Below the pieces are notes generated by a model. That model did not search any database. It had not been told where the DNA came from and was given only the letters and a program-made list of their open reading frames with translations. Both the position numbers and the translations under genes were made by a program. From positions 62,001 through 126,000 of the forward strand of contig NZ_LFVU01000004.1 in assembly GCF_001047375.1 (NCBI RefSeq): a stretch of 64,000 nucleotides of DNA, given 5' to 3'. How positions within the stretch are numbered: the stretch's first letter is position 1; each line of letters opens with the position of its first letter. Source of the DNA: Clostridium cylindrosporum DSM 605. GTDB lineage: Bacteria > Bacillota > Clostridia > Clostridiales > Caloramatoraceae. This document shows positions 1 to 64,000 of this stretch, one piece after another.

Positions 1-96
1 CTCAGTTGTATTTAACTTATAAACATTTTTTATTTTTTCAATTTCAAGGATTTTTATATCGTAGCTTTCTTCTAAAATAAGCTTTACATTTTCCAT
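1..96 (-). CDS. CotS-like spore coat protein, N-terminal fragment (runs off the window)
   Basis: Reading leftward from ATG at 96-94, an open frame of 32 codons runs to the window edge. It begins MENVKLILEESYDIKILEIE and continues with IKNVYKLNT. A GGAGTG ribosome-binding site precedes the start. The pattern of a short helix followed by 'IEKIKNVYK' resembles the start of CotS/YutH-type spore coat proteins, which have an aminoglycoside-phosphotransferase fold, as I remember that family. The divergent neighbour is a GT4 glycosyltransferase, and cotS and the glycosyltransferase cotSA are commonly neighbours in spore formers. Only the first residues are visible, so the family call is an inference. 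Confidence 0.45.
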   Translation of the reverse strand, partial: MENVKLILEESYDIKILEIEKIKNVYKLNTTE

Positions 97-245
97 ATAA
101 TCACTCCAAATGTCTTAATGGCCTTTGTTCTATAATATGAAAATAATCATAGAATGTGATAGGAAATAAGTTTTATCATGCACAAAAGGTAATTGCATTT
201 AATATTTATAGTATATAAGCAGAGTTTATTTGGAGAGTGAAAAGT

Positions 246-1367
246 ATGAAAATCGCAATAGATGCTAGAGGTGCCAACTGGTATAAAGGTACTGGTATTG
301 GAACATATACAAATCAAGTACTTAACTATCTTTTAAACAACGATAGTCTCAATCAATACCACCTTTACTGGGCAGGACCTAACTATAGAAATATATATAA
401 AGATAATGTAACTATAAATATGTCCTCTAAAAGACATCATAGATTTTTCGAGGACTATTTTATTCCTCAAAACCTAAAAAATAACGATGTTGATATATAT
501 CACGTTCCTCAAAACGGAATAGGATTATCTAAAAAAACATCTTGTCTTTCTATATCAACTATACATGACTTAATTCCATATGTTATGCCTGAAACAGTAG
601 GAAGGGGATACCTTAAAAAGTTTATAGCTCAAATGCCTAGTATAATTCAGGCTTCTGATAATATCATAACCGTATCAGAGTTTTCAAAAAATGATATTAT
701 AAAAATATTCGATGTACCAGAGGAGAAAATCAAGGTAACTCATCTTGCAGCTGACCATATATTTTCTCCATTGGATAAAGAAGAAACGAAAAAATCTATA
801 TACGAAAAGTACGGAATTACAGAGGACTTTATTCTTTATCTTGGAGGCTTTAGCTCAAGAAAAAACGTAAAATCCATTCTTGTTGCATTCTCTAAAATAT
901 ATAAAAATCTATCAAAGGATTATAAAGTTGTAATACTAGGTCCTTCACGTGATGAGCATGAAAAACTTACAAACCTAGCAGAAACACTATCTATTAAAGA
1001 TAAGGTTCAATTTACAGGATTTGTACCACATGAAGATTTACCTCTTTTCTACAATGCTGCATCACTATTTGTTTACCCTTCTTTATATGAAGGATTTGGA
1101 CTTCCTCCACTTGAAGCTATGAGCTGTAAATGTCCAGTTATAACATCTGATATATCAGCTATTCCTGAAGTTGTAGGAGATGGTGCACTTTTAATTAATC
1201 CATATGATATAGATGATCTTAAAGACTCCATGGAAAAGGTGCTTGAGGATTCAAGTACTCGTGAAAATATAATACTTAAAGGATATGAAAGAAGTAAGTT
1301 GTTTTCTTGGGAAATAACTGCTAAGAAAACACTGCAAGTATATAAAGACCTTTATAAAACCATATAG
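246..1367 (+). CDS. Glycosyltransferase family 4 (GT-B), possibly CotSA-like
   Basis: A 373-residue GT-B glycosyltransferase that moves a sugar from a nucleotide-sugar donor. It starts MKIAIDARG with the glycine-rich acceptor loop GTGIGTYT. The C-terminal donor domain carries GGFSSRKN near residue 203 and the GT4 signature SLYEGFGLPPLEAMSC, whose first E-x7-E glutamates bind the donor. ATG 246 is preferred over GTG 237 because GGAG at 232-235 is 10 nt before 246 but overlaps 237. The gene is monocistronic: a perfect hairpin begins inside its last codons. The divergent CotS-like start upstream suggests a role in spore coat glycosylation, but the acceptor cannot be read from sequence. No membrane segment is seen, so it is likely cytoplasmic. 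Confidence 0.88.
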   Translation: MKIAIDARGANWYKGTGIGTYTNQVLNYLLNNDSLNQYHLYWAGPNYRNIYKDNVTINMSSKRHHRFFEDYFIPQNLKNNDVDIYHVPQNGIGLSKKTSCLSISTIHDLIPYVMPETVGRGYLKKFIAQMPSIIQASDNIITVSEFSKNDIIKIFDVPEEKIKVTHLAADHIFSPLDKEETKKSIYEKYGITEDFILYLGGFSSRKNVKSILVAFSKIYKNLSKDYKVVILGPSRDEHEKLTNLAETLSIKDKVQFTGFVPHEDLPLFYNAASLFVYPSLYEGFGLPPLEAMSCKCPVITSDISAIPEVVGDGALLINPYDIDDLKDSMEKVLEDSSTRENIILKGYERSKLFSWEITAKKTLQVYKDLYKTI

Positions 1368-1391
1368 GACTCTCCTATATGGTTTCTTTTT
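1357..1391 (+). terminator. Intrinsic terminator of the glycosyltransferase gene
   Basis: A perfect 13-bp stem (1357-1369 with 1373-1385, loop CTC) is followed by CTTTTTAT. The stop codon TAG lies inside the left arm. Confidence 0.9.
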
Positions 1392-1525
1392 ATAATATAT
1401 AAAAAGAAAATCTTAAACTTTAACAGTTACTTATATTTAAATTACTAGTACACTTAAGGCTCATTTATCACAATTACCATTCTCAATTGATAATTATTAA
1501 TTTTAAACTTTTCTCACAAAAGCCC

Positions 1526-1554
1526 TTCACCTTTAAGACACTAGCGAATATAAT
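1526..1554 (+). promoter_or_regulatory. Sigma-A-type promoter of the CDF gene
   Basis: TTCACC at 1526-1531 and a consensus TATAAT at 1549-1554 are separated by exactly 17 bp. The predicted transcript start near 1561 gives a leader of about 35 nt before ATG 1597. Confidence 0.6.
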
Positions 1555-1596
1555 AAAAGAGGTTAATAAATTCAATTGAGAATAGGAGGTAAATAT

Positions 1597-2460
1597 ATGA
1601 ACAAAAAATCAGCAGCTTTGTTATCTATATTTTCTAATAGCTTTCTTATAATATTTAAACTTATTTCAGGTATTTTAATGGGTTCAATAAGCGTACTATC
1701 TGAAGCTATTCATTCAGGACTTGATTTAGTTGCTAGTATAATTGCATTTATATCAATAAAACAATCTATGAAACCTAAGGACGAAGAACATCCCTTTGGT
1801 CACGGTAAATTTGAAAATGTATCTGGATTTGTAGAAGCAATCCTGATTTTTATAGCAGCAGGAATTATTATTGTAGAAGCTTCAAAGAAACTAATAGGTG
1901 GAGTTCAAATTGAAAGTCTAAACGCAGGAATAATTGTAATGTTAATTTCAAGCTTAATTAACCTATGTATATCAATGCTACTTTTTAAAATAGCTAAAAA
2001 AGAAGATTCTATAGCACTTGAAGCAGATGCAATGCACCTTCTAACAGATGTATTTACATCCTTCGGTGTATTTTTAGGGCTTATTGTTATTAAAATTACA
2101 GGAATACAAATTATAGACCCAATTATAGCTATTGTCGTTGCAACAATGATAATTAAAGCCTCTATTGACCTTACAAAAAAATCCCTTATTGACTTAGTAG
2201 ATACCTCATTACCACCTGAGGATTTAAATAAAATTAAAGAACTACTTAGCTCTCACCCTAGGATTAAAAGTTTTCATAAACTTAGAACAAGAAAAAGTGG
2301 CGCAACCCGCGAAATAGATTTTCACATATGTGTAGATGAAGAAATATCTATATTTGATGCCCACTCAATATCCCATGAGGTAAAGGAAGAAATCGAAAAA
2401 GAACTTCTTGGTGGCTATGTAACTGTGCATATAGAACCTGAGTGTGAGAAGGAAAGTTAG
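1597..2460 (+). CDS. Cation diffusion facilitator (CDF) family divalent metal exporter
   Basis: A 287-residue membrane protein that exchanges divalent metal ions (Zn, Mn, Fe, Co or Cd in this family) for protons. About six transmembrane helices are followed by a cytoplasmic C-terminal domain. Metal-site motifs are visible: SEAIHSGLDL in helix 2, HPFGHGKFEN after it, and DAMHLLTDV in helix 5. The C-terminal domain (from about residue 205) ends with the ferredoxin-like stretch YVTVHIEPE. ATG 1597 is chosen because AGGAGGT at 1584-1590 is 6 nt upstream; an in-frame TTG at 1576 lies before that site. Metal specificity is not predictable here. Repeat R1 starts 6 bp after the stop and no ordinary terminator is present. 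Confidence 0.9.
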   Translation: MNKKSAALLSIFSNSFLIIFKLISGILMGSISVLSEAIHSGLDLVASIIAFISIKQSMKPKDEEHPFGHGKFENVSGFVEAILIFIAAGIIIVEASKKLIGGVQIESLNAGIIVMLISSLINLCISMLLFKIAKKEDSIALEADAMHLLTDVFTSFGVFLGLIVIKITGIQIIDPIIAIVVATMIIKASIDLTKKSLIDLVDTSLPPEDLNKIKELLSSHPRIKSFHKLRTRKSGATREIDFHICVDEEISIFDAHSISHEVKEEIEKELLGGYVTVHIEPECEKES

Positions 2461-2466
2461 CCTTAG

Positions 2467-2696
2467 ATGTAAAGTTGCTGTTCTTGCGGTAGTTATTCTA
2501 TTAGCTAAAACGACGAGGCCTTCAAACAGAGCTTCTAATCTGCGTAAATTTCCAAAGCCTAAGAGCTATGTCTAAAACCGCTTCGCTTCACGACATATCT
2601 CTAAGGCTTTGAAAATTCACTTGATAAGAATCTCTAGTTTTTGACTCTATTGTTTTAGCTAATAGAATAACTACCGCAAAGAAACTTTACTTACAT
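2467..2696 (-). repeat. Palindromic element R1 (variable-arm family)
   Basis: A 230-bp nested inverted repeat starting 6 bp after the CDF stop. The outer arms 2484-2511 and 2652-2679 are perfectly complementary over 28 bp. The inner stem (about 2547-2565 with 2600-2615) contains CAAAGCCT and AGGCTTTG. Constant family hinges are present in reverse orientation: AAAACGACGAGGCCTTCA on the left and GATAAGAATCTCTAG on the right, with the core AACCGCTTCGCTTC. The ends are ATGTAAAG and TTACAT. Confidence 0.85.
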
Positions 2697-2835
2697 AACA
2701 GAATTCACTCCTTCCCTTGAAGAGAAATTATTTTTATTTTTTAAATTCCTTTATTATGTCACTAAATATATATTTGAACATATCTATATATCAAATCTAA
2801 ATTAATCCCCTCCCTACTCTACAATTAATTATGTT

Positions 2836-3067
2836 ATGTAGGCTTGATTTCATTGCAAGTGGCTGTGCCTTCCTCTAAAACCATAGAGCCAAAAACTAGA
2901 AATTCTTATCTACAAAAGTAAGTTCAAACTTAGTAAGATATCGGCAAGCAAAGCGATTTAGATATCGTACTTGGTTTGAGCTTACTTTTGTATATTAGAG
3001 TATCTATTTGAAGGTCTCGTCGGTTTTAGAGGAAGGCACAGCTACTGCAACACCACAATCCCTACAT
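2836..3067 (+). repeat. Palindromic element R2 (variable-arm family)
   Basis: A 232-bp nested inverted repeat bounded by ATGTAGG and CCTACAT. The outer arms 2858-2882 and 3022-3046 pair over 25 bp with one wobble, and their sequence is unrelated to the R1 arms. The inner arms 2913-2930 and 2973-2990 pair with few mismatches. Constant hinges: ATAGAGCCAAAAACTAGA, TGAAGGTCTCGTCGGTTT and the core ATCGGCAAGCAAAGCG. This is the only full copy that does not abut a stop codon; it lies about 100 bp before the KdpD-like start. Confidence 0.85.
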
Positions 3068-3084
3068 AAAAGATTAATTTATAT

Positions 3085-3128
3085 TTGTCAAAAACCTAGT
3101 AAATATACTATAGTATTAGTATATTTAC
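3085..3128 (+). promoter_or_regulatory. Candidate promoter with overlapping 12-bp inverted repeat (operator)
   Basis: TTGTCA at 3085-3090 and TATAGT at 3109-3114, separated by 18 bp, could form a promoter for the KdpD-like gene. A 12-bp inverted repeat (3099-3110 with 3117-3128, 6-bp spacer) overlaps the -10 box. It could be a repressor site or a transcript hairpin; the regulator is unknown. Confidence 0.4.
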
Positions 3129-3171
3129 CTAATTTAGATAATAAAAATTTAATGCAAGGATGGATGAAAAA

Positions 3172-4299
3172 ATGAATAACGCTGATCCTCAAGAGATTAA
3201 AGCATATTCTAAAGAAAAGAAATCAAAGGGAAAACTTAAAATATATATTGGATTTGCCCCAGGTGTAGGTAAAACCTATGCTATGTTAAATGAAGCTAAT
3301 GATAGATTGAATAATGGTGAAGATATAGTAGTCGGTTATCTCGAGACCCACGGAAGGGTTGAAACGCTACGTCAAGTAAGGGAACTTAAAGTATTAGATA
3401 GAAGAAAAATTCCACATGGAACAATTACTCTTGAAGAAATGGACCTTGACCTTATATGTGAGCTTAAACCTGAAACTGTTTTAGTTGATGAACTTGCTCA
3501 CACTAATGCTCCTGGTTCGATTAATGAAAAAAGATACGAAGATGTACTTGATATTCTAAAGTGTGGTATTAATGTAATATCTACTATGAATATTCAACAC
3601 ATAGAAAGCTTAAATAATGTAGTTAGGGAAATTACAGGAGTAAAGGTGCGTGAAACTGTTCCAGATTCTATTCTAACCGATGCGGAACTTGTACTTGTAG
3701 ACATTACCCCAAAACAACTTAGGGAAAGACTTCAAAAAGGTCTTATATATAAAGAAGAAAATGCAATACGTGCTCTAAAAAACTTCTTTAGAGAAGGAAA
3801 CTTAAATGCTCTACGTGAAATTTCACTTAGACAAATAGCCGAAGAAGTTGAGGATGATATTAATGAATACAAAATGCAACATGGAATTCGTGAAAACTGG
3901 CATACTACAGATAGAGTTATGGTGTGCATTACCTCTAACCCATCATGTGAAAAACTTATAAGACGTGGTGCTAGAATATCTAAAAGATATAAATGCGAGT
4001 GGATTGTTGTAAATGCACAGGAAAAAGGATTATTCTCTAAAAAGCCTAATTCAAGTGATGAAAAGTTCCTAAAGAATCACCTTTTGCTTGCAGATAAACT
4101 AGGGGCTAAAACTATAAGTATTACATCTAATAAATTATATAAATCACTTGCGGATTTTGCACAGGATAAAAACATAACACAAATAATTATAGGGCATAAC
4201 CTTGAATCAAATGGGGACAAATTATTTAGAAGCTCTAATCTTACACAATTCCTAAGACTTACAAGAAGCCTTGAGGTTCATATAATACCACTAGATTAG
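3172..4299 (+). CDS. Stand-alone KdpD N-terminal sensor protein (no histidine kinase)
   Basis: About 375 residues matching only the cytoplasmic N-terminal part of KdpD. The Walker A GFAPGVGKT is at residues 27-35 and the Walker B region VLVDELAHTNAPG near residue 100. A universal-stress-protein-like domain fills roughly residues 245-375. Full KdpD is about 900 residues with four membrane helices, a GAF domain and a histidine kinase; all of these are absent, and the ORF ends cleanly. In other bacteria the USP domain binds c-di-AMP, so a link to potassium control is likely, but no kdpE lies in the window. ATG 3172 is favoured over 3160 because AAGGATGG (3156-3163) is 8 nt upstream. kdpABC is about 6.4 kb away on the other strand. 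Confidence 0.8.
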   Translation: MNNADPQEIKAYSKEKKSKGKLKIYIGFAPGVGKTYAMLNEANDRLNNGEDIVVGYLETHGRVETLRQVRELKVLDRRKIPHGTITLEEMDLDLICELKPETVLVDELAHTNAPGSINEKRYEDVLDILKCGINVISTMNIQHIESLNNVVREITGVKVRETVPDSILTDAELVLVDITPKQLRERLQKGLIYKEENAIRALKNFFREGNLNALREISLRQIAEEVEDDINEYKMQHGIRENWHTTDRVMVCITSNPSCEKLIRRGARISKRYKCEWIVVNAQEKGLFSKKPNSSDEKFLKNHLLLADKLGAKTISITSNKLYKSLADFAQDKNITQIIIGHNLESNGDKLFRSSNLTQFLRLTRSLEVHIIPLD

Positions 4300-4339
4300 T
4301 TAAGTCTTCCAACTACAATATTTCAAAAGGAGGTAATCT

Positions 4340-4774
4340 ATGTATATAGTTAGCGCTTGTTTAGCGGGGATTAATTGTAGATACAATGGTAAAAGTAGTG
4401 AAAACCCCAATATAATAGAACTTATAAAAAAAGGTGAAGCCATCCCCCTTTGTCCTGAACAATTAGGGGGACTCTCCACGCCAAGAACACCATGTGAAAT
4501 TACTATAGATAAAAATGGCAAAAGAATAGTTACAACTAAGGATGGCCTAGATGTAACTAAAGAATTTCAAATTGGTGCAGAAAAAGTTCTAAAAGTAGCA
4601 AAAGCCCTTAGTATTAATAAAGCTATACTAAAATCCAAAAGTCCATCATGTGGCTGCTCTCACATATACGACGGAACATTTTCAGGTAACCTTATAGAAG
4701 GAAATGGATTAACTGCTGAACTACTTATTGAAAATAATATTAAAGTAATTACGGAAGAGGAACTAGGCCTTTAA
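4340..4774 (+). CDS. DUF523 family protein
   Basis: A 144-residue cytoplasmic protein of the DUF523 family, which has no settled biochemical role. Cysteine-rich motifs of the family are present: SACLAGINCRYNG at the N-terminus, CPEQLGGLSTPR near residue 34 and KSPSCGCSHIYDGTFSG near residue 94. AAAGGAGGT lies a few bases before the ATG. The gene follows the KdpD-like gene by 40 bp with no terminator and may be co-transcribed with it. Its last 12 bases overlap the 3' end of the convergent MFS gene. Confidence 0.85.
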   Translation: MYIVSACLAGINCRYNGKSSENPNIIELIKKGEAIPLCPEQLGGLSTPRTPCEITIDKNGKRIVTTKDGLDVTKEFQIGAEKVLKVAKALSINKAILKSKSPSCGCSHIYDGTFSGNLIEGNGLTAELLIENNIKVITEEELGL

Positions 4775-6160
4775 ACCTTTCTTATTTTTAACAAAGAAAA
4801 GAGATATTAAAAGACCAAGAACCCCTAAAATCCCTGAGGCCATAAATGATACATCTATTCCATGAATTATAGCAAGTACTCTTGATACTTCCCCTGAGTT
4901 TTTAGTTGCATTTACCATTACAGTTACAAATACAGCTGACCCTATAGCACCTGCAATTTGACGTAGTGTATTATTAATTGCAGTTCCATGTGATAAATGC
5001 TCCTTATTAAGATTTTGAACTCCCCATACAGTAAGAGGCATTAAAAGCATTGTAATTCCAACCATTCTGAAAAAGTACATTACTGATAAAAATACAACTG
5101 ATGTACTTTCATGAAGAAAAGAAAATGCTATTGTTCCCCCAGCAAGTAAAGCCATTCCACCAATACATAGAAAGCGTGCTCCGTATCTATCTAAAAATCT
5201 TCCTACAGATGGACTTAATAATACCATTGATATTGCACCTGGGAACATTAATAATCCTGAGTGAAGTGCTGTATATCCTCTAACTGACTGAATATATAAA
5301 GGAATAATAATTGTTGCAGACATCATTGTTGCATATACAATAATCACAAGAATAGTACTAATAGTAAAGTTTCTATCCTTAAAAACTCTCAGTTCTAATA
5401 AAGGCTTTTCAACCTTTAATTGTCTTAGGGTAAAAACAATAAGTGATAATATACCAATAAGCATAGGAAGATATGTTACTACATTGTAAAGTCCATAATG
5501 ACCCATATTAGCAAATCCAAGTAATACCCCACCAAATCCTATACTTGATAAAATTACAGAAAGTATATCAAGCTTTGACTTTGTACCTTTACTAACATTC
5601 TTTAAGAATATAAATGATAAAACAAAATCTAAAATTGAAATTGTTGTAAGTACATTAAATATACTATGCCATCCAAATGAGTCAATAAGCCATCCAGATA
5701 GTGTTGGCCCAACCGCAGGAGCAAAACCAATTGTAATTCCCACAAGTGACATAGCTGCACCACGTTTTTCAGGTGGATATAAGTAAAGTATTACAAATTG
5801 TAAAAGTGGCATTAATGCCCCTGAACCTAATGCCTGAAGACCACGTCCAATAAATAATGTACTAAAATTCGTTGAAAATAAAGCAACAATACAACCTACT
5901 GAATAAATCCCCATAGCTGTGATAAATAACACCCTTGTGCTTAGCCTGTTTATTAAGTAAGCAGTTGTTGGAATCATTATACCTACAACTAATAAATAAA
6001 TAGTTGTTAACCACTGTCCTACATCTGCATTAATATTAAAATCCTTCATTATAGTAGGTAGTGCCGGTGACATTAAAGTTTGACCAAGGGAACCTATAAA
6101 TGCCCCTGTCATTATAATACCTAGAGTAATATTTCGACTTTTCTTCTCTTGTATTTCCAT
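4763..6160 (-). CDS. MFS drug exporter, DHA2 (EmrB/QacA) family
   Basis: A 465-residue major facilitator with about 14 predicted transmembrane helices, typical of proton-driven multidrug efflux in the DHA2 family. Visible family features are SLGQTLMSPALPTIMKDF in helix 1, the motif-A-like loop LINRLSTRVLF, and motif C in helix 5 (GITIGFAPAVGPTLSGWLI). Its ribosome-binding site GAGGAGGT is formed by the last codons of the upstream TetR gene, and the two genes are 2 bp apart, so they form one operon. The substrate is unknown. The 3' end overlaps the convergent DUF523 gene by 12 nt. Confidence 0.92.
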   Translation of the reverse strand: MEIQEKKSRNITLGIIMTGAFIGSLGQTLMSPALPTIMKDFNINADVGQWLTTIYLLVVGIMIPTTAYLINRLSTRVLFITAMGIYSVGCIVALFSTNFSTLFIGRGLQALGSGALMPLLQFVILYLYPPEKRGAAMSLVGITIGFAPAVGPTLSGWLIDSFGWHSIFNVLTTISILDFVLSFIFLKNVSKGTKSKLDILSVILSSIGFGGVLLGFANMGHYGLYNVVTYLPMLIGILSLIVFTLRQLKVEKPLLELRVFKDRNFTISTILVIIVYATMMSATIIIPLYIQSVRGYTALHSGLLMFPGAISMVLLSPSVGRFLDRYGARFLCIGGMALLAGGTIAFSFLHESTSVVFLSVMYFFRMVGITMLLMPLTVWGVQNLNKEHLSHGTAINNTLRQIAGAIGSAVFVTVMVNATKNSGEVSRVLAIIHGIDVSFMASGILGVLGLLISLFFVKNKKGLKA

Positions 6161-6162
6161 TA

Positions 6163-7047
6163 TTATACCTCCTCTTTAAGTTCACTTATTATGTTATTTA
6201 TTAAAATAACTTGAGCTTTTAAAGAATCTTCCTTTTCAAATAGTGCAAGAATTGCATCTACCATTAAAGAATCATATCGCTTTTCCTTAATCTCTATATA
6301 TAACTTTTCAATTCCTTCTAGTAGCTTAACTCTAGATAATGATAGCCTGCTTTTTTCAATTAACTCCTTAGTATCATTTAATATTTCTAGCAAATGTCCT
6401 TCCTTTGTTTCTTCAATGTCCTCTATACCCTCCACAAATGAGAATATAGATTTATCTATTAAACCGGAGGTATCTTTTAGGGTCTCTACAGAAAAACCTA
6501 ATATCTTAACAATATAACTACCAACTACCTCAGGATTTACTTCTTTTTTGTTTACACGGGTAAGTAAAATAAATTCATGAATTAGGCTATCTAAGATAAA
6601 TACCAAATCCCAAATAAAAGGTTTTACATCATTACCAAAGGCTTCAATAAGACCAATCCTAAATTCTTTAAAAAGCTTACCTTTATTTTTTTTACGAACA
6701 TCGGTTATATTTTCCCTCTCATTTTTGGAAAAATTCTTAGTAATATAAACACTAAAGATTGTTTGAGAAAAAATATGTTCCCATGATGTTATAATCTTTT
6801 TTTTAAGTTTTTCTATACCATTAAGATTATATTCAGAATTAATAGAATCTATAATTTCATATAACTGATTATTAGCATAATCTATGATGTCGTAAACTAG
6901 CACTTCTTTATTAGCAAAGTATTTATAAAATGTAGCCTTTGATATTTTACATGCCTTCGCTATATCATCAATAGAAGTATATTGAAAACCTCTCTCATCA
7001 AAAAGTTCCTGTGCAATATTCATAATTAATTTCTGCTTTTCATCCAT
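6163..7047 (-). CDS. TetR/AcrR family transcriptional repressor of the MFS operon
   Basis: A 294-residue regulator. The N-terminal TetR helix-turn-helix is clear: FQYTSIDDIAKACKISKATF, followed by YKYFANKEVLVYDII. The C-terminal ligand domain is longer than usual (typical TetR proteins are about 200 residues), with extra helices from about residue 200 to 294. It is the first gene of the operon with the MFS exporter. Its promoter carries a GTACT repeat array immediately after the predicted transcript start, which fits autorepression relieved by the exported drug. The inducer is not known. Confidence 0.9.
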   Translation of the reverse strand: MDEKQKLIMNIAQELFDERGFQYTSIDDIAKACKISKATFYKYFANKEVLVYDIIDYANNQLYEIIDSINSEYNLNGIEKLKKKIITSWEHIFSQTIFSVYITKNFSKNERENITDVRKKNKGKLFKEFRIGLIEAFGNDVKPFIWDLVFILDSLIHEFILLTRVNKKEVNPEVVGSYIVKILGFSVETLKDTSGLIDKSIFSFVEGIEDIEETKEGHLLEILNDTKELIEKSRLSLSRVKLLEGIEKLYIEIKEKRYDSLMVDAILALFEKEDSLKAQVILINNIISELKEEV

Positions 7048-7070
7048 ATTAAACCCCCCAAAACCACATC

Positions 7071-7134
7071 GTACTCCATAGTACTACAAAGTACTAACAA
7101 AGATAAATTATACTCTCTTTTGTTTAAAAGTCAA
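7071..7134 (-). promoter_or_regulatory. Promoter and GTACT operator of the tetR-MFS operon
   Basis: On the minus strand, TTGACT (7134-7129) and TATAAT (7112-7107) are separated by 16 bp. Just downstream lies TAGTACT-acaa-AGTACTA (7079-7096), an 18-bp inverted repeat. GTACT also recurs at 7071, 7081 and 7091, exactly 10 bp apart. A repressor bound here would block transcription directly after initiation. Confidence 0.65.
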
Positions 7135-7255
7135 TTTCATTTATATGTCAACATATTTTTCTTTACTTTATATAGTTTTTATCTATATATGTAAGTTCTT
7201 GTATTAATATAAACTATTACACAATAACTTCCATTTAATATAAAATTTTAGATGC

Positions 7256-7290
7256 GGTTAACAACAAGTTAATTCCTAGTTAACCAATAT
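7256..7290 (+). promoter_or_regulatory. Pho-box-like direct repeats upstream of phnD
   Basis: GTTAA occurs at 7257, 7268 and 7279, exactly 11 bp apart, within repeats of the form TTAACA/TTAATT/TTAACC. The Bacillus PhoP consensus is TTAACA-like repeats with 11-bp spacing. GGTTAAC and GTTAACC at the two ends also form an inverted repeat. CAATAT at 7285-7290 could be the -10 box. Phosphate-starvation control is inferred. Confidence 0.45.
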
Positions 7291-7314
7291 GCAAACCAAA
7301 GAAGGGGGACAATT

Positions 7315-8235
7315 ATGAAAAAGATTTTTTCAATTTTACTTACAGCACTAATGATTTTTTCATTAACTGCTTGTTCAGCTCCTAAGAAAGAAGGAACTAA
7401 GGATAACACAGCTAAGAAAAGCGAAAAGGTTATGAAAATAGGATACCTTCCTAATGAAAAGAAAACTGAAATTAATAATGCTATGACTTCAATGGCAAAA
7501 TATCTTGAGACTAAAACTGGAATCAAAACTGAATTTGTTCCATCAACAGACTATACTGCACTTGTTACTGCCTTTGAAAGAGGAGAAATACAACTTGCAT
7601 GGTTTGGTGGATTCACTGGAGTTCAAGCTAGAAGCAAGGTTGCTGGTTCTGAAGCAATAGCACAAAGACCAATAGATGCAAAATTCAAAAGCGTATTTAT
7701 ATCTTCAAAAAACGCTCCATACACTGACATTAAAGATGTAAAGGGAAAATCTCTTACATTTGGTAGTGAAACTTCAACTTCAGGTCACTTAATGCCTCGT
7801 TACTTTTTAATGCAAGCTGGAATCGACGCTGATAAGGACCTAAACGGAAAGCCTAACTTCTCTGGTGCACATGATAAATCTATAAAGCTTGTAGAATCAG
7901 GTGCATATCAAGTAGCTGCTGTTGATATGTCTGTATGGGATAAATTTGTTAAAGAAAAGAAGGTTGACCTAACTAAGGTTAAGGCATTCTATACAACACC
8001 TGAATTCTTTGATTACAACTGGACAGTTAATAGTGACGAAAACCTAGATAAGGTATTTGGTGAAGGTACTAAGAAGAAGATTGTAGACGCAATTCTTGCA
8101 ATGGATGCTTCAAAGAGTACTGAGGAAAAAGACGTATTAACATTTATGAATGCAGATAAATTCATACCAACACAAAACTCTAACTACAAACTAATCGAAG
8201 AAGTTATGACAAAAACAGGACTAGATAAAAAGTAG
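7315..8235 (+). CDS. phnD: Phosphonate/phosphite-type ABC transporter substrate-binding lipoprotein
   Basis: A 306-residue lipoprotein with signal sequence and lipobox LTAC (Cys20) followed by a charged linker, so it is likely anchored outside the membrane. The mature part matches the PhnD/PtxB periplasmic-binding fold: GYLPNEKKTEINNAM, the strand 'LAWFGGFTGVQARS', the phosphonate-binding SETSTSGHLMPRYFL, and AAVDMSVWDKF. GAAGGGGG precedes the ATG. It leads an operon with phnC (11 bp gap) and phnE. No phosphonate-degrading gene (phnX, phnW, ptxD, C-P lyase) lies nearby, so the substrate could be a phosphonate, phosphite or phosphate. Confidence 0.88.
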   Translation: MKKIFSILLTALMIFSLTACSAPKKEGTKDNTAKKSEKVMKIGYLPNEKKTEINNAMTSMAKYLETKTGIKTEFVPSTDYTALVTAFERGEIQLAWFGGFTGVQARSKVAGSEAIAQRPIDAKFKSVFISSKNAPYTDIKDVKGKSLTFGSETSTSGHLMPRYFLMQAGIDADKDLNGKPNFSGAHDKSIKLVESGAYQVAAVDMSVWDKFVKEKKVDLTKVKAFYTTPEFFDYNWTVNSDENLDKVFGEGTKKKIVDAILAMDASKSTEEKDVLTFMNADKFIPTQNSNYKLIEEVMTKTGLDKK

Positions 8236-8246
8236 AAGGTGAAAAA

Positions 8247-9014
8247 ATGTCACTTAACATATTTGAATTAAATGAAGTTACAAAATCATATGAAAGGAAG
8301 ATAGTATTATCTTCCCTTTCCTTTTTTATAAAAAGAGGAGAATCCATAGCACTTATCGGACCTAGTGGTTCTGGTAAAACTACACTACTTAACTCATTAG
8401 CATGTATTAATAAAATTGATAGTGGTAGCATTTTAATAGATGGTAAATCCTCCACAAGCTACAAAAACCCTAAAAAGCTTGCTAAGAAAGTCGGTATAAT
8501 CCGTCAACAATTTGACCTAGTTCGTGAATTACCTGTAGTTCATAATGTTCTTGCAGGAAGATTTTCTGACTGGGGCTTTTTAAAATCTTTAATTTCTCTT
8601 ATTATTCCAAGAGACTTAGATATGGCAAAGGTAGCCCTTGAAAGAGTTGGACTTTTAGATAAGTTATATGAAAGAACAGCAGACCTTTCAGGGGGACAAC
8701 AGCAAAGAGTTGCTATTGCAAGACTTATAGTTCAAAATCCCGAGGTTATACTTGCGGATGAGCCTGTTGCATCACTTGACCCTACAAGATCCGAGGATAT
8801 ACTTTCTATCCTAACTAGTATTTCAAAGGAAAATAACAAAACTCTTATTGCAAGTCTTCATTCCGTTGAATATGCTAAAAAGTATTTCGATAGAATAATT
8901 GCCCTAAGGGATGGCAAAATATACTTTGACCTTGAATCAAGTAATGTTAGTGAAGATGACCTTGCTGAACTTTATAAGATAGATGATACAAAGGAGCCTT
9001 CTACAAATGAATAA
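8247..9014 (+). CDS. phnC: Phosphonate-type ABC transporter ATP-binding protein
   Basis: A 255-residue ATPase of the PhnC family that powers import with PhnD and PhnE. Walker A GPSGSGKTT is at residues 38-46, the signature LSGGQQQRVAIARL near residue 150, and Walker B VILADEP after it, with the D-loop and the H-loop histidine in ASLHSVEYA. GAAGGTG lies 5 nt before the ATG. Its last 8 bases overlap the PhnE start. Confidence 0.92.
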   Translation: MSLNIFELNEVTKSYERKIVLSSLSFFIKRGESIALIGPSGSGKTTLLNSLACINKIDSGSILIDGKSSTSYKNPKKLAKKVGIIRQQFDLVRELPVVHNVLAGRFSDWGFLKSLISLIIPRDLDMAKVALERVGLLDKLYERTADLSGGQQQRVAIARLIVQNPEVILADEPVASLDPTRSEDILSILTSISKENNKTLIASLHSVEYAKKYFDRIIALRDGKIYFDLESSNVSEDDLAELYKIDDTKEPSTNE

Positions 9015-10647
9015 AACAGGTTTCTTTAAATTTCATAAAAGAAATATACTAACATTAATACTTATACTTACATTTGTATGGAGTCTTTTTTCTGTTAAGT
9101 GGAATAGAGAGCTTATTCATACAGGTGGAATGACAATTATTAAGGAGATACTTAATGGTATAATTCATCCAAACCTTTCAAGTGATATAATACTACTTGC
9201 TATAAAATCATCTTGGATAACCTTAGCCTATGCAGTAGCAGGTATATCTATTGCAATTATAATAGGCTTTGTATTTGGTGTGCTAGCCTCTGGTGTTCTA
9301 TGCTTTAATAATTCTAATAAAGCATTTTGTAAAAGCATATTTAGATCCCTTCTTGGATTTATGAGATGTGTCCATGAACTTGTATGGGCCCTACTATTTG
9401 TAACAGCAATAGGTCTATCCCCCTATGCAGCTATTTTTGCACTTGCAATTCCCTACGGAGGGATCCTCGGTCGTATATATGCGGATATGTTAAATGATGT
9501 AAATAGAGAGCCAATAGAAGCATTAAGATCTTCAGGGGCATCTAGACTTCAACTTCTACTCTATGGTTATCTTCCTATGGTAAAGGCTGATATGTTTAGT
9601 TATACAATGTACAGATTCGAATGTGCCACTCGTTCCTCAACTGTTATGAGCTTTATTGGTCTTGGAGGTCTTGGTTATCAGATACAATTAGCACTTGATG
9701 ACTTAAAGTATGGTGATGTATGGACATATATGTACTTTCTAGTTACACTTGTTGTAATAACCGATCTTTGGAGCAACATGATAAGAAAAAGATTTGTTGA
9801 GGATAACAATCATAAAAAAGGTAACTTTAATTTTATAAAAGTTTCTTTACTTATTAGCATAGTCCTTATTATAGCCTCATGGATACACATAGTGGTTGTA
9901 GATAAGGCAAGTCTTAATTCAATCTTTACAGAGAAGAACCTATATCATATTAATAAATTCTTCTCAGGTCTTATTGGAGCTGGTGAAGAAAACCCTGCAT
10001 TTTATGATCTAGAGCAATGGAGAAATGTTTTAAAGCTTACCTTAGAAACTCTTCAAATGAGTATAATGGCAATAGGATTCGCCACTATTGGTATGGTCAT
10101 AACTGTTATAAGTGCAGCAAGGACTACTATGGAAGGTAAGCTTACCCTTTCTAAAGGGTGGTTCAGTACTCTTTTATTCGGGATAATTAGGGCACTATAT
10201 ATATTCTCTAGATCAGTTCCTGAACTAGTATGGGCTATGATTATAATATTTATATTTAAACCTGGTATACTTCCTGGAGCTGTAGCACTGGCCCTTCATA
10301 ACTTTGGAATTCTCGGAAAGTTATGTGCCGAGGTGGTTGAGGATATTAACCTATCCCCTATTAGAAATCTTTCCTCAAGTGGAGGAAATTCATTTCAGAT
10401 ACTTCTATACGGTGTAATACCAAGCGTTATGCAAAAGTTTATAACCTATATACTTTATAGATGGGAAGTAATTATACGTACTACTATAGTTGTAGGATTT
10501 GTAGGTGCAGGTGGCCTTGGTCAGCAGTTTAAGCTTAGCATGAGCTACTTTAAACTCTCTGAGGTAACATTAATACTTATAGCATACCTAATATTAGTTG
10601 CTATCGTAGATATATTATCTGAGGGCGCAAGAAAACTAGCAGAATAA
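9007..10647 (+). CDS. phnE: Phosphonate-type ABC permease, two PhnE domains fused
   Basis: A 546-residue permease about twice the usual PhnE length (about 270). Two copies of the binding-protein-dependent permease domain are in tandem, each with an EAA-type coupling loop: EALRSSGASRLQLLLYGYLP in the first half and SPIRNLSSSGGNSFQILLYG in the second. Each half also has the paired motif 'VHELVWALLF' or 'VPELVWAMII' and a GLGGLGYQ or GAGGLGQQ stretch. One polypeptide could therefore supply both transmembrane halves. ATG 9007 is chosen because AAGGAG at 8991-8996 is 10 nt upstream; an earlier in-frame ATG at 8983 precedes that site. A terminator follows directly. Confidence 0.88.
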   Translation: MNKTGFFKFHKRNILTLILILTFVWSLFSVKWNRELIHTGGMTIIKEILNGIIHPNLSSDIILLAIKSSWITLAYAVAGISIAIIIGFVFGVLASGVLCFNNSNKAFCKSIFRSLLGFMRCVHELVWALLFVTAIGLSPYAAIFALAIPYGGILGRIYADMLNDVNREPIEALRSSGASRLQLLLYGYLPMVKADMFSYTMYRFECATRSSTVMSFIGLGGLGYQIQLALDDLKYGDVWTYMYFLVTLVVITDLWSNMIRKRFVEDNNHKKGNFNFIKVSLLISIVLIIASWIHIVVVDKASLNSIFTEKNLYHINKFFSGLIGAGEENPAFYDLEQWRNVLKLTLETLQMSIMAIGFATIGMVITVISAARTTMEGKLTLSKGWFSTLLFGIIRALYIFSRSVPELVWAMIIIFIFKPGILPGAVALALHNFGILGKLCAEVVEDINLSPIRNLSSSGGNSFQILLYGVIPSVMQKFITYILYRWEVIIRTTIVVGFVGAGGLGQQFKLSMSYFKLSEVTLILIAYLILVAIVDILSEGARKLAE

Positions 10648-10651
10648 AACA

Positions 10652-10688
10652 AAAGCTATTATAGATGTTTCTATAATAGCTTTTTATT
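10652..10688. terminator. Bidirectional terminator between phnE and kdpC
   Basis: A perfect 13-bp stem (10652-10664 with 10671-10683, loop ATGTTT) followed by TTATTTT on the plus strand. It can also end the kdp transcript, whose last gene stops at 10689. Confidence 0.85.
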
Positions 10689-11243
10689 TTATTTGATTAA
10701 TTTATCTACTTCCATATTTAACTTGATAAGATTAACATAAGCTTTACCTACATTATTTTCTGTACTATTTTCAATTGCTTTTATTAATTTATCTTCGCTA
10801 ATCTTACTTTTCTCAGATATATAGCTTACCTGATAAAGAGCAGCTTCCTTAGATATATTAGGGTCATTAGATGATGCTGATGTAGTTACCATATCCCTTG
10901 GAATTCCATCAAACTTCTTACCCTTTTTAATGTTTGCAGTAGCATAGGTATTGTTAATTAGGTCTACCCTTTTCTTTAAAGTTTCTTTAAAGTCCTTTCC
11001 ACTAGGTGTTTCTTTAGCTCCACCTTCATCACTTTTTGGCCTTCCCTTAAAGTAATAGTCCTTAGTATACTCTTGACCTAAATAAAGTGAACCTATCTTT
11101 TCTCCATTTCTTTCTATAATACTTCCATTAGCCTTATTATTAAAAAGAACCTGTGCTACTCCTGTACCTATTAATGGATATATAACTCCACATAGGATTA
11201 GGAAGATAATTGTTACTTTAATTGAATTCATAAAAATTTTCAT
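10689..11243 (-). CDS. kdpC: Potassium-transporting ATPase subunit KdpC
   Basis: A 184-residue single-pass membrane protein of the KdpFABC potassium pump; KdpC stabilises the complex. The N-terminal helix (residues 10-28) ends 'YPLIGTGVAQVLF' and is followed by NGEKIGSLYLGQEYT and YYFKGRPKSD, typical of the family. The motif ASSNDPNISKEAALYQV near residue 120 matches the conserved SGSGLDPHIS region in a diverged form. AGGAGGT lies 8 nt before the ATG, 13 bp after the kdpB stop. Confidence 0.93.
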   Translation of the reverse strand: MKIFMNSIKVTIIFLILCGVIYPLIGTGVAQVLFNNKANGSIIERNGEKIGSLYLGQEYTKDYYFKGRPKSDEGGAKETPSGKDFKETLKKRVDLINNTYATANIKKGKKFDGIPRDMVTTSASSNDPNISKEAALYQVSYISEKSKISEDKLIKAIENSTENNVGKAYVNLIKLNMEVDKLIK

Positions 11244-11255
11244 TTAATTTACCTC

Positions 11256-13313
11256 CTAAAGAATCCCAAGTACACTTAGTAATGGAGTTATAATCATATC
11301 TATTACCTTAATTGCTATAAATGGAACAATACATCCTCCAAGTCCATATACAAGCAGGTTTCTAGTTAATATAGAATCAATACTGGCAGATCTATACTTA
11401 ACTCCCTTCATAGCTATAGGAATAAGTGCTGGAATTATTACCGCATTAAATATTAATGCACTAACAATAGCACTATTAGAACTTGAAAGGCCCATAATAT
11501 TAAGTGTATTCATACTAGGAATAGATGCTGCAAATATAGCTGGAAGAACAGCAAAGTACTTAGCTACATCATTTGCTATACTAAATGTAGTAAGGGCACC
11601 TCTAGTTATAAGTAGCTGCTTACCTATTTCTACTATTTCAATTATCTTTGTTGGATTGGAATCAAGGTCAATCATATTAGCCGCTTCCTTAGCTGCCATT
11701 GTTCCACTATTCATGGCTATACCAACATCTGCCTGTGCAAGAGCTGGTGCATCGTTAGTACCATCACCTGTCATAGCAACTAATTTACCCTGTGACTGTT
11801 CTTCTTTAATAGCTTCAATCTTATCCTCTGGTTTTGCCTCTGCAATATATGCATCAACCCCAGCTTCCTTGGCGATTGTCTTAGCAGTTAAAGGATTGTC
11901 TCCTGTACACATTATAGTTTTAATTCCCATAGAACGAAGTCTTTCAAACCTTTCTCTAAGACCTTCCTTTACAGTATCCTTTAAGTAAATAACACCAACT
12001 ATATCATTATTAACAGCTACCACTAATGGAGTTCCTCCAAGTAATGATATATCAGTTATTTCCTTTTCTAAGTTACATGGAATTGAGCCTTTTTCAGATT
12101 CTACTAGTTCCTTAATGCTATCTCCTGCGCCTTTTCTATATGCAGTTCCATCATTTAGAATCATTCCACTCATTCTATTTTCTGCTGAAAACTCTATAAT
12201 TTCAGCATCAATATACTTTGTAGCTTCTTCCTTAAATCCTAATTTCTCAGCAAGTACTACCACACTTGTTCCCTCAGGAGTTTCATCCATTAAAGATGAC
12301 ATAGCCGCTGCTTTAATTACATCTTCCTTTGTGTGGTCTCCTACTGGAACAAAATCCGCTGCAAGTCTATTTCCATATGTTATAGTACCTGTTTTATCAA
12401 GTATTATAGTACTTACATCTCCGCATGCTTCAACCGCCTTACCGCTCATAGCAATAACATTAAAGCTAACTGCCCTGTTCATACCAGCAATACCAATTGA
12501 GGATAGTAGCCCTCCAATTGTTGTTGGTATAAGACATACAAGTAGTGCAATTAAACTTGCCATACCTATCTTTACATTAACGTAATTTCCTATGAAATAA
12601 AGGGAAATAGTAACTATTATAAATATAGCAGTAAGCGTTATAAGAAGTACCTCAAGTGCTATTTCATTAGGAGTTTTTTGTCTACTAGCTCCTTCAACAA
12701 GTCCAATCATCTTATCAAGAAAGGACTCTCCTTGATTAACAAGTATTTTAATTTTAAGTGTATCTGAAACAACTCTTGTTCCACCTGTAACACTTGAGAA
12801 ATCTGATCCTGCTTGTTTTAATACAGGAGCAGATTCACCGGTAATTGCTGATTCATCAACTGATGCTATACCCTCTATAACTTCTCCATCACCTGGAATT
12901 ATATCTCCTGCAGAACAAATAACAATATCATATTGCTTTAATTCACTTGCATCTATAACAGTTATTTCGCCCTTTGCATTTAGAAGGTTTGCCTTAGCAT
13001 CCTTTTTGCTTTGCTTTAATGAATCCGCCTGAGCCTTACCTTTACCCTCTGCAATAGATTCTGCAAAGTTAGCAAATAAAAGAGTTATAAATAGTATTAA
13101 AAATATTATCCCATTAAATACTCTGCCTTCGCCTATATTAATTAAGCTAGATGGTGCAATTGTAAATAGAAGTGATATAAAACATCCTATTTCAACAATA
13201 AACATTACAGTATTATTAATCATATATCTTGGATCAAGCTTTAAAAATGCCCCTTTTAAGGCTGTCATAACTACTTTTTTATTTAGAAATTTTCCTTCAC
13301 TATTCTCTTTCAT
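11256..13313 (-). CDS. kdpB: Potassium-transporting P-type ATPase subunit KdpB
   Basis: A 685-residue P-type ATPase, the ATP-hydrolysing subunit of KdpFABC. The phosphorylation motif [12 protein letters not shown] (Asp about residue 305), the actuator loop AITGESAPV, and the hinge [18 protein letters not shown] are all intact. GTG 13322 and ATG 13313 are both in frame; ATG 13313 is preferred because the GGGTGAGG site overlaps the GTG. It lies between kdpA (48 bp upstream) and kdpC. Confidence 0.95.
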
Positions 13314-13361
13314 AGTCCTCACCCTTTTTTATTAATATTTAAAATACATCTTAAATTTAAG

Positions 13362-14984
13362 TTATCCTATAGATGTTAAGTATTCAGCAATAGGACCTAG
13401 ACATAGTGCTGGGAAAAATGTTAATGCACCGATAACAAGAATAATAATTGTAAGTATAATATAGAACAATACATTATCTGTTTTAAAACCTTCTGCATTT
13501 CCAACACTTGGCTTTAGCATTAGAGAGTAGGATGCATATAAAAGAGCTCCCATGGAAACATATCTTCCAATCAGCATAGTAATTCCTGTTAGCAAATTAT
13601 AGAATACTGTGTTATCACGAATTCCCTCCATAAGCGACCCATTATTAGCAGCCGCTGATGTAAATTCATATAGCATTCTTGATAATGTATGATAATCCCC
13701 AGTACCTTTACTAACAATAGCTGCAATAGCTAGTGGAATCAGTATAATAGTAGGATGTACAAGTATTGCAATTGATGCACACTTCATTTCCTTAGCCTCA
13801 ACCTTCTTAGAAAAAAGCTCTGGAGTTCTACCTACCATAAGACCACAAATAAACACACTTAGTATTACATATGTTATAAGATTTAAGAATCCTACACCAT
13901 CTCCACCAAAAATACTATTAAGCATCATTCCTAGCATTGCTGCAATTACAGATAAATGACTTAACGAGTCTAGCGATGTATTCACACTACCCGTAGTAAA
14001 GGTTGTAGTAATAGTACTAAATAAGGTGCTTAAAATTCCATCAAACCTAACCTCTTTCCCCTCTATATTCATTCCATTTTGAATTCCAAGAGAAGAAAGA
14101 TATGAGCCTTTAGCTATCTCGCCAAAGTGAAGCATGCCAAATAACATTAGGAATATAGTTAAACAGGTCGCAAATAAAACAATTCCTTGTTTTTTATTTT
14201 TCATGATAAGTCCAAAGGAAGCTATAAGTCCACCTGAAATAACCATCATTGAAAGCATTTCTATAATATTGGTTATTGGAGTTGGGTTTTCAAATGGATG
14301 AGCAGAATTTGCTCCAAAGTATCCTCCACCATTTGTTCCTATATGCTTTATAGCTTCAAATGTAGCTATAGGACCTGACATAATAGTCTGTTTACTGCCA
14401 GAAAGTGTACTAGCTAATGTTTCACTTCCTAAACTTTGAGGTACTCCACCTAGCATTAGTAATATAGCTACAACAAAAGATATTGGTAAAAGCACTCTAA
14501 CAATTACCTTCGTAAAATCTTCAAAAAAGTTACCTAGTGAATTAAACTTACCTGATATGCCTCTTATAAAAGCAAATGCAACTGATATCCCAGTTGCTGC
14601 TGATGTAAACATTAGGAATATCATAACTAAACTCTGTACAAATACAGGTATATCCTCACCTCTATAGTGTTGAAGATTTGTATTAGTTATAAAACTTATA
14701 GCTGTATTAATAGTAGTATCCCATCGTAAACCAGATGCAACTAAAAGAACTATAAAAGAAACAATTGCCATAACTAAATTTGAAACTAGTATACTTATTA
14801 AATAGTCTTTAAAGTTCATCTTTTCACTAGTTCCTAGTAGTTTAAGCATTGGTCTTTCAATTAGAGAAAATACTTTCTCTCCAAAAGTATCTTCATAAGA
14901 AATTATCTTCTTTAGGTATAGTCCCATTAAAAAGCTTAATCCTATAAAGACTAGCATGAAGACTATTAAAAACCCCAATTCCAT
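13362..14984 (-). CDS. kdpA: Potassium-transporting ATPase subunit KdpA
   Basis: A 540-residue potassium-channel-like subunit that selects and passes K+. Selectivity-filter-type motifs are visible: TNTNLQHYRGE, GTNGGGYFGANSAHPFENP, and TSAAANNGS near the C-terminus. It is the first gene of kdpABC; no KdpF-sized membrane peptide is visible upstream. AGGAGGAAGA precedes the ATG. No kdpDE operon is nearby; only an orphan KdpD N-terminal protein is present in the window. Confidence 0.95.
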   Translation of the reverse strand: MELGFLIVFMLVFIGLSFLMGLYLKKIISYEDTFGEKVFSLIERPMLKLLGTSEKMNFKDYLISILVSNLVMAIVSFIVLLVASGLRWDTTINTAISFITNTNLQHYRGEDIPVFVQSLVMIFLMFTSAATGISVAFAFIRGISGKFNSLGNFFEDFTKVIVRVLLPISFVVAILLMLGGVPQSLGSETLASTLSGSKQTIMSGPIATFEAIKHIGTNGGGYFGANSAHPFENPTPITNIIEMLSMMVISGGLIASFGLIMKNKKQGIVLFATCLTIFLMLFGMLHFGEIAKGSYLSSLGIQNGMNIEGKEVRFDGILSTLFSTITTTFTTGSVNTSLDSLSHLSVIAAMLGMMLNSIFGGDGVGFLNLITYVILSVFICGLMVGRTPELFSKKVEAKEMKCASIAILVHPTIILIPLAIAAIVSKGTGDYHTLSRMLYEFTSAAANNGSLMEGIRDNTVFYNLLTGITMLIGRYVSMGALLYASYSLMLKPSVGNAEGFKTDNVLFYIILTIIILVIGALTFFPALCLGPIAEYLTSIG

Positions 14985-15035
14985 ATTCTCTTCCTCCTAA
15001 ACATTAATCCCGGGACTTGCAATTTAATAAATCTG

Positions 15036-15044
15036 ATTATATCA
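15036..15044 (-). promoter_or_regulatory. Extended -10 promoter of kdpABC
   Basis: On the minus strand TGATATAAT (15044-15036) is an extended -10 element; no good -35 box is at the right distance. The leader to the kdpA ATG would be about 45 nt, with no recognisable riboswitch. Confidence 0.4.
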
Positions 15045-15370
15045 TTTGAAACAAATAAGAAAAGGTTCAAAAAAGGCTTAAATATATTAATTTTAGTCAA
15101 ATAAACCTGAAATTTCATATTAATACCTTAAAATCGTAATAGTTTGTTTGTTTTCATTAATTATTAATATAATTTTCTTCACTAATTTCCTATTAATAAT
15201 CATCATTAAAAGATTATTTATACTTTAAACTATATATGGAATAAATATACTTTAAAGTTAGACTTATTAGATTTTATAAAATACCATGAAAACATTTTCT
15301 ACTAAAAGCCTTATTATGTATTTTACAAAATATTATTTCCATTAATTCAAATTAATATCCTATATAAACT
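15045..15370. other. AT-rich non-coding region upstream of kdpA
   Basis: About 325 bp very rich in A and T. No open frame with a ribosome-binding site, no c-di-AMP riboswitch core and no repeat was recognised on either strand. It separates the kdp and manC transcripts. Confidence 0.5.
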
Positions 15371-15415
15371 AAAGAGAGCTATATTGTATTTAATTTACAA
15401 TATAGCTCTCTTTTT
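15371..15415. terminator. Terminator at the 3' end of manC
   Basis: A perfect 18-bp stem (15371-15388 with 15396-15413) abuts the manC stop codon. A T5 run follows on the plus strand; the minus-strand T run is weaker (TTTAGTTT). Confidence 0.75.
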
Positions 15416-16478
15416 ATATAAACTTTTCATATTCATCTAGTGAGGATATGTTTTTTACAAGTGCTTTAATATCCTGACACCTTTCTTTATTGCATACTAA
15501 AAGAACATCTTCTGTATCTACTATAAGTATGTTTTCAAGACCTATTCCCGCAACAAGCCTTTTGTCACCTAATATGGTGGTATTTTTCACATCTAAAAGA
15601 CTTACATCCTTAACAGAGATTACATTTTCATATTCATCTTTATCAAGAAATCTTTCAAGGGAAGTAAAACTTCCTATATCATCCCATTCAAATGAAGTTT
15701 CAAGAACAGCACCTCTATGTGTCCTTTGCATAATACCAAAATCTATTGATATTCCATCTATTTTATTGTATTCCTCTTCTATAACCTCATTTTCCCTATC
15801 AGTACCTATATATTCATACATTCTCATTAATGATTTATATAGATCTGGAAGATACTTTTTAAATTCTCTTAAAAGCCTATCTGCTCTCCATATAAACATT
15901 CCACTATTCCAAAGATAGCTTCCTTTTTCTATAAAGCTTTTAGCAACTTCAACATTAGGCTTTTCTACAAATCTTTTAACCTTATAAATACCATTATTTA
16001 CTTCTGCCCCTTTTTCGATATATCCGTACCCAGCCTCAGGCCTAGTAGGGCTTATTCCCATAGTAACTAGGTAATCCCCATCTCTAGCCATAGAAATACC
16101 ACGTCTTAATGTCTCCTCAAACTGATCTTGTCCTATAATGACATGATCAGATGGAAGTACTACCATTACAGCCTCAAAGTCTTTTTTAAGAAGCTTTATC
16201 GCCGCAAGACCAATGCAAGATGCAGTTTCCTTATTTGTTGGCTCTCTGAAAATATTACCATCTTCTATATCAAGAAGATTCTTTATAATAGGAACATAAT
16301 TTTGATTTGTAACTATATGAATTTTATCTTTGTCTATAACACTGGATATTCTATCAATTGTGCACTCTATCATGGTTTTGTCCCCTACAGTTTTAAGGAA
16401 CTGTTTCGGAAGATGCTTTCTTGACTTAGGCCAAAACCTAGAACCAAGTCCTCCTGACATGATTACCCCATAAACCAT
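15414..16478 (-). CDS. manC: Mannose-1-phosphate guanylyltransferase (short form)
   Basis: A 354-residue nucleotidyltransferase making GDP-mannose from mannose-1-phosphate and GTP. The nucleotide-binding signature GGLGSRFWPKSRKHLPKQFL is at the N-terminus, with VLPSDHVI near residue 110 and the family motif FVEKPN near residue 170. It ends without the C-terminal phosphomannose isomerase domain of bifunctional forms. ATG 16478 is used because GAGGTGAT is 5 nt upstream; an in-frame ATG 15 nt earlier precedes that site. GDP-mannose would supply surface polysaccharide. The HEPN gene upstream ends 47 bp before the start and may share its transcript. Confidence 0.9.
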   Translation of the reverse strand: MVYGVIMSGGLGSRFWPKSRKHLPKQFLKTVGDKTMIECTIDRISSVIDKDKIHIVTNQNYVPIIKNLLDIEDGNIFREPTNKETASCIGLAAIKLLKKDFEAVMVVLPSDHVIIGQDQFEETLRRGISMARDGDYLVTMGISPTRPEAGYGYIEKGAEVNNGIYKVKRFVEKPNVEVAKSFIEKGSYLWNSGMFIWRADRLLREFKKYLPDLYKSLMRMYEYIGTDRENEVIEEEYNKIDGISIDFGIMQRTHRGAVLETSFEWDDIGSFTSLERFLDKDEYENVISVKDVSLLDVKNTTILGDKRLVAGIGLENILIVDTEDVLLVCNKERCQDIKALVKNISSLDEYEKFI

Positions 16479-16525
16479 AAAATCACCTCGCATATATACA
16501 TAATATGATTAAGGTGTATTTTGTG

Positions 16526-17341
16526 TTACTTTGTTTTTCTTTTTTTCCTTTTATATTGTCCTTTAACTTTATCCACGCTTTTAGGTTTGTTATAATCTAC
16601 TTTTACATCAACCCTATCTAAGTGCTTATTTGTATCCTTACCCATATATCTTTTTATATCTTTAAGTAATTGCTCCATTTTAATACACTCTTCATTAAGT
16701 AATTCGTACTTTTCCTTTGAGTGAATATATCTTGGACAATAATGCATTATAACCCCTTTTCTAGATTCATCATATCCTTTATCAGGTATATTAGGGTCAT
16801 AGTTATGAATCTTATCATTTCTATATCTACTTATCTTACAGTCTTTCCAGAAGTTTTCTAGCCTATTACTAATTCCTTGATTTTTCATCTTAACCTTTTT
16901 TATTATGTTTTTATTAAATCCAAAACTACCATCAACATTTATATCATAATATATATTTAAAACATGATATAATGCATCAATTATAGATATATATTGAACT
17001 TGAAAATTTCCATAAAAATAATTTAATTGAAATAAATAGCCTCTACCTTCATCTGATAGATTAGGAAAAAATCGTCCATTATCTTCTCCAAGGTCACATA
17101 TAGTTCTATCATCTATATTCTTATTATAAAAATATATAAAATTAATAATACTAAATCTTAGTTCACGAAGTCTTATTCTTAATTGGATTAGCCAAGGGTC
17201 TAAAGTATATCCTAAATCAAGATAATCGATTTCTTTTCTTGTAGTTTTGTACTTAAAATCAAACTTTAAATTATCAATAAAGCTATGATCTTTAGCTATT
17301 TGAATTTGATCCTTTTTATCTATAAACCAATATTTAAACAT
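16526..17341 (-). CDS. HEPN-domain protein, Cthe_2314-like, putative RNase
   Basis: A 271-residue protein without signal peptide. The central part (about residues 50-215) is helical and contains RNDKIH at residues 174-179, a match to the catalytic R-x4-H motif of HEPN ribonucleases. The arrangement resembles the Cthe_2314-type HEPN family as I remember it. The last 40 residues are strongly basic (ending KGQYKRKKRKTK), which would suit nucleic-acid binding. The ribosome-binding site is weak (GTGAGATGA). No antitoxin or nucleotidyltransferase partner is adjacent; manC follows on the same strand. Target and role are unknown. Confidence 0.55.
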   Translation of the reverse strand: MFKYWFIDKKDQIQIAKDHSFIDNLKFDFKYKTTRKEIDYLDLGYTLDPWLIQLRIRLRELRFSIINFIYFYNKNIDDRTICDLGEDNGRFFPNLSDEGRGYLFQLNYFYGNFQVQYISIIDALYHVLNIYYDINVDGSFGFNKNIIKKVKMKNQGISNRLENFWKDCKISRYRNDKIHNYDPNIPDKGYDESRKGVIMHYCPRYIHSKEKYELLNEECIKMEQLLKDIKRYMGKDTNKHLDRVDVKVDYNKPKSVDKVKGQYKRKKRKTK

Positions 17342-17695
17342 ATTTCATCTCACATTTCTACAAACTATAATATTATATTATTATTACTAAATCATTTATG
17401 TTATTTTAAAATTCTTTATCTAGGTACTTGTAGCCCTTAAGCTATCAGACAATTAACTATTTAAATTCAACAAATAAATATATATTCCAACAATTCTAAC
17501 ATTATTCCTTCTATTTTATTAATATTTTCGTCGAAACTTACAATAATATATAGTAGCATGATTAATACCTTTCTATTTAAACTATAAAGATTAATCTATT
17601 GCTATTTGCCATTTATTATGATAAATTATATCTAAGAATAATTATTATCATATAATAAATAGTAATCGTATAAAATAATTATGAGGTGATTAATA
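17342..17695. other. AT-rich divergent intergenic region
   Basis: This stretch separates the divergent HEPN and HesB-like genes and must hold both promoters. It is almost pure A/T apart from GTACTTGTAGCCCTTAAGC near 17423. No convincing paired -35/-10 boxes, small gene or repeat was found. Confidence 0.4.
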
Positions 17696-17998
17696 ATGAA
17701 CATTCGTATGGACAATGAAACAAGCAAAGCGCTTAAACAAGAACTATCTAATAAAGACAAAGAATATGGAATTAAAGTAGATATATCTACTATTTCATGT
17801 GGTGGACCTATACTTTCGGTTTCTCTTTGTGAAAAAAACAGTCCTGAAGAATTTTGTGAAGTAAATGGAATTAAGGTCTTCTTAGATGAAGGTTTAGATA
17901 AGTATACAGATAGTATTGAAATAAGTAAAAACGATAAATTCGGTGGAGGGTTCTCAGCAACCTACGGCGATGGATGCAGCGCTTGTAATGTAGACTAA
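17696..17998 (+). CDS. HesB-like protein, cysteine form (paralogue of the selenoprotein)
   Basis: A 100-residue small protein related to the HesB/IscA Fe-S assembly fold, best matching the HesB-like (seleno)protein family (TIGR01911 from memory). The key stretch is ISTISCGGPILSVSL with Cys at the position that is Sec in the downstream paralogue. A conserved middle FCEVNGIKVFLDEGLDKY and a C-terminal GGGFSATYGDGCSACNVD follow. GAGGTGATTAATA precedes the ATG, nearly identical to the leader of the next gene, indicating tandem duplication. A strong terminator follows, so it is expressed separately. The exact biochemical role of the family is not established. Confidence 0.75.
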   Translation: MNIRMDNETSKALKQELSNKDKEYGIKVDISTISCGGPILSVSLCEKNSPEEFCEVNGIKVFLDEGLDKYTDSIEISKNDKFGGGFSATYGDGCSACNVD

Positions 17999-18018
17999 TT
18001 TAATCAGCCCTATTAACC

Positions 18019-18056
18019 AGAGAGTATTCCTTAACTTATAGGAATACTCTCTTTTA
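18019..18056 (+). terminator. Terminator of the cysteine-form HesB-like gene
   Basis: A perfect 12-bp stem (18019-18030 with 18041-18052, loop of 10) followed by TTTATAT. Confidence 0.88.
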
Positions 18057-18195
18057 TATGCTTAATTACTTCTCTCTATACTCAAATGTATTATCATTGA
18101 TTTTTTCTATACATTATGGTAAGTTATATATAAGGATAATAATTATTACCTAAAAACTTTTCCCTTCAATATTATTAATTTTCGAGGTGATTATA

Positions 18196-18501
18196 GTGAA
18201 TATTATTATGGATATAAACACTAGTACAGGTATAAAAGAAGTACTAGATAAAAAAGACAAACCTTTTGTAATTAGAATCTTTATAACTACAATAGGATGA
18301 GACGGTCCAGGACTTGGGATTGCTCTGTATGAGCAAAAAGAAAATGATAAAATAATAGAAGTTGATGGTATAAAGTTCTATCTAGATAATGGTGTACAAG
18401 AATTCCCTAGTGATATTCAAGTATTTACCCTTGATGAAAGATTCGGTGGAACTGGTGAATTTATGGCCAAATATACAGGGGTTCAAGGTTGTTCAATTTA
18501 A
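18196..18501 (+). CDS. HesB-like selenoprotein with in-frame TGA read as selenocysteine
   Basis: A 102-codon gene split by TGA at 18298-18300 (codon 35). Reading through gives ITTIG-U-DGPGLGIALYE, aligning Sec exactly with Cys in the upstream paralogue (ISTIS-C-GGP). The frame stays homologous on both sides: MDINTSTGIKEVLDKKDK before, and IEVDGIKFYLDNG, DERFGGTGEF and a C-terminal GCSI after. GTG 18196 is the start, with GAGGTG at 18184-18189. The HesB-like family is known to contain natural selenoproteins with Sec at this cysteine. A short hairpin lies directly after the TGA, as bacterial SECIS elements do. No selABCD genes are in the window. Repeat R3 begins 8 bp after the stop. A plain nonsense mutation is less likely, because the 67 codons after TGA remain conserved. 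Confidence 0.85.
18298..18335 (+). promoter_or_regulatory. Candidate bacterial SECIS hairpin
   Basis: Directly after the TGA, GGTCCA and TGGGATT can pair with one bulged G (three Watson-Crick pairs, an A-U closing pair and G-U pairs below), leaving GGACT as the apical loop. Position and G-containing apical loop fit bacterial SECIS elements. Judged by eye only. Confidence 0.5.
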
Positions 18502-18509
18502 GGGCTTTG

Positions 18510-18738
18510 ATGTAAACTTGTGCTCTTGCAGAAGTGGTATATAGGCTTAAAAACAACGAGAGCTTCAAATAGATTTTCTAATCTGAAAAATAGCCTTAGA
18601 CTAAGTGTGACATCTAAATCGCTTTGCTTGCCGATGTCTTCTAAGTCTAAGGCTATTTTTACAGATAAGAGTCTCTAGTTTTCGCCTCTACTGTTTTAAA
18701 CCTATATACCACTTCTTGCAATGAAACTATCCTTACAT
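18510..18738 (-). repeat. Palindromic element R3 (variable-arm family)
   Basis: A 229-bp element starting 8 bp after the selenoprotein stop. The outer arms 18530-18554 and 18693-18716 pair with one mismatch and one bulge; the inner arms 18586-18602 and 18644-18660 pair perfectly over 17 bp. It is in reverse orientation, with AAAACAACGAGAGCTTCA and GATAAGAGTCTCTAG as hinges and core AAATCGCTTTGCTTGCCGAT. The ends are ATGTAAAC and CCTTACAT. Confidence 0.85.
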
Positions 18739-18783
18739 AACAAAATTAAATTTCACTTGTATACAATAACTTTTTAATATATA

Positions 18784-18816
18784 AAGAGTGTTATTTCCCG
18801 GGAAATTGACACTCTT
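18784..18816. terminator. Hairpin between R3 and R4, possible terminator
   Basis: AAGAGTGT (18784-18791) pairs with ACACTCTT (18809-18816); the loop holds a second palindrome ATTTCCCGGGAAAT. The following CTTCATTTT is a modest T run. The transcript it would end is not clear, and the surrounding 18739-18981 has no gene. Confidence 0.4.
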
Positions 18817-18981
18817 CTTCATTTTATACTTCATAATAGTTTCTTCCTATGTAAAATCTTAAGAGATATGTTTTAGGATTAATATATCTTTAGAATATTA
18901 ATTTAACAAATAAAATTTCAAACTACTCTTAATATGATAACTTCTAATTCTCGAAACAAAAGACTATTTCTCTTCTTTGTC

Positions 18982-19185
18982 ATGTAGGGATAGTTTCATT
19001 GCAAGTAGTGTAGCCTTTATATAAACCATAGAGCTGAAAGTTAGAACTTCTTATTCTAAAAAATCCCCTCTCCTTAGTAAGATATCGCACTTAGGAGAGG
19101 GGATTTTTTTGAATTAGAAATTCTTCTTGAAAGTCTCGTCGGTTTATATAAAGGCTACACTATTGCAGAAGCACTCCCCCTACAT
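18982..19185 (+). repeat. Palindromic element R4 (variable-arm family, short core)
   Basis: A 204-bp element bounded by ATGTAGGG and CCCTACAT. The outer arms 19007-19027 and 19141-19161 are perfect over 21 bp; the inner arms 19058-19074 and 19093-19109 are perfect over 17 bp. Hinges CATAGAGCTGAAAGTTAGAA and TGAAAGTCTCGTCGGTTT are present. The GGCAAGCAAAGCG core is deleted, leaving GTAAGATATCGCAC. The right end overlaps the first base of the HPP stop codon. Confidence 0.85.
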
Positions 19186-19718
19186 TAAACCGCCTTTTCT
19201 TCTTCTACTTTATTTCTATGATTTTTTATTTTATCATGAATTTTATTCATTAATATAGCCCAAACAACTAGTATAATAGTCCCTACAAGTACAGGTTTAA
19301 TAATAAAAATCGGGCTAGCCTTTGTAAGTATTGCTATTAGTGAAGTCGCCCCTGCTGGAGGATGGATTGTATTTGTTATAATCATAATTCCATTAGCAAT
19401 TGTTACTGTAAGAGCTAGAGACCACCATGTTATCCCAAACACCTTATACATAACAATTCCTGTTATTGCTGCCAGTACATGTCCACAGATTACATTTTGC
19501 GGTCTAGCAAATGGAGATTTTGGTGTGGTATATAATATAACTGCAGATGCACCAAATGATGCTATTAAAAAAGCACTATCATAATTTACAGATAATATTG
19601 TAATAAGAGAAACACCAATAAATGTTCCAATAAGAGCTAATATTAAATCAAATCTGTTTATATGGGAAAAAATATTTACCTTTTTATTATTTTCATTACC
19701 CTTTAAGTTTTCCGCCAT
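19185..19718 (-). CDS. HPP family membrane protein
   Basis: A 177-residue integral membrane protein with about four to five helices and the eponymous motif NTIHPPAGATSLIAILT near residue 115. Other HPP proteins are small transporters; a chloroplast member moves nitrite, but the bacterial substrate is unknown. The N-terminus is short and hydrophilic (MAENLKGNENNKKVN) and the C-terminus is charged. AAAGGATGGG precedes the ATG. It is monocistronic, and its stop codon touches repeat R4. Confidence 0.85.
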   Translation of the reverse strand: MAENLKGNENNKKVNIFSHINRFDLILALIGTFIGVSLITILSVNYDSAFLIASFGASAVILYTTPKSPFARPQNVICGHVLAAITGIVMYKVFGITWWSLALTVTIANGIMIITNTIHPPAGATSLIAILTKASPIFIIKPVLVGTIILVVWAILMNKIHDKIKNHRNKVEEEKAV

Positions 19719-19863
19719 GATATCCCATCCTTTCTCTAAATAATATAATTAAAACATTTTTCATCATAAATATCGGTTGCCACAGCTACAAATATCTCCA
19801 GATAAATTTAATAGTTCCTTACTCTATTTAGTATAATATATTATTCAACATGAGAAAACTCTA

Positions 19864-19905
19864 AAAGGGCTGGTAAAGGTTAAACCATCTACCAGCCCTT
19901 TCTTA
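19864..19905 (-). terminator. Terminator of the SDR gene
   Basis: A 12-bp perfect stem (19864-19875 with 19890-19901) with an inner GGTT/AACC pairing, immediately after the SDR stop at 19909. Confidence 0.85.
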
Positions 19906-19908
19906 TAT

Positions 19909-20658
19909 TTATTTAAAGTTTATATATCCATCATCTACAAATACAACTTGTCCATTTATTCCGCTAGCTTCCTCTTTAGCTAGAAAAACTACAACATCTG
20001 CAATTTGTTCTGGCTCTAGAATTTCTTTTCTTGCATGCATATTTTTTAGGTAATCTAGTGCTTGTGCCTTTAATTCTGAAATCATTGGTGTGTTAATAAC
20101 TCCAGGACCTACCCCTACAACTCTAATTCCATATGGAGCAAGATCCATTGCTGCCGACTTTGTAAGCATTTCAACAGCTGCCTTACTTGTTGCATACCCC
20201 ATCATTGTAGGACCTGTAATTCTAGCTGCAATTGATGCTGTATTAATTATTGTACCTTTTTTATTAAGTTCTATAAGCTTTTTACCAAATATATGTATTC
20301 CATTGAAAACCCCATGTTGATTAACACCTATAACCTTTAGATAATCCTCTTCAGTTTGTTCTAAAAAAGGTTTATTTATAGTAATTCCTGCATTATTAAA
20401 TAAAATATCTATAGTTCCAAATGCTTCAAGAGTTTTTTCAATCATATTCTCTACACTTTTGTAATTACTAACATCAACCTTTACATATGAAACATTTTCG
20501 TTAATTGTTCCTAACTCTTCAGCAACTGCTCTAGACTTTTCCTCTCCTGTTCCAGCAATCATTACCTTAGTACCTTCTTTTAGGAACCTTTCTGCTGATA
20601 CACGTCCTATTCCACTTGTTCCTCCAGTTATAATTACAACTTTATCCTTCAATGACAT
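19909..20658 (-). CDS. Short-chain dehydrogenase/reductase (SDR), FabG-like
   Basis: A 249-residue classical SDR that reduces or oxidises a carbonyl/hydroxyl with NAD(P). The cofactor loop TGGTSGIG is at residues 11-18, LFNNAGI near residue 87, and the catalytic residues are a Ser in NTASIAA, then YATSK (Tyr and Lys) near residue 153. The C-terminal GQVVFVDDGYINF is typical. GGAGGAG precedes the ATG. The substrate cannot be predicted; no pathway neighbour helps. It is monocistronic. Confidence 0.88.
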   Translation of the reverse strand: MSLKDKVVIITGGTSGIGRVSAERFLKEGTKVMIAGTGEEKSRAVAEELGTINENVSYVKVDVSNYKSVENMIEKTLEAFGTIDILFNNAGITINKPFLEQTEEDYLKVIGVNQHGVFNGIHIFGKKLIELNKKGTIINTASIAARITGPTMMGYATSKAAVEMLTKSAAMDLAPYGIRVVGVGPGVINTPMISELKAQALDYLKNMHARKEILEPEQIADVVVFLAKEEASGINGQVVFVDDGYINFK

Positions 20659-20746
20659 GAGACTTCTCCTCCTTCGTTTCTATAGAATATTGTGTATATT
20701 CACAATTATATCACATTTCTATTTACAATTACTTATTCATTAATCG

Positions 20747-20786
20747 AAAAGGTAGGCAATTTAATTAAATTGCCTACCTTTTTTCT
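20747..20786 (-). terminator. Terminator of the first chemoreceptor gene
   Basis: A 36-bp perfect palindrome (20747-20782) with AAAAGGTAGGC and GCCTACCTTTT ends, ending 3 bp before the chemoreceptor stop at 20785. Confidence 0.85.
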
Positions 20787-22899
20787 ATACCTTAAACTTA
20801 GAAATGCTACTAGATATTTCTTCACTACTTCTTACTACTTGACCACAAATATCCTTTACATTTTCAGCCTCGTTTAATACATCCATAACTTTATTAGCAA
20901 CATCACTTGTTCCCATTGCTCCTTCAGTAGCTGCTGATGCAATTCCATCAACTAATGAGTTTGTTTCCTTTATTGACTCTAATATCTTCTCTGTGGACTT
21001 AGTGAATCCATTTGAAATTTTTGCAAAAACCTCAGCATCCTTATTGTATTGCTGCGCTGCTTTAATCATCTTTCCGTAGTCAACAGACACATTTTCATTT
21101 AAGAACTCTAACATACTATTAGAACTATCAACTAACTTTTGTACAGAGGTAGTAACCTTATTAGTTATATCTTGAATTTCTCCAACAGTACCCTTAGATG
21201 ATTCTGCAAGCTTTCTTATTTCCTCTGCAACTACTGCAAAGCCTCTTCCTGACTCTCCTGCTCTTGCTGCTTCAATTGCAGCATTTAATGCAAGTAGATT
21301 AGTTTGTTCTGTGATTTCCATTATAGACTCTGATAGCATCTGAATTTTTGATACTTCCTTAGACTCATCTAGTGCCTCGGCTAACTTACCACTGGTTTCA
21401 CTTATTATTCTTTCTCCTTCTTTAATAGCCTCCATAAACTCATTTTTCAATTTAGCTGCTCTAACTGTAATTTCCAATGCAAGGTTATTTCCCTCTTCTA
21501 TTTTAGTAGCCACTTCTTCAACTTCCTTCTCTACTTCCATAGATGAGCTACTCATTTCCTGTGCTGATGCTGCTGTTTGCTCTATATTAGCTGATAATTC
21601 CTGGGTTATAGCTGAAACATTTTCAATATTTGTTGTTAGGGTATTTATACCTTGTATAGCTTTGTTTGCAAAGTCATGCACATTATTCGATTCCTTTTGA
21701 AAACTATTTAGTGTATCTCTTGTATTCTCCTTCATTTGAAGCAAAGACTTACCTAACACTCCTATCTCATCAACTCTATTAATCAAAGCATCAGGTATAT
21801 ATTCTGTAAAATCTGCTTCTCCCATCCTCTTCATATATCTTGATGATAGTTCTATAGGCTTCACAATCTTCTTAGTAACTAAAAACACTAGTATAATTGA
21901 AATAACTATAACTACAAAGCTAATAATTATTATTCCTTTCAAAATATCATTATATCCTTTATATATACTCTCCTTTGGTATATATGCTCCAAATCCCCAT
22001 TGTCCTTCTATTCCCTTTATGTGAATAGGAGTAAATATACTTATTGAACCATTTGACTCATATTCTACTCTCTTATTTTCTATTATTCCTTTAACAATTT
22101 TCTCTGCTTTATCAGCCTGTCCAAATGTCCCTAGAACTTCATGTAATTTCTTTCCTACTGAATCCTGTAATTGACCCTGAGCCATAACACTTCCTTTGTC
22201 TGTTACTAATGAAGCATACCCATTAAGAGGCTTTGCTTCTACAATCATTTTTTGGAAACTATCTAAACTAATATCTCCTCCAGTTATCCCTATGAAATTT
22301 CCATCTTCATCGAATATAGGTACAACAACTGCAGTAATCCATGAAACCTTCCCCCCTGCTTCATACTTAATAGGTTCCATTAAAAAAGGCTTTTTAGTTG
22401 TTTTAGCTATTTGATAGTAATTCTCTTCACTAGTATCATCGTAGTCTGTTATAGCTTCTACAGTTACAGAGGATTCACCTTTAGAAAGATATGTTATAAA
22501 TCTTCCTGTTGAATCATGTCCTACCTTATTAATATAGGCACTATCCTTTCCATCATAGGCATTAGGCTCAAAAACTACATATAACCCATCTAGATAATTA
22601 TTTTTCTCTAAATATCTCTTTAAGGTTTCTATTGCTTCTTCTCTAGGAACATTTTTATTTATCTTTGAACACTCCATATAACTAGACATAGCAAGAGTTG
22701 ATTGAGCCGATGCGTTTAACTTATTTATAATATCCTTTGAATATGCATTTGCTATTTCTCTTCCATAACTCTTTGAATCATTTAAGGCAGTTCTTCTAAC
22801 TTGAATAAGTATAATAGAACTAATAGCCACTATAACCCCTAACACAAGCAAAGCTACTATTAAACTTATTTTTGAAGATAGCTTCCTTAGACTAAACAT
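20785..22899 (-). CDS. Methyl-accepting chemotaxis protein with dCACHE sensor
   Basis: A chemoreceptor of about 704 residues. A first membrane helix (about 12-32) is followed by a dCACHE extracellular domain containing [19 protein letters not shown] and [15 protein letters not shown] second helix (about 315-337), a HAMP linker and a cytoplasmic signalling hairpin follow, with the invariant tip [22 protein letters not shown] 22899 has AAGGAGGGG upstream; a longer in-frame start at 22923 precedes that site. CACHE domains often bind amino or organic acids; the ligand is unknown. No C-terminal CheR-binding pentapeptide is seen. Confidence 0.93.
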
Positions 22900-23189
22900 A
22901 AAACCCCTCCTTAATACATCCAACTAAGAATAATATCCAATTCTTAGTAATCAAAATATAAGCAATGTCATTGAACTTTTTTTACAATTAAGCACAATAT
23001 ATATTTATAAATAAACTTATTAGATCCTAGTATTGTAAATCTAACCAAAAATGATTTATATGAGGAAAATTTGATTTGCAGAAAACCATTTACATAAAGT
23101 AATATTGAATTAGCTAGATAATATATACATACTTCTCTAGCAAGAGAAATATTCGCAAATTAAAACTTACTCAAAGGGAGAGTATATAA

Positions 23190-24356
23190 ATGATTGATAA
23201 GTTACTAATGGAAATTAAAGATAAACTTATAGACATTAGACGTGATCTTCATAAAATACCTGAAATAGGCTGGAAGGAATATAAAACTACAGCATATATT
23301 AAATCTATTTTAGAAGAAATAGGTCTTGAAATAGAAGAACACTCTCCAACTGGAATAGTTGGAATATTAAAAGGAGCTGAAGATGGCAAATGCATACTAC
23401 TTCGTGCAGATATTGATGCTTTAAACACCTCTGAAAACAACGATATTCCCTATAAGTCTTGTCATAGTGGCTTTATGCATGCCTGTGGACACGATGCACA
23501 TATAGCCTACACTCTAGGATGTGCAATGATTCTTAAGAAACTTGAAAATCAAATAAAAGGCTGTGTTAAGTTTGTATTTCAACCTAATGAAGAGGGAAGC
23601 TGTAATGATAGTGGAGCTAAGATAATGATCGAAAACTCTATACTTGACAATCCTAAGGTAGACTATGCACTATCTGGTCATATATGGCCTTATATACCTG
23701 TAGGTGAAATAGGAATTGTAGATGGATGTGCTATGGCTTGTCCTTCTCAATTTAGTATTGAAGTTATAGGAAGAGGTGGCCATGGTGCCCTACTATATCA
23801 AAATATTGATCCTATTCTTATACTTAACCAAATATATATGTCACTTCAGGGAGTTGCAGCACAAAACAGTCCTCAAGAGGACCCAATAATAATATCTGTT
23901 GGTCAATTTCATGCAGGAACAAGGGATAACGTAATTCCAGACACCGCAATGATGTCAGGAACAATTAGAACCCTTAGCCTCGATACTACAGAAAGAATAA
24001 AGAAAAAAATCGAGTCAATAGTATCCTCAATAACTCAAGGTCATGGAGCAAACTATAACTTCCAAATATCATCAGGTGTACCTACGATAAACCACAGAGA
24101 AGTTGTAGATATATTACTAAACCTAAACAAAGATCAAAGCTATAAAACCTATTCATTAAAACATGGAGCAATGACTGGAGATGACTTTGGGCACTTTAGT
24201 AAAAAAGTTAAATCCTGCTATGTATATATAGGAACAAGAAATGAAGAAAAGGGAATCTTAAACCCTCTTCATAGTACAGAATTTAATATAGATGAGGATA
24301 GTATAATAGTAGCTACTAAATTTTTCTCACATTCTATATTAAATATGTTAAGTTAA
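23190..24356 (+). CDS. M20 family metal-dependent amidohydrolase
   Basis: A 388-residue M20D-type aminoacylase/carboxypeptidase (hippurate hydrolase/amidohydrolase subgroup) that splits N-acyl amino acids. Metal-ligand motifs are present: LLRADIDALN, MHACGHDAHIA (Cys and His ligands near residue 100) and FQPNEEGSCND (catalytic Glu). The dimerisation-domain signature GRGGHGALLYQNIDPI and SGTIRTLS are visible. AAAGGGAG lies 9 nt before the ATG. No clear terminator follows; 206 bp further the repeat R5 begins. Confidence 0.9.
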   Translation: MIDKLLMEIKDKLIDIRRDLHKIPEIGWKEYKTTAYIKSILEEIGLEIEEHSPTGIVGILKGAEDGKCILLRADIDALNTSENNDIPYKSCHSGFMHACGHDAHIAYTLGCAMILKKLENQIKGCVKFVFQPNEEGSCNDSGAKIMIENSILDNPKVDYALSGHIWPYIPVGEIGIVDGCAMACPSQFSIEVIGRGGHGALLYQNIDPILILNQIYMSLQGVAAQNSPQEDPIIISVGQFHAGTRDNVIPDTAMMSGTIRTLSLDTTERIKKKIESIVSSITQGHGANYNFQISSGVPTINHREVVDILLNLNKDQSYKTYSLKHGAMTGDDFGHFSKKVKSCYVYIGTRNEEKGILNPLHSTEFNIDEDSIIVATKFFSHSILNMLS

Positions 24357-24562
24357 TTGATTTAATATAGAAGTGAAGAGATGAAAGAGATTAGGCTGTT
24401 TTAGAGTAGATTATATTTGATAAGAGAATTATTTGTGCTACGCACTGTTTCTTAAGTAATTTATTGAATCCTTAGGAAAGTGTAGTCAAATATTGAAATA
24501 AGGATAAGTATAATTTACTAAACATATTGGCCTAACGGCCTAAATATAAAGTGAAGTATTTT
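24357..24562. other. Non-coding region between M20 gene and R5
   Basis: No open frame or strong terminator was seen. A weak hairpin TTGGCC-taac-GGCC lies near 24529-24541 without a T run. Confidence 0.4.
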
Positions 24563-24794
24563 AGATAAGAATAGTTTCTTTGCAAGTAGTGGGGTCAATC
24601 CCTAAATCAATAGAGTCAAAAACTAGAGATTCTTATCTGCTTAAATATGCTTATACTTAGTAAGATATCGGCAAGCAAAGTGGTTTAGATATCGCACTTA
24701 GTATAAGCATATTTAGGAAGATTAGAATCTCTGTTTGAAGATCTCGTCGATTTAGGGATTGACCCCACTACTGCAAGAGCACAAACTTTCTATA
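24563..24794 (+). repeat. Palindromic element R5 (variable-arm family)
   Basis: A 232-bp element ending 8-9 bp from the stop codon of the minus-strand HEPN gene. The outer arms 24585-24608 and 24750-24773 are perfect over 24 bp; the inner arms 24642-24657 and 24700-24715 are perfect over 16 bp. Hinges AATAGAGTCAAAAACTAGAG and TGAAGATCTCGTCGATTT and core ATCGGCAAGCAAAG match the family. The terminal sequences are more diverged (CTTTCTAT). Confidence 0.85.
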
Positions 24795-24802
24795 AAACAT
24801 TC

Positions 24803-25207
24803 TTATATTATATCCTTCAGCTCTTCCTTAATTATAATATTCATATCATTATATACATTTAATGCAAACTCTACATCGCTTTTTTTAACCCATAAAGGGT
24901 CCTCACTTGGATACTTATCTTCTATATAAAAGGAGCTTAGAAATGGGCAGTCCCCTTTAAATTTTATAAATTTAGGATTTCTATCCGCTGCTATATTTAC
25001 AAGGCTAATAAGACTATGTCCATCCATAAGTTCTCCTGTCTCTACTAAAACATACCCTTTTAAATTTTTTTCAATTGCTTGTTGAATATGGAAGCATATT
25101 ATGCCCATATCCCCTCCATTATCTAGCAATATAATAGCAGAATCTATATGCTTCTTTGATAGGTAAATCCAATCAACTCCTCTAAATTCACTTAACTTAA
25201 ACGACAC
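24803..25207 (-). CDS. HEPN domain protein (HEPN/MNT type, no catalytic motif)
   Basis: About 134 residues matching the classic HEPN fold: four helices with FHIQQAIEKNLKGYVL (residues 39-54) and the loop DGHSLISLV. The end of the domain reads FYIEDKYPSEDP, where active HEPN toxins usually have R-x4-6-H; that motif is absent, so RNase activity is doubtful. GTG 25207 is the likely start, 8 nt after GGAGG; GTG 25216 overlaps that site. These proteins usually pair with a minimal nucleotidyltransferase, but none is adjacent. Repeat R5 lies directly downstream. Confidence 0.7.
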   Translation of the reverse strand: MSFKLSEFRGVDWIYLSKKHIDSAIILLDNGGDMGIICFHIQQAIEKNLKGYVLVETGELMDGHSLISLVNIAADRNPKFIKFKGDCPFLSSFYIEDKYPSEDPLWVKKSDVEFALNVYNDMNIIIKEELKDII

Positions 25208-25380
25208 ACAAATCACCTCCGTTAGAAATATATAGTAAGTACATGTTTCCTATTTATTGTATAGTATTACCTCACTAAAATTATCGTCATATTTTGGTAA
25301 AAATAAACCTTAATTCCACTGCTTCAATATTCTTTTTAATAATTAACTATACTTTTACAATATCTTTCATTAAAAATAAC

Positions 25381-25418
25381 AAAACCTGCACAACATTTTG
25401 TTTGCAGGTTTTATTTTT
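25381..25418 (-). terminator. Terminator of the SBP-GGDEF gene
   Basis: AAAACCTGCA (25381-25390) pairs perfectly with TGCAGGTTTT (25403-25412), 13 bp downstream of the gene's stop on the minus strand. Confidence 0.75.
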
Positions 25419-25425
25419 ATTTAAA

Positions 25426-27903
25426 TTATATATTATTATTTAAATCCAAACTTACTTCACCTTTATACTTACTTGGTAAAATAGTAACTATAGAACCTTC
25501 TCCCTTTCTCTTCTTTGATACATACATAGCCTTGTCTGCAAACTTAAACAGCTCCCCTATACTTCTACTATGAAAATTGTAAAGAGATACTCCTATAGAA
25601 CAGCACACAGTTACAGTTTTTAAGCCTATGTATTTTTCAATTGTTAACTTGTCTGATAGCATACATTTAAGTTTTTCTAATTCTTCATCACTTGATATAC
25701 CATGTTTATAGAATCCAAACTCATCCCCGGATATTCTGAAAACCACTGTACTTCCATCAACTAATGATTTTAAAATATTAGCTATTTCTATAAGTATTCT
25801 ATCACCTTCATTATGTCCAAATGTATCATTATAGTATTTGAAGTTATTTACATCTATAAATGCAAGGGCTCCATATACATCACTATCCATTTTAATTAGT
25901 TCTTCTATTTTATTTTCGTAACAATTTCTATTATATAGTCCTGTTAACTTGTCTAGATTCAGCTTTTTATTAAGAGTTTTTCTTTTATTTATGTCATCAC
26001 TTATATCTAATACAATAGATGTTACTTCGCCATCGCTCTCAATTTGAGCATATTCTCTAAAGTATTTCTTTAATCCATCTACGTAGGCTGAATACTCTAT
26101 TTCAAACTTTCCTGTACTTCGCGCCTTTTCATAAATGCTTCTATACTCTTCCTCAGTGATATTAATTACTTTTAAATACCTAGAAAAGTTAGAAATATCC
26201 ATATCTTCTAAAAGTCTAAACTGTGTATCAGATGTAACTTCACCTGTATCTAATCTAATTGTTATAACGTCAATTCTAGGATCCTTTTTAAGTACATATT
26301 CAAGTTTTCTTTTAATCTTACTATTTCTCTTATTAGCTATTGCTACCAAAAATATTAGTAAAAAGCAAATAAGCATAAGTATAATGGCTACTTTTATCCC
26401 TAAATCATACTTTTCCTTAGTTTTATCAATTATAGAAATATAGTTATCTTGAAACTTTCCTTGAATTTTCTGTGCATCTGAACTATTCCCCATACTCTCA
26501 ACTAAATATGTATGTATAACCTTTTTCATTATGCTTCTTAAAACTTTATCAGAATTTTCTAGGTTTACATAAAAATCAATATATGCATCTATTCTATTTA
26601 TTTTTCTTATATTATCCTTACTTTCCTTTGTAACCATATACTCAAATGTGTCATCATCAACAATCATATAGTCTATTTGTGAATTATTAAAAGCATCAAG
26701 AAGTTCATCTTGATTCTTATATTCTATTACATTAGACTTCATATAGTAATTTATCTTATCAAGCTTGTACCTTGATAATGAAGCAACTTTATAATTAGGC
26801 AAACTATGAAAGTATTCATACCTATTTCCATCTTGTTTTCCTACCATTATAAGTGGACTTGAATAAATCTTTTCCTTATTCTCCTCTTCTATATCTAAAG
26901 GGGATGTATCTATTTTCATATCTGTCTTTTCATTTAGATTATCACTATATAGCACCTTAATTCCTGTAAAGTCCTCAAGCATTTCTCCTATTTCATGAAC
27001 TATCCCCTTTTCCTTACTTCCTTCTCTAAAGAAAATAGGATAGATATCATAACTTGTATTTAGTGTAACTTCCTTTGTTTTTTTAATATATTCTTTCTCT
27101 TCCTTAGTTAAAAATTCTTGAAATCTTAACTTAAGATTTTCCTTATAGTTGATATTATTATGTTCGTAGATTCTAGAATAAGTAGGGAATTTATTAAAAT
27201 CCTTATTCACTATATCAACTAACTTAAAATACTTTTTATTAGTTGTAGCAGCTCCTAACTTAAATGCCAAAGAATCTATATTATAAACTATTTTCAAGTT
27301 CTCTCTACCAATTAACTCCTGTCTTCTATGGTACTCTAAAAGACCTAGGTCAACTTCTTTTTTCTCAATAGCATCTAATACTTCTTTTCTTCCGTTATAA
27401 TATTTAATATTTTTAAATCTTTTTGATATTATATTTTTCGTAATAGGCCCATTTAAAGCGCCAATTATACTTTTATTTATATTTTGAGGTGTAATCTTAC
27501 TATCTTTTCTCGCAACGCACAAAAAGCTTCCTAGATGTTTATAATCCACATATCTTGTATTTTTGTTCACTTCTTCATTTATAGGAGTACCTAATAGAAA
27601 ATCTACTTTCCCTTTATAAAGAATATCAAGTGACTTCTCTACAGGAACACTTATAACCTTAACATTAAGATTTAACTCTTCTCTTAAATAATCTATAAAT
27701 GGTGAGTCATAGCCATAGGACCTTCCTTTTACTTCACGATAATTCCATTCACTTACTGTTCCTACTATTATCTTATCCTTAGAGATATCTTCTATATACT
27801 TAGAATCAGAGGAAGATATCTCCTTAATATCTGCTTGTACTACGTTAATAGAAAATATAAAAAGCATTACTAACCCTAAAAGTATAGCAAGTGTTCTTTT
27901 CAC
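25426..27903 (-). CDS. Diguanylate cyclase with two extracellular solute-binding (SBP_bac_3) domains
   Basis: An 825-residue sensor enzyme. A signal peptide (residues 1-25, ending VVQA) is followed by two solute-binding-protein family 3 domains (about 40-255 and 275-475), a membrane helix near 500-525, a PAS-like linker and a C-terminal GGDEF domain. The GGDEF domain keeps LDKLTGLYNRNCYE and DVNNFKYYNDTFGHNEGD; the active-site motif is SGDEF rather than GGDEF, a change still seen in working cyclases. The product-inhibition RxxD site is missing. Start is GTG 27903 after AAGAAGG. It likely couples an extracellular small ligand, such as an amino acid, to c-di-GMP synthesis. Confidence 0.88.
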   Translation of the reverse strand: MKRTLAILLGLVMLFIFSINVVQADIKEISSSDSKYIEDISKDKIIVGTVSEWNYREVKGRSYGYDSPFIDYLREELNLNVKVISVPVEKSLDILYKGKVDFLLGTPINEEVNKNTRYVDYKHLGSFLCVARKDSKITPQNINKSIIGALNGPITKNIISKRFKNIKYYNGRKEVLDAIEKKEVDLGLLEYHRRQELIGRENLKIVYNIDSLAFKLGAATTNKKYFKLVDIVNKDFNKFPTYSRIYEHNNINYKENLKLRFQEFLTKEEKEYIKKTKEVTLNTSYDIYPIFFREGSKEKGIVHEIGEMLEDFTGIKVLYSDNLNEKTDMKIDTSPLDIEEENKEKIYSSPLIMVGKQDGNRYEYFHSLPNYKVASLSRYKLDKINYYMKSNVIEYKNQDELLDAFNNSQIDYMIVDDDTFEYMVTKESKDNIRKINRIDAYIDFYVNLENSDKVLRSIMKKVIHTYLVESMGNSSDAQKIQGKFQDNYISIIDKTKEKYDLGIKVAIILMLICFLLIFLVAIANKRNSKIKRKLEYVLKKDPRIDVITIRLDTGEVTSDTQFRLLEDMDISNFSRYLKVINITEEEYRSIYEKARSTGKFEIEYSAYVDGLKKYFREYAQIESDGEVTSIVLDISDDINKRKTLNKKLNLDKLTGLYNRNCYENKIEELIKMDSDVYGALAFIDVNNFKYYNDTFGHNEGDRILIEIANILKSLVDGSTVVFRISGDEFGFYKHGISSDEELEKLKCMLSDKLTIEKYIGLKTVTVCCSIGVSLYNFHSRSIGELFKFADKAMYVSKKRKGEGSIVTILPSKYKGEVSLDLNNNI

Positions 27904-27980
27904 ATTATTACCTTCTTTTCCTTAGTTTGTTTATAATTTTACCATAAAAGTTATTATTTTTTTACTTTAGTAACATAAAA

Positions 27981-28844
27981 TTAACTAATAATGTCGTTTT
28001 TTATCATACCTTCTCTTATTTTTTCCCTCTTATTAGCTAATATAGACATAACTACACTTCCGATTAAAAGAGTGAATATAACCATTAAAGAAACAACAAT
28101 AGAAATATGTATTCCAAACAATAGTACGGATAATTTTATTCCAGTAAAAACAAGAATCAAGGCAACTCCCTGTTTTACATATCTAAACTGATTGTTCATA
28201 TTCGAAAGCACAAAATAAAGACTTCTAAGACCAAGCATAGCAAAAATATTAGAGGTGTATACTATAAAGGGGTCTGTTGTAATAGAAAATATCGCTGGTA
28301 TAGAATCTATTGCAAATAATACATCTGACCCTTCTATTAAGAAAAGAATAGCAAACAAAGGTGTTGCATAAAGTATATTGTTTTTTCTAAAGAAAAACTT
28401 TTCTCCATGAAGCCTATTAGATATAGGAACTATTTTTCCAATAAGCTTTATAAAAATACTCTTTGAATAATCCCTATTTACCTCTTCCTTATCCCTTAAC
28501 ATTTTCACACCACTTATAATTAGAATAAATCCAAATATGTATAAAACCCACCCAAACTCACTAACTACACTTACTCCAAAGACTACAAAAATAAATCTTA
28601 GTATTATAGCACCTATTATTCCAAAGTTAAGCACTCTTCTTTGATAATTTGAAGGTATATTAAAATTCTCAAATATAATGAGGAAAAGAAATAAATTATC
28701 AAGACTTAATGTTTCCTCAATAACATAACCTCCAAGATACTCTAGTGCCTTATCCATTCCCATAAAGAAATATATCCCTAAATTAAAAACTAAAGATAGA
28801 GATACCCAAAACACTACCCATTTAATAGCTTTTCTAGTTTCCAT
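27981..28844 (-). CDS. TerC/Alx family integral membrane protein
   Basis: A 287-residue membrane protein with about eight helices. Family motifs are ETLSLDNLFLFLIIFENF (residues 43-60), with acidic residues inside the membrane, and FLIEGSDVLFAIDSIPAIF in the second half. TerC/Alx proteins are linked to manganese export or to metal loading of secreted enzymes. GGAGG precedes the ATG. A manganese (yybP-ykoY) riboswitch was looked for upstream and not found; instead a palindromic element (F2a) fills the upstream gap. No tellurite genes are nearby. Confidence 0.88.
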   Translation of the reverse strand: METRKAIKWVVFWVSLSLVFNLGIYFFMGMDKALEYLGGYVIEETLSLDNLFLFLIIFENFNIPSNYQRRVLNFGIIGAIILRFIFVVFGVSVVSEFGWVLYIFGFILIISGVKMLRDKEEVNRDYSKSIFIKLIGKIVPISNRLHGEKFFFRKNNILYATPLFAILFLIEGSDVLFAIDSIPAIFSITTDPFIVYTSNIFAMLGLRSLYFVLSNMNNQFRYVKQGVALILVFTGIKLSVLLFGIHISIVVSLMVIFTLLIGSVVMSILANKREKIREGMIKNDIIS

Positions 28845-28866
28845 AACTATCCTCCTAACTAATAGA

Positions 28867-28997
28867 ATAAACAGAATTCTTAAATCAGAGGAAGTTTAAC
28901 TCCCTCTGATTCTTAGAAGTCGTTATCCAGGAGCTTAGCGCAGCTTATCCCATAGCTTATAAAGGGATGGATTAGCGGCGATTAGCTATCGGATAAA
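28867..28997. repeat. Second palindromic repeat family, copy F2a
   Basis: A 131-bp element with a hairpin built from AATCAGAGG and CCTCTGATT, then CTTAGAAGTCGTTATCC, then a palindromic insert closed by GGATAAA. It matches F2b (59804-59887) closely through ATAAACA-AATTCTTAAAT and CTCTGATT-TTAGAAGTC-TTATCCAG. The insert itself forms further stems (CTTATCCC with GGGATGG). Confidence 0.7.
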
Positions 28998-29037
28998 CAA
29001 AAAAGAGGAACAAGATTTTATACATCTACTTCCTCTT
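28997..29037 (-). terminator. Terminator overlapping the end of the GGDEF/HD-GYP gene
   Basis: On the minus strand AAGAGGAA (29037-29030), formed by the last codons, pairs with TTCCTCTT (29010-29003), followed by TTTTG. The stop codon lies in the loop. Confidence 0.65.
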
Positions 29038-30727
29038 CACCTGTATTCTTTTTATTAAAGCTATAGAATAATTTATCATTCTTTAGCATAGCATTAATAA
29101 AAATCTCGCAAAGTTCTGGATCAAAATCCTTTCCTTTTCCTAGCCTTAGTTTATCAATAGAACTGTTAAGATTTCTGGCTGTTCTTACATCAAAGGAAGA
29201 TGTAAGAGAATCAAATGCATCTATAATAGATACTATCCTAGCAAAGTAAGGTATATCTTCTCCCTTAAGTCCACTTGGATGACCATGGCCATCGTATCTT
29301 TCGTGATGATACAATACCACTTTTTGGATTTCTTTTAAAGGAATCATATCCTTTATTAATTCTACACCCTCCTTAGAGTGTGCCATATATTCCTCTATCT
29401 CATCATCCTTTAACTCTTCTCTTCTAATTAAGGTTTCCTTAGTTAAAGCTATTTTTCCTATATCATGCATATAAGCCGAATACCTTAAAAGCTTTCTATC
29501 CCTTTCACAAAGTCCAATATCCCTTGAAAACATATCCGCATACATAGCCATTCTTTCACTATGCTCAATGGTAAATCCATCTCTCGAATTGATTTCATTC
29601 ATAATTGTTTTTATATTCATATAAAGGTCTAAATTATTTTGAAGTACATCTCTCTTAATTTCTTCTAATATACAATCATATGCCTCTACACGATTCCTAT
29701 TTAAAAACTTAGCTTTATAAAGAGCATCATCTGCTCTATTAATAAGCTGTGATGTTGTAGATGCTCTATCAGGATAGGTACACAATCCAAGAGATGCAGT
29801 TATCTTAACTTCTTCAAGTCCAAGCTCATAATAGAAGATATGACTCTCTATTCGGCTTCTTATTCTCTCTGCTACCTCTAAGGCTTCATCTCCGTTATTT
29901 CCTGGGAGTATTACTGCAAACTCCTCTCCCCCATATCTTGCTACTACATTTCCCTTACCAGCTTCATCCTTAATTATCCCTGCCATTGTACTTAAAACTT
30001 TATCTCCAAAGGAATGTCCATAGGTATCATTTACCTTTTTAAAATAATCAATATCAAGTAGAATTATAGAGAGATAACTTTGTAACCTCGTTGCCTCATC
30101 AAAGCTATTTTTAAGAGACTGGTTAAAAAATCTTCTATTGTAAACCTTAGTTAGATAATCAATATTAGCAATCTTTGATATTTTTTCCCTTGCATTTTCC
30201 TCAGCTATTATAAATATTCTAAGAATAATGTATATACCTATAAAACTTATAGCTAGGGGAATATCATTAACAATAACATTTGGTAGAGATTTGTAGTAAC
30301 TATAACTTACTATAGTTATAAAAAGACAAGAATAGATACATACTATACTAGACAAAATACGACTTCTTTGAATACAAGTTAAAATTATATAAATAACTAA
30401 TACAAACTTATAATTACTAAAAACTCCCCCGGACTCTAGGATAAGCTTACTGTAAATTATAAGAAGCACTGTGCATTCAATATACTCAAATATCTTACCT
30501 TTAAATTTATTTAGAAGCCTTTTATCAAGAGTTAAATCTACAATATACACTATAGCAAGAAGTGAGGAAATCAAAGAAAAAACAAAAGGTTCAATAGCTT
30601 CAAATTTTATTACAACATTGAAAACTATATAAAAAAAACCCACTGCAGAAAATATTAAACTAAGCAACTTAAAACTATCTACCATTTTATTAATAGATTC
30701 TTTTCTTTTCTTATCTATATGATTCAT
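29018..30727 (-). CDS. Membrane GGDEF plus HD-GYP protein (dual c-di-GMP enzyme)
   Basis: A 569-residue protein with about six N-terminal membrane helices (residues 20-180). The GGDEF domain (about 185-350) has an intact VARYGGEEFAVILPG motif and LTKVYNRRFFNQ, so it likely makes c-di-GMP. An HD-GYP phosphodiesterase domain follows (about 375-555) with HSERMAMYAD, MHDIGKIAL and HHERYDGHGHPSGLKGEDIP. In that last motif the usual GYP is GHP; the metal-binding H and D residues are kept. Both synthesis and breakdown of c-di-GMP are therefore plausible. AAAGGGTGATTGT precedes the ATG. A terminator overlaps the 3' end. Confidence 0.9.
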   Translation of the reverse strand: MNHIDKKRKESINKMVDSFKLLSLIFSAVGFFYIVFNVVIKFEAIEPFVFSLISSLLAIVYIVDLTLDKRLLNKFKGKIFEYIECTVLLIIYSKLILESGGVFSNYKFVLVIYIILTCIQRSRILSSIVCIYSCLFITIVSYSYYKSLPNVIVNDIPLAISFIGIYIILRIFIIAEENAREKISKIANIDYLTKVYNRRFFNQSLKNSFDEATRLQSYLSIILLDIDYFKKVNDTYGHSFGDKVLSTMAGIIKDEAGKGNVVARYGGEEFAVILPGNNGDEALEVAERIRSRIESHIFYYELGLEEVKITASLGLCTYPDRASTTSQLINRADDALYKAKFLNRNRVEAYDCILEEIKRDVLQNNLDLYMNIKTIMNEINSRDGFTIEHSERMAMYADMFSRDIGLCERDRKLLRYSAYMHDIGKIALTKETLIRREELKDDEIEEYMAHSKEGVELIKDMIPLKEIQKVVLYHHERYDGHGHPSGLKGEDIPYFARIVSIIDAFDSLTSSFDVRTARNLNSSIDKLRLGKGKDFDPELCEIFINAMLKNDKLFYSFNKKNTGEEEVDV

Positions 30728-30911
30728 ACAATCACCCTTTATATATTTAAGTGGTCTATCTTTATTTAACTAGTATTAAAAATTCTTCTTCATATAATAT
30801 TAGTATTTATTATTTAAAATATATATTACTAATTATTGAATAGAATAAATACTAATTACTTAACATAATACATTTAATGCAGAATAGTTCCTTAAGGTTA
30901 CCTAATTTTAA

Positions 30912-30953
30912 ATAAAAAAAACCCTATCCATGATTTACTCATAGGATAAGGCC
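30912..30953 (-). terminator. Terminator of the Fe-S protein gene
   Basis: On the minus strand GGCCTTATCCTATG pairs with CATGGATAGGG (one bulge) and is followed by a T8 run. It lies about 50 bp after the stop at 31006. Confidence 0.85.
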
Positions 30954-31005
30954 TTTATACTAATACACACTAATTTAATTATTAGGTTTATGACTCACAA
31001 ACTTA

Positions 31006-31719
31006 CTATACAACTTCTCTACCAAGAATTTCTCCATTTATAGATACAGTTACAAGATTAATTTCTATTTCAATTCCAGAAGCTTCCCTTGCCATTTCTA
31101 CAGCTCTTGCAATTCCTTGACAACATGGTACTTCCATTTTAAGAACTGTAATACTCTTAAGTTCATTAACTTCTATGATTTCTGTTAGCTTTTCAATGTA
31201 ACTTTCTACATTATCAAGCTTTGGACAACCTACTGCAAGTTTTCTTCCCTTTAAGAAATCTTCATGATAAGACTTATATGCAAATGGTACACAGTCTGCA
31301 GTAACTAGTAAATCCGCATTTTTAAGGTATGGTGCAGCTGGATTTAATAGTGTTAGCTGCACTGGCCACTGTGTTAGCGCAGAATCCTTTGAATCAAGAT
31401 TAATTGATCTACTTGAAGGACATCCTCCAAAGTGTCTCTTTGGCGCTTGCTCCATTTTTGGTATTGAAGCTTTTTTCTTGTTTTCTAGATGAATCTTAAC
31501 AGCTTCTTCACTAAAGTCTACAGCTTCTCTTTCAATTATTGTAATAGCATCTTCTGGACAGCCCTTTAAGCAATCTCCAAGTCCATCACAGTAAACATCA
31601 TTAACTATCTTAGCTTTTCCATCTACTATTTGAAGTGCTCCTTCATGACAATCTATTATACAAACTCCACATCCTGTGCATTTTTCTTCATTTATACTTA
31701 CAATCTTTCTAATTCCCAT
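31006..31719 (-). CDS. Ferredoxin-type 4Fe-4S binding protein
   Basis: A 237-residue cytoplasmic iron-sulfur protein. The first cluster motif CTGCGVCIIDC (C-x2-C-x2-C-x3-C) is complete; the second reads CDGLGDCLKGCPEDA, so its first pair is widened to C-x5-C. The C-terminal domain (residues 85-237) has further cysteines in FGGCPSS, CVPFAYKS, AVGCPKLDN and VPCCQGIARA, which may bind another cluster. This architecture is common in anaerobic Firmicutes, but the partner enzyme is not known. AGGAGGAAATT precedes the ATG. It is monocistronic with a strong terminator. Confidence 0.85.
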   Translation of the reverse strand: MGIRKIVSINEEKCTGCGVCIIDCHEGALQIVDGKAKIVNDVYCDGLGDCLKGCPEDAITIIEREAVDFSEEAVKIHLENKKKASIPKMEQAPKRHFGGCPSSRSINLDSKDSALTQWPVQLTLLNPAAPYLKNADLLVTADCVPFAYKSYHEDFLKGRKLAVGCPKLDNVESYIEKLTEIIEVNELKSITVLKMEVPCCQGIARAVEMAREASGIEIEINLVTVSINGEILGREVV

Positions 31720-31990
31720 AATTTCCTCCTATAATCAACCTTTTATATATTTATTAAAAGTAAATTTCTTGTTTAATTTATCTTACATGCTTATCTTATC
31801 AATAATTTAATTAGATGTATGTGATTTAAATCATATTAAATGTAAATACTAATATTAATCTTAATTATATCGAAACTCTTTAAGTTATGATATTATGTAT
31901 AATAGGTTATAATTTAAATATTTAATTAAATTTACCTTTTTAAACTTTACATATTATGTGTTAAAATACCCTTTATGGGGAGGATTAAAA

Positions 31991-32950
31991 ATGAAAAAAG
32001 TTTTACTTTTAGTAATAGCTCTTGGAGTTATTTTGCTATCATCTTGTAGCCCTAAGAAAGAGAACCTAACAGGTGATGTAACGGTTCCAAAACCACTAAA
32101 CGAGAAAACATTTCAAGATACCCTGAAACTAACCAAACTAGATTCTAGTATGGATATAAACCCTGAGGATATACGCTCTATAGGCTTCAATAGAGTCATT
32201 ATTAAAACCCAAGGACTTAGAATTGATAGTGGTAACTATAAAACAGACTTTAAACGCAAAAACAAACTTATGAAACAAACTGCCCTTCTAGAAGAGGCAG
32301 ATATTTCATATTATATAGAGATTACAACCGGCCCTGGAATATCAAATGATGGAAAGAATCTATCCTTATTCACTAAGGGTGACAATATGGTATTTTTTGC
32401 TCAAATGGTTAAAGAAATAATTGAGATGAATAAAGATAACACTCATTTTAGCGGTATAATTCTTAGCGTAGGAAATACTAAAATACATAATGACACTTAT
32501 TACAAAACATTAAATGAAATATCAAATAGAGTACTTAAATCCTACGATGTTCCATTATTAATAAGCCTTGACCCTATGTATTTTGAATCAAATAACACTT
32601 CCCTTCCTTTAGAATATTTTGATAATCCAAAGGTTGGGTTCAATATCGATATGAACTTTAAATGTGACAAATATCCTGGAAAAGCTAAGTTTAATGATTC
32701 AGAAATTGAACTTTCCAAGAATAGAATTCTTGAAAAACTCATAGCAATTAAGGACTCTAATAAAAATAGCCGTAAAATACTACTCTCTCTAAAATGCCCT
32801 TGGTCCGAGGAATGCAGCGTACTTGTAAAGGATATTTTTGAGATAATGAAAATGGTTGGCTTTGAATTTAGCTTGTCCTATTCTAATACAAACAATGAGT
32901 TTGACTTCTCTAATAATAAGAATATAATTACAATACTTAATAAATACTAG
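31991..32950 (+). CDS. Lipoprotein of unknown function
   Basis: About 319 residues beginning MKKVLLLVIALGVILLSSCS, a lipoprotein signal with lipobox LSSC. ATG 31991 is chosen because GGGGAGGA lies 6 nt upstream; the in-frame ATG 33 nt earlier would add a non-signal leader. The mature part has alternating strands and helices (IGFNRVIIKTQGLRID, SGIILSVGN, PLLISLDPMYFE, KILLSLKCPW) that suggest a TIM-barrel shape, as in glycoside-hydrolase-like proteins, but I recognise no family and no clear catalytic pair. It is monocistronic. Confidence 0.6.
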   Translation: MKKVLLLVIALGVILLSSCSPKKENLTGDVTVPKPLNEKTFQDTLKLTKLDSSMDINPEDIRSIGFNRVIIKTQGLRIDSGNYKTDFKRKNKLMKQTALLEEADISYYIEITTGPGISNDGKNLSLFTKGDNMVFFAQMVKEIIEMNKDNTHFSGIILSVGNTKIHNDTYYKTLNEISNRVLKSYDVPLLISLDPMYFESNNTSLPLEYFDNPKVGFNIDMNFKCDKYPGKAKFNDSEIELSKNRILEKLIAIKDSNKNSRKILLSLKCPWSEECSVLVKDIFEIMKMVGFEFSLSYSNTNNEFDFSNNKNIITILNKY

Positions 32951-32976
32951 AAAAGAGCCTTAGGGCTCTTTTTTTG
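32951..32976 (+). terminator. Terminator of the lipoprotein gene
   Basis: AAAAGAGCC pairs with GGCTCTTTT around a TTAG loop, followed by more T (seven in all), directly after the stop. Confidence 0.92.
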
Positions 32977-32978
32977 AC

Positions 32979-33022
32979 GTAGGTTAGGTATCTAGCATTG
33001 GGATTAGCCTTCGGATAAACCT
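32979..33022. repeat. Possible 3' fragment of the F2 repeat family
   Basis: GGGATTAGCC-TTCGGATAAAC resembles the right end of F2a (ATTAGC-TATCGGATAAAC). The left part of the family is absent, so this is a tentative remnant. Confidence 0.3.
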
Positions 33023-33058
33023 AAACAAAAATCTCCTTAACTAAAGTTAACTATTGCT

Positions 33059-33293
33059 ATGTAAGGATAGTTTCTTTGCAAGTAGTGGTGCCTGCGGCTA
33101 AAACAATAGAGCCAAGAAATAGAAATTCTTATTCTCCAAAATGCCCTTAGGCTTAGATAGGAAGCATGTTTGAGGATTTATCCGAGTTTGCGCATATCTT
33201 AGCCTAAGGGCATTTTGGGGGATTAGAAGTTCTTCTCGAAGGTCTCGTCGTTTTAGACGTAGGTACCACTACTTGCAAGACCACTAATCCTAA
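33059..33293 (+). repeat. Palindromic element R6 (variable-arm family)
   Basis: A 235-bp element ending about 4 bp from the uppP stop. The outer arms 33081-33104 and 33250-33273 pair over 24 positions with two G-U wobbles and one mismatch; the inner arms 33136-33159 and 33195-33218 pair with one T-T mismatch. Hinges ATAGAGCCAAGAAATAGAAA and CGAAGGTCTCGTCGTTTT are constant. The central core differs from the other copies. Confidence 0.85.
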
Positions 33294-33297
33294 ATTA

Positions 33298-34116
33298 CTA
33301 TATTAGCTTCCCTGAAAACACCATAAATAGTACTATTGCACCTAGTATAATTCTATAGTACGCAAATGGTGCAAGGCTCTTTTTCTTAACATATTCCATG
33401 AATAATGCAATAACTAAAAGAGCAACAATAAATGATACAAATGTACCTACCCCTATAAGTACCCACTCAAAACCAGTAAAATCTAGTCCTATCTTCACTA
33501 GCTTTAGCAGTGCTGCTCCACCAAGTGTTGGAAGAGCTAGAAAAAATGAAAATTCAGCTGCAACTTCTCTTGATAGACCCATAAAACGTCCACCTATAAT
33601 AGTTGATGCTGACCTTGACATTCCTGGACATAGCGCCATACATTGGAATACACCTACCATAAATGAATCTACTATAGTAAGTTCCTCAACTGTTTCACAT
33701 CTTACTCTCTTATTACTCTTATCAGATATAAGAAGAAGAATAGCTCCTATTATTAAAGCATATGCAACTACCCTTGAATTAAAGAAGTGAGCTTCTATGT
33801 AGTCATCAAGCATAAGTCCAAGTACTGCTGCAGGAATAGCACCTATTATAACCTTCCCCCATAAAGTAAAGACTCTTTTTGATTGTCTCTTATCATTTAG
33901 CTTTGGAAATAGCTTGTTCCAAAAATAAAGAACAACTGCAAATATTGCACCTACTTGTATAACAACATTAAAAGCATTAGCGAACTTTCCTGTAAAACTT
34001 AAGGAGTCTCCAACTAAAATTAAATGCCCTGTTGATGAAACAGGAAGAAACTCTGTAAGTCCCTCAACTATACCAAGCAAGATTGCCTTAAAAATCATTA
34101 TAATATTTATACTCAT
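33298..34116 (-). CDS. uppP: Undecaprenyl-diphosphatase
   Basis: A 272-residue membrane enzyme of the BacA/UppP family that recycles undecaprenyl pyrophosphate to the carrier lipid used in wall and polysaccharide synthesis; extra copies give bacitracin resistance. About eight helices and both active-site motifs are seen: GLTEFLPVSSTGHLIL (residues 19-34) and PGMSRSASTIIGGRF (near residue 165). GGAGGAAG precedes the ATG. It is monocistronic, with repeat R6 just past the stop instead of a terminator. Confidence 0.95.
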   Translation of the reverse strand: MSINIIMIFKAILLGIVEGLTEFLPVSSTGHLILVGDSLSFTGKFANAFNVVIQVGAIFAVVLYFWNKLFPKLNDKRQSKRVFTLWGKVIIGAIPAAVLGLMLDDYIEAHFFNSRVVAYALIIGAILLLISDKSNKRVRCETVEELTIVDSFMVGVFQCMALCPGMSRSASTIIGGRFMGLSREVAAEFSFFLALPTLGGAALLKLVKIGLDFTGFEWVLIGVGTFVSFIVALLVIALFMEYVKKKSLAPFAYYRIILGAIVLFMVFSGKLI

Positions 34117-34212
34117 AATACTTCCTCCTTTACCTAGATAATTATATCACTTAAATTTATCCTCCTCAAACTCAAAACATGCTTTATCTAAACCTTAACC
34201 TTTTTTTAATAA

Positions 34213-34427
34213 TTGTCCATTACATATAATATTATTATAATTTATTTAAATATAACCAAATTATTTATATATGACTCTTCAAAATACGACATATTGTACG
34301 ATAAGTAAAATGAACTAATTCAGAATAAAACTTTATACGTTTATACGGAAACTACAAATAGTAGTCTTCCTCTATTAATAAACTCTTTTTTAGAATACCT
34401 TAGCATCCCTCTAGGGTATTTTTTTAT
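34213..34427 (+). ncRNA. Candidate small RNA or attenuated leader upstream of the MacAB-like operon
   Basis: TTGTCC (34213-34218) and TATAAT (34236-34241), 17 bp apart, form a good promoter. A hairpin (34347-34370: GGAAACTAC with GTAGT-C-TTCC) follows. Then comes an intrinsic terminator whose 10-bp stem pairs AATACCTTAG with CTAGGGTATT and is followed by TTTTTTTA, ending at 34427. The exporter gene starts 166 bp further. No known riboswitch was recognised; 34428-34592 holds no gene. Confidence 0.45.
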
Positions 34428-34592
34428 GTAAAAAAACTTACAAATAACTCAATTTAATAAACTAAAACTATGTTTTATTATAATACCTAAAGGACTTTTT
34501 AAATATATGACTAAATTATACATGATGAAACATTTGCCTATTTATTTATATCAAAAACTGGCATAATATATGCATATGAGGAAGGTGATTAT

Positions 34593-35714
34593 ATGAAAAG
34601 AAAAAAAGCTATTATTATTACAACCTTAGTAGCTGTTATTTTATTAATAGTTGGTACTGTAACTGTAAAATTAAAATCAACAAAACAAGAAGTATCTTTA
34701 GATACAGTTAAGAGAGGAAAACTTCAAAAAATAGCTTCTATAACTGGTGAAGTAATTTCAAATAGCAATTTCGAGACTCTACTAAACCCAAGTATGAAAG
34801 TGTCTAGTGTTAACTTTAAAGAAGGAGACATAGTGAATAAAGGGGATGTTATTCTTAGTTATGACTCTTCTGATGTTAGTGATCAACTAAAGAAAGCTCG
34901 CCTTAACTTAGAGTATCAAAAAGAACTTCAAAGTCAGGCTTCATCACAAAAATCTCAAACACAAACACAAAATATCCCTAATGGAGCTCAAGGTAATGTT
35001 CCACCTGAAGTAATTAACGAGATTATATCATCTAATAATAAAACACCTCAGGTTAATGAAAAAGCACAAAAACTTCAAGTTGATATGGCAGAAAATGATG
35101 TAAAATCACTTGAGAAGAAACTAAATTCATTTAAGGTTACATCTCCAATAAAAGGAAAAATAACAAAACTTAATGCTACAAAGGGCACTATTCCTGCCCA
35201 AGGTTCCCTACTTCAAGTTAATGATACTTCAAATCTTAAAATAAGATTATCACTTAGTCAGTATGATTCTGCACTAATTAAAAAGGGGCAAAAAGCCTCT
35301 ATTAAAATTTCTGGAATAGATAAATCCTTCTCAGGTGAAGTAATATATGTATCAGATGTTGCTGAGGCTCCAAGTCCTACATCAACTGAAAAGGTTATAC
35401 TTGCAGATGTTTCTATAAATGAAGACTCATCAAATGTAAAAATAGGATTTGAAGCTGAGTGTTCCATAACACTATCTGAGAAAAACTCTACATACATATC
35501 ATTTGACTCTATAAAGAAAGACAAATCAGGAACCTATGTATATGTTGTGGAAGGTGAAAAACTTAAGAAAAGGTATATAAAAACAGGCCTTGAAACTGAT
35601 TTTGAAATAGAAGTAACAAATGGACTTAAAGAAGGAGATAAATACGTTAAAAGCCCTTCTGAAACTCTTAAGGAAGGAGACGTTGTGTCTACTAAAGAGG
35701 TGAAAAATGACTAA
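34593..35714 (+). CDS. HlyD/MacA-like membrane fusion protein
   Basis: A 373-residue adaptor with one N-terminal membrane helix (residues 5-25) and an extracellular part. It has a lipoyl/barrel-sandwich hybrid (VSSVNFKEGDIVNKGDVIL near residue 70, partner strand FKVTSPIKGKITKLNATKG near 178) interrupted by a coiled-coil, Gln/Ser-rich hairpin, then a beta-barrel and membrane-proximal domain. In Gram-positive bacteria such adaptors work with MacB-like ABC exporters, often for antimicrobial peptides. GAGGAAGGTG precedes the ATG. It overlaps the next gene by 8 nt, so the three genes form one operon. Confidence 0.87.
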   Translation: MKRKKAIIITTLVAVILLIVGTVTVKLKSTKQEVSLDTVKRGKLQKIASITGEVISNSNFETLLNPSMKVSSVNFKEGDIVNKGDVILSYDSSDVSDQLKKARLNLEYQKELQSQASSQKSQTQTQNIPNGAQGNVPPEVINEIISSNNKTPQVNEKAQKLQVDMAENDVKSLEKKLNSFKVTSPIKGKITKLNATKGTIPAQGSLLQVNDTSNLKIRLSLSQYDSALIKKGQKASIKISGIDKSFSGEVIYVSDVAEAPSPTSTEKVILADVSINEDSSNVKIGFEAECSITLSEKNSTYISFDSIKKDKSGTYVYVVEGEKLKKRYIKTGLETDFEIEVTNGLKEGDKYVKSPSETLKEGDVVSTKEVKND

Positions 35715-36393
35715 GCCTATTATAAGTATAAAAAATTTATCTAAGGTATATGACACAGGAAGTATTAGGTTTGAGGCTCTTAAAGACATTAACCTATCGG
35801 TTTATAATGGTGAATACGTATCTATTATGGGGACATCAGGAAGTGGAAAATCTACCTTTATGAATATTCTAGGCTGCCTTGACTCTCTAACAGCAGGAGA
35901 ATACATACTTGATGGCAAAGACGTTACTACACTTTCAGATAATGACCTTGCAATAGTTCGTAATAAGAAAATAGGATTCGTCTTCCAGGCATTTAACCTA
36001 CTTCCCAAATTAACAGCCCGTGAAAATGTAGAACTTCCTATGGTTTATGCCGGTATACCCAAGGGAGAAAGACAAAAAAGAGCCATGGATGCCCTTAGAA
36101 AAGTAGGCCTTGAAAACAGAACTGAACACACTCCCCCTGAGGTTTCAGGGGGTCAAAGACAAAGAATAGCAATAGCCCGTTCACTTGTAAATAATCCATC
36201 TATATTATTAGCAGATGAGCCTACAGGAAACCTTGATAGTAAATCAAGCCTCGAAATTATGAATATATTCGATGGTTTAAGTCGTGATGGAGTTACTATT
36301 GTAATGGTTACACATGAAGAGGATATAGCAAAGTTCACCAAAAGAACAGTAACATTCAAAGACGGCGTAATAATATCTGATAAGGTAAGGTGA
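35707..36393 (+). CDS. MacB/LolD-type ABC transporter ATP-binding protein
   Basis: A 228-residue ATPase with Walker A GTSGSGKSTF (about residues 42-51), Q-loop VFQAFNLLP, signature VSGGQRQRIAIARSL and Walker B ILLADEPTGNLDS, the last being typical of MacB/LolD exporters. It energises the adjacent FtsX-type permease (4 bp gap). The start AAAGAGGTGAAAAATG lies inside the adaptor's last codons. Confidence 0.93.
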   Translation: MTKPIISIKNLSKVYDTGSIRFEALKDINLSVYNGEYVSIMGTSGSGKSTFMNILGCLDSLTAGEYILDGKDVTTLSDNDLAIVRNKKIGFVFQAFNLLPKLTARENVELPMVYAGIPKGERQKRAMDALRKVGLENRTEHTPPEVSGGQRQRIAIARSLVNNPSILLADEPTGNLDSKSSLEIMNIFDGLSRDGVTIVMVTHEEDIAKFTKRTVTFKDGVIISDKVR

Positions 36394-36397
36394 TAAC

Positions 36398-37606
36398 ATG
36401 AACTTTTTAGAATGTTTTAAAGGTGCCATCAAAAATGTACGTTCAAACAAAATGCGTTCCTTTCTAACAATGCTAGGAATAATAATTGGTATATCCTCAG
36501 TTATAACCATAGTTTCTATAGGACAAGGTGGACATGACTTTATATCAAAGGAATTTGAAGGCATCGGTAGCAACGCACTAAGTATATCTGTAAAATCAAA
36601 GGCTGGAGAAGTTCTTGATAGGTACTACTTTCATAAAGAAGATGTAAATATGCTTATTAATAAAGTTCCAGAGGTTATTGACGTTGCCCCTATACTTCAA
36701 GGATATGGGGCGGTAGTATATAAGAATAAGTCTAAGGAAGTAACTATTTTATCAACTGCCCCCTCCTACAGAAATATAATAAATGCAAATGTGCTAGAGG
36801 GAAGATTCTTATCCGACTCTGATGTTGAAGCTGCTAGAAATGTAGTTATTATAGATGACATTGCAGGAAAAAAACTTTATCCTAGAGAAAGTCCTATAGG
36901 TCAAAAGCTTACGATTAGGACATCAGCTAAAGCCTCTTCATATACAATAGTAGGTATGATAAAAAATCCTAACCCAACCCTTGCTTACGAATTTTCTGAG
37001 GACTTTCCTGGTATGATATTCATTCCTTACACTACATCTGAAAAGATACTTCGTACACCTAATATAAGCACAATGGTTGCAACGGTTTCAGATATGAACC
37101 GTTCAAAGGAAATATCAAGAAAAATAGTCCATATACTAGACAATAAATATAGAGCACATGATAGATATACTGTAGAAGAAGCATTTAAACAAGTTGACCT
37201 TGTAAACAAAGTCCTTTCCATGTTTACACTAGTTATAGGAACTATAGCTGGAATATCACTAGTTGTAGGTGGAATTGGAGTTATGAACATAATGCTTGTA
37301 TCAGTAACAGAAAGAACAAGGGAAATAGGAATACGAAAAGCCCTAGGAGCTAAGAAAAAAGACATTATGCTTCAGTTCCTAACAGAGTCACTTATAATAT
37401 GTCTTATAGGTGGAACCCTTGGAATGTTAATTGGAATATCATTTTCAATGGCAATAGGCTCACTAGTTGGGGTTATGCCATCAGTATCAATTAGTATAGT
37501 TATATTAGCCTTTGCATTCTCATCAGCTATAGGAATATTCTTCGGAATTTATCCTGCTAAGAAGGCAGCAGAACTTAATCCTATTGATGCGTTAAGATAT
37601 GAATAA
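36398..37606 (+). CDS. MacB-type ABC transporter permease (FtsX family)
   Basis: A 402-residue permease with the MacB topology: helix 1 (about 22-42), a large extracellular MacB_PCD domain (about 45-250) and three C-terminal helices. Family motifs are NKMRSFLTMLGIIIGISSVI at the N-terminus and TERTREIGIRKALGAKKKDI in the cytoplasmic loop near residue 310. The substrate is unknown; the adaptor plus ATPase plus permease set suggests export of a peptide or drug across the membrane. Repeat R7 lies about 4 bp after the stop and replaces a terminator. Confidence 0.92.
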   Translation: MNFLECFKGAIKNVRSNKMRSFLTMLGIIIGISSVITIVSIGQGGHDFISKEFEGIGSNALSISVKSKAGEVLDRYYFHKEDVNMLINKVPEVIDVAPILQGYGAVVYKNKSKEVTILSTAPSYRNIINANVLEGRFLSDSDVEAARNVVIIDDIAGKKLYPRESPIGQKLTIRTSAKASSYTIVGMIKNPNPTLAYEFSEDFPGMIFIPYTTSEKILRTPNISTMVATVSDMNRSKEISRKIVHILDNKYRAHDRYTVEEAFKQVDLVNKVLSMFTLVIGTIAGISLVVGGIGVMNIMLVSVTERTREIGIRKALGAKKKDIMLQFLTESLIICLIGGTLGMLIGISFSMAIGSLVGVMPSVSISIVILAFAFSSAIGIFFGIYPAKKAAELNPIDALRYE

Positions 37607-37610
37607 TTTT

Positions 37611-37838
37611 TATTGAGGGTTTAAGAGATGCGGTAGTATAGTTATTTCCTAAATCCACGAGTTCTTCGAGAAGATCTTCTAATCCTCAAAAATGCCCTGA
37701 GCCTAAGTAGGACATCTAAATCGCTTCGCTAGCCGATTTCTACTAAGGCTCAGGGCATTTTTAAGGATTGAATCTCTATCTCTCGACTCTATGGTTTAGG
37801 AAATAACTACACTACTCGCAATCATACTAACCCTACAT
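37611..37838 (-). repeat. Palindromic element R7 (variable-arm family)
   Basis: About 228 bp, beginning about 4 bp after the permease stop. The outer arms 37633-37656 and 37793-37815 pair with one mismatch and one bulge; the inner arms 37688-37704 and 37746-37762 are perfect over 17 bp. Reverse orientation: AAATCCACGAGTTCTTCG on the left, GACTCTATGG on the right, core AAATCGCTTCGCTAGCCGAT. The right end is CCCTACAT. 37839-37992 is AT-rich without a gene. Confidence 0.85.
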
Positions 37839-37992
37839 AAAGAAAATTACTATGAATATACTGAGAGATTGTTTTGTTTTAGATTCATTTATTTAATTAC
37901 GATTCTTATTAATAACTTTTAGCTGCTCAATATTCTAAAGTAAAAATATCAAAATACTTCTATAAAAATTTAGTATAACGACTATGTCTATG

Positions 37993-39147
37993 CTAAATTC
38001 CACCTCTAATAAAAACCACTATATCTATATTATTTCTTTTAGCATAATGAGCTATATCATAAGCTCCTTGATTATCATCTCTAACATCTATTGAGTGCAT
38101 TTGATTAAAGTTGGTGTATAGTAGTGTTTCTGCTGCATTAGTAAAGGAGTTTCCTATTACAAGAATGTTTGGAAGCTCTTTTCTATTTGTTTTAATCATA
38201 TCCCGTGCCTTATCTCCTCCCATAAATACTGAGTAGGATGATTTAGATTCTAAAAGGTCCTTATCTATAGGGTCACTTCCCGGGCCATAATCTGTTATTC
38301 TCTCCTTCATAAGGTCTTTTCTTGGTCTATATACTTTGATTTCATCATTTGAATCTATGTTAAATTGTAGCTTTCTGTTATAGCTTCCGTTAAATTTATA
38401 GTATGTATCTACCATGAATTCCTCATTTGGTCTTAGAGGTTCTGGAACATCTTTAAATTTTTCCCTAGCCTTGTTCACTATATACTCATAGGCCATGTAG
38501 GCTCCATCTATATTCCAGTGATGGTCTGTTTTGAAGTAGAATTTATCAGCTTTATCAGGAAGTCCTTCTGCTTTTTTATCAAATATATCTCTCATATTTA
38601 TATAGTCAACGGAGTTTGATAATGAGTTTATTACCGACTCCACCTCTAGTACCTTTTTCATGTTAGCCTTAGCATATAGCGGCAGCGGGTCTATATCATA
38701 ATCAGAACTATATGGTGCATATAGGAAGTAAAAGTCCTTACCCATTGATTTTATTTCATCTGATAGCTTTTTTATATAATCGTTTCTTTTTTTCACTAAT
38801 TCAATGCTATTCTCTACGTCTATATCCCTGTCTTCATAAAGTCTCCCACCATTACCTAGATAAAATCCATTTACCTTATCTCTACCTAGAGCGTAGAAGT
38901 TAAACTTTACATATGATGATACTATAGAATCTTTAAATGCAAACTGATCCTTTGTATATTCTTCATAGTCCTGAAAGTACTTCCCATTCCATATTCCTTT
39001 AATACTTACCTTAGGCTTCTTCATTAAGTTTCTATTTTCTATATCTGAGTAAACCCTATCCCCTTTAAATAGATTATATATACCAAGAGGAAATATAATA
39101 AGAATAAAAACAACAGTTAGTATAGCTAGCTTTATGTCTTTTATCAT
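37993..39147 (-). CDS. DHHW family protein (AlgX/AlgJ-like SGNH hydrolase), copy 1
   Basis: A 384-residue protein with an N-terminal membrane helix (residues 8-26) and an extracellular domain. FYFLYAPYSSDYD, the hallmark KTDHHWNIDGAY near residue 205, and NILVIGNSFTNAAETLLYTN near residue 325 match the DHHW/AlgJ-AlgX group, which helps transfer acetyl groups to exopolysaccharides. AGGAGGGAT precedes the ATG and overlaps the stop of the MBOAT gene, so the two are one operon. A second DHHW gene with the same partner lies at 62700-63884. Confidence 0.85.
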   Translation of the reverse strand: MIKDIKLAILTVVFILIIFPLGIYNLFKGDRVYSDIENRNLMKKPKVSIKGIWNGKYFQDYEEYTKDQFAFKDSIVSSYVKFNFYALGRDKVNGFYLGNGGRLYEDRDIDVENSIELVKKRNDYIKKLSDEIKSMGKDFYFLYAPYSSDYDIDPLPLYAKANMKKVLEVESVINSLSNSVDYINMRDIFDKKAEGLPDKADKFYFKTDHHWNIDGAYMAYEYIVNKAREKFKDVPEPLRPNEEFMVDTYYKFNGSYNRKLQFNIDSNDEIKVYRPRKDLMKERITDYGPGSDPIDKDLLESKSSYSVFMGGDKARDMIKTNRKELPNILVIGNSFTNAAETLLYTNFNQMHSIDVRDDNQGAYDIAHYAKRNNIDIVVFIRGGI

Positions 39148-39157
39148 AGTATCCCTC

Positions 39158-40570
39158 CTAGAATCTAAAATATATAAATGGGTTAAATCCTGTATTAGTA
39201 AGCGTCATTACAACCATATAAAGAATTACAATAAGAACAAGTGGTGTAAAGACTATACTAAAAAATGCACTAACTGCTTTGATACTTGAATTTTCAAGCT
39301 TTATAATTGTATTACGAACTAAAGGAGTCATAAATAAAAATCCTAGTATAAATTCATATCTATAATTAGCTATATAGAAAAAATCCCGAGCATTGTATAA
39401 GCTATTGGAACTCGCACCAAACATATCCATTAAGTAATTCATCATAGAATCTAAGTCCTCAGATCTAAATAGTACCCACCCTATAATAACTATTACCATA
39501 GTGTACATGATTCTAAGCATATTTGGCATTACATTTAGAACCTTCATAAGGAAAGCTTTTTCAATTCCTATAATAAATCCAAAATAAAGCCCCCATATAA
39601 CAAATGTCCAACTAGCCCCATGCCAAAAACCTGTAAAAAGCCATACTATAAATAGATTTATACCTGTTCTAAATGCACCATGTCTACTTCCTCCTAAGGG
39701 AATATACACATAGTCTCTAAACCATGTTCCAAGTGAAATATGCCACCTTCTCCAGAATTCTGTTATAGATTTACTTATATATGGGTAGCTGAAGTTTTCA
39801 AGGAAGGTAAATCCAAACATCTTCCCAAGACCAATTGCCATATCTGAGTACCCAGAAAAGTCATAGTATATTTGAAATGTATATGCAATTATCCCGACCC
39901 AGGATAGCATTACAGAAATAGATTCCGCTTCAAATGTATCATTTGCGACTTCTCCTAGTATATTGGCTATAAGCACCTTTTTACCAAGTCCTAAAATAAA
40001 TCTTTCTACCCCTTCCCCAAAGTCATTGATATTTTCATCCCTTTTATTAATCTGAGATGCAACATCCCTATATCTAACTATGGGACCTGCTATAAGCTGT
40101 GGAAAAAGAACAATGTAAAGTGCCAAATCTGTTATTTTTCTTTGAAACTTATCCCCATTATACACATCTATTACATAACTTAATGCTTGAAAGGTGAAAA
40201 AGGATATTCCTATAGGCATAATAACTTTACTAAAAACATAACTTTCACCAAATAATGCATTGTAGTTATCAACAAAGAAATTAAAATACTTAAAGTAAGC
40301 TAGTATTACTAGATTAACTACAACCGCCAATATAAGAACTAATCTTTTTTTAATTTTATATAATCTATATTCATGAACTAAAACCCCAAAACAGTAATTA
40401 AGTATTATCGACAATAGAACTACTATTAGAAATCTTACTCCTCCATATCCATAGAAAATCAAACTTCCAACTAATAAAGTTAGATTCCTATATCTTTTAG
40501 GAGATATATAATACATAAGTACTATTAATGGTAAAAAAATAAATAAAAATACTAAGCTTGAAAAAACCAT
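39158..40570 (-). CDS. MBOAT O-acyltransferase, AlgI-like, copy 1
   Basis: A 470-residue polytopic membrane protein (about 10-12 helices) that passes acyl groups across the membrane for O-acetylation of a surface polymer, working with an AlgJ/AlgX-type partner. MBOAT signatures: GISFFTFQALSYVIDVY, ITEFWRRWHISLGTWFRDYV and the catalytic-histidine motif FTGFWHGASWTFVIWG near residue 325. The C-terminus NPFIYFRF recurs in the second AlgI-like gene at the window edge. GGAGGATTT precedes the ATG. Which polymer is acetylated cannot be read. Confidence 0.92.
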   Translation of the reverse strand: MVFSSLVFLFIFLPLIVLMYYISPKRYRNLTLLVGSLIFYGYGGVRFLIVVLLSIILNYCFGVLVHEYRLYKIKKRLVLILAVVVNLVILAYFKYFNFFVDNYNALFGESYVFSKVIMPIGISFFTFQALSYVIDVYNGDKFQRKITDLALYIVLFPQLIAGPIVRYRDVASQINKRDENINDFGEGVERFILGLGKKVLIANILGEVANDTFEAESISVMLSWVGIIAYTFQIYYDFSGYSDMAIGLGKMFGFTFLENFSYPYISKSITEFWRRWHISLGTWFRDYVYIPLGGSRHGAFRTGINLFIVWLFTGFWHGASWTFVIWGLYFGFIIGIEKAFLMKVLNVMPNMLRIMYTMVIVIIGWVLFRSEDLDSMMNYLMDMFGASSNSLYNARDFFYIANYRYEFILGFLFMTPLVRNTIIKLENSSIKAVSAFFSIVFTPLVLIVILYMVVMTLTNTGFNPFIYFRF

Positions 40571-40594
40571 AAATCCTCCACATAGTAACTATAT

Positions 40595-40633
40595 AAGCCA
40601 CCACCGGGGTATAATACCTCCGGGGTGGCTTAA
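40595..40633. terminator. Long hairpin between the NYxGxKN protein gene and the MBOAT gene
   Basis: TAAGCCACC (40595-40603) pairs with GGTGGCTTA (40625-40633), with further inner pairing CCGGGGTA/TACC-CCGG. The T run is on the plus strand (ATATTTTT). On the minus strand it is a partial terminator or processing site. Confidence 0.55.
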
Positions 40634-40649
40634 TATTTTTCCCCTAATC

Positions 40650-41312
40650 TTACATATCTCGAATAGATTTTAATTCAGATGCTATAGCATCCTTTGCAAA
40701 ACTTGTTTCGCATTTCCACACATAGTTTAAAGCTTCACTTGCCTTAGTCTTTGCCTCATCTATACTTTCTACATTAATAAGCTCAATTGCCGTCTCTCGA
40801 AGACTTGCAGCCTTTATATAATCACCGCTATCCATTACTCTAATATCCCTAATAACATTGCTTCCTGCATAGGATCTTTCAGATAACTTACTATGTACTA
40901 TACTATTAGTAACCTTAGCAAGTGAACTATTAACCCTATCTAGGTAAGCTTGGAATGTAGGTAAATTCTTTGTACCCTTATAATTTCTATCTATGCTACT
41001 TTCCATGTTAACAACATTCTCTATAGTTTGTATAACTATTTCACACTGAGCAATTCTAGCAAGGTATGCATTCTTTTCATAAGTTGATGTAACACTTGAT
41101 ACTAATGATTTAGCCTCTGAAAGATACAATCTAAATGTAGGAAGATTTTTACTTCCTAGATAGTTTCTTTGAAAAGATGTTTCTAATTGACTAATTTTAG
41201 AATTAGTCTGATATGATATAGTACTAGCAAAAACAGTACCTACGCCTAGGTGTGCTGTAGCTATAAAAACAGCAAGCAAGGTTCCTATTAACTTCTTATT
41301 ACATTTAATCAC
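40650..41312 (-). CDS. Secreted NYxGxKN-repeat protein, short form
   Basis: A 220-residue protein with signal peptide (cleavage probably after VFA, residue 29). It contains two 32-residue repeats 60 residues apart: NYLGSKNLPTFRLYL (from residue 50) and NYKGTKNLPTFQAYL (from residue 110), then KLSERSYAG-SNVIRDIRV. The same layout forms the N-terminus of the 1133-residue protein at 44946-48347 and, in part, the protein at 54743-55690. I do not recognise the domain. It is predicted all-helical and outside the cell. GGAGGGG precedes the GTG start. It lies directly upstream of the AlgI-like gene, 79 bp away. Confidence 0.75.
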   Translation of the reverse strand: MIKCNKKLIGTLLAVFIATAHLGVGTVFASTISYQTNSKISQLETSFQRNYLGSKNLPTFRLYLSEAKSLVSSVTSTYEKNAYLARIAQCEIVIQTIENVVNMESSIDRNYKGTKNLPTFQAYLDRVNSSLAKVTNSIVHSKLSERSYAGSNVIRDIRVMDSGDYIKAASLRETAIELINVESIDEAKTKASEALNYVWKCETSFAKDAIASELKSIRDM

Positions 41313-41547
41313 AAATACCCCTCCTAAAACTATTGTAAACAGACTTATTAAGTCAGGCTAGTTTACACCAACTGACTTTTTAAAATCCCTATCAAGTTAT
41401 TTAGTCAATTTCACTCTATAGATAAATCTTCAGAAAATCTTAGGTACACCCAAAATATTCTTATATAACTAACTATATCATAGCATACTACATTATAGTA
41501 TTACAAATGACAGCATTCCTTTTTCCAACCTTTAACTATATAAGTAA

Positions 41548-41575
41548 ACGCCTTAAAGGATTATCCTTAAGGCGT
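41548..41575 (-). terminator. Terminator of the SLAP-domain gene
   Basis: ACGCCTTAA-GGA pairs with TCC-TTAAGGCGT around a TTA loop with one bulged A. The minus-strand T run is weak (TTTACTTAT). Confidence 0.65.
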
Positions 41576-41584
41576 CTTGTAATT

Positions 41585-42469
41585 CTATAGTTCATTTAAT
41601 TTTATTCTAAGTCCATCAAGTGTTTCTGTTTTGTATGCCGTTGATAGATGAACATATCTTGCTTGCTTTGGCCCAACTATCGCCCCAACTCTTAAAACTT
41701 CATTATAAACCTTCTCATCATCCTTATAAACTGCAACTGGTAGTTCCTCTACTAGTGGCTTTAATGTTTCTGGATTAACAAGTGTTGATTCAGTTGAATT
41801 TCTAATTATTAGATTAAAGTCAAGGAATCCATCTACAATTTCAAGTGAAGACATATTAAAGTTTACTTCATTTTCCTTAAGTAATGGTAGACGGTAGTTA
41901 TAATCTATAACCTCCACTGCCTTTTCATCTGATAAATTCTCAAGCTTCTTAAATCCGATAGAAGTCTCTCCATTATCCGCAAAAGGCTTTTGAACCTTAA
42001 AGTTAACCTTACATTTAGTTAAATCAACTGAACTTGGAAGATATGTTTTATCGAAATAAATCTTCCATGGTCTAGCTGAGAAAGGAGGAATAGTTCCTAG
42101 TTCACTACCATCAAATATCTTTTGTAGGACTATTTTTCCCTCTCCATTTGTAACAATAAGACATGGATTCTCTAAGTTTATATTAAACTTAGTAGCATTT
42201 CTTATATAAACATTTGCCTCATATCCTTCATCTATAGCAAATACATATGAAGTACTAATATTAAGGTCACCTTCTTTAATTTCAGTAAGACCTTCGATTT
42301 CTTCTTTATATACATCTCTAACTACCTTAGAGGTTTTTATTTCTTCATTTGGTCTTAAGGAAAGTTCTAATTCCATTTTTTCCGCTACACTAGCCTTTTC
42401 CTCAAGATATTTATCCTTAAGTTCTTTTACTTGTTCCTTCTTACTACTTGACTTACTAAAAAACTTCAT
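41585..42469 (-). CDS. SLAP-domain protein (S-layer assembly-like), two SLAP copies
   Basis: A 294-residue protein without a signal peptide and with a basic, charged N-terminus (MKFFSKSSSKKEQ). Two related beta-rich domains are visible: residues 70-145 ending TIPPFSARPWKIYFDKTYLP and residues 195-285 with IVDGFLDFNLIIRNSTES and VGPKQARYVHLS. The PP-x-x-x-RPW-x-(I/F)-x-F pattern and the duplication match the SLAP domain found in accessory-Sec S-layer assembly proteins of Bacillus, as I remember that family. No secA2 or S-layer gene is in the window. GGGGAGAA precedes the ATG. A surface-layer assembly role is inferred. Confidence 0.6.
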   Translation of the reverse strand: MKFFSKSSSKKEQVKELKDKYLEEKASVAEKMELELSLRPNEEIKTSKVVRDVYKEEIEGLTEIKEGDLNISTSYVFAIDEGYEANVYIRNATKFNINLENPCLIVTNGEGKIVLQKIFDGSELGTIPPFSARPWKIYFDKTYLPSSVDLTKCKVNFKVQKPFADNGETSIGFKKLENLSDEKAVEVIDYNYRLPLLKENEVNFNMSSLEIVDGFLDFNLIIRNSTESTLVNPETLKPLVEELPVAVYKDDEKVYNEVLRVGAIVGPKQARYVHLSTAYKTETLDGLRIKLNEL

Positions 42470-42665
42470 AACAAGTTCTCCCCTTACTATATTTTTAGAT
42501 AATAAACTACTGCGAATTTTATATTAATCAACTTATATTAAAAACTATGTAAATATTTCAATAAATAAATTATATATCATTTAAGTTACAATTTCCACGT
42601 AAAATTCCAAATATATCAAACCAATAAGATGTAGAATCAATATATCAACTGACAAAACCTAACTT

Positions 42666-43418
42666 CTATGGAGTAACAGGTGCATTTGTACTTGCTCCAC
42701 TAGGTGGATTAGTACTTCCTTGAGGCGCTCCCATAGTTTGACTCTGTGGAGCCCCTGAATCTGCCCCTTGTGTTCCTTGATTTTGTAAAGGGTTTATTAG
42801 CATACCTGAACTTATTTGTCCCATCTTCTTCTCCACATCACTATAGAAAATAAGCTCATTTGGTTTTATAGTTTTAAACTCATTATATGCCTTGTCATAT
42901 TTCCCATTATTAAAAAAGTTAAGTCCCCTTATATAAATCATATAATCTCTCTTCATATCTCTAGTATAATCAATCCTTTGCTGAAACATATCCTTATAAG
43001 TTTCCTCACGAAGACCTACCTTAAATTCTTTAACAGCACCTTCGAAGTCATTTTGAGAAAGAAGTGTATCCCCCTTTGTAAGAATAGCCTCTACCTTAGG
43101 ATCAGAAGGAACCCCACGTGTTCCATTTATTCCATTACCTAGACTACCCTTTAAACCAGTAACACTTGTACTAAGTGAATCTACCTTACTACCATTAGGT
43201 GAAGTAGTACTAACAGATGTACTACTTGGATAGAAATTGGAAACTATAATTAGGCCAATATATATTCCTAGTAGAAGAATACCCTCTGCTAGAAAAATAG
43301 TAGCAAACTTTTTCACCTTTCCATCTTCCTTCTTATATTTAAAATAACCAAACAGTATAAAAAACAAATTAAATAAAATTGCGAAAATAAGTATCGTAAC
43401 AAAAACAGTGTTTGACAT
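42666..43418 (-). CDS. Membrane protein with TPR-like region and Pro/Gln/Gly-rich tail
   Basis: A 250-residue protein with two N-terminal membrane helices (about 5-26 and 38-62), a Ser/Thr-rich stretch, and a helical region (about 108-205) that looks like two tetratricopeptide units: LLSQNDFEGAVKEFKVGL and FFNNGKYDKAYNEFKTI. The last 45 residues are rich in Gln, Gly, Ser and Pro. I recognise no specific family. TPR units usually bind proteins, so a scaffold role for the surface proteins downstream is possible. GGTAGGAGTGTT precedes the ATG. The SLAP gene follows on the same strand after 196 bp without a terminator. Confidence 0.6.
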   Translation of the reverse strand: MSNTVFVTILIFAILFNLFFILFGYFKYKKEDGKVKKFATIFLAEGILLLGIYIGLIIVSNFYPSSTSVSTTSPNGSKVDSLSTSVTGLKGSLGNGINGTRGVPSDPKVEAILTKGDTLLSQNDFEGAVKEFKVGLREETYKDMFQQRIDYTRDMKRDYMIYIRGLNFFNNGKYDKAYNEFKTIKPNELIFYSDVEKKMGQISSGMLINPLQNQGTQGADSGAPQSQTMGAPQGSTNPPSGASTNAPVTP

Positions 43419-43490
43419 AACACTCCTACCTTTATAAGTTATAGTTCCTTTAAATATCGACTTTAAATAGGGGATTCTTTATAGTGCCTT

Positions 43491-43724
43491 TATAGTAGGG
43501 TATGTGCTTTGCAGTAGAGTAGCTAATGGATAAAATAATAGAGCCAAAAAACTAGAGCTTCTTATCTGGGATAAATATGCCTAGCCTTAGAGATAAGTCG
43601 TGGAGCGCAGCGGTTTTCACACTTAGCTCTTAGGCTAGTTATATTTACCCAGATTAGAAGCTCTGTTTGAAGGTCTCGTCGTTTTAGCTGCAGACACCAG
43701 TACTGCTACGACTCTATCCTATAT
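43491..43724 (+). repeat. Palindromic element R8 (variable-arm family, decayed outer stem)
   Basis: About 234 bp ending 7 bp from the stop of the minus-strand gene at 43732. Hinges AATAGAGCCAAAAAACTAGA and TGAAGGTCTCGTCGTTTT are constant. The inner stem (CTGGGATAAATATGCCTAGC with GGCTAGTTATATTTACCCAG) is good, but the outer stem pairs poorly, so this copy is degenerating. Core: GTGGAGCGCAGCGGTTTT. Confidence 0.8.
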
Positions 43725-43731
43725 GAAAAAT

Positions 43732-44268
43732 CTAATATGATTTAGCCAAAATTCCTTTAGCTTTATACATTACTTTTTTAGCTTTTCCATCGTTTATTAT
43801 CTCAGTTGCAAACTCCAAATCAAAAATAATGTCACAGTCAAGATATGCTGCCATTGTTTTTATGGAGTAAATAGCTTCTTCTTTATTCTCATAACATTCA
43901 GTAGAAACCTTTTTCACTTCCTGAGAATAATCAATTTCTCCTTGGAAGTCTTTAAAATACACCTTAACTTTATTTGCTCCTTCAATTGCCCTTTCATAGG
44001 CCTCTATTTCTGTTTTATAGACGCTATCAAAGCACTCTGGACATACCATTCCCTTTTCTGAGTACTTAGCTTCTACAACATCTCTTGAAAGATATGCCAT
44101 ATTCTCCGGTTCATAAAGTGTAAAAAGCTCATTGTCTATCTTTTTCCCACACTCTTTACATCTACCTTCCTTTAGAAAAGCATTTACTTTCTTAGTAAGA
44201 AACACTGCACCTGCGACTGCTGAACCAGCTGCTAATGCCGCTATAGCTCCCTTAGCTTTTTTATCCAT
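43732..44268 (-). CDS. Small membrane-anchored CxxC (zinc-ribbon-like) protein
   Basis: A 178-residue protein with one N-terminal helix rich in Ala/Gly (AIAALAAGSAVAGAVFLT). Two cysteine pairs, GRCKECGKK and MVCPECFDS, sit about 40 residues apart and could bind zinc. The C-terminal part (residues 95-178) has an alpha/beta pattern without a family I know. ATG 44268 has AAAGGAGGGG upstream; an in-frame ATG 39 nt earlier precedes that site. It is monocistronic, with repeat R8 at the 3' end. Confidence 0.65.
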   Translation of the reverse strand: MDKKAKGAIAALAAGSAVAGAVFLTKKVNAFLKEGRCKECGKKIDNELFTLYEPENMAYLSRDVVEAKYSEKGMVCPECFDSVYKTEIEAYERAIEGANKVKVYFKDFQGEIDYSQEVKKVSTECYENKEEAIYSIKTMAAYLDCDIIFDLEFATEIINDGKAKKVMYKAKGILAKSY

Positions 44269-44424
44269 TTTGAACCCCTCCTTTAGATGTATAGATATAT
44301 TATACATCTATTCAAAATAGTTTAAAATATCAAAATAATTCAAAAATAAGACTTTTTCAATTATAATTCAACATAAAAAGCCCTATTACTACCATTTATT
44401 TAATATTTCTTAGAAATCAAATAA

Positions 44425-44472
44425 AAAAAAGCACTTTGACCTCGGATTTCTCCTTAGACAAAGTGCTTTTTT
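44425..44472. terminator. Bidirectional hairpin with T runs
   Basis: AAAAAAGCACTTTG pairs with CAAAGTGCTTTTTT around a 20-nt loop. T runs lie on both strands. It is too far from the nearest stops to be assigned with certainty. Confidence 0.6.
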
Positions 44473-44904
44473 AGAACTTTAAGCCCTTGGGAATAAGACT
44501 TAAAGCACTCACGTATGGTACATGAGATTTTTGGTATAATTTTGAATTTATTATTTCTAAGTTTCTTAATGATTGAATATTAGGATACTCTTACATTAAA
44601 AATACTAGAAAATACGATTTTGGTTCATTTTAACATGTAAAGTTATATTTTAAAAATCAATAAATGAGTAAATTCTCTCGTCTTAGTGAATTAAAAGCTG
44701 TTAGCTTAATAATACACTAACTTATATGTATTTTATAAGTATAGCTTTATTGTACTCAAAAATCAATTTAAATACAAGGGTTGTATTTAAATTATATATT
44801 TCTTTACATCTACTATACTATGATATTAACAAAAATCCATATAAATTCAAATATATTTTCCAGCTTAAATGTTTACCATTAAATATAACTTTTTATATTG
44901 ATAT
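44473..44904. other. Unassigned non-coding region
   Basis: About 430 bp. The first 80 bp are structured: CTTTAAG and CTTAAAG form an inverted repeat (about 44478-44503), then CTCACGTATGGTACATGAG can form a small stem near 44508-44526. The rest is AT-rich. The small open frames here lack ribosome-binding sites. No known riboswitch or intron core was confirmed. Confidence 0.4.
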
Positions 44905-44937
44905 AATTTCTCCTAAGAATTATCTCTAGGAGAAATT
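44905..44937 (-). terminator. Hairpin after the large surface protein gene
   Basis: An 11-bp perfect stem (AATTTCTCCTA with TAGGAGAAATT, loop of 11) 9 bp after the stop at 44946. The T run is weak. Confidence 0.6.
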
Positions 44938-44945
44938 ATTAACGT

Positions 44946-47900
44946 CTATGGTGCTGTTGGCCCATCCGGAATAGTAGTCAGCTTTTTTGCTTCTTCAACT
45001 ATTTTATTCATAGCATCATCAATTTCTTTAATCGTGTTTTTATTGCTAAGATTTAAAGTAGCTCTGTTCGTAATAATATAATGTGCTACTTTAATTTTAT
45101 CAGCAGCATCAATACTCCACCAATCAGCTTTACCACCCATATCTGAAACCAAAGGTATATAACCTTCTATTGCAGCTATCAGCTTATTCCTTGTTTCAGA
45201 GTACTGTTCAACAGATTCCTCTTGTTTAAATTCCTTATATCCATACTCAGTAGAATTTAATAAAACACTGCTTGCCAAACTATTAAATCCATCTATTTGA
45301 CCCTTATAGAACTTCAATGCGTACTGCAACATATAGTCTTCATTTGGTACTATATCAATAAGTTTGCTCTTTAATATATTTGGATCTGGATTTTCTTTGA
45401 TTATTCTCTTAACAGTTAGGTTATTTTTATCTGCCCCTGTTTTCCCAATAACCTTTATTAGCCTTTCCGCAATTTCCTTTTTGTTTTCAGCTGAGTAAGT
45501 TTTATAGTTTGTTGTTACTTTATTTATAAGTCTATTCATTACCTTAGGATTATTTAAAATATTTAATACCTTATCTGCATCATTACCCGCTACAATTAAT
45601 GCAGATATATTACTATCATCATCAACCTTAGCCGCTGCATTTCCTGCTTCAATAGCATCATATGCAGTTTGTGCTTCTAACTTCTTAGACTGATCTACTA
45701 ATACTTCTTTCATTTTATCTACATAGTATGTATAGTTAACATCTACAAAAGCTTTATTAAGATCACCTGTACCTACAGTTAAAGATATACTATTAACATC
45801 ATCTTTTTCGCTAAATGAATACTTATATTTTGGTTCAGTTCTATGTGTTGTATAACTTTGTAGATTTTGAAGAAGTTTTCTAAACTCACTTTGACCCTTA
45901 GTCTTATCAAAGTTTGAAATTGCCTCTAAAGTTTCTATTATAGCTATCTTATCAGCTTCAGCTATCAAGCTAGAGAAATCATATATTTTTCCTGTATTAG
46001 CATTATTAACAGCCTTTGTAGTAGTTATTATACTGCTCTTTGTGTCCTTTACTACCTTTTTATAGAACTCTTCTAAATTCTCATTTAATTGACCAAAAGT
46101 AAAGTAAGTTCCATTAGCTTTAATTTCTGTTAATGTTTTTAGTTCATTAAATACATTTGTAGTTGATCCAGTATCGTTAGCCTCAGCAATTTTAAATGAT
46201 GAATACTTAGCCTTTGAAACTATAAGCTGTCCAGCCTTCGAGGAATCATTAGGGTCTATATACTTTTCTATTTGATCCGTTATTGCCTTCTGATCTAATG
46301 AAGTCTCTGAATTCTTATTTCTTAAATCTATTTGCTTTTGATTTACTGCATAAATTATATTTTGAAGGTCATTAAGTGTTGGATTAGTTATAGGTTGTAA
46401 GCTCTTGCCATAGAATGTATTGTTTCCACCTTGAGTATTAAGAGCAATACCCGCGGAATCAGATACGGCATCTATTGTATATGACTTACCCCACATCTCA
46501 AGTCCTGTAACTATTGGATCATATGCCCCTTTAATAAGCTTATAGATTTCTTCTGAACTCTTAGCTTTTTGAACAGATGGAATTAAGGTATCCATAGTCA
46601 CCTTTTGAGGGAATATGTAGTAGAATTTACTTTGTGATTTATCAGGTGAATCTACCTTTATCTCTATTTTACTGTATTTACTTATATCAGATGGGTAATA
46701 TGCTCTCCCACCTGTTTCTGAAGTTACTAATTTTTCGTTATCTCCTCTAACAGTTATAGTCGCCCTGTCACTATTTGCAAATACAGTTAATCCTGTTATA
46801 GGTTTACCTTCAAACCAGTATACCTTATAAGCATCACTTGAATTTACATTAGATGACGTAGCCTTGTTAGGATCAATTTTTATACCAACTTCATTATCAA
46901 TTGTCCAAGATGATATACCTGCATTACTTTCTGCATTCTCACCCTTAACTCTAACATTTAAAGTAAATTTAGCTTGATTTCCTACCTTGTCCTTTGCCGT
47001 ATATACAATAGAATATAATCCTTCTATTGCTGTATTAACACTGACTATCTGCTCCAACTTTGAACCTGTATCCTTATAAACAGTTACAGTAGGAGTAATA
47101 TTCCCATCAATATTATCCTTAGCTGTTGCTACAGGGTTTGTAAAAGTTTGTTTATAATCTAGGTAAATCATATCACCATCTTTATATCCATTAATTGTTA
47201 TAACAGGTGCTGTATTATCTGTTGTGCCTGTTCCGCCTGTTCCACCTGTTCCACCTGTTCCACCTGTTCCGCCTGTTCCACCTGTTCCACTATCCGGAGC
47301 CCCTGGAATCTTGGCATCACCTACAGCTATGAATCTATAGGCATTACCTTCATTTTTATTACTATCCATAACGTTATATCTTATTTGATATGTTCCAGCT
47401 TTGCTTGTATCTATAGAAGTTACATATTCACCCGTTACTATGTTCATATATGTAATTTTAACCTTAGATGTTATTATTCCGTCAACATTATCTATAGCAG
47501 CAAATCCTGCCTCAGTATACTTTCCGCTTACAGCTATATTCTGATATATATTTCCTGCTAGAAGTATTAGTGGAATATCATTTTTATTCGCTCCACCATT
47601 TCCTCCACTACTTGTAACTGTACTTCCTGGAAGCTTGCTCTGTGCTACTAGAAGCACCTTAACATTATTTCGAATAATATCCTTTATACGACTTGTAGGC
47701 ATTTTGAAAACTGCCATTAATGCATCACTTAACATATCATCTGCTTGTCTAACACTTGCAGTTGTTGGAGATTCCTTTGCAAGTCCATGGAACATACTAC
47801 CTTGTTGATATAATTGATTAGCATATTTATATTCCTTAGTCTCTTTAACTTTTATATCTCTAATGTCATTGAACTTTCCATAGCTTCTTTCTGAAAGTGC

Positions 47901-48347
47901 TTTTTTTGCATATTGAACATCTGGATGTGTTAATTTCCCTATATATGTATTTGCTCTATTTAAGTAAGTTTCAAAAACAGGTACATTATCTATGTTGTTT
48001 ACATTTTTGCTCATACTGTCTTCAAGTTTACTTAGATGTTCAGTTGCTCTTATGACAGCCTCTGATCTTGATATGCTTGCGTTTAAGCTTCTTTTAGCCC
48101 CGCTATTCGGTATTTTTGCAACTGCATTTTTTGCGTTATAAAGAACATTGTTAAAATGCCCTAAGTTCTTTATTCCCAAGTAATTTTTTCTCAATGTACT
48201 AGTAAGATAATTAACATGATCATTAGCTAGTTGTAAATTGCTCTTAGGAGCTGCTTTTACTTCTTGTACTGATTCTATACTAGCTCCTAAAGCAGATATT
48301 GTAAGTATCCCTGCCATACCAAGAGCTAATTTTTTCTTCTCTTTCAT
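44946..48347 (-). CDS. Large secreted surface protein: NYxGxKN domain, two DUF5011-like Ig domains, long C-terminal region
   Basis: An 1133-residue secreted protein. A signal peptide (residues 1-33, VKAA) is followed by the NYxGxKN domain (NYLGIKNLGHF at 55, second repeat at 115, then ALSERSYGK-FNDIRDIKV) and a DUF5011/Ig-like domain (about 255-345, GKYTEAGFAAIDNVDG). A Gly-Gly-Thr linker (353-373) leads to a second Ig-like domain (about 378-470, VATAKDNIDGNITPTV). About 660 residues of unrecognised, helix-rich sequence follow. No LPXTG sorting signal or S-layer-homology repeats are seen, so anchoring is unknown. AAAGGAGGTCG precedes the ATG. It is the largest protein in the window and probably a major surface or matrix protein. 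Confidence 0.8.
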   Translation of the reverse strand: MKEKKKLALGMAGILTISALGASIESVQEVKAAPKSNLQLANDHVNYLTSTLRKNYLGIKNLGHFNNVLYNAKNAVAKIPNSGAKRSLNASISRSEAVIRATEHLSKLEDSMSKNVNNIDNVPVFETYLNRANTYIGKLTHPDVQYAKKALSERSYGKFNDIRDIKVKETKEYKYANQLYQQGSMFHGLAKESPTTASVRQADDMLSDALMAVFKMPTSRIKDIIRNNVKVLLVAQSKLPGSTVTSSGGNGGANKNDIPLILLAGNIYQNIAVSGKYTEAGFAAIDNVDGIITSKVKITYMNIVTGEYVTSIDTSKAGTYQIRYNVMDSNKNEGNAYRFIAVGDAKIPGAPDSGTGGTGGTGGTGGTGGTGGTGTTDNTAPVITINGYKDGDMIYLDYKQTFTNPVATAKDNIDGNITPTVTVYKDTGSKLEQIVSVNTAIEGLYSIVYTAKDKVGNQAKFTLNVRVKGENAESNAGISSWTIDNEVGIKIDPNKATSSNVNSSDAYKVYWFEGKPITGLTVFANSDRATITVRGDNEKLVTSETGGRAYYPSDISKYSKIEIKVDSPDKSQSKFYYIFPQKVTMDTLIPSVQKAKSSEEIYKLIKGAYDPIVTGLEMWGKSYTIDAVSDSAGIALNTQGGNNTFYGKSLQPITNPTLNDLQNIIYAVNQKQIDLRNKNSETSLDQKAITDQIEKYIDPNDSSKAGQLIVSKAKYSSFKIAEANDTGSTTNVFNELKTLTEIKANGTYFTFGQLNENLEEFYKKVVKDTKSSIITTTKAVNNANTGKIYDFSSLIAEADKIAIIETLEAISNFDKTKGQSEFRKLLQNLQSYTTHRTEPKYKYSFSEKDDVNSISLTVGTGDLNKAFVDVNYTYYVDKMKEVLVDQSKKLEAQTAYDAIEAGNAAAKVDDDSNISALIVAGNDADKVLNILNNPKVMNRLINKVTTNYKTYSAENKKEIAERLIKVIGKTGADKNNLTVKRIIKENPDPNILKSKLIDIVPNEDYMLQYALKFYKGQIDGFNSLASSVLLNSTEYGYKEFKQEESVEQYSETRNKLIAAIEGYIPLVSDMGGKADWWSIDAADKIKVAHYIITNRATLNLSNKNTIKEIDDAMNKIVEEAKKLTTIPDGPTAP
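47227..47289. repeat. 9-bp tandem repeat encoding the Gly-Gly-Thr linker
   Basis: Seven head-to-tail copies of CCTGTTCC(A/G) on the plus strand, coding Gly-Gly-Thr on the minus strand. The unit is a multiple of three, so copy-number changes would lengthen or shorten the linker without a frameshift. Confidence 0.9.
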
Positions 48348-48482
48348 CTACACGACCTCCTTTAACCTATGAATATATATACGTAAATCTTAAAAATTCA
48401 AAATCATAACCTATGGTTTTTTTATCGTCCAATTCCTATGAATTCTAGATAAGAGTTATAGAGTAATAATTTTAATAACATA

Positions 48483-48524
48483 AAAATAAGGAAATTAGGA
48501 CTTAAATCCTAATTTCCTTATTTT
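48483..48524 (-). terminator. Terminator of the EAL protein gene at 48535
   Basis: A perfect 18-bp stem (48483-48500 with 48507-48524, loop CTTAAA) ending in T4, about 10 bp past the stop. Confidence 0.85.
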
Positions 48525-48534
48525 ATATCTATAA

Positions 48535-50871
48535 TTATTTCATAAGATCTTCAAAATCATCCTTAGGCATAGGCCTATTAAATGCATACCCTTGTACCAA
48601 ATCACATCCTACCTTCTTTAGAAAATTTGTTTGTGATTCAGTTTCTACACCCTCTGATACAACTGAAAGATTTAATGATTTAGCAAGTCCTATAATAGCC
48701 TCAACTATATTCTTACCCTTATCATTTTCTTCAATATCCGTAATAAATGACCTATCTATCTTTAAAATATCAATTGGCATAGACTTTAAATAACTAAGAC
48801 ATGAATACCCTGTACCAAAGTCATCTATAGATACCTTAACTCCGAAGTTTTTAAATCCCATAATAGTATTTGTTGCAAATTCAACATCATTTAATGCTGC
48901 ACTTTCTGTAAGTTCTATCTCTATAAGTTCAGGATTAACTTCATTCTCAGTTATAGTCTCTATAGCCTTATCTATGAAATCACTTTGATACATTTCAGCA
49001 CGGGAAAAGTTAACAGAAATAGGCACTAACTTATAATTCTTTCGCTCCCACTCCTTAATGCTTTCACATACACTTCTTAAAACAAACCTACCAATAGGTA
49101 TTATAAATCCTGTTCTCTCAGCTATAGGAATAAATTTATCCGGTCTTATAAGTCCCTTAACTGGATGTATCCACCTAATTAATGCCTCTGCACCAACCAT
49201 ACCCTCAGTACTTAACTCATATTTAGGTTGATAATATACTTGAAATTCATTATTCTCAAGGGCCCTTACTATCTCTTTTTCTATATTTTGTTCATCTATT
49301 AAATCCTGTCTAATAGCCTCATTAAAAAAAGCAAGCCTTCTTTGATATGAACCCTTAACAGTTATTCTAGCCATATTCGCCATATTAATTACGGACTTTA
49401 TGTCGTCACTAATTCCCTTATCACTTACAGTAGTGCATACCCCATATGCCATAAGAAGATCAATATGAGGCTGGCCCTCTATCTTAATAGAATTTATCTT
49501 CTTTTCAATTTCACTTACTATATGTGTTATTTTTAAATTAGTGTATGAAGGGTTGAATACTTGTCCATCTCTTATATGTCCTAAAAGCTCAGCATACATG
49601 CTTATATCATCAGTTACTAGTGGCTCATCTTCTTCCTCTGGAACCTTGAACAAGATCCCAAAGAAGTCATTTGAAAACCTCCCATATATAGTCTCATTTC
49701 CAAACATACCCTTCAATATCTTTGCTATTTCTTTTAATAACTTATCTCCATATTTATGACCAAACATATCATTGATAACTTTAAAGCTACCTATATCAAA
49801 ATATATCATAGCCCATGTTCCAGACTTTTTAGCAATGTTTTTCTCAGCATCCCTAACAAATCCATTATAATTGCTTATTCCTGTTAAATAATCTGTATAG
49901 GCTAGTTTTTGGTATATCTTATTAGCCCTCTTTTTACTTACAAATATATATATAGTAAATATGAATAATATAATACAAATGGTAAAATACATAATCAGAT
50001 TGTATTTAGTAATATCAACAGCTCTCTTCTCAACAATACTTGATGGTGCTACACTAACAAGTATCCAATCATTAACACCTTCAATAGTAGTATAAGCAAT
50101 ATGTACATCACCACGTTCTAAAGATATTTTCTTTACACCACTTATAACACTCTTCCCTTGAAGGCTAGAAATACCAAGTTCCTTAAGTATTGTTCCACTA
50201 CTCCTTAGCTTATCTAGATCAAGTATTGAATATATCTTACTATCTTCAAATAAAATATCCCCTTTTTTATTAATAACAAAGGAGTGTCCGTTGCCGTTTA
50301 AAAAAGAAGTAAACAAGGATTTGCTAATTGACTCTACATCCTTCGCCCCAGTTAGTACCCCAACTACTTTCCCATCCTTTATTAATGGAGAGTAGTATGT
50401 CATAACTTCTAAACTTCTGCCCTTATCTAAAAAGGGCTCAGATACATAGTCTTTACCTGACATAGCTACCTTAAAACCTTTTTCCTTAGAAATATTAAGC
50501 CTACGACCACCGATACCTAAATAATTACCACTTATATCCGCTATTCCAAGTGCTATATAATTATCTTTATCCTTTTTTCCCCTTAACAACTCAACCTTTT
50601 TATTAATGTCAAAACTCACATCATACATTAACTCAACTGATAGATCATTAAGCGCTTCAACTCTAGACTTTATTTTAGTGGAAAATGCATGTGATCTTTG
50701 AAGGGAAACTTCCTTAAGATACATCTCCTCTTCATAACTTAAAACACCCTTTATTTTATTAACATACCAAAACGTAATCGTAGAAAAAAACACCAAGAGG
50801 ATAGTTAGTAGTATAAATGTCTTCATAAACTTTTTCCTATTGATCCAACTAATATTAATTTCCTCAGCCAC
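48535..50871 (-). CDS. Membrane c-di-GMP phosphodiesterase: CACHE sensor, degenerate GGDEF, EAL
   Basis: About 778 residues. A membrane helix (about 17-38) is followed by an extracellular CACHE domain (to about 275), a second helix near 290-310, a GGDEF domain and an EAL domain. The GGDEF signature is changed to SNDFF, so cyclase activity is unlikely. The EAL domain keeps GAEALIRW, SVNFSRAEM, IEIELTESA, DDFGTGYSCLSYL, the Lys in DILKIDRSF, and SEGVET, so c-di-GMP hydrolysis is expected. GTG 50871 is preferred to GTG 50880, which lies in the GGGGAGG site. Close relatives are at 55898 and 59987. Confidence 0.9.
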   Translation of the reverse strand: MAEEINISWINRKKFMKTFILLTILLVFFSTITFWYVNKIKGVLSYEEEMYLKEVSLQRSHAFSTKIKSRVEALNDLSVELMYDVSFDINKKVELLRGKKDKDNYIALGIADISGNYLGIGGRRLNISKEKGFKVAMSGKDYVSEPFLDKGRSLEVMTYYSPLIKDGKVVGVLTGAKDVESISKSLFTSFLNGNGHSFVINKKGDILFEDSKIYSILDLDKLRSSGTILKELGISSLQGKSVISGVKKISLERGDVHIAYTTIEGVNDWILVSVAPSSIVEKRAVDITKYNLIMYFTICIILFIFTIYIFVSKKRANKIYQKLAYTDYLTGISNYNGFVRDAEKNIAKKSGTWAMIYFDIGSFKVINDMFGHKYGDKLLKEIAKILKGMFGNETIYGRFSNDFFGILFKVPEEEDEPLVTDDISMYAELLGHIRDGQVFNPSYTNLKITHIVSEIEKKINSIKIEGQPHIDLLMAYGVCTTVSDKGISDDIKSVINMANMARITVKGSYQRRLAFFNEAIRQDLIDEQNIEKEIVRALENNEFQVYYQPKYELSTEGMVGAEALIRWIHPVKGLIRPDKFIPIAERTGFIIPIGRFVLRSVCESIKEWERKNYKLVPISVNFSRAEMYQSDFIDKAIETITENEVNPELIEIELTESAALNDVEFATNTIMGFKNFGVKVSIDDFGTGYSCLSYLKSMPIDILKIDRSFITDIEENDKGKNIVEAIIGLAKSLNLSVVSEGVETESQTNFLKKVGCDLVQGYAFNRPMPKDDFEDLMK

Positions 50872-50880
50872 TTCTAACAC

Positions 50881-51247
50881 CTCCCCTTAATCTACATCTC
50901 AACAGTACAACCATTTATCTCCATATATATACATTTTTCTCCATATGCCCACATAGTAAATGTATTTTTTTGTAACTTATAGTCGTAATTGCAAAATATA
51001 TCGCTATTATATACTTTTTTATAGAGTTTTAAAAGCCATAAATCACATATATTCTTAATAAATACTAAATTTATATATTTTTAACATATAGCCTACATAT
51101 TTATTAAAACCTTTTAGCCTTCTCTACTTCTCTATTTTCCTGTCCACTTCAACATAATTATACAAAATCAAAATTAATAATTAGGTATATTGTGTATTTT
51201 TAAGGGTACTATAAATAATAAACTAAATTATTTAGGAGGTAATAATT
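50881..51247. other. AT-rich divergent promoter region
   Basis: Between the EAL gene and the plus-strand small gene. It is almost entirely A/T. A possible promoter for the small gene is TTGTGT near 51190 with TATAAA near 51210, but the spacing is short. No repeat or gene was seen. Confidence 0.35.
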
Positions 51248-51364
51248 ATGAGCAATAATCCTAAGAACAAAGGTGCAAATAGAGAGAGAAAGTATGATAA
51301 GGAAGGTATTGTTGGTAGTAATCTTCCACTTACTAAGTATGGAAAGCCTGTTAAAAACGATTAA
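51248..51364 (+). CDS. Small basic protein of 38 residues, unknown function
   Basis: A 38-residue ORF starting MSNNPKNKGANRERKYDK, with an ideal AGGAGGT site about 7 nt before the ATG and a strong terminator after the stop, which together support a real gene. It is hydrophilic and basic, with no signal or membrane segment, and ends NLPLTKYGKPVKND. Size and composition recall small spore proteins, but I match no specific Ssp family. Confidence 0.65.
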   Translation: MSNNPKNKGANRERKYDKEGIVGSNLPLTKYGKPVKND

Positions 51365-51388
51365 CTACCTCTATTCTTTTATCACCAT

Positions 51389-51420
51389 AGAAGCCACCAT
51401 ATATATGGTGGCTTCTTAAC
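51389..51420. terminator. Bidirectional terminator
   Basis: A 28-bp perfect palindrome (51389-51416, AGAAGCCACC with GGTGGCTTCT) between the convergent small gene and the second chemoreceptor. Confidence 0.8.
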
Positions 51421-51432
51421 TTTCAAGTAAAT

Positions 51433-53430
51433 TTATATCTTAAATACATCTACCTTTTCCTTAAGAGTTTCTGATTCATTATTTAAATCATTTGCAAAGC
51501 TCTCAACTTCCTCACTAGAAGCTAAAAGCTCCTCTGAAGATGCAGCTATTTGCTGTGCTGAAGCTGAAACCTGTTCTGATACAGCGGATATGCCCTCTAC
51601 CTTATTAACTACAAATTCCTTTGAATCACGAACCTTATTAAGTGATACATTAGTTTCCTTCATAACTGGTTCTATTTCCTTAACTGAAACTATTATATTT
51701 TCAAATGATTTTATAGTGTCTGATGCTATATCTCCCTGTTCATTTAGTAGCTCATTAACCTCTTCAGTAGTGCTAATAACTTCATCTGTTTCTACAGCTA
51801 TAGCTTTTACAAGGTTTAGTATCTCTCCTGAGGACTCCCTTGATTGTTCCGCAAGCTTCCTAACCTCCTGAGCTACAACAGCAAATCCTTTCCCTTGTTC
51901 TCCTGCTCTTGCTGCTTCAATAGCTGCATTAAGAGCAAGTAGATTAGTTTGCTCTGAGATACTATTAATAACATCTGTAATGTTTCCTATCTTAGACACA
52001 GTATCTGAAAGTCCTGTAACCTTAGCCATAACACTTCCAAAGGACTCCTTAATCTGAACTATCGACTCTTCTAGTATATTAATTTGGCTCTTTCCTTCCT
52101 CAGCCCTATTTTGTGCTCCAAATGTTTTATCTCCAACGTTATTTATATTCTCTTCAACCCATTGAAGTTCTCTTGAAAAATCATCAAGTGCACTTACAAT
52201 GTCAGCAAGTTCAGAGGTTTGATTCATTGCTCCTCTTGCTACTTCTTGAATTGCTGAAGCTACTTCATTTGCTGAAACAGACATTTGGCTAGCATTTGTT
52301 TTCAGAATAGCTGCAGAATCTTCTACCTGGTTTGCAGTATCCTTTACTTCTCCAATGACACCTCTTAAACTACCAAGAGTATCATTAACTCTACCTGCCA
52401 TATGTGCTATTTCATCCCTGCCCCTAACATCTACGCTAATTGTTAAGTCTCCATCAGCCATTCTATTCATCATATTAGAAACCTTTACTATAGGATTTGA
52501 TATACCTCTTGAAATTATCATAGCAAGGGCTAAACATACTATAACAGTGATCACTACAATCATACCCAATATCTTTATAGATTGATCACTAATACTAGTA
52601 ATTTCATCCATATACATTGTTGCTACATATGTCCATCCAAGTGTACTATCCTTCTCATATGCTAACATCTTATCTTTTCCATTATAAGTGTATTGTGCTT
52701 TTCCTTTTTCATTAGATAATACTTGTCTGGAAATATCTATTTTCATAAAATTCTTTTGCATTAATTCTTCTTTTTTAGGATGAGCTATAGTGGTACCATC
52801 ATCCTGAATTATAAATAAATACCCTGTATCCCCAATTTTCATGTTATTTATATACTCATTAGAAATCCTAGTTAAGGACACATCAGTTACTACTGTACCT
52901 ATCATTGCACCCTTTAAATCAAATATTGGAACTGCAATACAATATATTGCATTACCTGTACTTACGCTTTTCTTAACCTTAGTAACCTGCATCTTCTGTG
53001 TTTCTTTTATCTTAACAATATAGTCTATTGTAGATCCATCTTGACCTTCAAAATCCCCAAGTGCATCTATTTTAACTAAACCTGTTTTGTCAAACAAACC
53101 TATATCATCATAGGTTCCATAACGTTCAGCATCAGCTTTAAATCTAGCTTTAATTCTATCCTTTAAAGCAAGATCTTCCTTACCTGCATTAACTCCCTCT
53201 AAATAAGTTCTAATATCATTTCTCTTTGATATATCAACAGCTATTTTCTGTACAAAGGTAACTACATCGGTAATTGCCTTTTTAGAAATACTTTGTTGAC
53301 TTACTAGCGTGCTTTCAGCTTGACTTATACTCGAATCTCTTACTTTAAACACAATTATCGAAGTAGATAATATAGTTGGGATAAGTGCAAATAAAATAAA
53401 CATAGCTGTAAACTTGCTTTTTAACTTCAT
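51433..53430 (-). CDS. Methyl-accepting chemotaxis protein with dCACHE sensor (second)
   Basis: A 665-residue chemoreceptor. Helix 1 is at about 7-28, followed by a dCACHE domain (about 35-275) with [19 protein letters not shown], helix 2 near 285-307, HAMP, and a signalling hairpin with [20 protein letters not shown]. The sensor half differs from the first chemoreceptor, so the ligand probably differs. GGAGGAAGG precedes the ATG. It is monocistronic, sharing a terminator with the convergent small gene. Confidence 0.93.
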
Positions 53431-53663
53431 ACATCCTTCCTCCTATTTAACTCATTTAATGAGGTATCGCATGTTTTTCCAAATTACTTTATATTCTGCC
53501 AAGTTTTAAATGCCGATTATTCCTATAGAAACAATAGTAAAAATAGCAAACCATTTCTATAAGCATTGATATATCTAGTGTTACATACTTCACATTATTA
53601 ATGGATAGTAATTGTTAATTTTTAATGAACTAATGGTAATTTAGTTTTTTAGATTAGAACTTT

Positions 53664-53699
53664 AAATAAAAAAGCCACTTACACATGTAAGTAGCTTTT
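53664..53699 (-). terminator. Terminator of the transglutaminase-like gene
   Basis: AAAAGC-ACTTAC pairs with GTAAGT-GCTTTT (one C-A mismatch) around an ACAT loop. The minus strand continues with a T6 run. Confidence 0.85.
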
Positions 53700-53707
53700 A
53701 ATTCAAA

Positions 53708-54685
53708 CTATTTATTTATAGATTTTACAATATAACGTGAAGGCATAAACCTTGTGCCTTTTTTAGGTTGATACTTTGACAAATCAGCCTTAGGATAGTT
53801 TTCTTTTATCCAGTAATGGGTTCTTGCCATATAACTATCTGTTTTATTAAAGAAGTCATATGATAGTATAGGCTTTAACTGACCGTTTAAATAGCTAATA
53901 GGATCGTCCCATGTTGGATCAACATGATACCAAATGCTATTGATTTTTACTAGGTTCCATGCATGAGGTACTCCATCACCTGTACCTACAACTATTTGAC
54001 TATCTACCCCTACTGCGTCTAACATTTTTTTCATCGTTGTTGCGTACCCATCACACACAGCAACTTTATTCACTAATATTCCATATGGTGTATGTGAATC
54101 TATAGGTATAGTGTCTTTATCTAAGTTTTCAACATCGTATCTAGCTGTGTTAACAATGTAATCGTGTATAGCCTTTTCCTTTTGATAATCACTCATTGAT
54201 GATGTTACTATCTTAGATGTGATTGAAGCTACTAGACTATTGACTTGACTTGTCTTTCTTTTAACTTCATCTATACTCATATGATAGTTGTAATATATTA
54301 CATATACCTCATTTCCATCTTCTGTGTATTGATAAGCAGAATAGCTCTCAACATAACTCCCTGTTCCAACGAAGGAAATTATCTTTTCAAAGTTACTTCT
54401 AAATCCTTGTAAATTACCTTTTAGATAGCTATTTTTGAAAACCATCTTTACACTTGAATCTACATTTTTTATTGATGAATCAAGGGCTTTATAAAATTCA
54501 TTGTAGTTACTAACACTGTATGTTGGCATGCTTGGAGTAGTAGCTTTATAAACCCCCTGCTTAATAGTTATGCTAAATTCCTTATTGTCCATAGGAGCTG
54601 ATGCTGAAGCCACACCACTAAAAGATGCAGAAACAATAAATGCCCCGATTACCATTGACAATAATTTTCCAGTAAACTTTCTCAT
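53708..54685 (-). CDS. Secreted transglutaminase-like protein
   Basis: A 325-residue protein with a signal peptide (cleavage near SASA, residues 26-30) and a transglutaminase-like cysteine protease fold (about 160-270). All three catalytic residues are visible: Cys in KVAVCDGYATTMK, His in VPHAWNLVKI and Asp in YHVDPTWDDP. Such bacterial proteins cut or cross-link peptides at the cell surface. GGGGAAGGTG precedes the ATG. It follows the NYxGxKN protein gene (54743) by 57 bp on the same strand, so the two are probably co-transcribed. Confidence 0.87.
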   Translation of the reverse strand: MRKFTGKLLSMVIGAFIVSASFSGVASASAPMDNKEFSITIKQGVYKATTPSMPTYSVSNYNEFYKALDSSIKNVDSSVKMVFKNSYLKGNLQGFRSNFEKIISFVGTGSYVESYSAYQYTEDGNEVYVIYYNYHMSIDEVKRKTSQVNSLVASITSKIVTSSMSDYQKEKAIHDYIVNTARYDVENLDKDTIPIDSHTPYGILVNKVAVCDGYATTMKKMLDAVGVDSQIVVGTGDGVPHAWNLVKINSIWYHVDPTWDDPISYLNGQLKPILSYDFFNKTDSYMARTHYWIKENYPKADLSKYQPKKGTRFMPSRYIVKSINK

Positions 54686-54742
54686 AATATCACCTTCCCC
54701 TGGAATATCTTATATGTATTTGAAATTGATTCTTCTCTTAAA

Positions 54743-55690
54743 TTACTGAAATAATATTCCTATTGGATATAACTTAGCAGTTCCCTTTGATAGTACCACA
54801 TCGAAAAGTACTTCCCCCTTATCAGGATTGCTAAATGCCTTAGTAGCAGTTACATCAATGTCATATCCTATCTTGTCATTTATAGCATTTGATATAGAGC
54901 TAGAGTCTGTATTAACAACTTCGAATTCCCCATTTTCTAATGCTTCTAGAAGCTTATAATATGCATTTTTAATGTCTATTTCATCCTGAGTTAAGACTAT
55001 ATCTCCTAGACTTGCTAGAAGTAGCCTACCCTCATATTCAAGCATATTGCTTTCTTCACATGTTCCTAGTTTTTCAGCTTCTGCAAATGCCTTCTTTGCA
55101 TCATCTACATTTCCTGAAGTTTGGGCCCCCTCTAGCATAGCTTTTGCTACATCGAACTGTGCATTAAACTTATTCTCTATATCCGTAACTACCGCTGTAC
55201 ATTTATTCATTCTAGCAGTTAAGATATTTATTTCTTTTAAAAATTCAGTTCTATCAACCTTTGCTAAATCTTGACTTCCAAGGGTTAAATAATTATTCCA
55301 CTGTCTAACATTTCCTATTCTCGGAGTATTAGATGCAATACTCTTTTCTACTTGATTTATTCTTGCAAGGGCATTGACTAATGACTCTGCCTTATTAATA
55401 GCAGTGGTAAGTTTACTTCCCTCCGCTGCTTCACTTGATGGAAGCTTTGCTATAAGTGCTCTAATTTCCTTTATGTATGCCTGCCACTGAGCTTGATTTT
55501 TAAGTCCTAGATAATTATTATGTAGTGACCATATAAGATGAGATGTCTTTGCCTTAGCATCACTTAATGTATTTGATATAGCTTGTACAAAAGTTACCTC
55601 ATTAAGCGATTGAAGCCCTACAGTAGTCCCACTTAACGTCAACAACGCTGCCATAAAAATCCCTAGGGATTTCTTCTTTAGATTAATCAT
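54743..55690 (-). CDS. Secreted NYxGxKN-repeat protein, third member
   Basis: About 315 residues with a signal peptide (cleavage near VQA, residue 37). The two repeats are NNYLGLKNQAQWQAYIKEI (about residue 58) and NTPRIGNVRQWNNYL (from residue 121), spaced 62 residues as in the other two members. The rest is helical with an acidic middle; the C-terminal 80 residues (GYDIDVTATKAFSNPDKG and following) look beta-rich and may be a separate domain. The LSERSY segment of the other members is absent. ATG 55690 has TTGGAGGAGT upstream. It pairs with the transglutaminase-like gene. Confidence 0.72.
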   Translation of the reverse strand: MINLKKKSLGIFMAALLTLSGTTVGLQSLNEVTFVQAISNTLSDAKAKTSHLIWSLHNNYLGLKNQAQWQAYIKEIRALIAKLPSSEAAEGSKLTTAINKAESLVNALARINQVEKSIASNTPRIGNVRQWNNYLTLGSQDLAKVDRTEFLKEINILTARMNKCTAVVTDIENKFNAQFDVAKAMLEGAQTSGNVDDAKKAFAEAEKLGTCEESNMLEYEGRLLLASLGDIVLTQDEIDIKNAYYKLLEALENGEFEVVNTDSSSISNAINDKIGYDIDVTATKAFSNPDKGEVLFDVVLSKGTAKLYPIGILFQ

Positions 55691-55858
55691 ACTACTCCTC
55701 CAATTAGCATAGTTTTCCACTAATTAAATATTTTGTTATGTAATACTCCATTTCTATTAGATAAAATATACTTTATTTATTAGAGGAATTGCAAGAAAAA
55801 TATTAATATTTATTAAAATAAACTACGTAATAAATATACGCTCTAAATCTAACAACAA

Positions 55859-55892
55859 AAATGCCCTCCTAGTGAACTAGGAGGGCATTCTA
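55859..55892 (-). terminator. Terminator of the EAL protein gene at 55898
   Basis: AATGCCCTCCTAG pairs perfectly with CTAGGAGGGCATT around a TGAA loop; the minus strand continues TTTTTG. Confidence 0.92.
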
Positions 55893-55897
55893 TAATT

Positions 55898-58168
55898 CTA
55901 AAATACCTTATGAGAATTAGTCATTAACATATCTTTAAATTCTGATATAGGCACAGGCTTTGAAAACAGATATCCTTGCGCCATATCACATCCAATTTCC
56001 TCTAGAAACTCCGATTGTTCCTCAGTTTCTACTCCCTCAGATACAACCTTAATACCCATACTTTTGGCTAATGATACAATTCCTAAAACTACTTGTTTCC
56101 ATCTTCCTGTACCATTTACTTCCTTAAAGAATTCCCGATCAAGCTTTAATATATCAACAGGTAAATCTTTAAGTAAATTAAGAGATGAATACCCTGCACC
56201 AAAGTCATCCATTGATATACTAAATCCAACCTTTTTTATACTATTCATGATATCCAGTAAAATTTCAGTATTACCAAATACAGCGCTTTCCGTTATTTCA
56301 ATTTCTATAAAACTTGGATTAATATTATATTTATCTGCTAGTTCCTTATACATTTCAATAAAGTTCTTATTATTTAGATGAACACGTGATACATTAACTG
56401 ATATAGGAATAATAGGAACACCTCTATCAATAAAGCTTCTAATAGTTTTACAAACCTCTTCAAAAACATACATATCTAAATCAAGTATAAATCCATTTTT
56501 CTCAAATAGAGGTATAAACTCACCAGGTGATATAATACCGTTTTCCTTACTATTCCATCTAACAAGTGCCTCAGCACCTACAATACTTAAATCTTTTAAG
56601 CTGTACTTTGGCTGAAAATATATAACAAACTCTTTATTCTCCAGTGCTGAGTTCATATAAGTTTCTATTTCTTTTTCCTTTAAAATATTATTATATATAC
56701 TATCACTATAAAATGTATAAGTAGTCCTATGATATCCCTTGTCTACTTTTTTAGCAATACTAGCCTTATCAATTAAAGCTGTAATATTAATTGAATCATC
56801 TAATATTTCTTTATCTATTTTATAAATTCCAAATGAAATAATAGCCTCATAATTCCCTTCCTTCTTCCACTTATAGGTATTTATTTGACTATTAATATCT
56901 ATTAACTTGTTTATAATATCCTCATTTTTTTCATATGAAAGTAAAAGAACAAATTTATCAGCATTTATTCTAGCAAAGGTTTCATGTGACTTTAATTTAC
57001 TCTTAAGTGTATCAGAAATAAATCTAAGGGTATTATTTCCCTCTTCATAGCCGAACCTATCGTTGATATGTTTAAATCTATCTATATCAAATTGAATAAT
57101 TGCATATTTTCTATGATAATTACTTTCTATAATTTTCTTTACATCTACCTTAAATTTGCTTAATGTATTAGCACCTGTTAAAGGATCTATAAAAGCTATC
57201 TTATATATCTTATCTCTAGATATCCTTTGCATATATAAAATATACATGGTTATTAAACTAAAAACTATAATGATTCCAGCAAAAATACCTAAAGTTCTAC
57301 TTTTAATATATGATATTTTTTCACTAACAATCCCCTCAGGTATAACAGACAGTAAATACCAGTCATTAATCTCAATAGGAGTATAACTCATGTACTTCTC
57401 TAAACCATTGATTTTACAATTAACATTTCCGCTTTTGCCCTTAGCCATTCTACTTAGCATATCATCTTTACTGTGCTCACCTATAAATTCAACTGAATAA
57501 TCTGAATCACCAACTAAATTAAAGTCCTTCAAACTATTATATTGGTTAGGTCTTAATATCGTTTCCCCTGTTTTCTTTACAACATATGAGTATCCTTTTC
57601 CACCAAATGTTGAAACCGCTAAAATCTTGTTATATATCTCTACCTCATGTTCTGCATAGATAACACCTATTATACTTTCATTCTTGTAAATAGGAGCTGC
57701 ATACACGCTTACCTTTTTACCATTAACTCTTCCAATTAGTGGCTCAGATAAGTTCGCTTCTCCCTTCATAGCCTTTTTAAAATATTCTCTATCACTTAAA
57801 TTAACATGATGTTCATCAGTAGTACAAGCTTCACCATTTGGAAGTATAATTCCCATTCTTATAAACTTATCTTCAATTCTACTCCCCTTTAATTTCTTCA
57901 ACTCACCCTTTACATCAAGCTTATCCTCCGCCCCTATAAGCTGTGAAATATTCTCAAGTGCTTTAATATCCCCTTTTATTTGTTTTTGAAGTGTTATCAC
58001 ACTTTGATTAGATATTTCTGAAAGATAGGTATTAGTTTCTTCTTTCAATATCCTTGAAATATTTACAATGTAATTAGTAAAAAAAGCTATAGAAATTAAA
58101 ATAACCATAAAGGAAATAGCTAATGTAGTAATTACTTGATACTTATAATCTTTTAACATAGACTTCAT
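55898..58168 (-). CDS. Membrane c-di-GMP phosphodiesterase: CACHE, degenerate GGDEF, EAL (second)
   Basis: A 756-residue protein with helix 1 (about 12-34), an extracellular CACHE domain (to about 275), helix 2 near 290-310, then GGDEF and EAL domains. The GGDEF motif is NADKF, so cyclase activity is unlikely, although the preceding FDIDRFKHINDRFGYEEGN is recognisable. EAL residues GAEALVRW, EIEITESAVF, MDDFGAGYSSLNLL, DILKLDREF and SEGVETEEQ are intact. ATG 58168 is close (2 nt) to GGGGGAG; ATG 58159 is an alternative. It is closely related to the protein at 59987-62293. Confidence 0.9.
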   Translation of the reverse strand: MKSMLKDYKYQVITTLAISFMVILISIAFFTNYIVNISRILKEETNTYLSEISNQSVITLQKQIKGDIKALENISQLIGAEDKLDVKGELKKLKGSRIEDKFIRMGIILPNGEACTTDEHHVNLSDREYFKKAMKGEANLSEPLIGRVNGKKVSVYAAPIYKNESIIGVIYAEHEVEIYNKILAVSTFGGKGYSYVVKKTGETILRPNQYNSLKDFNLVGDSDYSVEFIGEHSKDDMLSRMAKGKSGNVNCKINGLEKYMSYTPIEINDWYLLSVIPEGIVSEKISYIKSRTLGIFAGIIIVFSLITMYILYMQRISRDKIYKIAFIDPLTGANTLSKFKVDVKKIIESNYHRKYAIIQFDIDRFKHINDRFGYEEGNNTLRFISDTLKSKLKSHETFARINADKFVLLLSYEKNEDIINKLIDINSQINTYKWKKEGNYEAIISFGIYKIDKEILDDSINITALIDKASIAKKVDKGYHRTTYTFYSDSIYNNILKEKEIETYMNSALENKEFVIYFQPKYSLKDLSIVGAEALVRWNSKENGIISPGEFIPLFEKNGFILDLDMYVFEEVCKTIRSFIDRGVPIIPISVNVSRVHLNNKNFIEMYKELADKYNINPSFIEIEITESAVFGNTEILLDIMNSIKKVGFSISMDDFGAGYSSLNLLKDLPVDILKLDREFFKEVNGTGRWKQVVLGIVSLAKSMGIKVVSEGVETEEQSEFLEEIGCDMAQGYLFSKPVPISEFKDMLMTNSHKVF

Positions 58169-58288
58169 ATCTCCCCCAAAAACCTTACATTTAATGTTAA
58201 TCCCTCCATATTATTATAGTACATTTTATGCCTAAAGTGTTAAAAAGTATAAACATTAAATGTATAAAGGGGTAATCTTTTGATATAA

Positions 58289-58362
58289 GTTAGGCGTACT
58301 GTGGGATATATTATCTTTGGTTAAAATGATGAGGACACCCCTTGCAGAGCACTAACCTACAT
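58289..58362. repeat. R9: remnant of the variable-arm palindrome family
   Basis: About 74 bp. The left half (GTTAGGCGTACTGTGG to TAAAATGATGAGGAC) resembles the reverse-orientation left end and CGACGAG hinge; it joins directly to CTTGCAGAGCACTAACC-TACAT, a family terminus. The central core and second halves of the stems are missing. Confidence 0.55.
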
Positions 58363-58400
58363 AAAAAGACTGCTTACAATCTGTGTTTGCAAGCAGTCCC
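58363..58400 (-). terminator. Terminator of the helical-repeat protein gene
   Basis: GACTGCTT (58368-58375) pairs with AAGCAGTC (58391-58398); the minus strand continues with TTTTT. Confidence 0.85.
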
Positions 58401-58414
58401 TATATTAATTTAAA

Positions 58415-59572
58415 CTAAGCTATAATTGTATTCGCCGCTTCTCTTTCTTGAAGTGCTTCTCTCGCTTCCTCTAGTAGGTCCATAGCTATTCTATTCTTAT
58501 TAAGTAATTCTCTTTGTTCATCTGTTAACGCATTATCATATGCAGAAACTAGAATATCAGCTATCTCGAAGTAATCCTTGTGTTCTTTGTCCTCAGAAAG
58601 TCTACTTTCTAGTAGTACAGCTATAGGATGTGCCGCTGCACATGCTTTTAAAGCTTCAAGCTCCCTAGCTGCTTCTATAATAACCATTTCCTGAACTTGA
58701 TATGATAACTCTTCGAATTCAGACATTGCTACTAGTGCATTTGTAAAGTAGTCTACATTTAACTCCTCAAACTGAGACATATCATATAGATTTTTTAGTG
58801 ATGTAATTACCTTCTTCGCCAAAGACTCGTTAAATATTCTATAAATGCAGTCTATCTTTTCCTTAGCATAACTATTAGCCCTAACTTGAAGCTTTTCATA
58901 CTCTGAAAGCTCCTCATACATATTAACTGTTTCTCTAGGTTCTCTTTCATATGGCTCATAATTTTCAAATTCTGAATCATCTTCATATCTGTCTCTTCTA
59001 TCTTTATCATTAGGATCATATGATAATAATTTAAGAGTTACTACTTGAACCTTTAGTTCGCTAAGTATTCTCTTAGCTGGTTCATCCCTATTTATTACTT
59101 CCTTTGAACCTTCAGGTAGCCTATTATATGAATTTATTACCTTCTCCTTCATTAAGCATCCTGAATCCTTTAGAGAGTATATTGCTCTTAAATCCCTTAT
59201 AACTGGCTCTGCCTTAGCCTCATATAGCTTATAAGCAGCTTCACTTCTAAGCACTAATGATGTAGCCATCGGAGAAAGCTTCTTATATATATCAAGAACC
59301 TCCCTAGCTTTTTCGTAGTAGTTCTTATCTAATAAATCTAGTTTCATAAGTAAGTCTATAAAGACCTTTGCATCCTCTTCAGCCTTAACCTTCTTCATTA
59401 CTTCTAAGGAATCCCAGTACTTGTACGCTAAGTATGTATTGTTCATAACCTCATTCTTCTCTTCAGCTGATAACTCCTCATAGGAAGCCAGTGCAGTCTT
59501 TATTTCTTCTTTATTTCTTTTATTATCTGGACATAAAGACTTTAGCATGTCTATTACCCTTATTACTCTCAT
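58415..59572 (-). CDS. Cytoplasmic helical-repeat protein, unknown function
   Basis: A 385-residue, highly charged, helix-rich protein with no signal peptide or membrane segment. About six diverged units of roughly 55-65 residues share the pattern Y-x2-L-S-x2-E-K-x2-V-x5-A-x3-L-x2-A: for example YEELSAEEKNEVMNNTYLAY, YKKLSPMATSLVLRSEAAYK, YEELSEYEKLQVRANSYAKE and YDNALTDEQRELLNKNRIAM. Similar helical units are frequent in Firmicute surface proteins, but this one lacks an export signal. AAGGAGGG precedes the ATG. Function cannot be assigned. Confidence 0.65.
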   Translation of the reverse strand: MRVIRVIDMLKSLCPDNKRNKEEIKTALASYEELSAEEKNEVMNNTYLAYKYWDSLEVMKKVKAEEDAKVFIDLLMKLDLLDKNYYEKAREVLDIYKKLSPMATSLVLRSEAAYKLYEAKAEPVIRDLRAIYSLKDSGCLMKEKVINSYNRLPEGSKEVINRDEPAKRILSELKVQVVTLKLLSYDPNDKDRRDRYEDDSEFENYEPYEREPRETVNMYEELSEYEKLQVRANSYAKEKIDCIYRIFNESLAKKVITSLKNLYDMSQFEELNVDYFTNALVAMSEFEELSYQVQEMVIIEAARELEALKACAAAHPIAVLLESRLSEDKEHKDYFEIADILVSAYDNALTDEQRELLNKNRIAMDLLEEAREALQEREAANTIIA

Positions 59573-59803
59573 GAAATTCGCCCTCCTTAGTACATTAAGT
59601 AACTTTAATTAAGCAAAAACGAAACCTTAATATATACTTAATATTTATCCTTTATCATGAAGAAAAACCATAATAATATCTTCACTTGTTATTATAATTT
59701 TCAATATGAGTAGATTTTATTCCTAATTATCCATACCTTATATTGCTATTTAATACATGAGCCTAGGAAAGTAATAAGCCTTGCTACAAGATTAACTTTA
59801 AGT

Positions 59804-59887
59804 ATAAACAAAATTCTTAAATTAGAGGGAGTTTTAACTTCCTCTGATTTTTAGAAGTCCTTATCCAGAGGCTTACTATAGGATAAA
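59804..59887. repeat. Second palindromic repeat family, copy F2b
   Basis: An 84-bp copy sharing ATAAACA-AATTCTTAAAT, the AGAGGGAGTT/AACTTCCTCT hairpin, TTAGAAGTC and TTATCCAG with F2a. The insert before the closing GGATAAA is only about 15 bp, against more than 60 bp in F2a. The rest of 59573-59977 is AT-rich non-coding. Confidence 0.7.
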
Positions 59888-59986
59888 ATTTTTTAATTAC
59901 TAGAACATTTTTACTTTTTATTCTATAATAAACCTAATATGTCATAATATACTTTAATAAGCCATTGAATTAAGGAGGTGTATATT

Positions 59987-62293
59987 ATGCTAAGAAACTT
60001 AAATAAGAAAAATAAAATACTAAGCTCCTCCCTAGGTTTAAATAAGGATAAAAACATACCTATTATATTATCTGTAATTGCAGTAATATTTACAGTATTT
60101 ATAATGATTGTGCTTTCTGCAATATATATGTATAAACTTAGATTAATTCTTACGGAAGAGACAAATTCCTACTTATCAGAGGTTAACTCCCAAGGAGTAT
60201 CCTCGGTTAAAAAACAAGTTAACTATGAATTAGAATTACTTAGTGCAATTGCATCCTCTATAAGTGAAGAAAATGGTAATAACTTAGAAAATGCTGCACT
60301 TACACTTATTAAAGAAAGCAAACATAACAATTATAAGAGAATGGGTATAATGCTTCCTAATGGTAGGTCCTATACAAGTGATGGATATATCGAAGACTTT
60401 TCCGATAATGACTCCTTAAAAAATTCACTTAGAGGATCTTCTAGTGTTTCTAAGGTTATTATAGATAAGATAAGTGGAGATAAAATACTAGTATATAGCG
60501 TACCAATATATAAATCTGGAGATGTTATAGGAGTACTTTTCGGTACCCATAACATAGATGTCTACAAGGATATCATTTCTGTATCATCATTTAATAACAA
60601 TGGAATATCCTATATATCACAAAGTGATGGTAAACTGGTTATAAACTCCAATAGCCCAAATACTCATACTCTATTTAACGAAGAACTTAACCAAGATATA
60701 AACACTACACCAAAGAATATAAAAGATTTTAATCTTATGAAACTTAATATGAAAAATGGAAAAAAAGGGACTATAGAATATAATTATTCAGGAAAAGATA
60801 TGTACTTGATTTATTCACCTATAGGTATAAATAACTGGTATCTTATGTCCTGTGTACCAAAGGAAATAATCACAGAAAAATCTAGTTACCTAACAAAAAT
60901 AACATTTCATACATCTATTTTTATTGTGTTTTTATTTTCTTCTCTTATGCTATGTCTTTTATATAGTCAATACAAAAGCAAGAAGGCTCTAAGTAATCTT
61001 GCCTATATAGATGATTTAACAGGAGCAAGCAACTATACAAAGTTCAGCTTAGATGTGAAGAATTTGCTTAAGAACACTAAAAACAAATACGTTTTTGTTA
61101 TATTTGATATAGACAAGTTCAAGTATATTAATGATGTCTTTGGTTTTAATGAAGGCAATAGAATCCTAAAGAATATCTCCTCTATACTTGAGGAAAATAT
61201 TAATAGAGAAGAAGTTTTCTCAAGGGTTCGATGTGACCATTACTCAGTTCTTATGAAGTATAAAGATGATGAAGAGATTGTTACTAGACTAAAGGGATTA
61301 AATGAAAAATTCTCTGAAATTAATAACTTCAATGCTTCTAAATATAATCTAGTAATAAACTATGGTATATATAAAATAACCAATGAGGATACCTCACTTA
61401 ATACTATAAGTGACATGGCGGAAATCGCACTTGAAACAGTTAAGGGAAGACATCAAAGTTCAATTGCATTCTATAATGATGAACTTAAGAGCAAAATCCT
61501 AGAGGAATGCGAGATAGAAACTTACATGTACTCCGCCCTTGAAAAGAAAGAGTTTAAGGTATATCTTCAGCCTAAGTATAATCTAAATCCTGTTAAAGCA
61601 GCTGGTGCTGAGGCACTGATTCGTTGGACTCACCCTAGCAAGGGATTACTTTCACCGGGTATATTTATCCCTATATTCGAAAGAAATGGATTCATAGCTA
61701 ACATTGATATGTATGTTTTTGAAGAGGTTTGTAGGATAATACGATACTGGATGGATAACGGAATAACCCCTATTCCCATATCAGTAAACCAATCTAGAGC
61801 AAGTCTATATAATCCTTGTTCTATAGAAATCCTTAAAGGATTCATAAACAAATACAATGTTCCACCAAAGCTTATAGAAATCGAAATCACAGAAAGTGCT
61901 GTCTTCGATAATGTAAACCAATTAATTGATATTATGATAAAACTTAAGGAAATTGGTTTCATTTTATCTATGGATGACTTCGGTTCCGGTTACTCCTCAC
62001 TTAACCTACTTAAAGATATTCCAGTAGACGTTCTAAAGCTTGATAGAGAGTTTTTCAACGAAACTGCAGATACGAAAAGAGGAAAAACTGTAATATCAAG
62101 TATAGTTTCAATGGCAAAATCACTTGATATCAAGGTACTCTCAGAGGGTGTTGAAACTAAGTCCCAGTCTGAATTCCTAAAAAGCATAGGATGTGATATG
62201 GTACAAGGGTATCTATTTGGAAAACCTATGACTCTGGAAGAATTCGAAGCAAAAGTACTATCTATCATACCTAAATTTAACCATACCTCATAA
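59987..62293 (+). CDS. Membrane c-di-GMP phosphodiesterase: CACHE, degenerate GGDEF, EAL (third)
   Basis: About 768 residues, same layout as the protein at 55898 and clearly its paralogue (shared LTEETNSYLSEV, RMGIMLPNG, NWYLMSCVPKEI, MDDFGSGYSSLNLLKD). The GGDEF motif is RCDHY, the most decayed of the three. The EAL residues are complete: GAEALIRW, PISVNQSRA, EIEITESAVF, VDVLKLDREF, SEGVETKSQ. ATG 59987 follows AAGGAGG by 8 nt; GTG 59978 overlaps that site. It is the only plus-strand member of the trio and has its own terminator. Confidence 0.9.
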   Translation: MLRNLNKKNKILSSSLGLNKDKNIPIILSVIAVIFTVFIMIVLSAIYMYKLRLILTEETNSYLSEVNSQGVSSVKKQVNYELELLSAIASSISEENGNNLENAALTLIKESKHNNYKRMGIMLPNGRSYTSDGYIEDFSDNDSLKNSLRGSSSVSKVIIDKISGDKILVYSVPIYKSGDVIGVLFGTHNIDVYKDIISVSSFNNNGISYISQSDGKLVINSNSPNTHTLFNEELNQDINTTPKNIKDFNLMKLNMKNGKKGTIEYNYSGKDMYLIYSPIGINNWYLMSCVPKEIITEKSSYLTKITFHTSIFIVFLFSSLMLCLLYSQYKSKKALSNLAYIDDLTGASNYTKFSLDVKNLLKNTKNKYVFVIFDIDKFKYINDVFGFNEGNRILKNISSILEENINREEVFSRVRCDHYSVLMKYKDDEEIVTRLKGLNEKFSEINNFNASKYNLVINYGIYKITNEDTSLNTISDMAEIALETVKGRHQSSIAFYNDELKSKILEECEIETYMYSALEKKEFKVYLQPKYNLNPVKAAGAEALIRWTHPSKGLLSPGIFIPIFERNGFIANIDMYVFEEVCRIIRYWMDNGITPIPISVNQSRASLYNPCSIEILKGFINKYNVPPKLIEIEITESAVFDNVNQLIDIMIKLKEIGFILSMDDFGSGYSSLNLLKDIPVDVLKLDREFFNETADTKRGKTVISSIVSMAKSLDIKVLSEGVETKSQSEFLKSIGCDMVQGYLFGKPMTLEEFEAKVLSIIPKFNHTS

Positions 62294-62296
62294 CAT

Positions 62297-62335
62297 AACC
62301 CCGTTAGGTAATAACCTAATGGGGTTAACTTTTTT
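62297..62335 (+). terminator. Terminator of the EAL protein gene at 59987
   Basis: AACCCCGTTAGGT pairs with ACCTAATGGGGTT (one G-T wobble) around AATA, then AACTTTTTT. Confidence 0.93.
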
Positions 62336-62442
62336 ACGAGCCTACTTTTCATATAATATTTTAACCTATACATAACACTCTATATAACCTACCCTGCATA
62401 TATTGATACTAGATAGATTTATAATAATTAGGAGGTTATTTA

Positions 62443-62628
62443 ATGATAAAATTCACTTTACCTAGAGATGTTTGTTTTGAAAAAGATTCCTTCAAGTTCC
62501 TTAAAACTATGAAAGGTAGTAAGGGTGTTTCCCTCCTAGGTGAAGAATTAATGAAGAAAACCATATTTGTGGATAGTTATGCTATGTACATTAGGGAAGC
62601 TTCATTAAACCCTCCCCCCACAATATAA
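62443..62628 (+). CDS. Small protein of 61 residues, unknown function
   Basis: A 61-residue ORF with TTAGGAGG about 8 nt before the ATG and a strong terminator after the stop. Sequence MIKFTLPRDVCFEKDSFKFL, then SKGVSLLGEELMKKTIFVDS and a Pro-rich end NPPPTI. No signal peptide or known motif. Both expression signals support a real gene; the function is unknown. Confidence 0.6.
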   Translation: MIKFTLPRDVCFEKDSFKFLKTMKGSKGVSLLGEELMKKTIFVDSYAMYIREASLNPPPTI

Positions 62629-62658
62629 TCTATAAAGAAATTCTATATATATAATATA

Positions 62659-62700
62659 TGAACCCCCCTAGGTAATGTTACAAAGGGGGGTTCACTTTTT
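62659..62700. terminator. Bidirectional terminator
   Basis: TGAACCCCCC (62659-62668) pairs with GGGGGGTTCA (62685-62694), then CTTTTTT. It also lies directly after the stop of the convergent DHHW gene (62700). Confidence 0.9.
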
Positions 62701-63884
62701 TAATTTTTAAGTTCATCTATCATATTAACAAAACCTAAATCATTAAACATAAATAGTACAATATCAGCATCTGTCGATTCTGCTACTTTCCTATTGCTTG
62801 TACCAGATGAATCTATATATCTAGGGTCTACAACCTCAACCTCACGGAATATATCCTCAAACATCCAGCTCATTGCAGAATGATATGAATCCCTGTAGAT
62901 AAGAAGCTTCTTATCTACAGGAGCCGCTTCATTAACTACCTTGTAATGTACACTTGATGATGTGTATGCTGTAGGATATGATATTACATCATCCTTAACT
63001 CCAGTTGCAATTATCTTAGATGAATCTACCTCCTGGAACTTCTCTCCATTATGAAGATAGTATTTATGAGGCTTTTTTGCCTTACTATATACATATGGAA
63101 CAGATTCATTAAGTGGATACACCTCATATAGATTTCTATTATATACACCTAGAAATTCCTTTTTCTTAAGAGTCTCGGTTTTATAGGATTCATCCTTTAT
63201 GTGTACCTTAAGCTTTGAAGACTTAGACATAGCATCCATTATAATCTTAAATCCCTCAAAGGCACCTTTACTATTCCAATGGTTATCTGTTTTGAAATAA
63301 AAGTCCTTTAGCTTGTCCTGAGTAAACCTTTCATTAAAGCTATCATGAAGATTTATAACATTTATATCATCCCTATTAAGTCCAGACATGAACCTTGAAC
63401 TATTTCTAAGCAGTGTCTTACTGTTATTAAACTTTGGTAATAAGGAAATTAATATATTCTCCTTTTGAGGGGTAGCTACATAGTACACTTCCTTCCCATT
63501 ATCTCTTAGGAGCTTTCCATAATCATTTATTGTATCTGAATACTCCTTAGCCTTACTTTCAGTAAGATTTAAGCTATTCCCTTGGAATATCCAGCCATCA
63601 TCAACTAAGTAGTATCCCTTTATATTTGTCTTTCCTAGAAGAATTTCACCTTTCATATGAAGTTTAAGAAATTCATCACGAAGGGCGAACTGATCAGTAT
63701 AGTACTTTTCATAATCTCCTGTATAAGCTTTAATCCCTACCTTTCCATATATAGGCTTTTGAGCAAGTGCTCTATTTTCCGCCTTACTTTCAGATTTGTC
63801 AGCACTTATGAAGTTAAAAGCTGAGAAGCTAAAAACAATAGCTAAAAAGGGAATTGTCATCCATATTGATTTTTTTCTATTCAT
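62700..63884 (-). CDS. DHHW family protein (AlgX/AlgJ-like), copy 2
   Basis: A 394-residue protein with an N-terminal membrane helix (about 8-27) and an extracellular SGNH-like domain. It shares with copy 1 ENRALAQKP, DQFALRDEFLKLH, YYLVDDGWIFQGNSLN and FYFKTDNHWNSKGAF near residue 195; the hallmark His pair is NH rather than HH. LLIYRDSYHSAMSWMFEDIF near residue 325 corresponds to the GNSFT block of copy 1, with RDSYH in its place, typical of AlgJ/AlgX. It follows the second AlgI-like gene by 12 bp, with AAGGAGGGAAGG between. Confidence 0.83.
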   Translation of the reverse strand: MNRKKSIWMTIPFLAIVFSFSAFNFISADKSESKAENRALAQKPIYGKVGIKAYTGDYEKYYTDQFALRDEFLKLHMKGEILLGKTNIKGYYLVDDGWIFQGNSLNLTESKAKEYSDTINDYGKLLRDNGKEVYYVATPQKENILISLLPKFNNSKTLLRNSSRFMSGLNRDDINVINLHDSFNERFTQDKLKDFYFKTDNHWNSKGAFEGFKIIMDAMSKSSKLKVHIKDESYKTETLKKKEFLGVYNRNLYEVYPLNESVPYVYSKAKKPHKYYLHNGEKFQEVDSSKIIATGVKDDVISYPTAYTSSSVHYKVVNEAAPVDKKLLIYRDSYHSAMSWMFEDIFREVEVVDPRYIDSSGTSNRKVAESTDADIVLFMFNDLGFVNMIDELKN

Positions 63885-63896
63885 ATCCTTCCCTCC

Positions 63897-64000
63897 TTAA
63901 AACCTAAAATATAAAAATGGATTATAAGTAGAATTAACAAGCTTTATTATAATCACCATAAAAAGCACAGAATAAAGTGCAGTTTGAGTAAAATATGCAA
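63897..64000 (-). CDS. MBOAT O-acyltransferase, AlgI-like, copy 2 (C-terminal end only)
   Basis: The last 33 codons of an ORF entering from the right edge. The residues read AYFTQTALYSVLFMVIIIKL then VNSTYNPFLYFRF, matching the C-terminus of the first AlgI-like protein (TNTGFNPFIYFRF). The final membrane helix is visible. The stop overlaps the ribosome-binding site of the DHHW gene, the same operon layout as the first pair. Confidence 0.8.
   Translation of the reverse strand, partial: AYFTQTALYSVLFMVIIIKLVNSTYNPFLYFRF

Follow-up and report, generated by a model that had tools for sequence, protein, structure and literature searches.

The reading frame at 18196-18501 is almost certainly the gene of a HesB-like selenoprotein, in which one in-frame TGA would be decoded as selenocysteine (Sec), as judged from sequence comparison (Table 1). 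The gene is a new and divergent member of a selenoprotein family, TIGR01911/NF038090, that is already described (PMC1794560, PMC13188914); the earlier note on this DNA, which had proposed such a selenoprotein here, was therefore correct, but the kind of protein is not new. The gene widens the sequence range of the HesB-like selenoprotein family. It forms a tandem pair with a Cys-form paralogue, and of all the findings this Sec/Cys arrangement most deserves to be followed up. Below, the two are called the Sec gene and the Cys gene, and the window is the whole 64 kb stretch of DNA that was analysed.

Table 1. Features of the tandem HesB-like locus, in window coordinates
Feature	Position	Strand	Remarks
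Cys gene upstream region	17570..17695	+	homologous to the region 5' of the Sec gene; includes near-palindrome 17636-17650
Cys-form HesB-like paralogue	17696..17998	+	SCGGP, 100 aa; tandem, sister of the Sec gene
Intrinsic terminator between the twin genes	18019..18052	+	
Sec gene upstream region	18070..18195	+	near-palindrome 18134-18148
HesB-like selenoprotein gene (predicted)	18196..18501	+	GTG start, Sec35 at TGA, TAA stop, 101 residues
Putative Sec-encoding TGA	18298..18300	+	within UxGP; aligns with Cys35 of E. coli IscA
Bacterial SECIS apical hairpin	18320..18336	+	stem UUGCUC/GAGCAA, loop UGUAU, 25 nt 3' of the TGA

An in-frame TGA in a divergent HesB-like gene

The Sec gene begins with GTG at 18196, downstream of a Shine-Dalgarno-like GAGGTG, and runs to a TAA at 18499-18501; codon 35 is a TGA, the only one in frame between the two. 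It is the only open reading frame of at least 90 codons outside the called genes of the 64 kb window to have exactly one in-frame TGA. As the earlier note had observed, this TGA aligns with the conserved Cys of the upstream paralogue (GUDGP against SCGGP at Cys35), and the frame stays homologous for the following 67 codons, i.e. 66 sense codons and the stop. Scored alone against a profile built from the rest of the family, with both window genes excluded, the part after the TGA gave 39.9 bits; the best of 1000 shuffles gave 10.8. Residues 35-38 of the product (UDGP) match UxGP, the motif and membership feature of the HesB-like selenoproteins of TIGR01911, a family that does include Sec at this site (PMC1794560, PMC13188914).

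Despite scores below the cut-offs, the two best NCBI families for the product were NF038090 (46.1 bits, cut-off 85, E 5e-12) and TIGR01911 (39.5 bits, cut-off 66.35, E 6e-10), both of which are matched by all 39 of the 39 aligned members. The shortfall concerns a threshold for automatic naming and no biological feature of the family. The product is at most 38% identical to homologues outside the genome and has a long branch (1.23); it retains every residue that is invariant in a 10-row alignment (U35, G37, P38, L44, E46, G58, K60, F83, G84 and C99). Because the scores fall below the curated thresholds, automatic annotation will probably overlook the gene or cut it short, and it is plausible that standard gene callers would miss it.

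Homologues, hairpin and decoding of the TGA

Homologues were searched for in 99 related genomes and in 226 genomes of the order. About sixty Clostridiales genomes have TGA-containing homologues, and the homologues in the two sets are mostly either stop-free or carry one TGA, which lies at the UxGP site in all 38 Sec forms aligned residue by residue, from two bacterial families. Random stops, which the earlier note had set against its own reading, were looked for: the extra stop was TGA, and TAA was found only in three rows of the 226-genome search, each of which also had one TGA. In the one row of these three that was read whole (genome G013, locus L036), the TAA is the terminal stop just past the frame. 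One row (G001) has two TGA codons, near its end. The selA gene was present in 60 of the 60 genomes with the TGA form and in 108 of the whole set of 226 (Fisher P = 3e-25, a value that overstates independence because related genomes are not independent draws). An alignment-based scan of genome contigs found eight named relatives, including Caloramator, Thermobrachium celere and Fonticella tunisiensis; a single-sequence scan of the contigs gave no matches, and the genome sets searched held no close relative of the host genome.

The small hairpin that had been noticed after the TGA is real and has SECIS geometry, with six stem pairs (18320-18325 with 18331-18336) and a 5-nt loop. Among the parameters set out for the bSECIS model are a loop of 3-9 nt, an upper stem of 4-16 bp, a spacing of 16-37 nt, a G in loop positions 1-2 and an MFE of at most -7.5 kcal/mol (PMC13188914). 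The hairpin of the Sec gene agrees with each of these (5 nt, 6 bp, 25 nt, G at loop position 2 and -10.1 kcal/mol). When synonymous codons were drawn at local usage, a stem this long arose in 0.4% of draws (P = 0.004), an energy this low in 1.2% (P = 0.012) and the two jointly in 0.04% (P = 0.0004). In the alignment of the 38 Sec forms, pairing holds in 217 of the 228 stem cells, a level reached by 0 of 2000 shuffles, with compensatory two-sided changes at pair 2 (U-A/G-C), pair 4 (U-A/C-G) and pair 5 (U-A/A-U); in nine Cys forms the stem pairs and the loop G are mostly lost. The loop overlies a CTG codon, kept though rare (3 of 184 Leu codons, 1.6%, in five neighbouring genes). Its sequence is UGUAU compared with UGGAU in 35 of the 38 homologues, and UG[G/U] agrees with the published model. 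When the folded segment takes in the UGA, another pairing becomes the MFE structure, at -10.2 kcal/mol versus -9 kcal/mol for the SECIS-containing centroid.

These results bear on the possibility that the copy is dying, a Cys gene in which the Cys codon appears as TGA through a nonsense mutation or a sequencing error and whose function the Cys twin covers. The long branch, UDGP in place of UGGP, LYEQ in place of LDEQ, the altered SECIS loop and the intact twin alongside would all suit such a history. However, the family normally has TGA at codon 35, the frame beyond it is intact and homologous, the invariant residues and the Shine-Dalgarno sequence are kept, and the hairpin outdoes the synonymous null, so that decay of a Cys gene is very improbable.

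Decoding as Sec is also consistent with the machinery of the genome. The selA, selB, selC and selD genes, whose absence the earlier note would have counted against its reading, were all found, in the order selD-selA-selB-selC in one cluster (C27:315148-319649): selA at 625.9 bits, selB at 381.3 bits, selD at 405 bits and tRNA-Sec at 66.1 bits, the last likewise called as tRNA-SeC(tca) by ARAGORN. Two further Sec genes in the genome, selD itself and grdA, each have one in-frame TGA; Sec in GrdA is well known. The genome strongly disfavours TGA as a stop, yet TGA is a real one: the window ORFs of at least 100 aa (n = 44) end in TAA 24 times, TAG 19 times and TGA once, and stop usage at other loci of the genome is similar (TAA 33, TAG 18, TGA 2). 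A genome-wide alternative code with TGA as an ordinary amino acid rather than Sec would fit that rarity (1 of 44), but it can be rejected as next to impossible, since TGG codes for Trp and occurs 95 times among the ORFs called in the window, the one TGA-terminated ORF is an ABC transporter ATPase gene, tRNA-Sec and the full Sec machinery are present, and SelD and GrdA have single TGAs.

With the code unchanged, we propose that the hairpin 25 nt 3' of the UGA would recruit SelB, which would bring the tRNA-Sec that decodes the UGA of the Sec gene, and that a 101-residue protein with Sec35 would result.

The tandem Cys gene and the question of a selenium switch

The Sec and Cys copies are 40% identical. 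In the tree they are sisters (99/96), each other's closest relatives, and stand beside 14 sequences, all Sec and all from the same bacterial family (88/76), although the long branch makes the exact position of the pair unsure. Because the pair branches beside an all-Sec clade, the most likely history is a tandem duplication after which the upstream copy changed from Sec to Cys, with some doubt left by the long branches; both genes would then have been born of one duplication, and the Cys copy would most likely be a former Sec gene. The Cys gene has a decayed SECIS-like hairpin, with 5 of 6 pairs and the G gone from the first two loop positions. Remnant SECIS elements in Cys forms, one HesB-like form among them, were described in 2006 (PMC1794560).

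Elsewhere in the order, G043 and G025 have tandem Sec/Cys pairs in which the Sec form comes first, and G035 has one with the Cys form first. The two copies in G035 (L065 1938-2315) are 86% identical and its TGA copy is without the conserved SECIS loop (UAGAU), so the TGA there may be a recent change from Cys, a pseudogene or an error. The genome studied here has a third HesB-like gene (L050 1423-1743, minus strand, G000:C28), a Cys form in which CSGA replaces CxGP and the tail is rich in Cys.

The terminator between the twins makes it probable that the Sec gene has its own transcript. The two upstream regions are related, with a local alignment score of 98 compared with 77 for the best of 500 random pairs. 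Each contains an AT-rich near-palindrome (core ATAATWATTAT) that lies some 60 bp before its hesB gene and just past a possible -10 box, and the two form a possible candidate for a shared operator. The motif TGATAATNATTATCA occurs, within 2 mismatches, at only two sites in the window, which lie 60 and 62 bp 5' of the twin hesB genes. Regulation by Fur was considered and rejected: two such sites in 64 kb are what chance predicts (mean 1.87), the genome shows no excess of sites with at most 1 mismatch (18, with 20 in the reversed control) and no iron genes could be recognised beside these sites, and the motif is missing upstream of most homologues. Its presence at both twins may simply reflect a duplicated promoter.

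The cell would thus have selenium-dependent and selenium-independent isoforms on separate transcripts, and the twins might be used as a selenium switch. By analogy with Methanococcus, where Sec/Cys isoform pairs are selenium-switched (PMC11097638), the Clostridiales tandem pairs (window, G043/G025 and G035) could be a recurrent local switch of this kind, which we regard as rather unlikely; if true, it would be a bacterial parallel to the Methanococcus Sec/Cys isogene switch. Given a selenoprotein, the rival reading is that the two copies are carriers with different permanent jobs and no selenium switch. Identity of just 40%, an extra C-terminal Cys in the Cys copy (CSAC; the Sec copy has one) and related upstream regions, which suggest shared and not opposite regulation, speak for this; the recurrence of tandem Sec/Cys pairs in the order and the Methanococcus precedent speak against it, and we judge the matter nearly balanced, tilting slightly away from separate jobs. 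Either way, adjacent Sec and Cys twins are a natural pair for asking what selenium contributes to an IscA-type protein.

Several other elements adjoin the pair. Directly 3' of the Sec gene is a dispersed palindromic repeat (18527-18722) with 23-nt arms (18530-18552/18694-18716) and an inner hairpin (18586-18660); about 20 diverged copies (69-83% identity) lie elsewhere in the genome, many on the same contig, and the family is MITE- or REP-like. In a second palindromic element (18976-19162), perfect arms of 22 nt (19006-19027/19141-19162) flank a 41-nt hairpin, and 18710-18744 and 18976-19010 are mutually inverted copies. Rfam matches in the region were to miRNA models, far under their gathering scores and falling on a palindrome, and were discarded. 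A Cthe_2314-like HEPN domain protein (Pfam PF18730) is encoded on the minus strand at 16526-17341.

Predicted fold and comparison with known systems

The product of the Sec gene is predicted to have an IscA fold. AlphaFold gave a model that has a mean pLDDT of 82.8 but is weak over the C-terminal fifth; its best PDB match is E. coli IscA (1s98, TM ~0.7), with 1r94 and 2d2a also found (IscA, SufA and relatives). In a profile alignment, Sec35 falls on IscA Cys35 and Cys99 on IscA Cys99. A-type carriers (IscA/SufA/ErpA) have as ligands C35 and a C-terminal CxC, and we take the third Cys of IscA to fall at residue 101; the full ligand set is not found here, since Sec35 and Cys99 are present but residue 101 is Ile. 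From the fold and the alignment of Sec35 and Cys99, the likeliest role is Fe-S or metal binding, or a redox variation on it, and we consider Fe-S or metal handling probable. Sec35 would replace the cluster-ligating Cys35 of IscA and, probably with Cys99, would serve to bind a metal or Fe-S cluster or to pass it on, or else act as a redox centre.

Compared with E. coli IscA and SufA, the product thus shares a predicted fold and two aligned ligand positions, but it is only ~21% identical, has Sec for Cys35 and Ile101, and no isc or suf genes adjoin the Sec gene. The HesB-like selenoprotein MMJJ_08070 of Methanococcus maripaludis was identified by mutagenesis and 75Se labelling and, where the source describes it, its function is stated to be not clear (PMC11097638); it differs in being archaeal, with a different SECIS system. 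The nearest clade outside the pair consists of the HesB-like proteins of Caloramator, Thermobrachium and Fonticella, all Sec forms and, as judged by matching contigs, from the same bacterial family as the genome studied here, though with ~25-35% identity; the loci that were read showed no Cys twin in tandem. The family that the product resembles most fully is TIGR01911 (HesB_rel_seleno)/NF038090 (IscA_HesB_Se), in which Sec or Cys occupies one site within UxGP in a protein of ~100 aa with a C-terminal Cys, the SECIS follows right after the UGA, and the hosts are anaerobic Clostridia; from this family it departs in scoring below both cut-offs, in its UGUAU instead of UGGAU loop and in its single C-terminal Cys.
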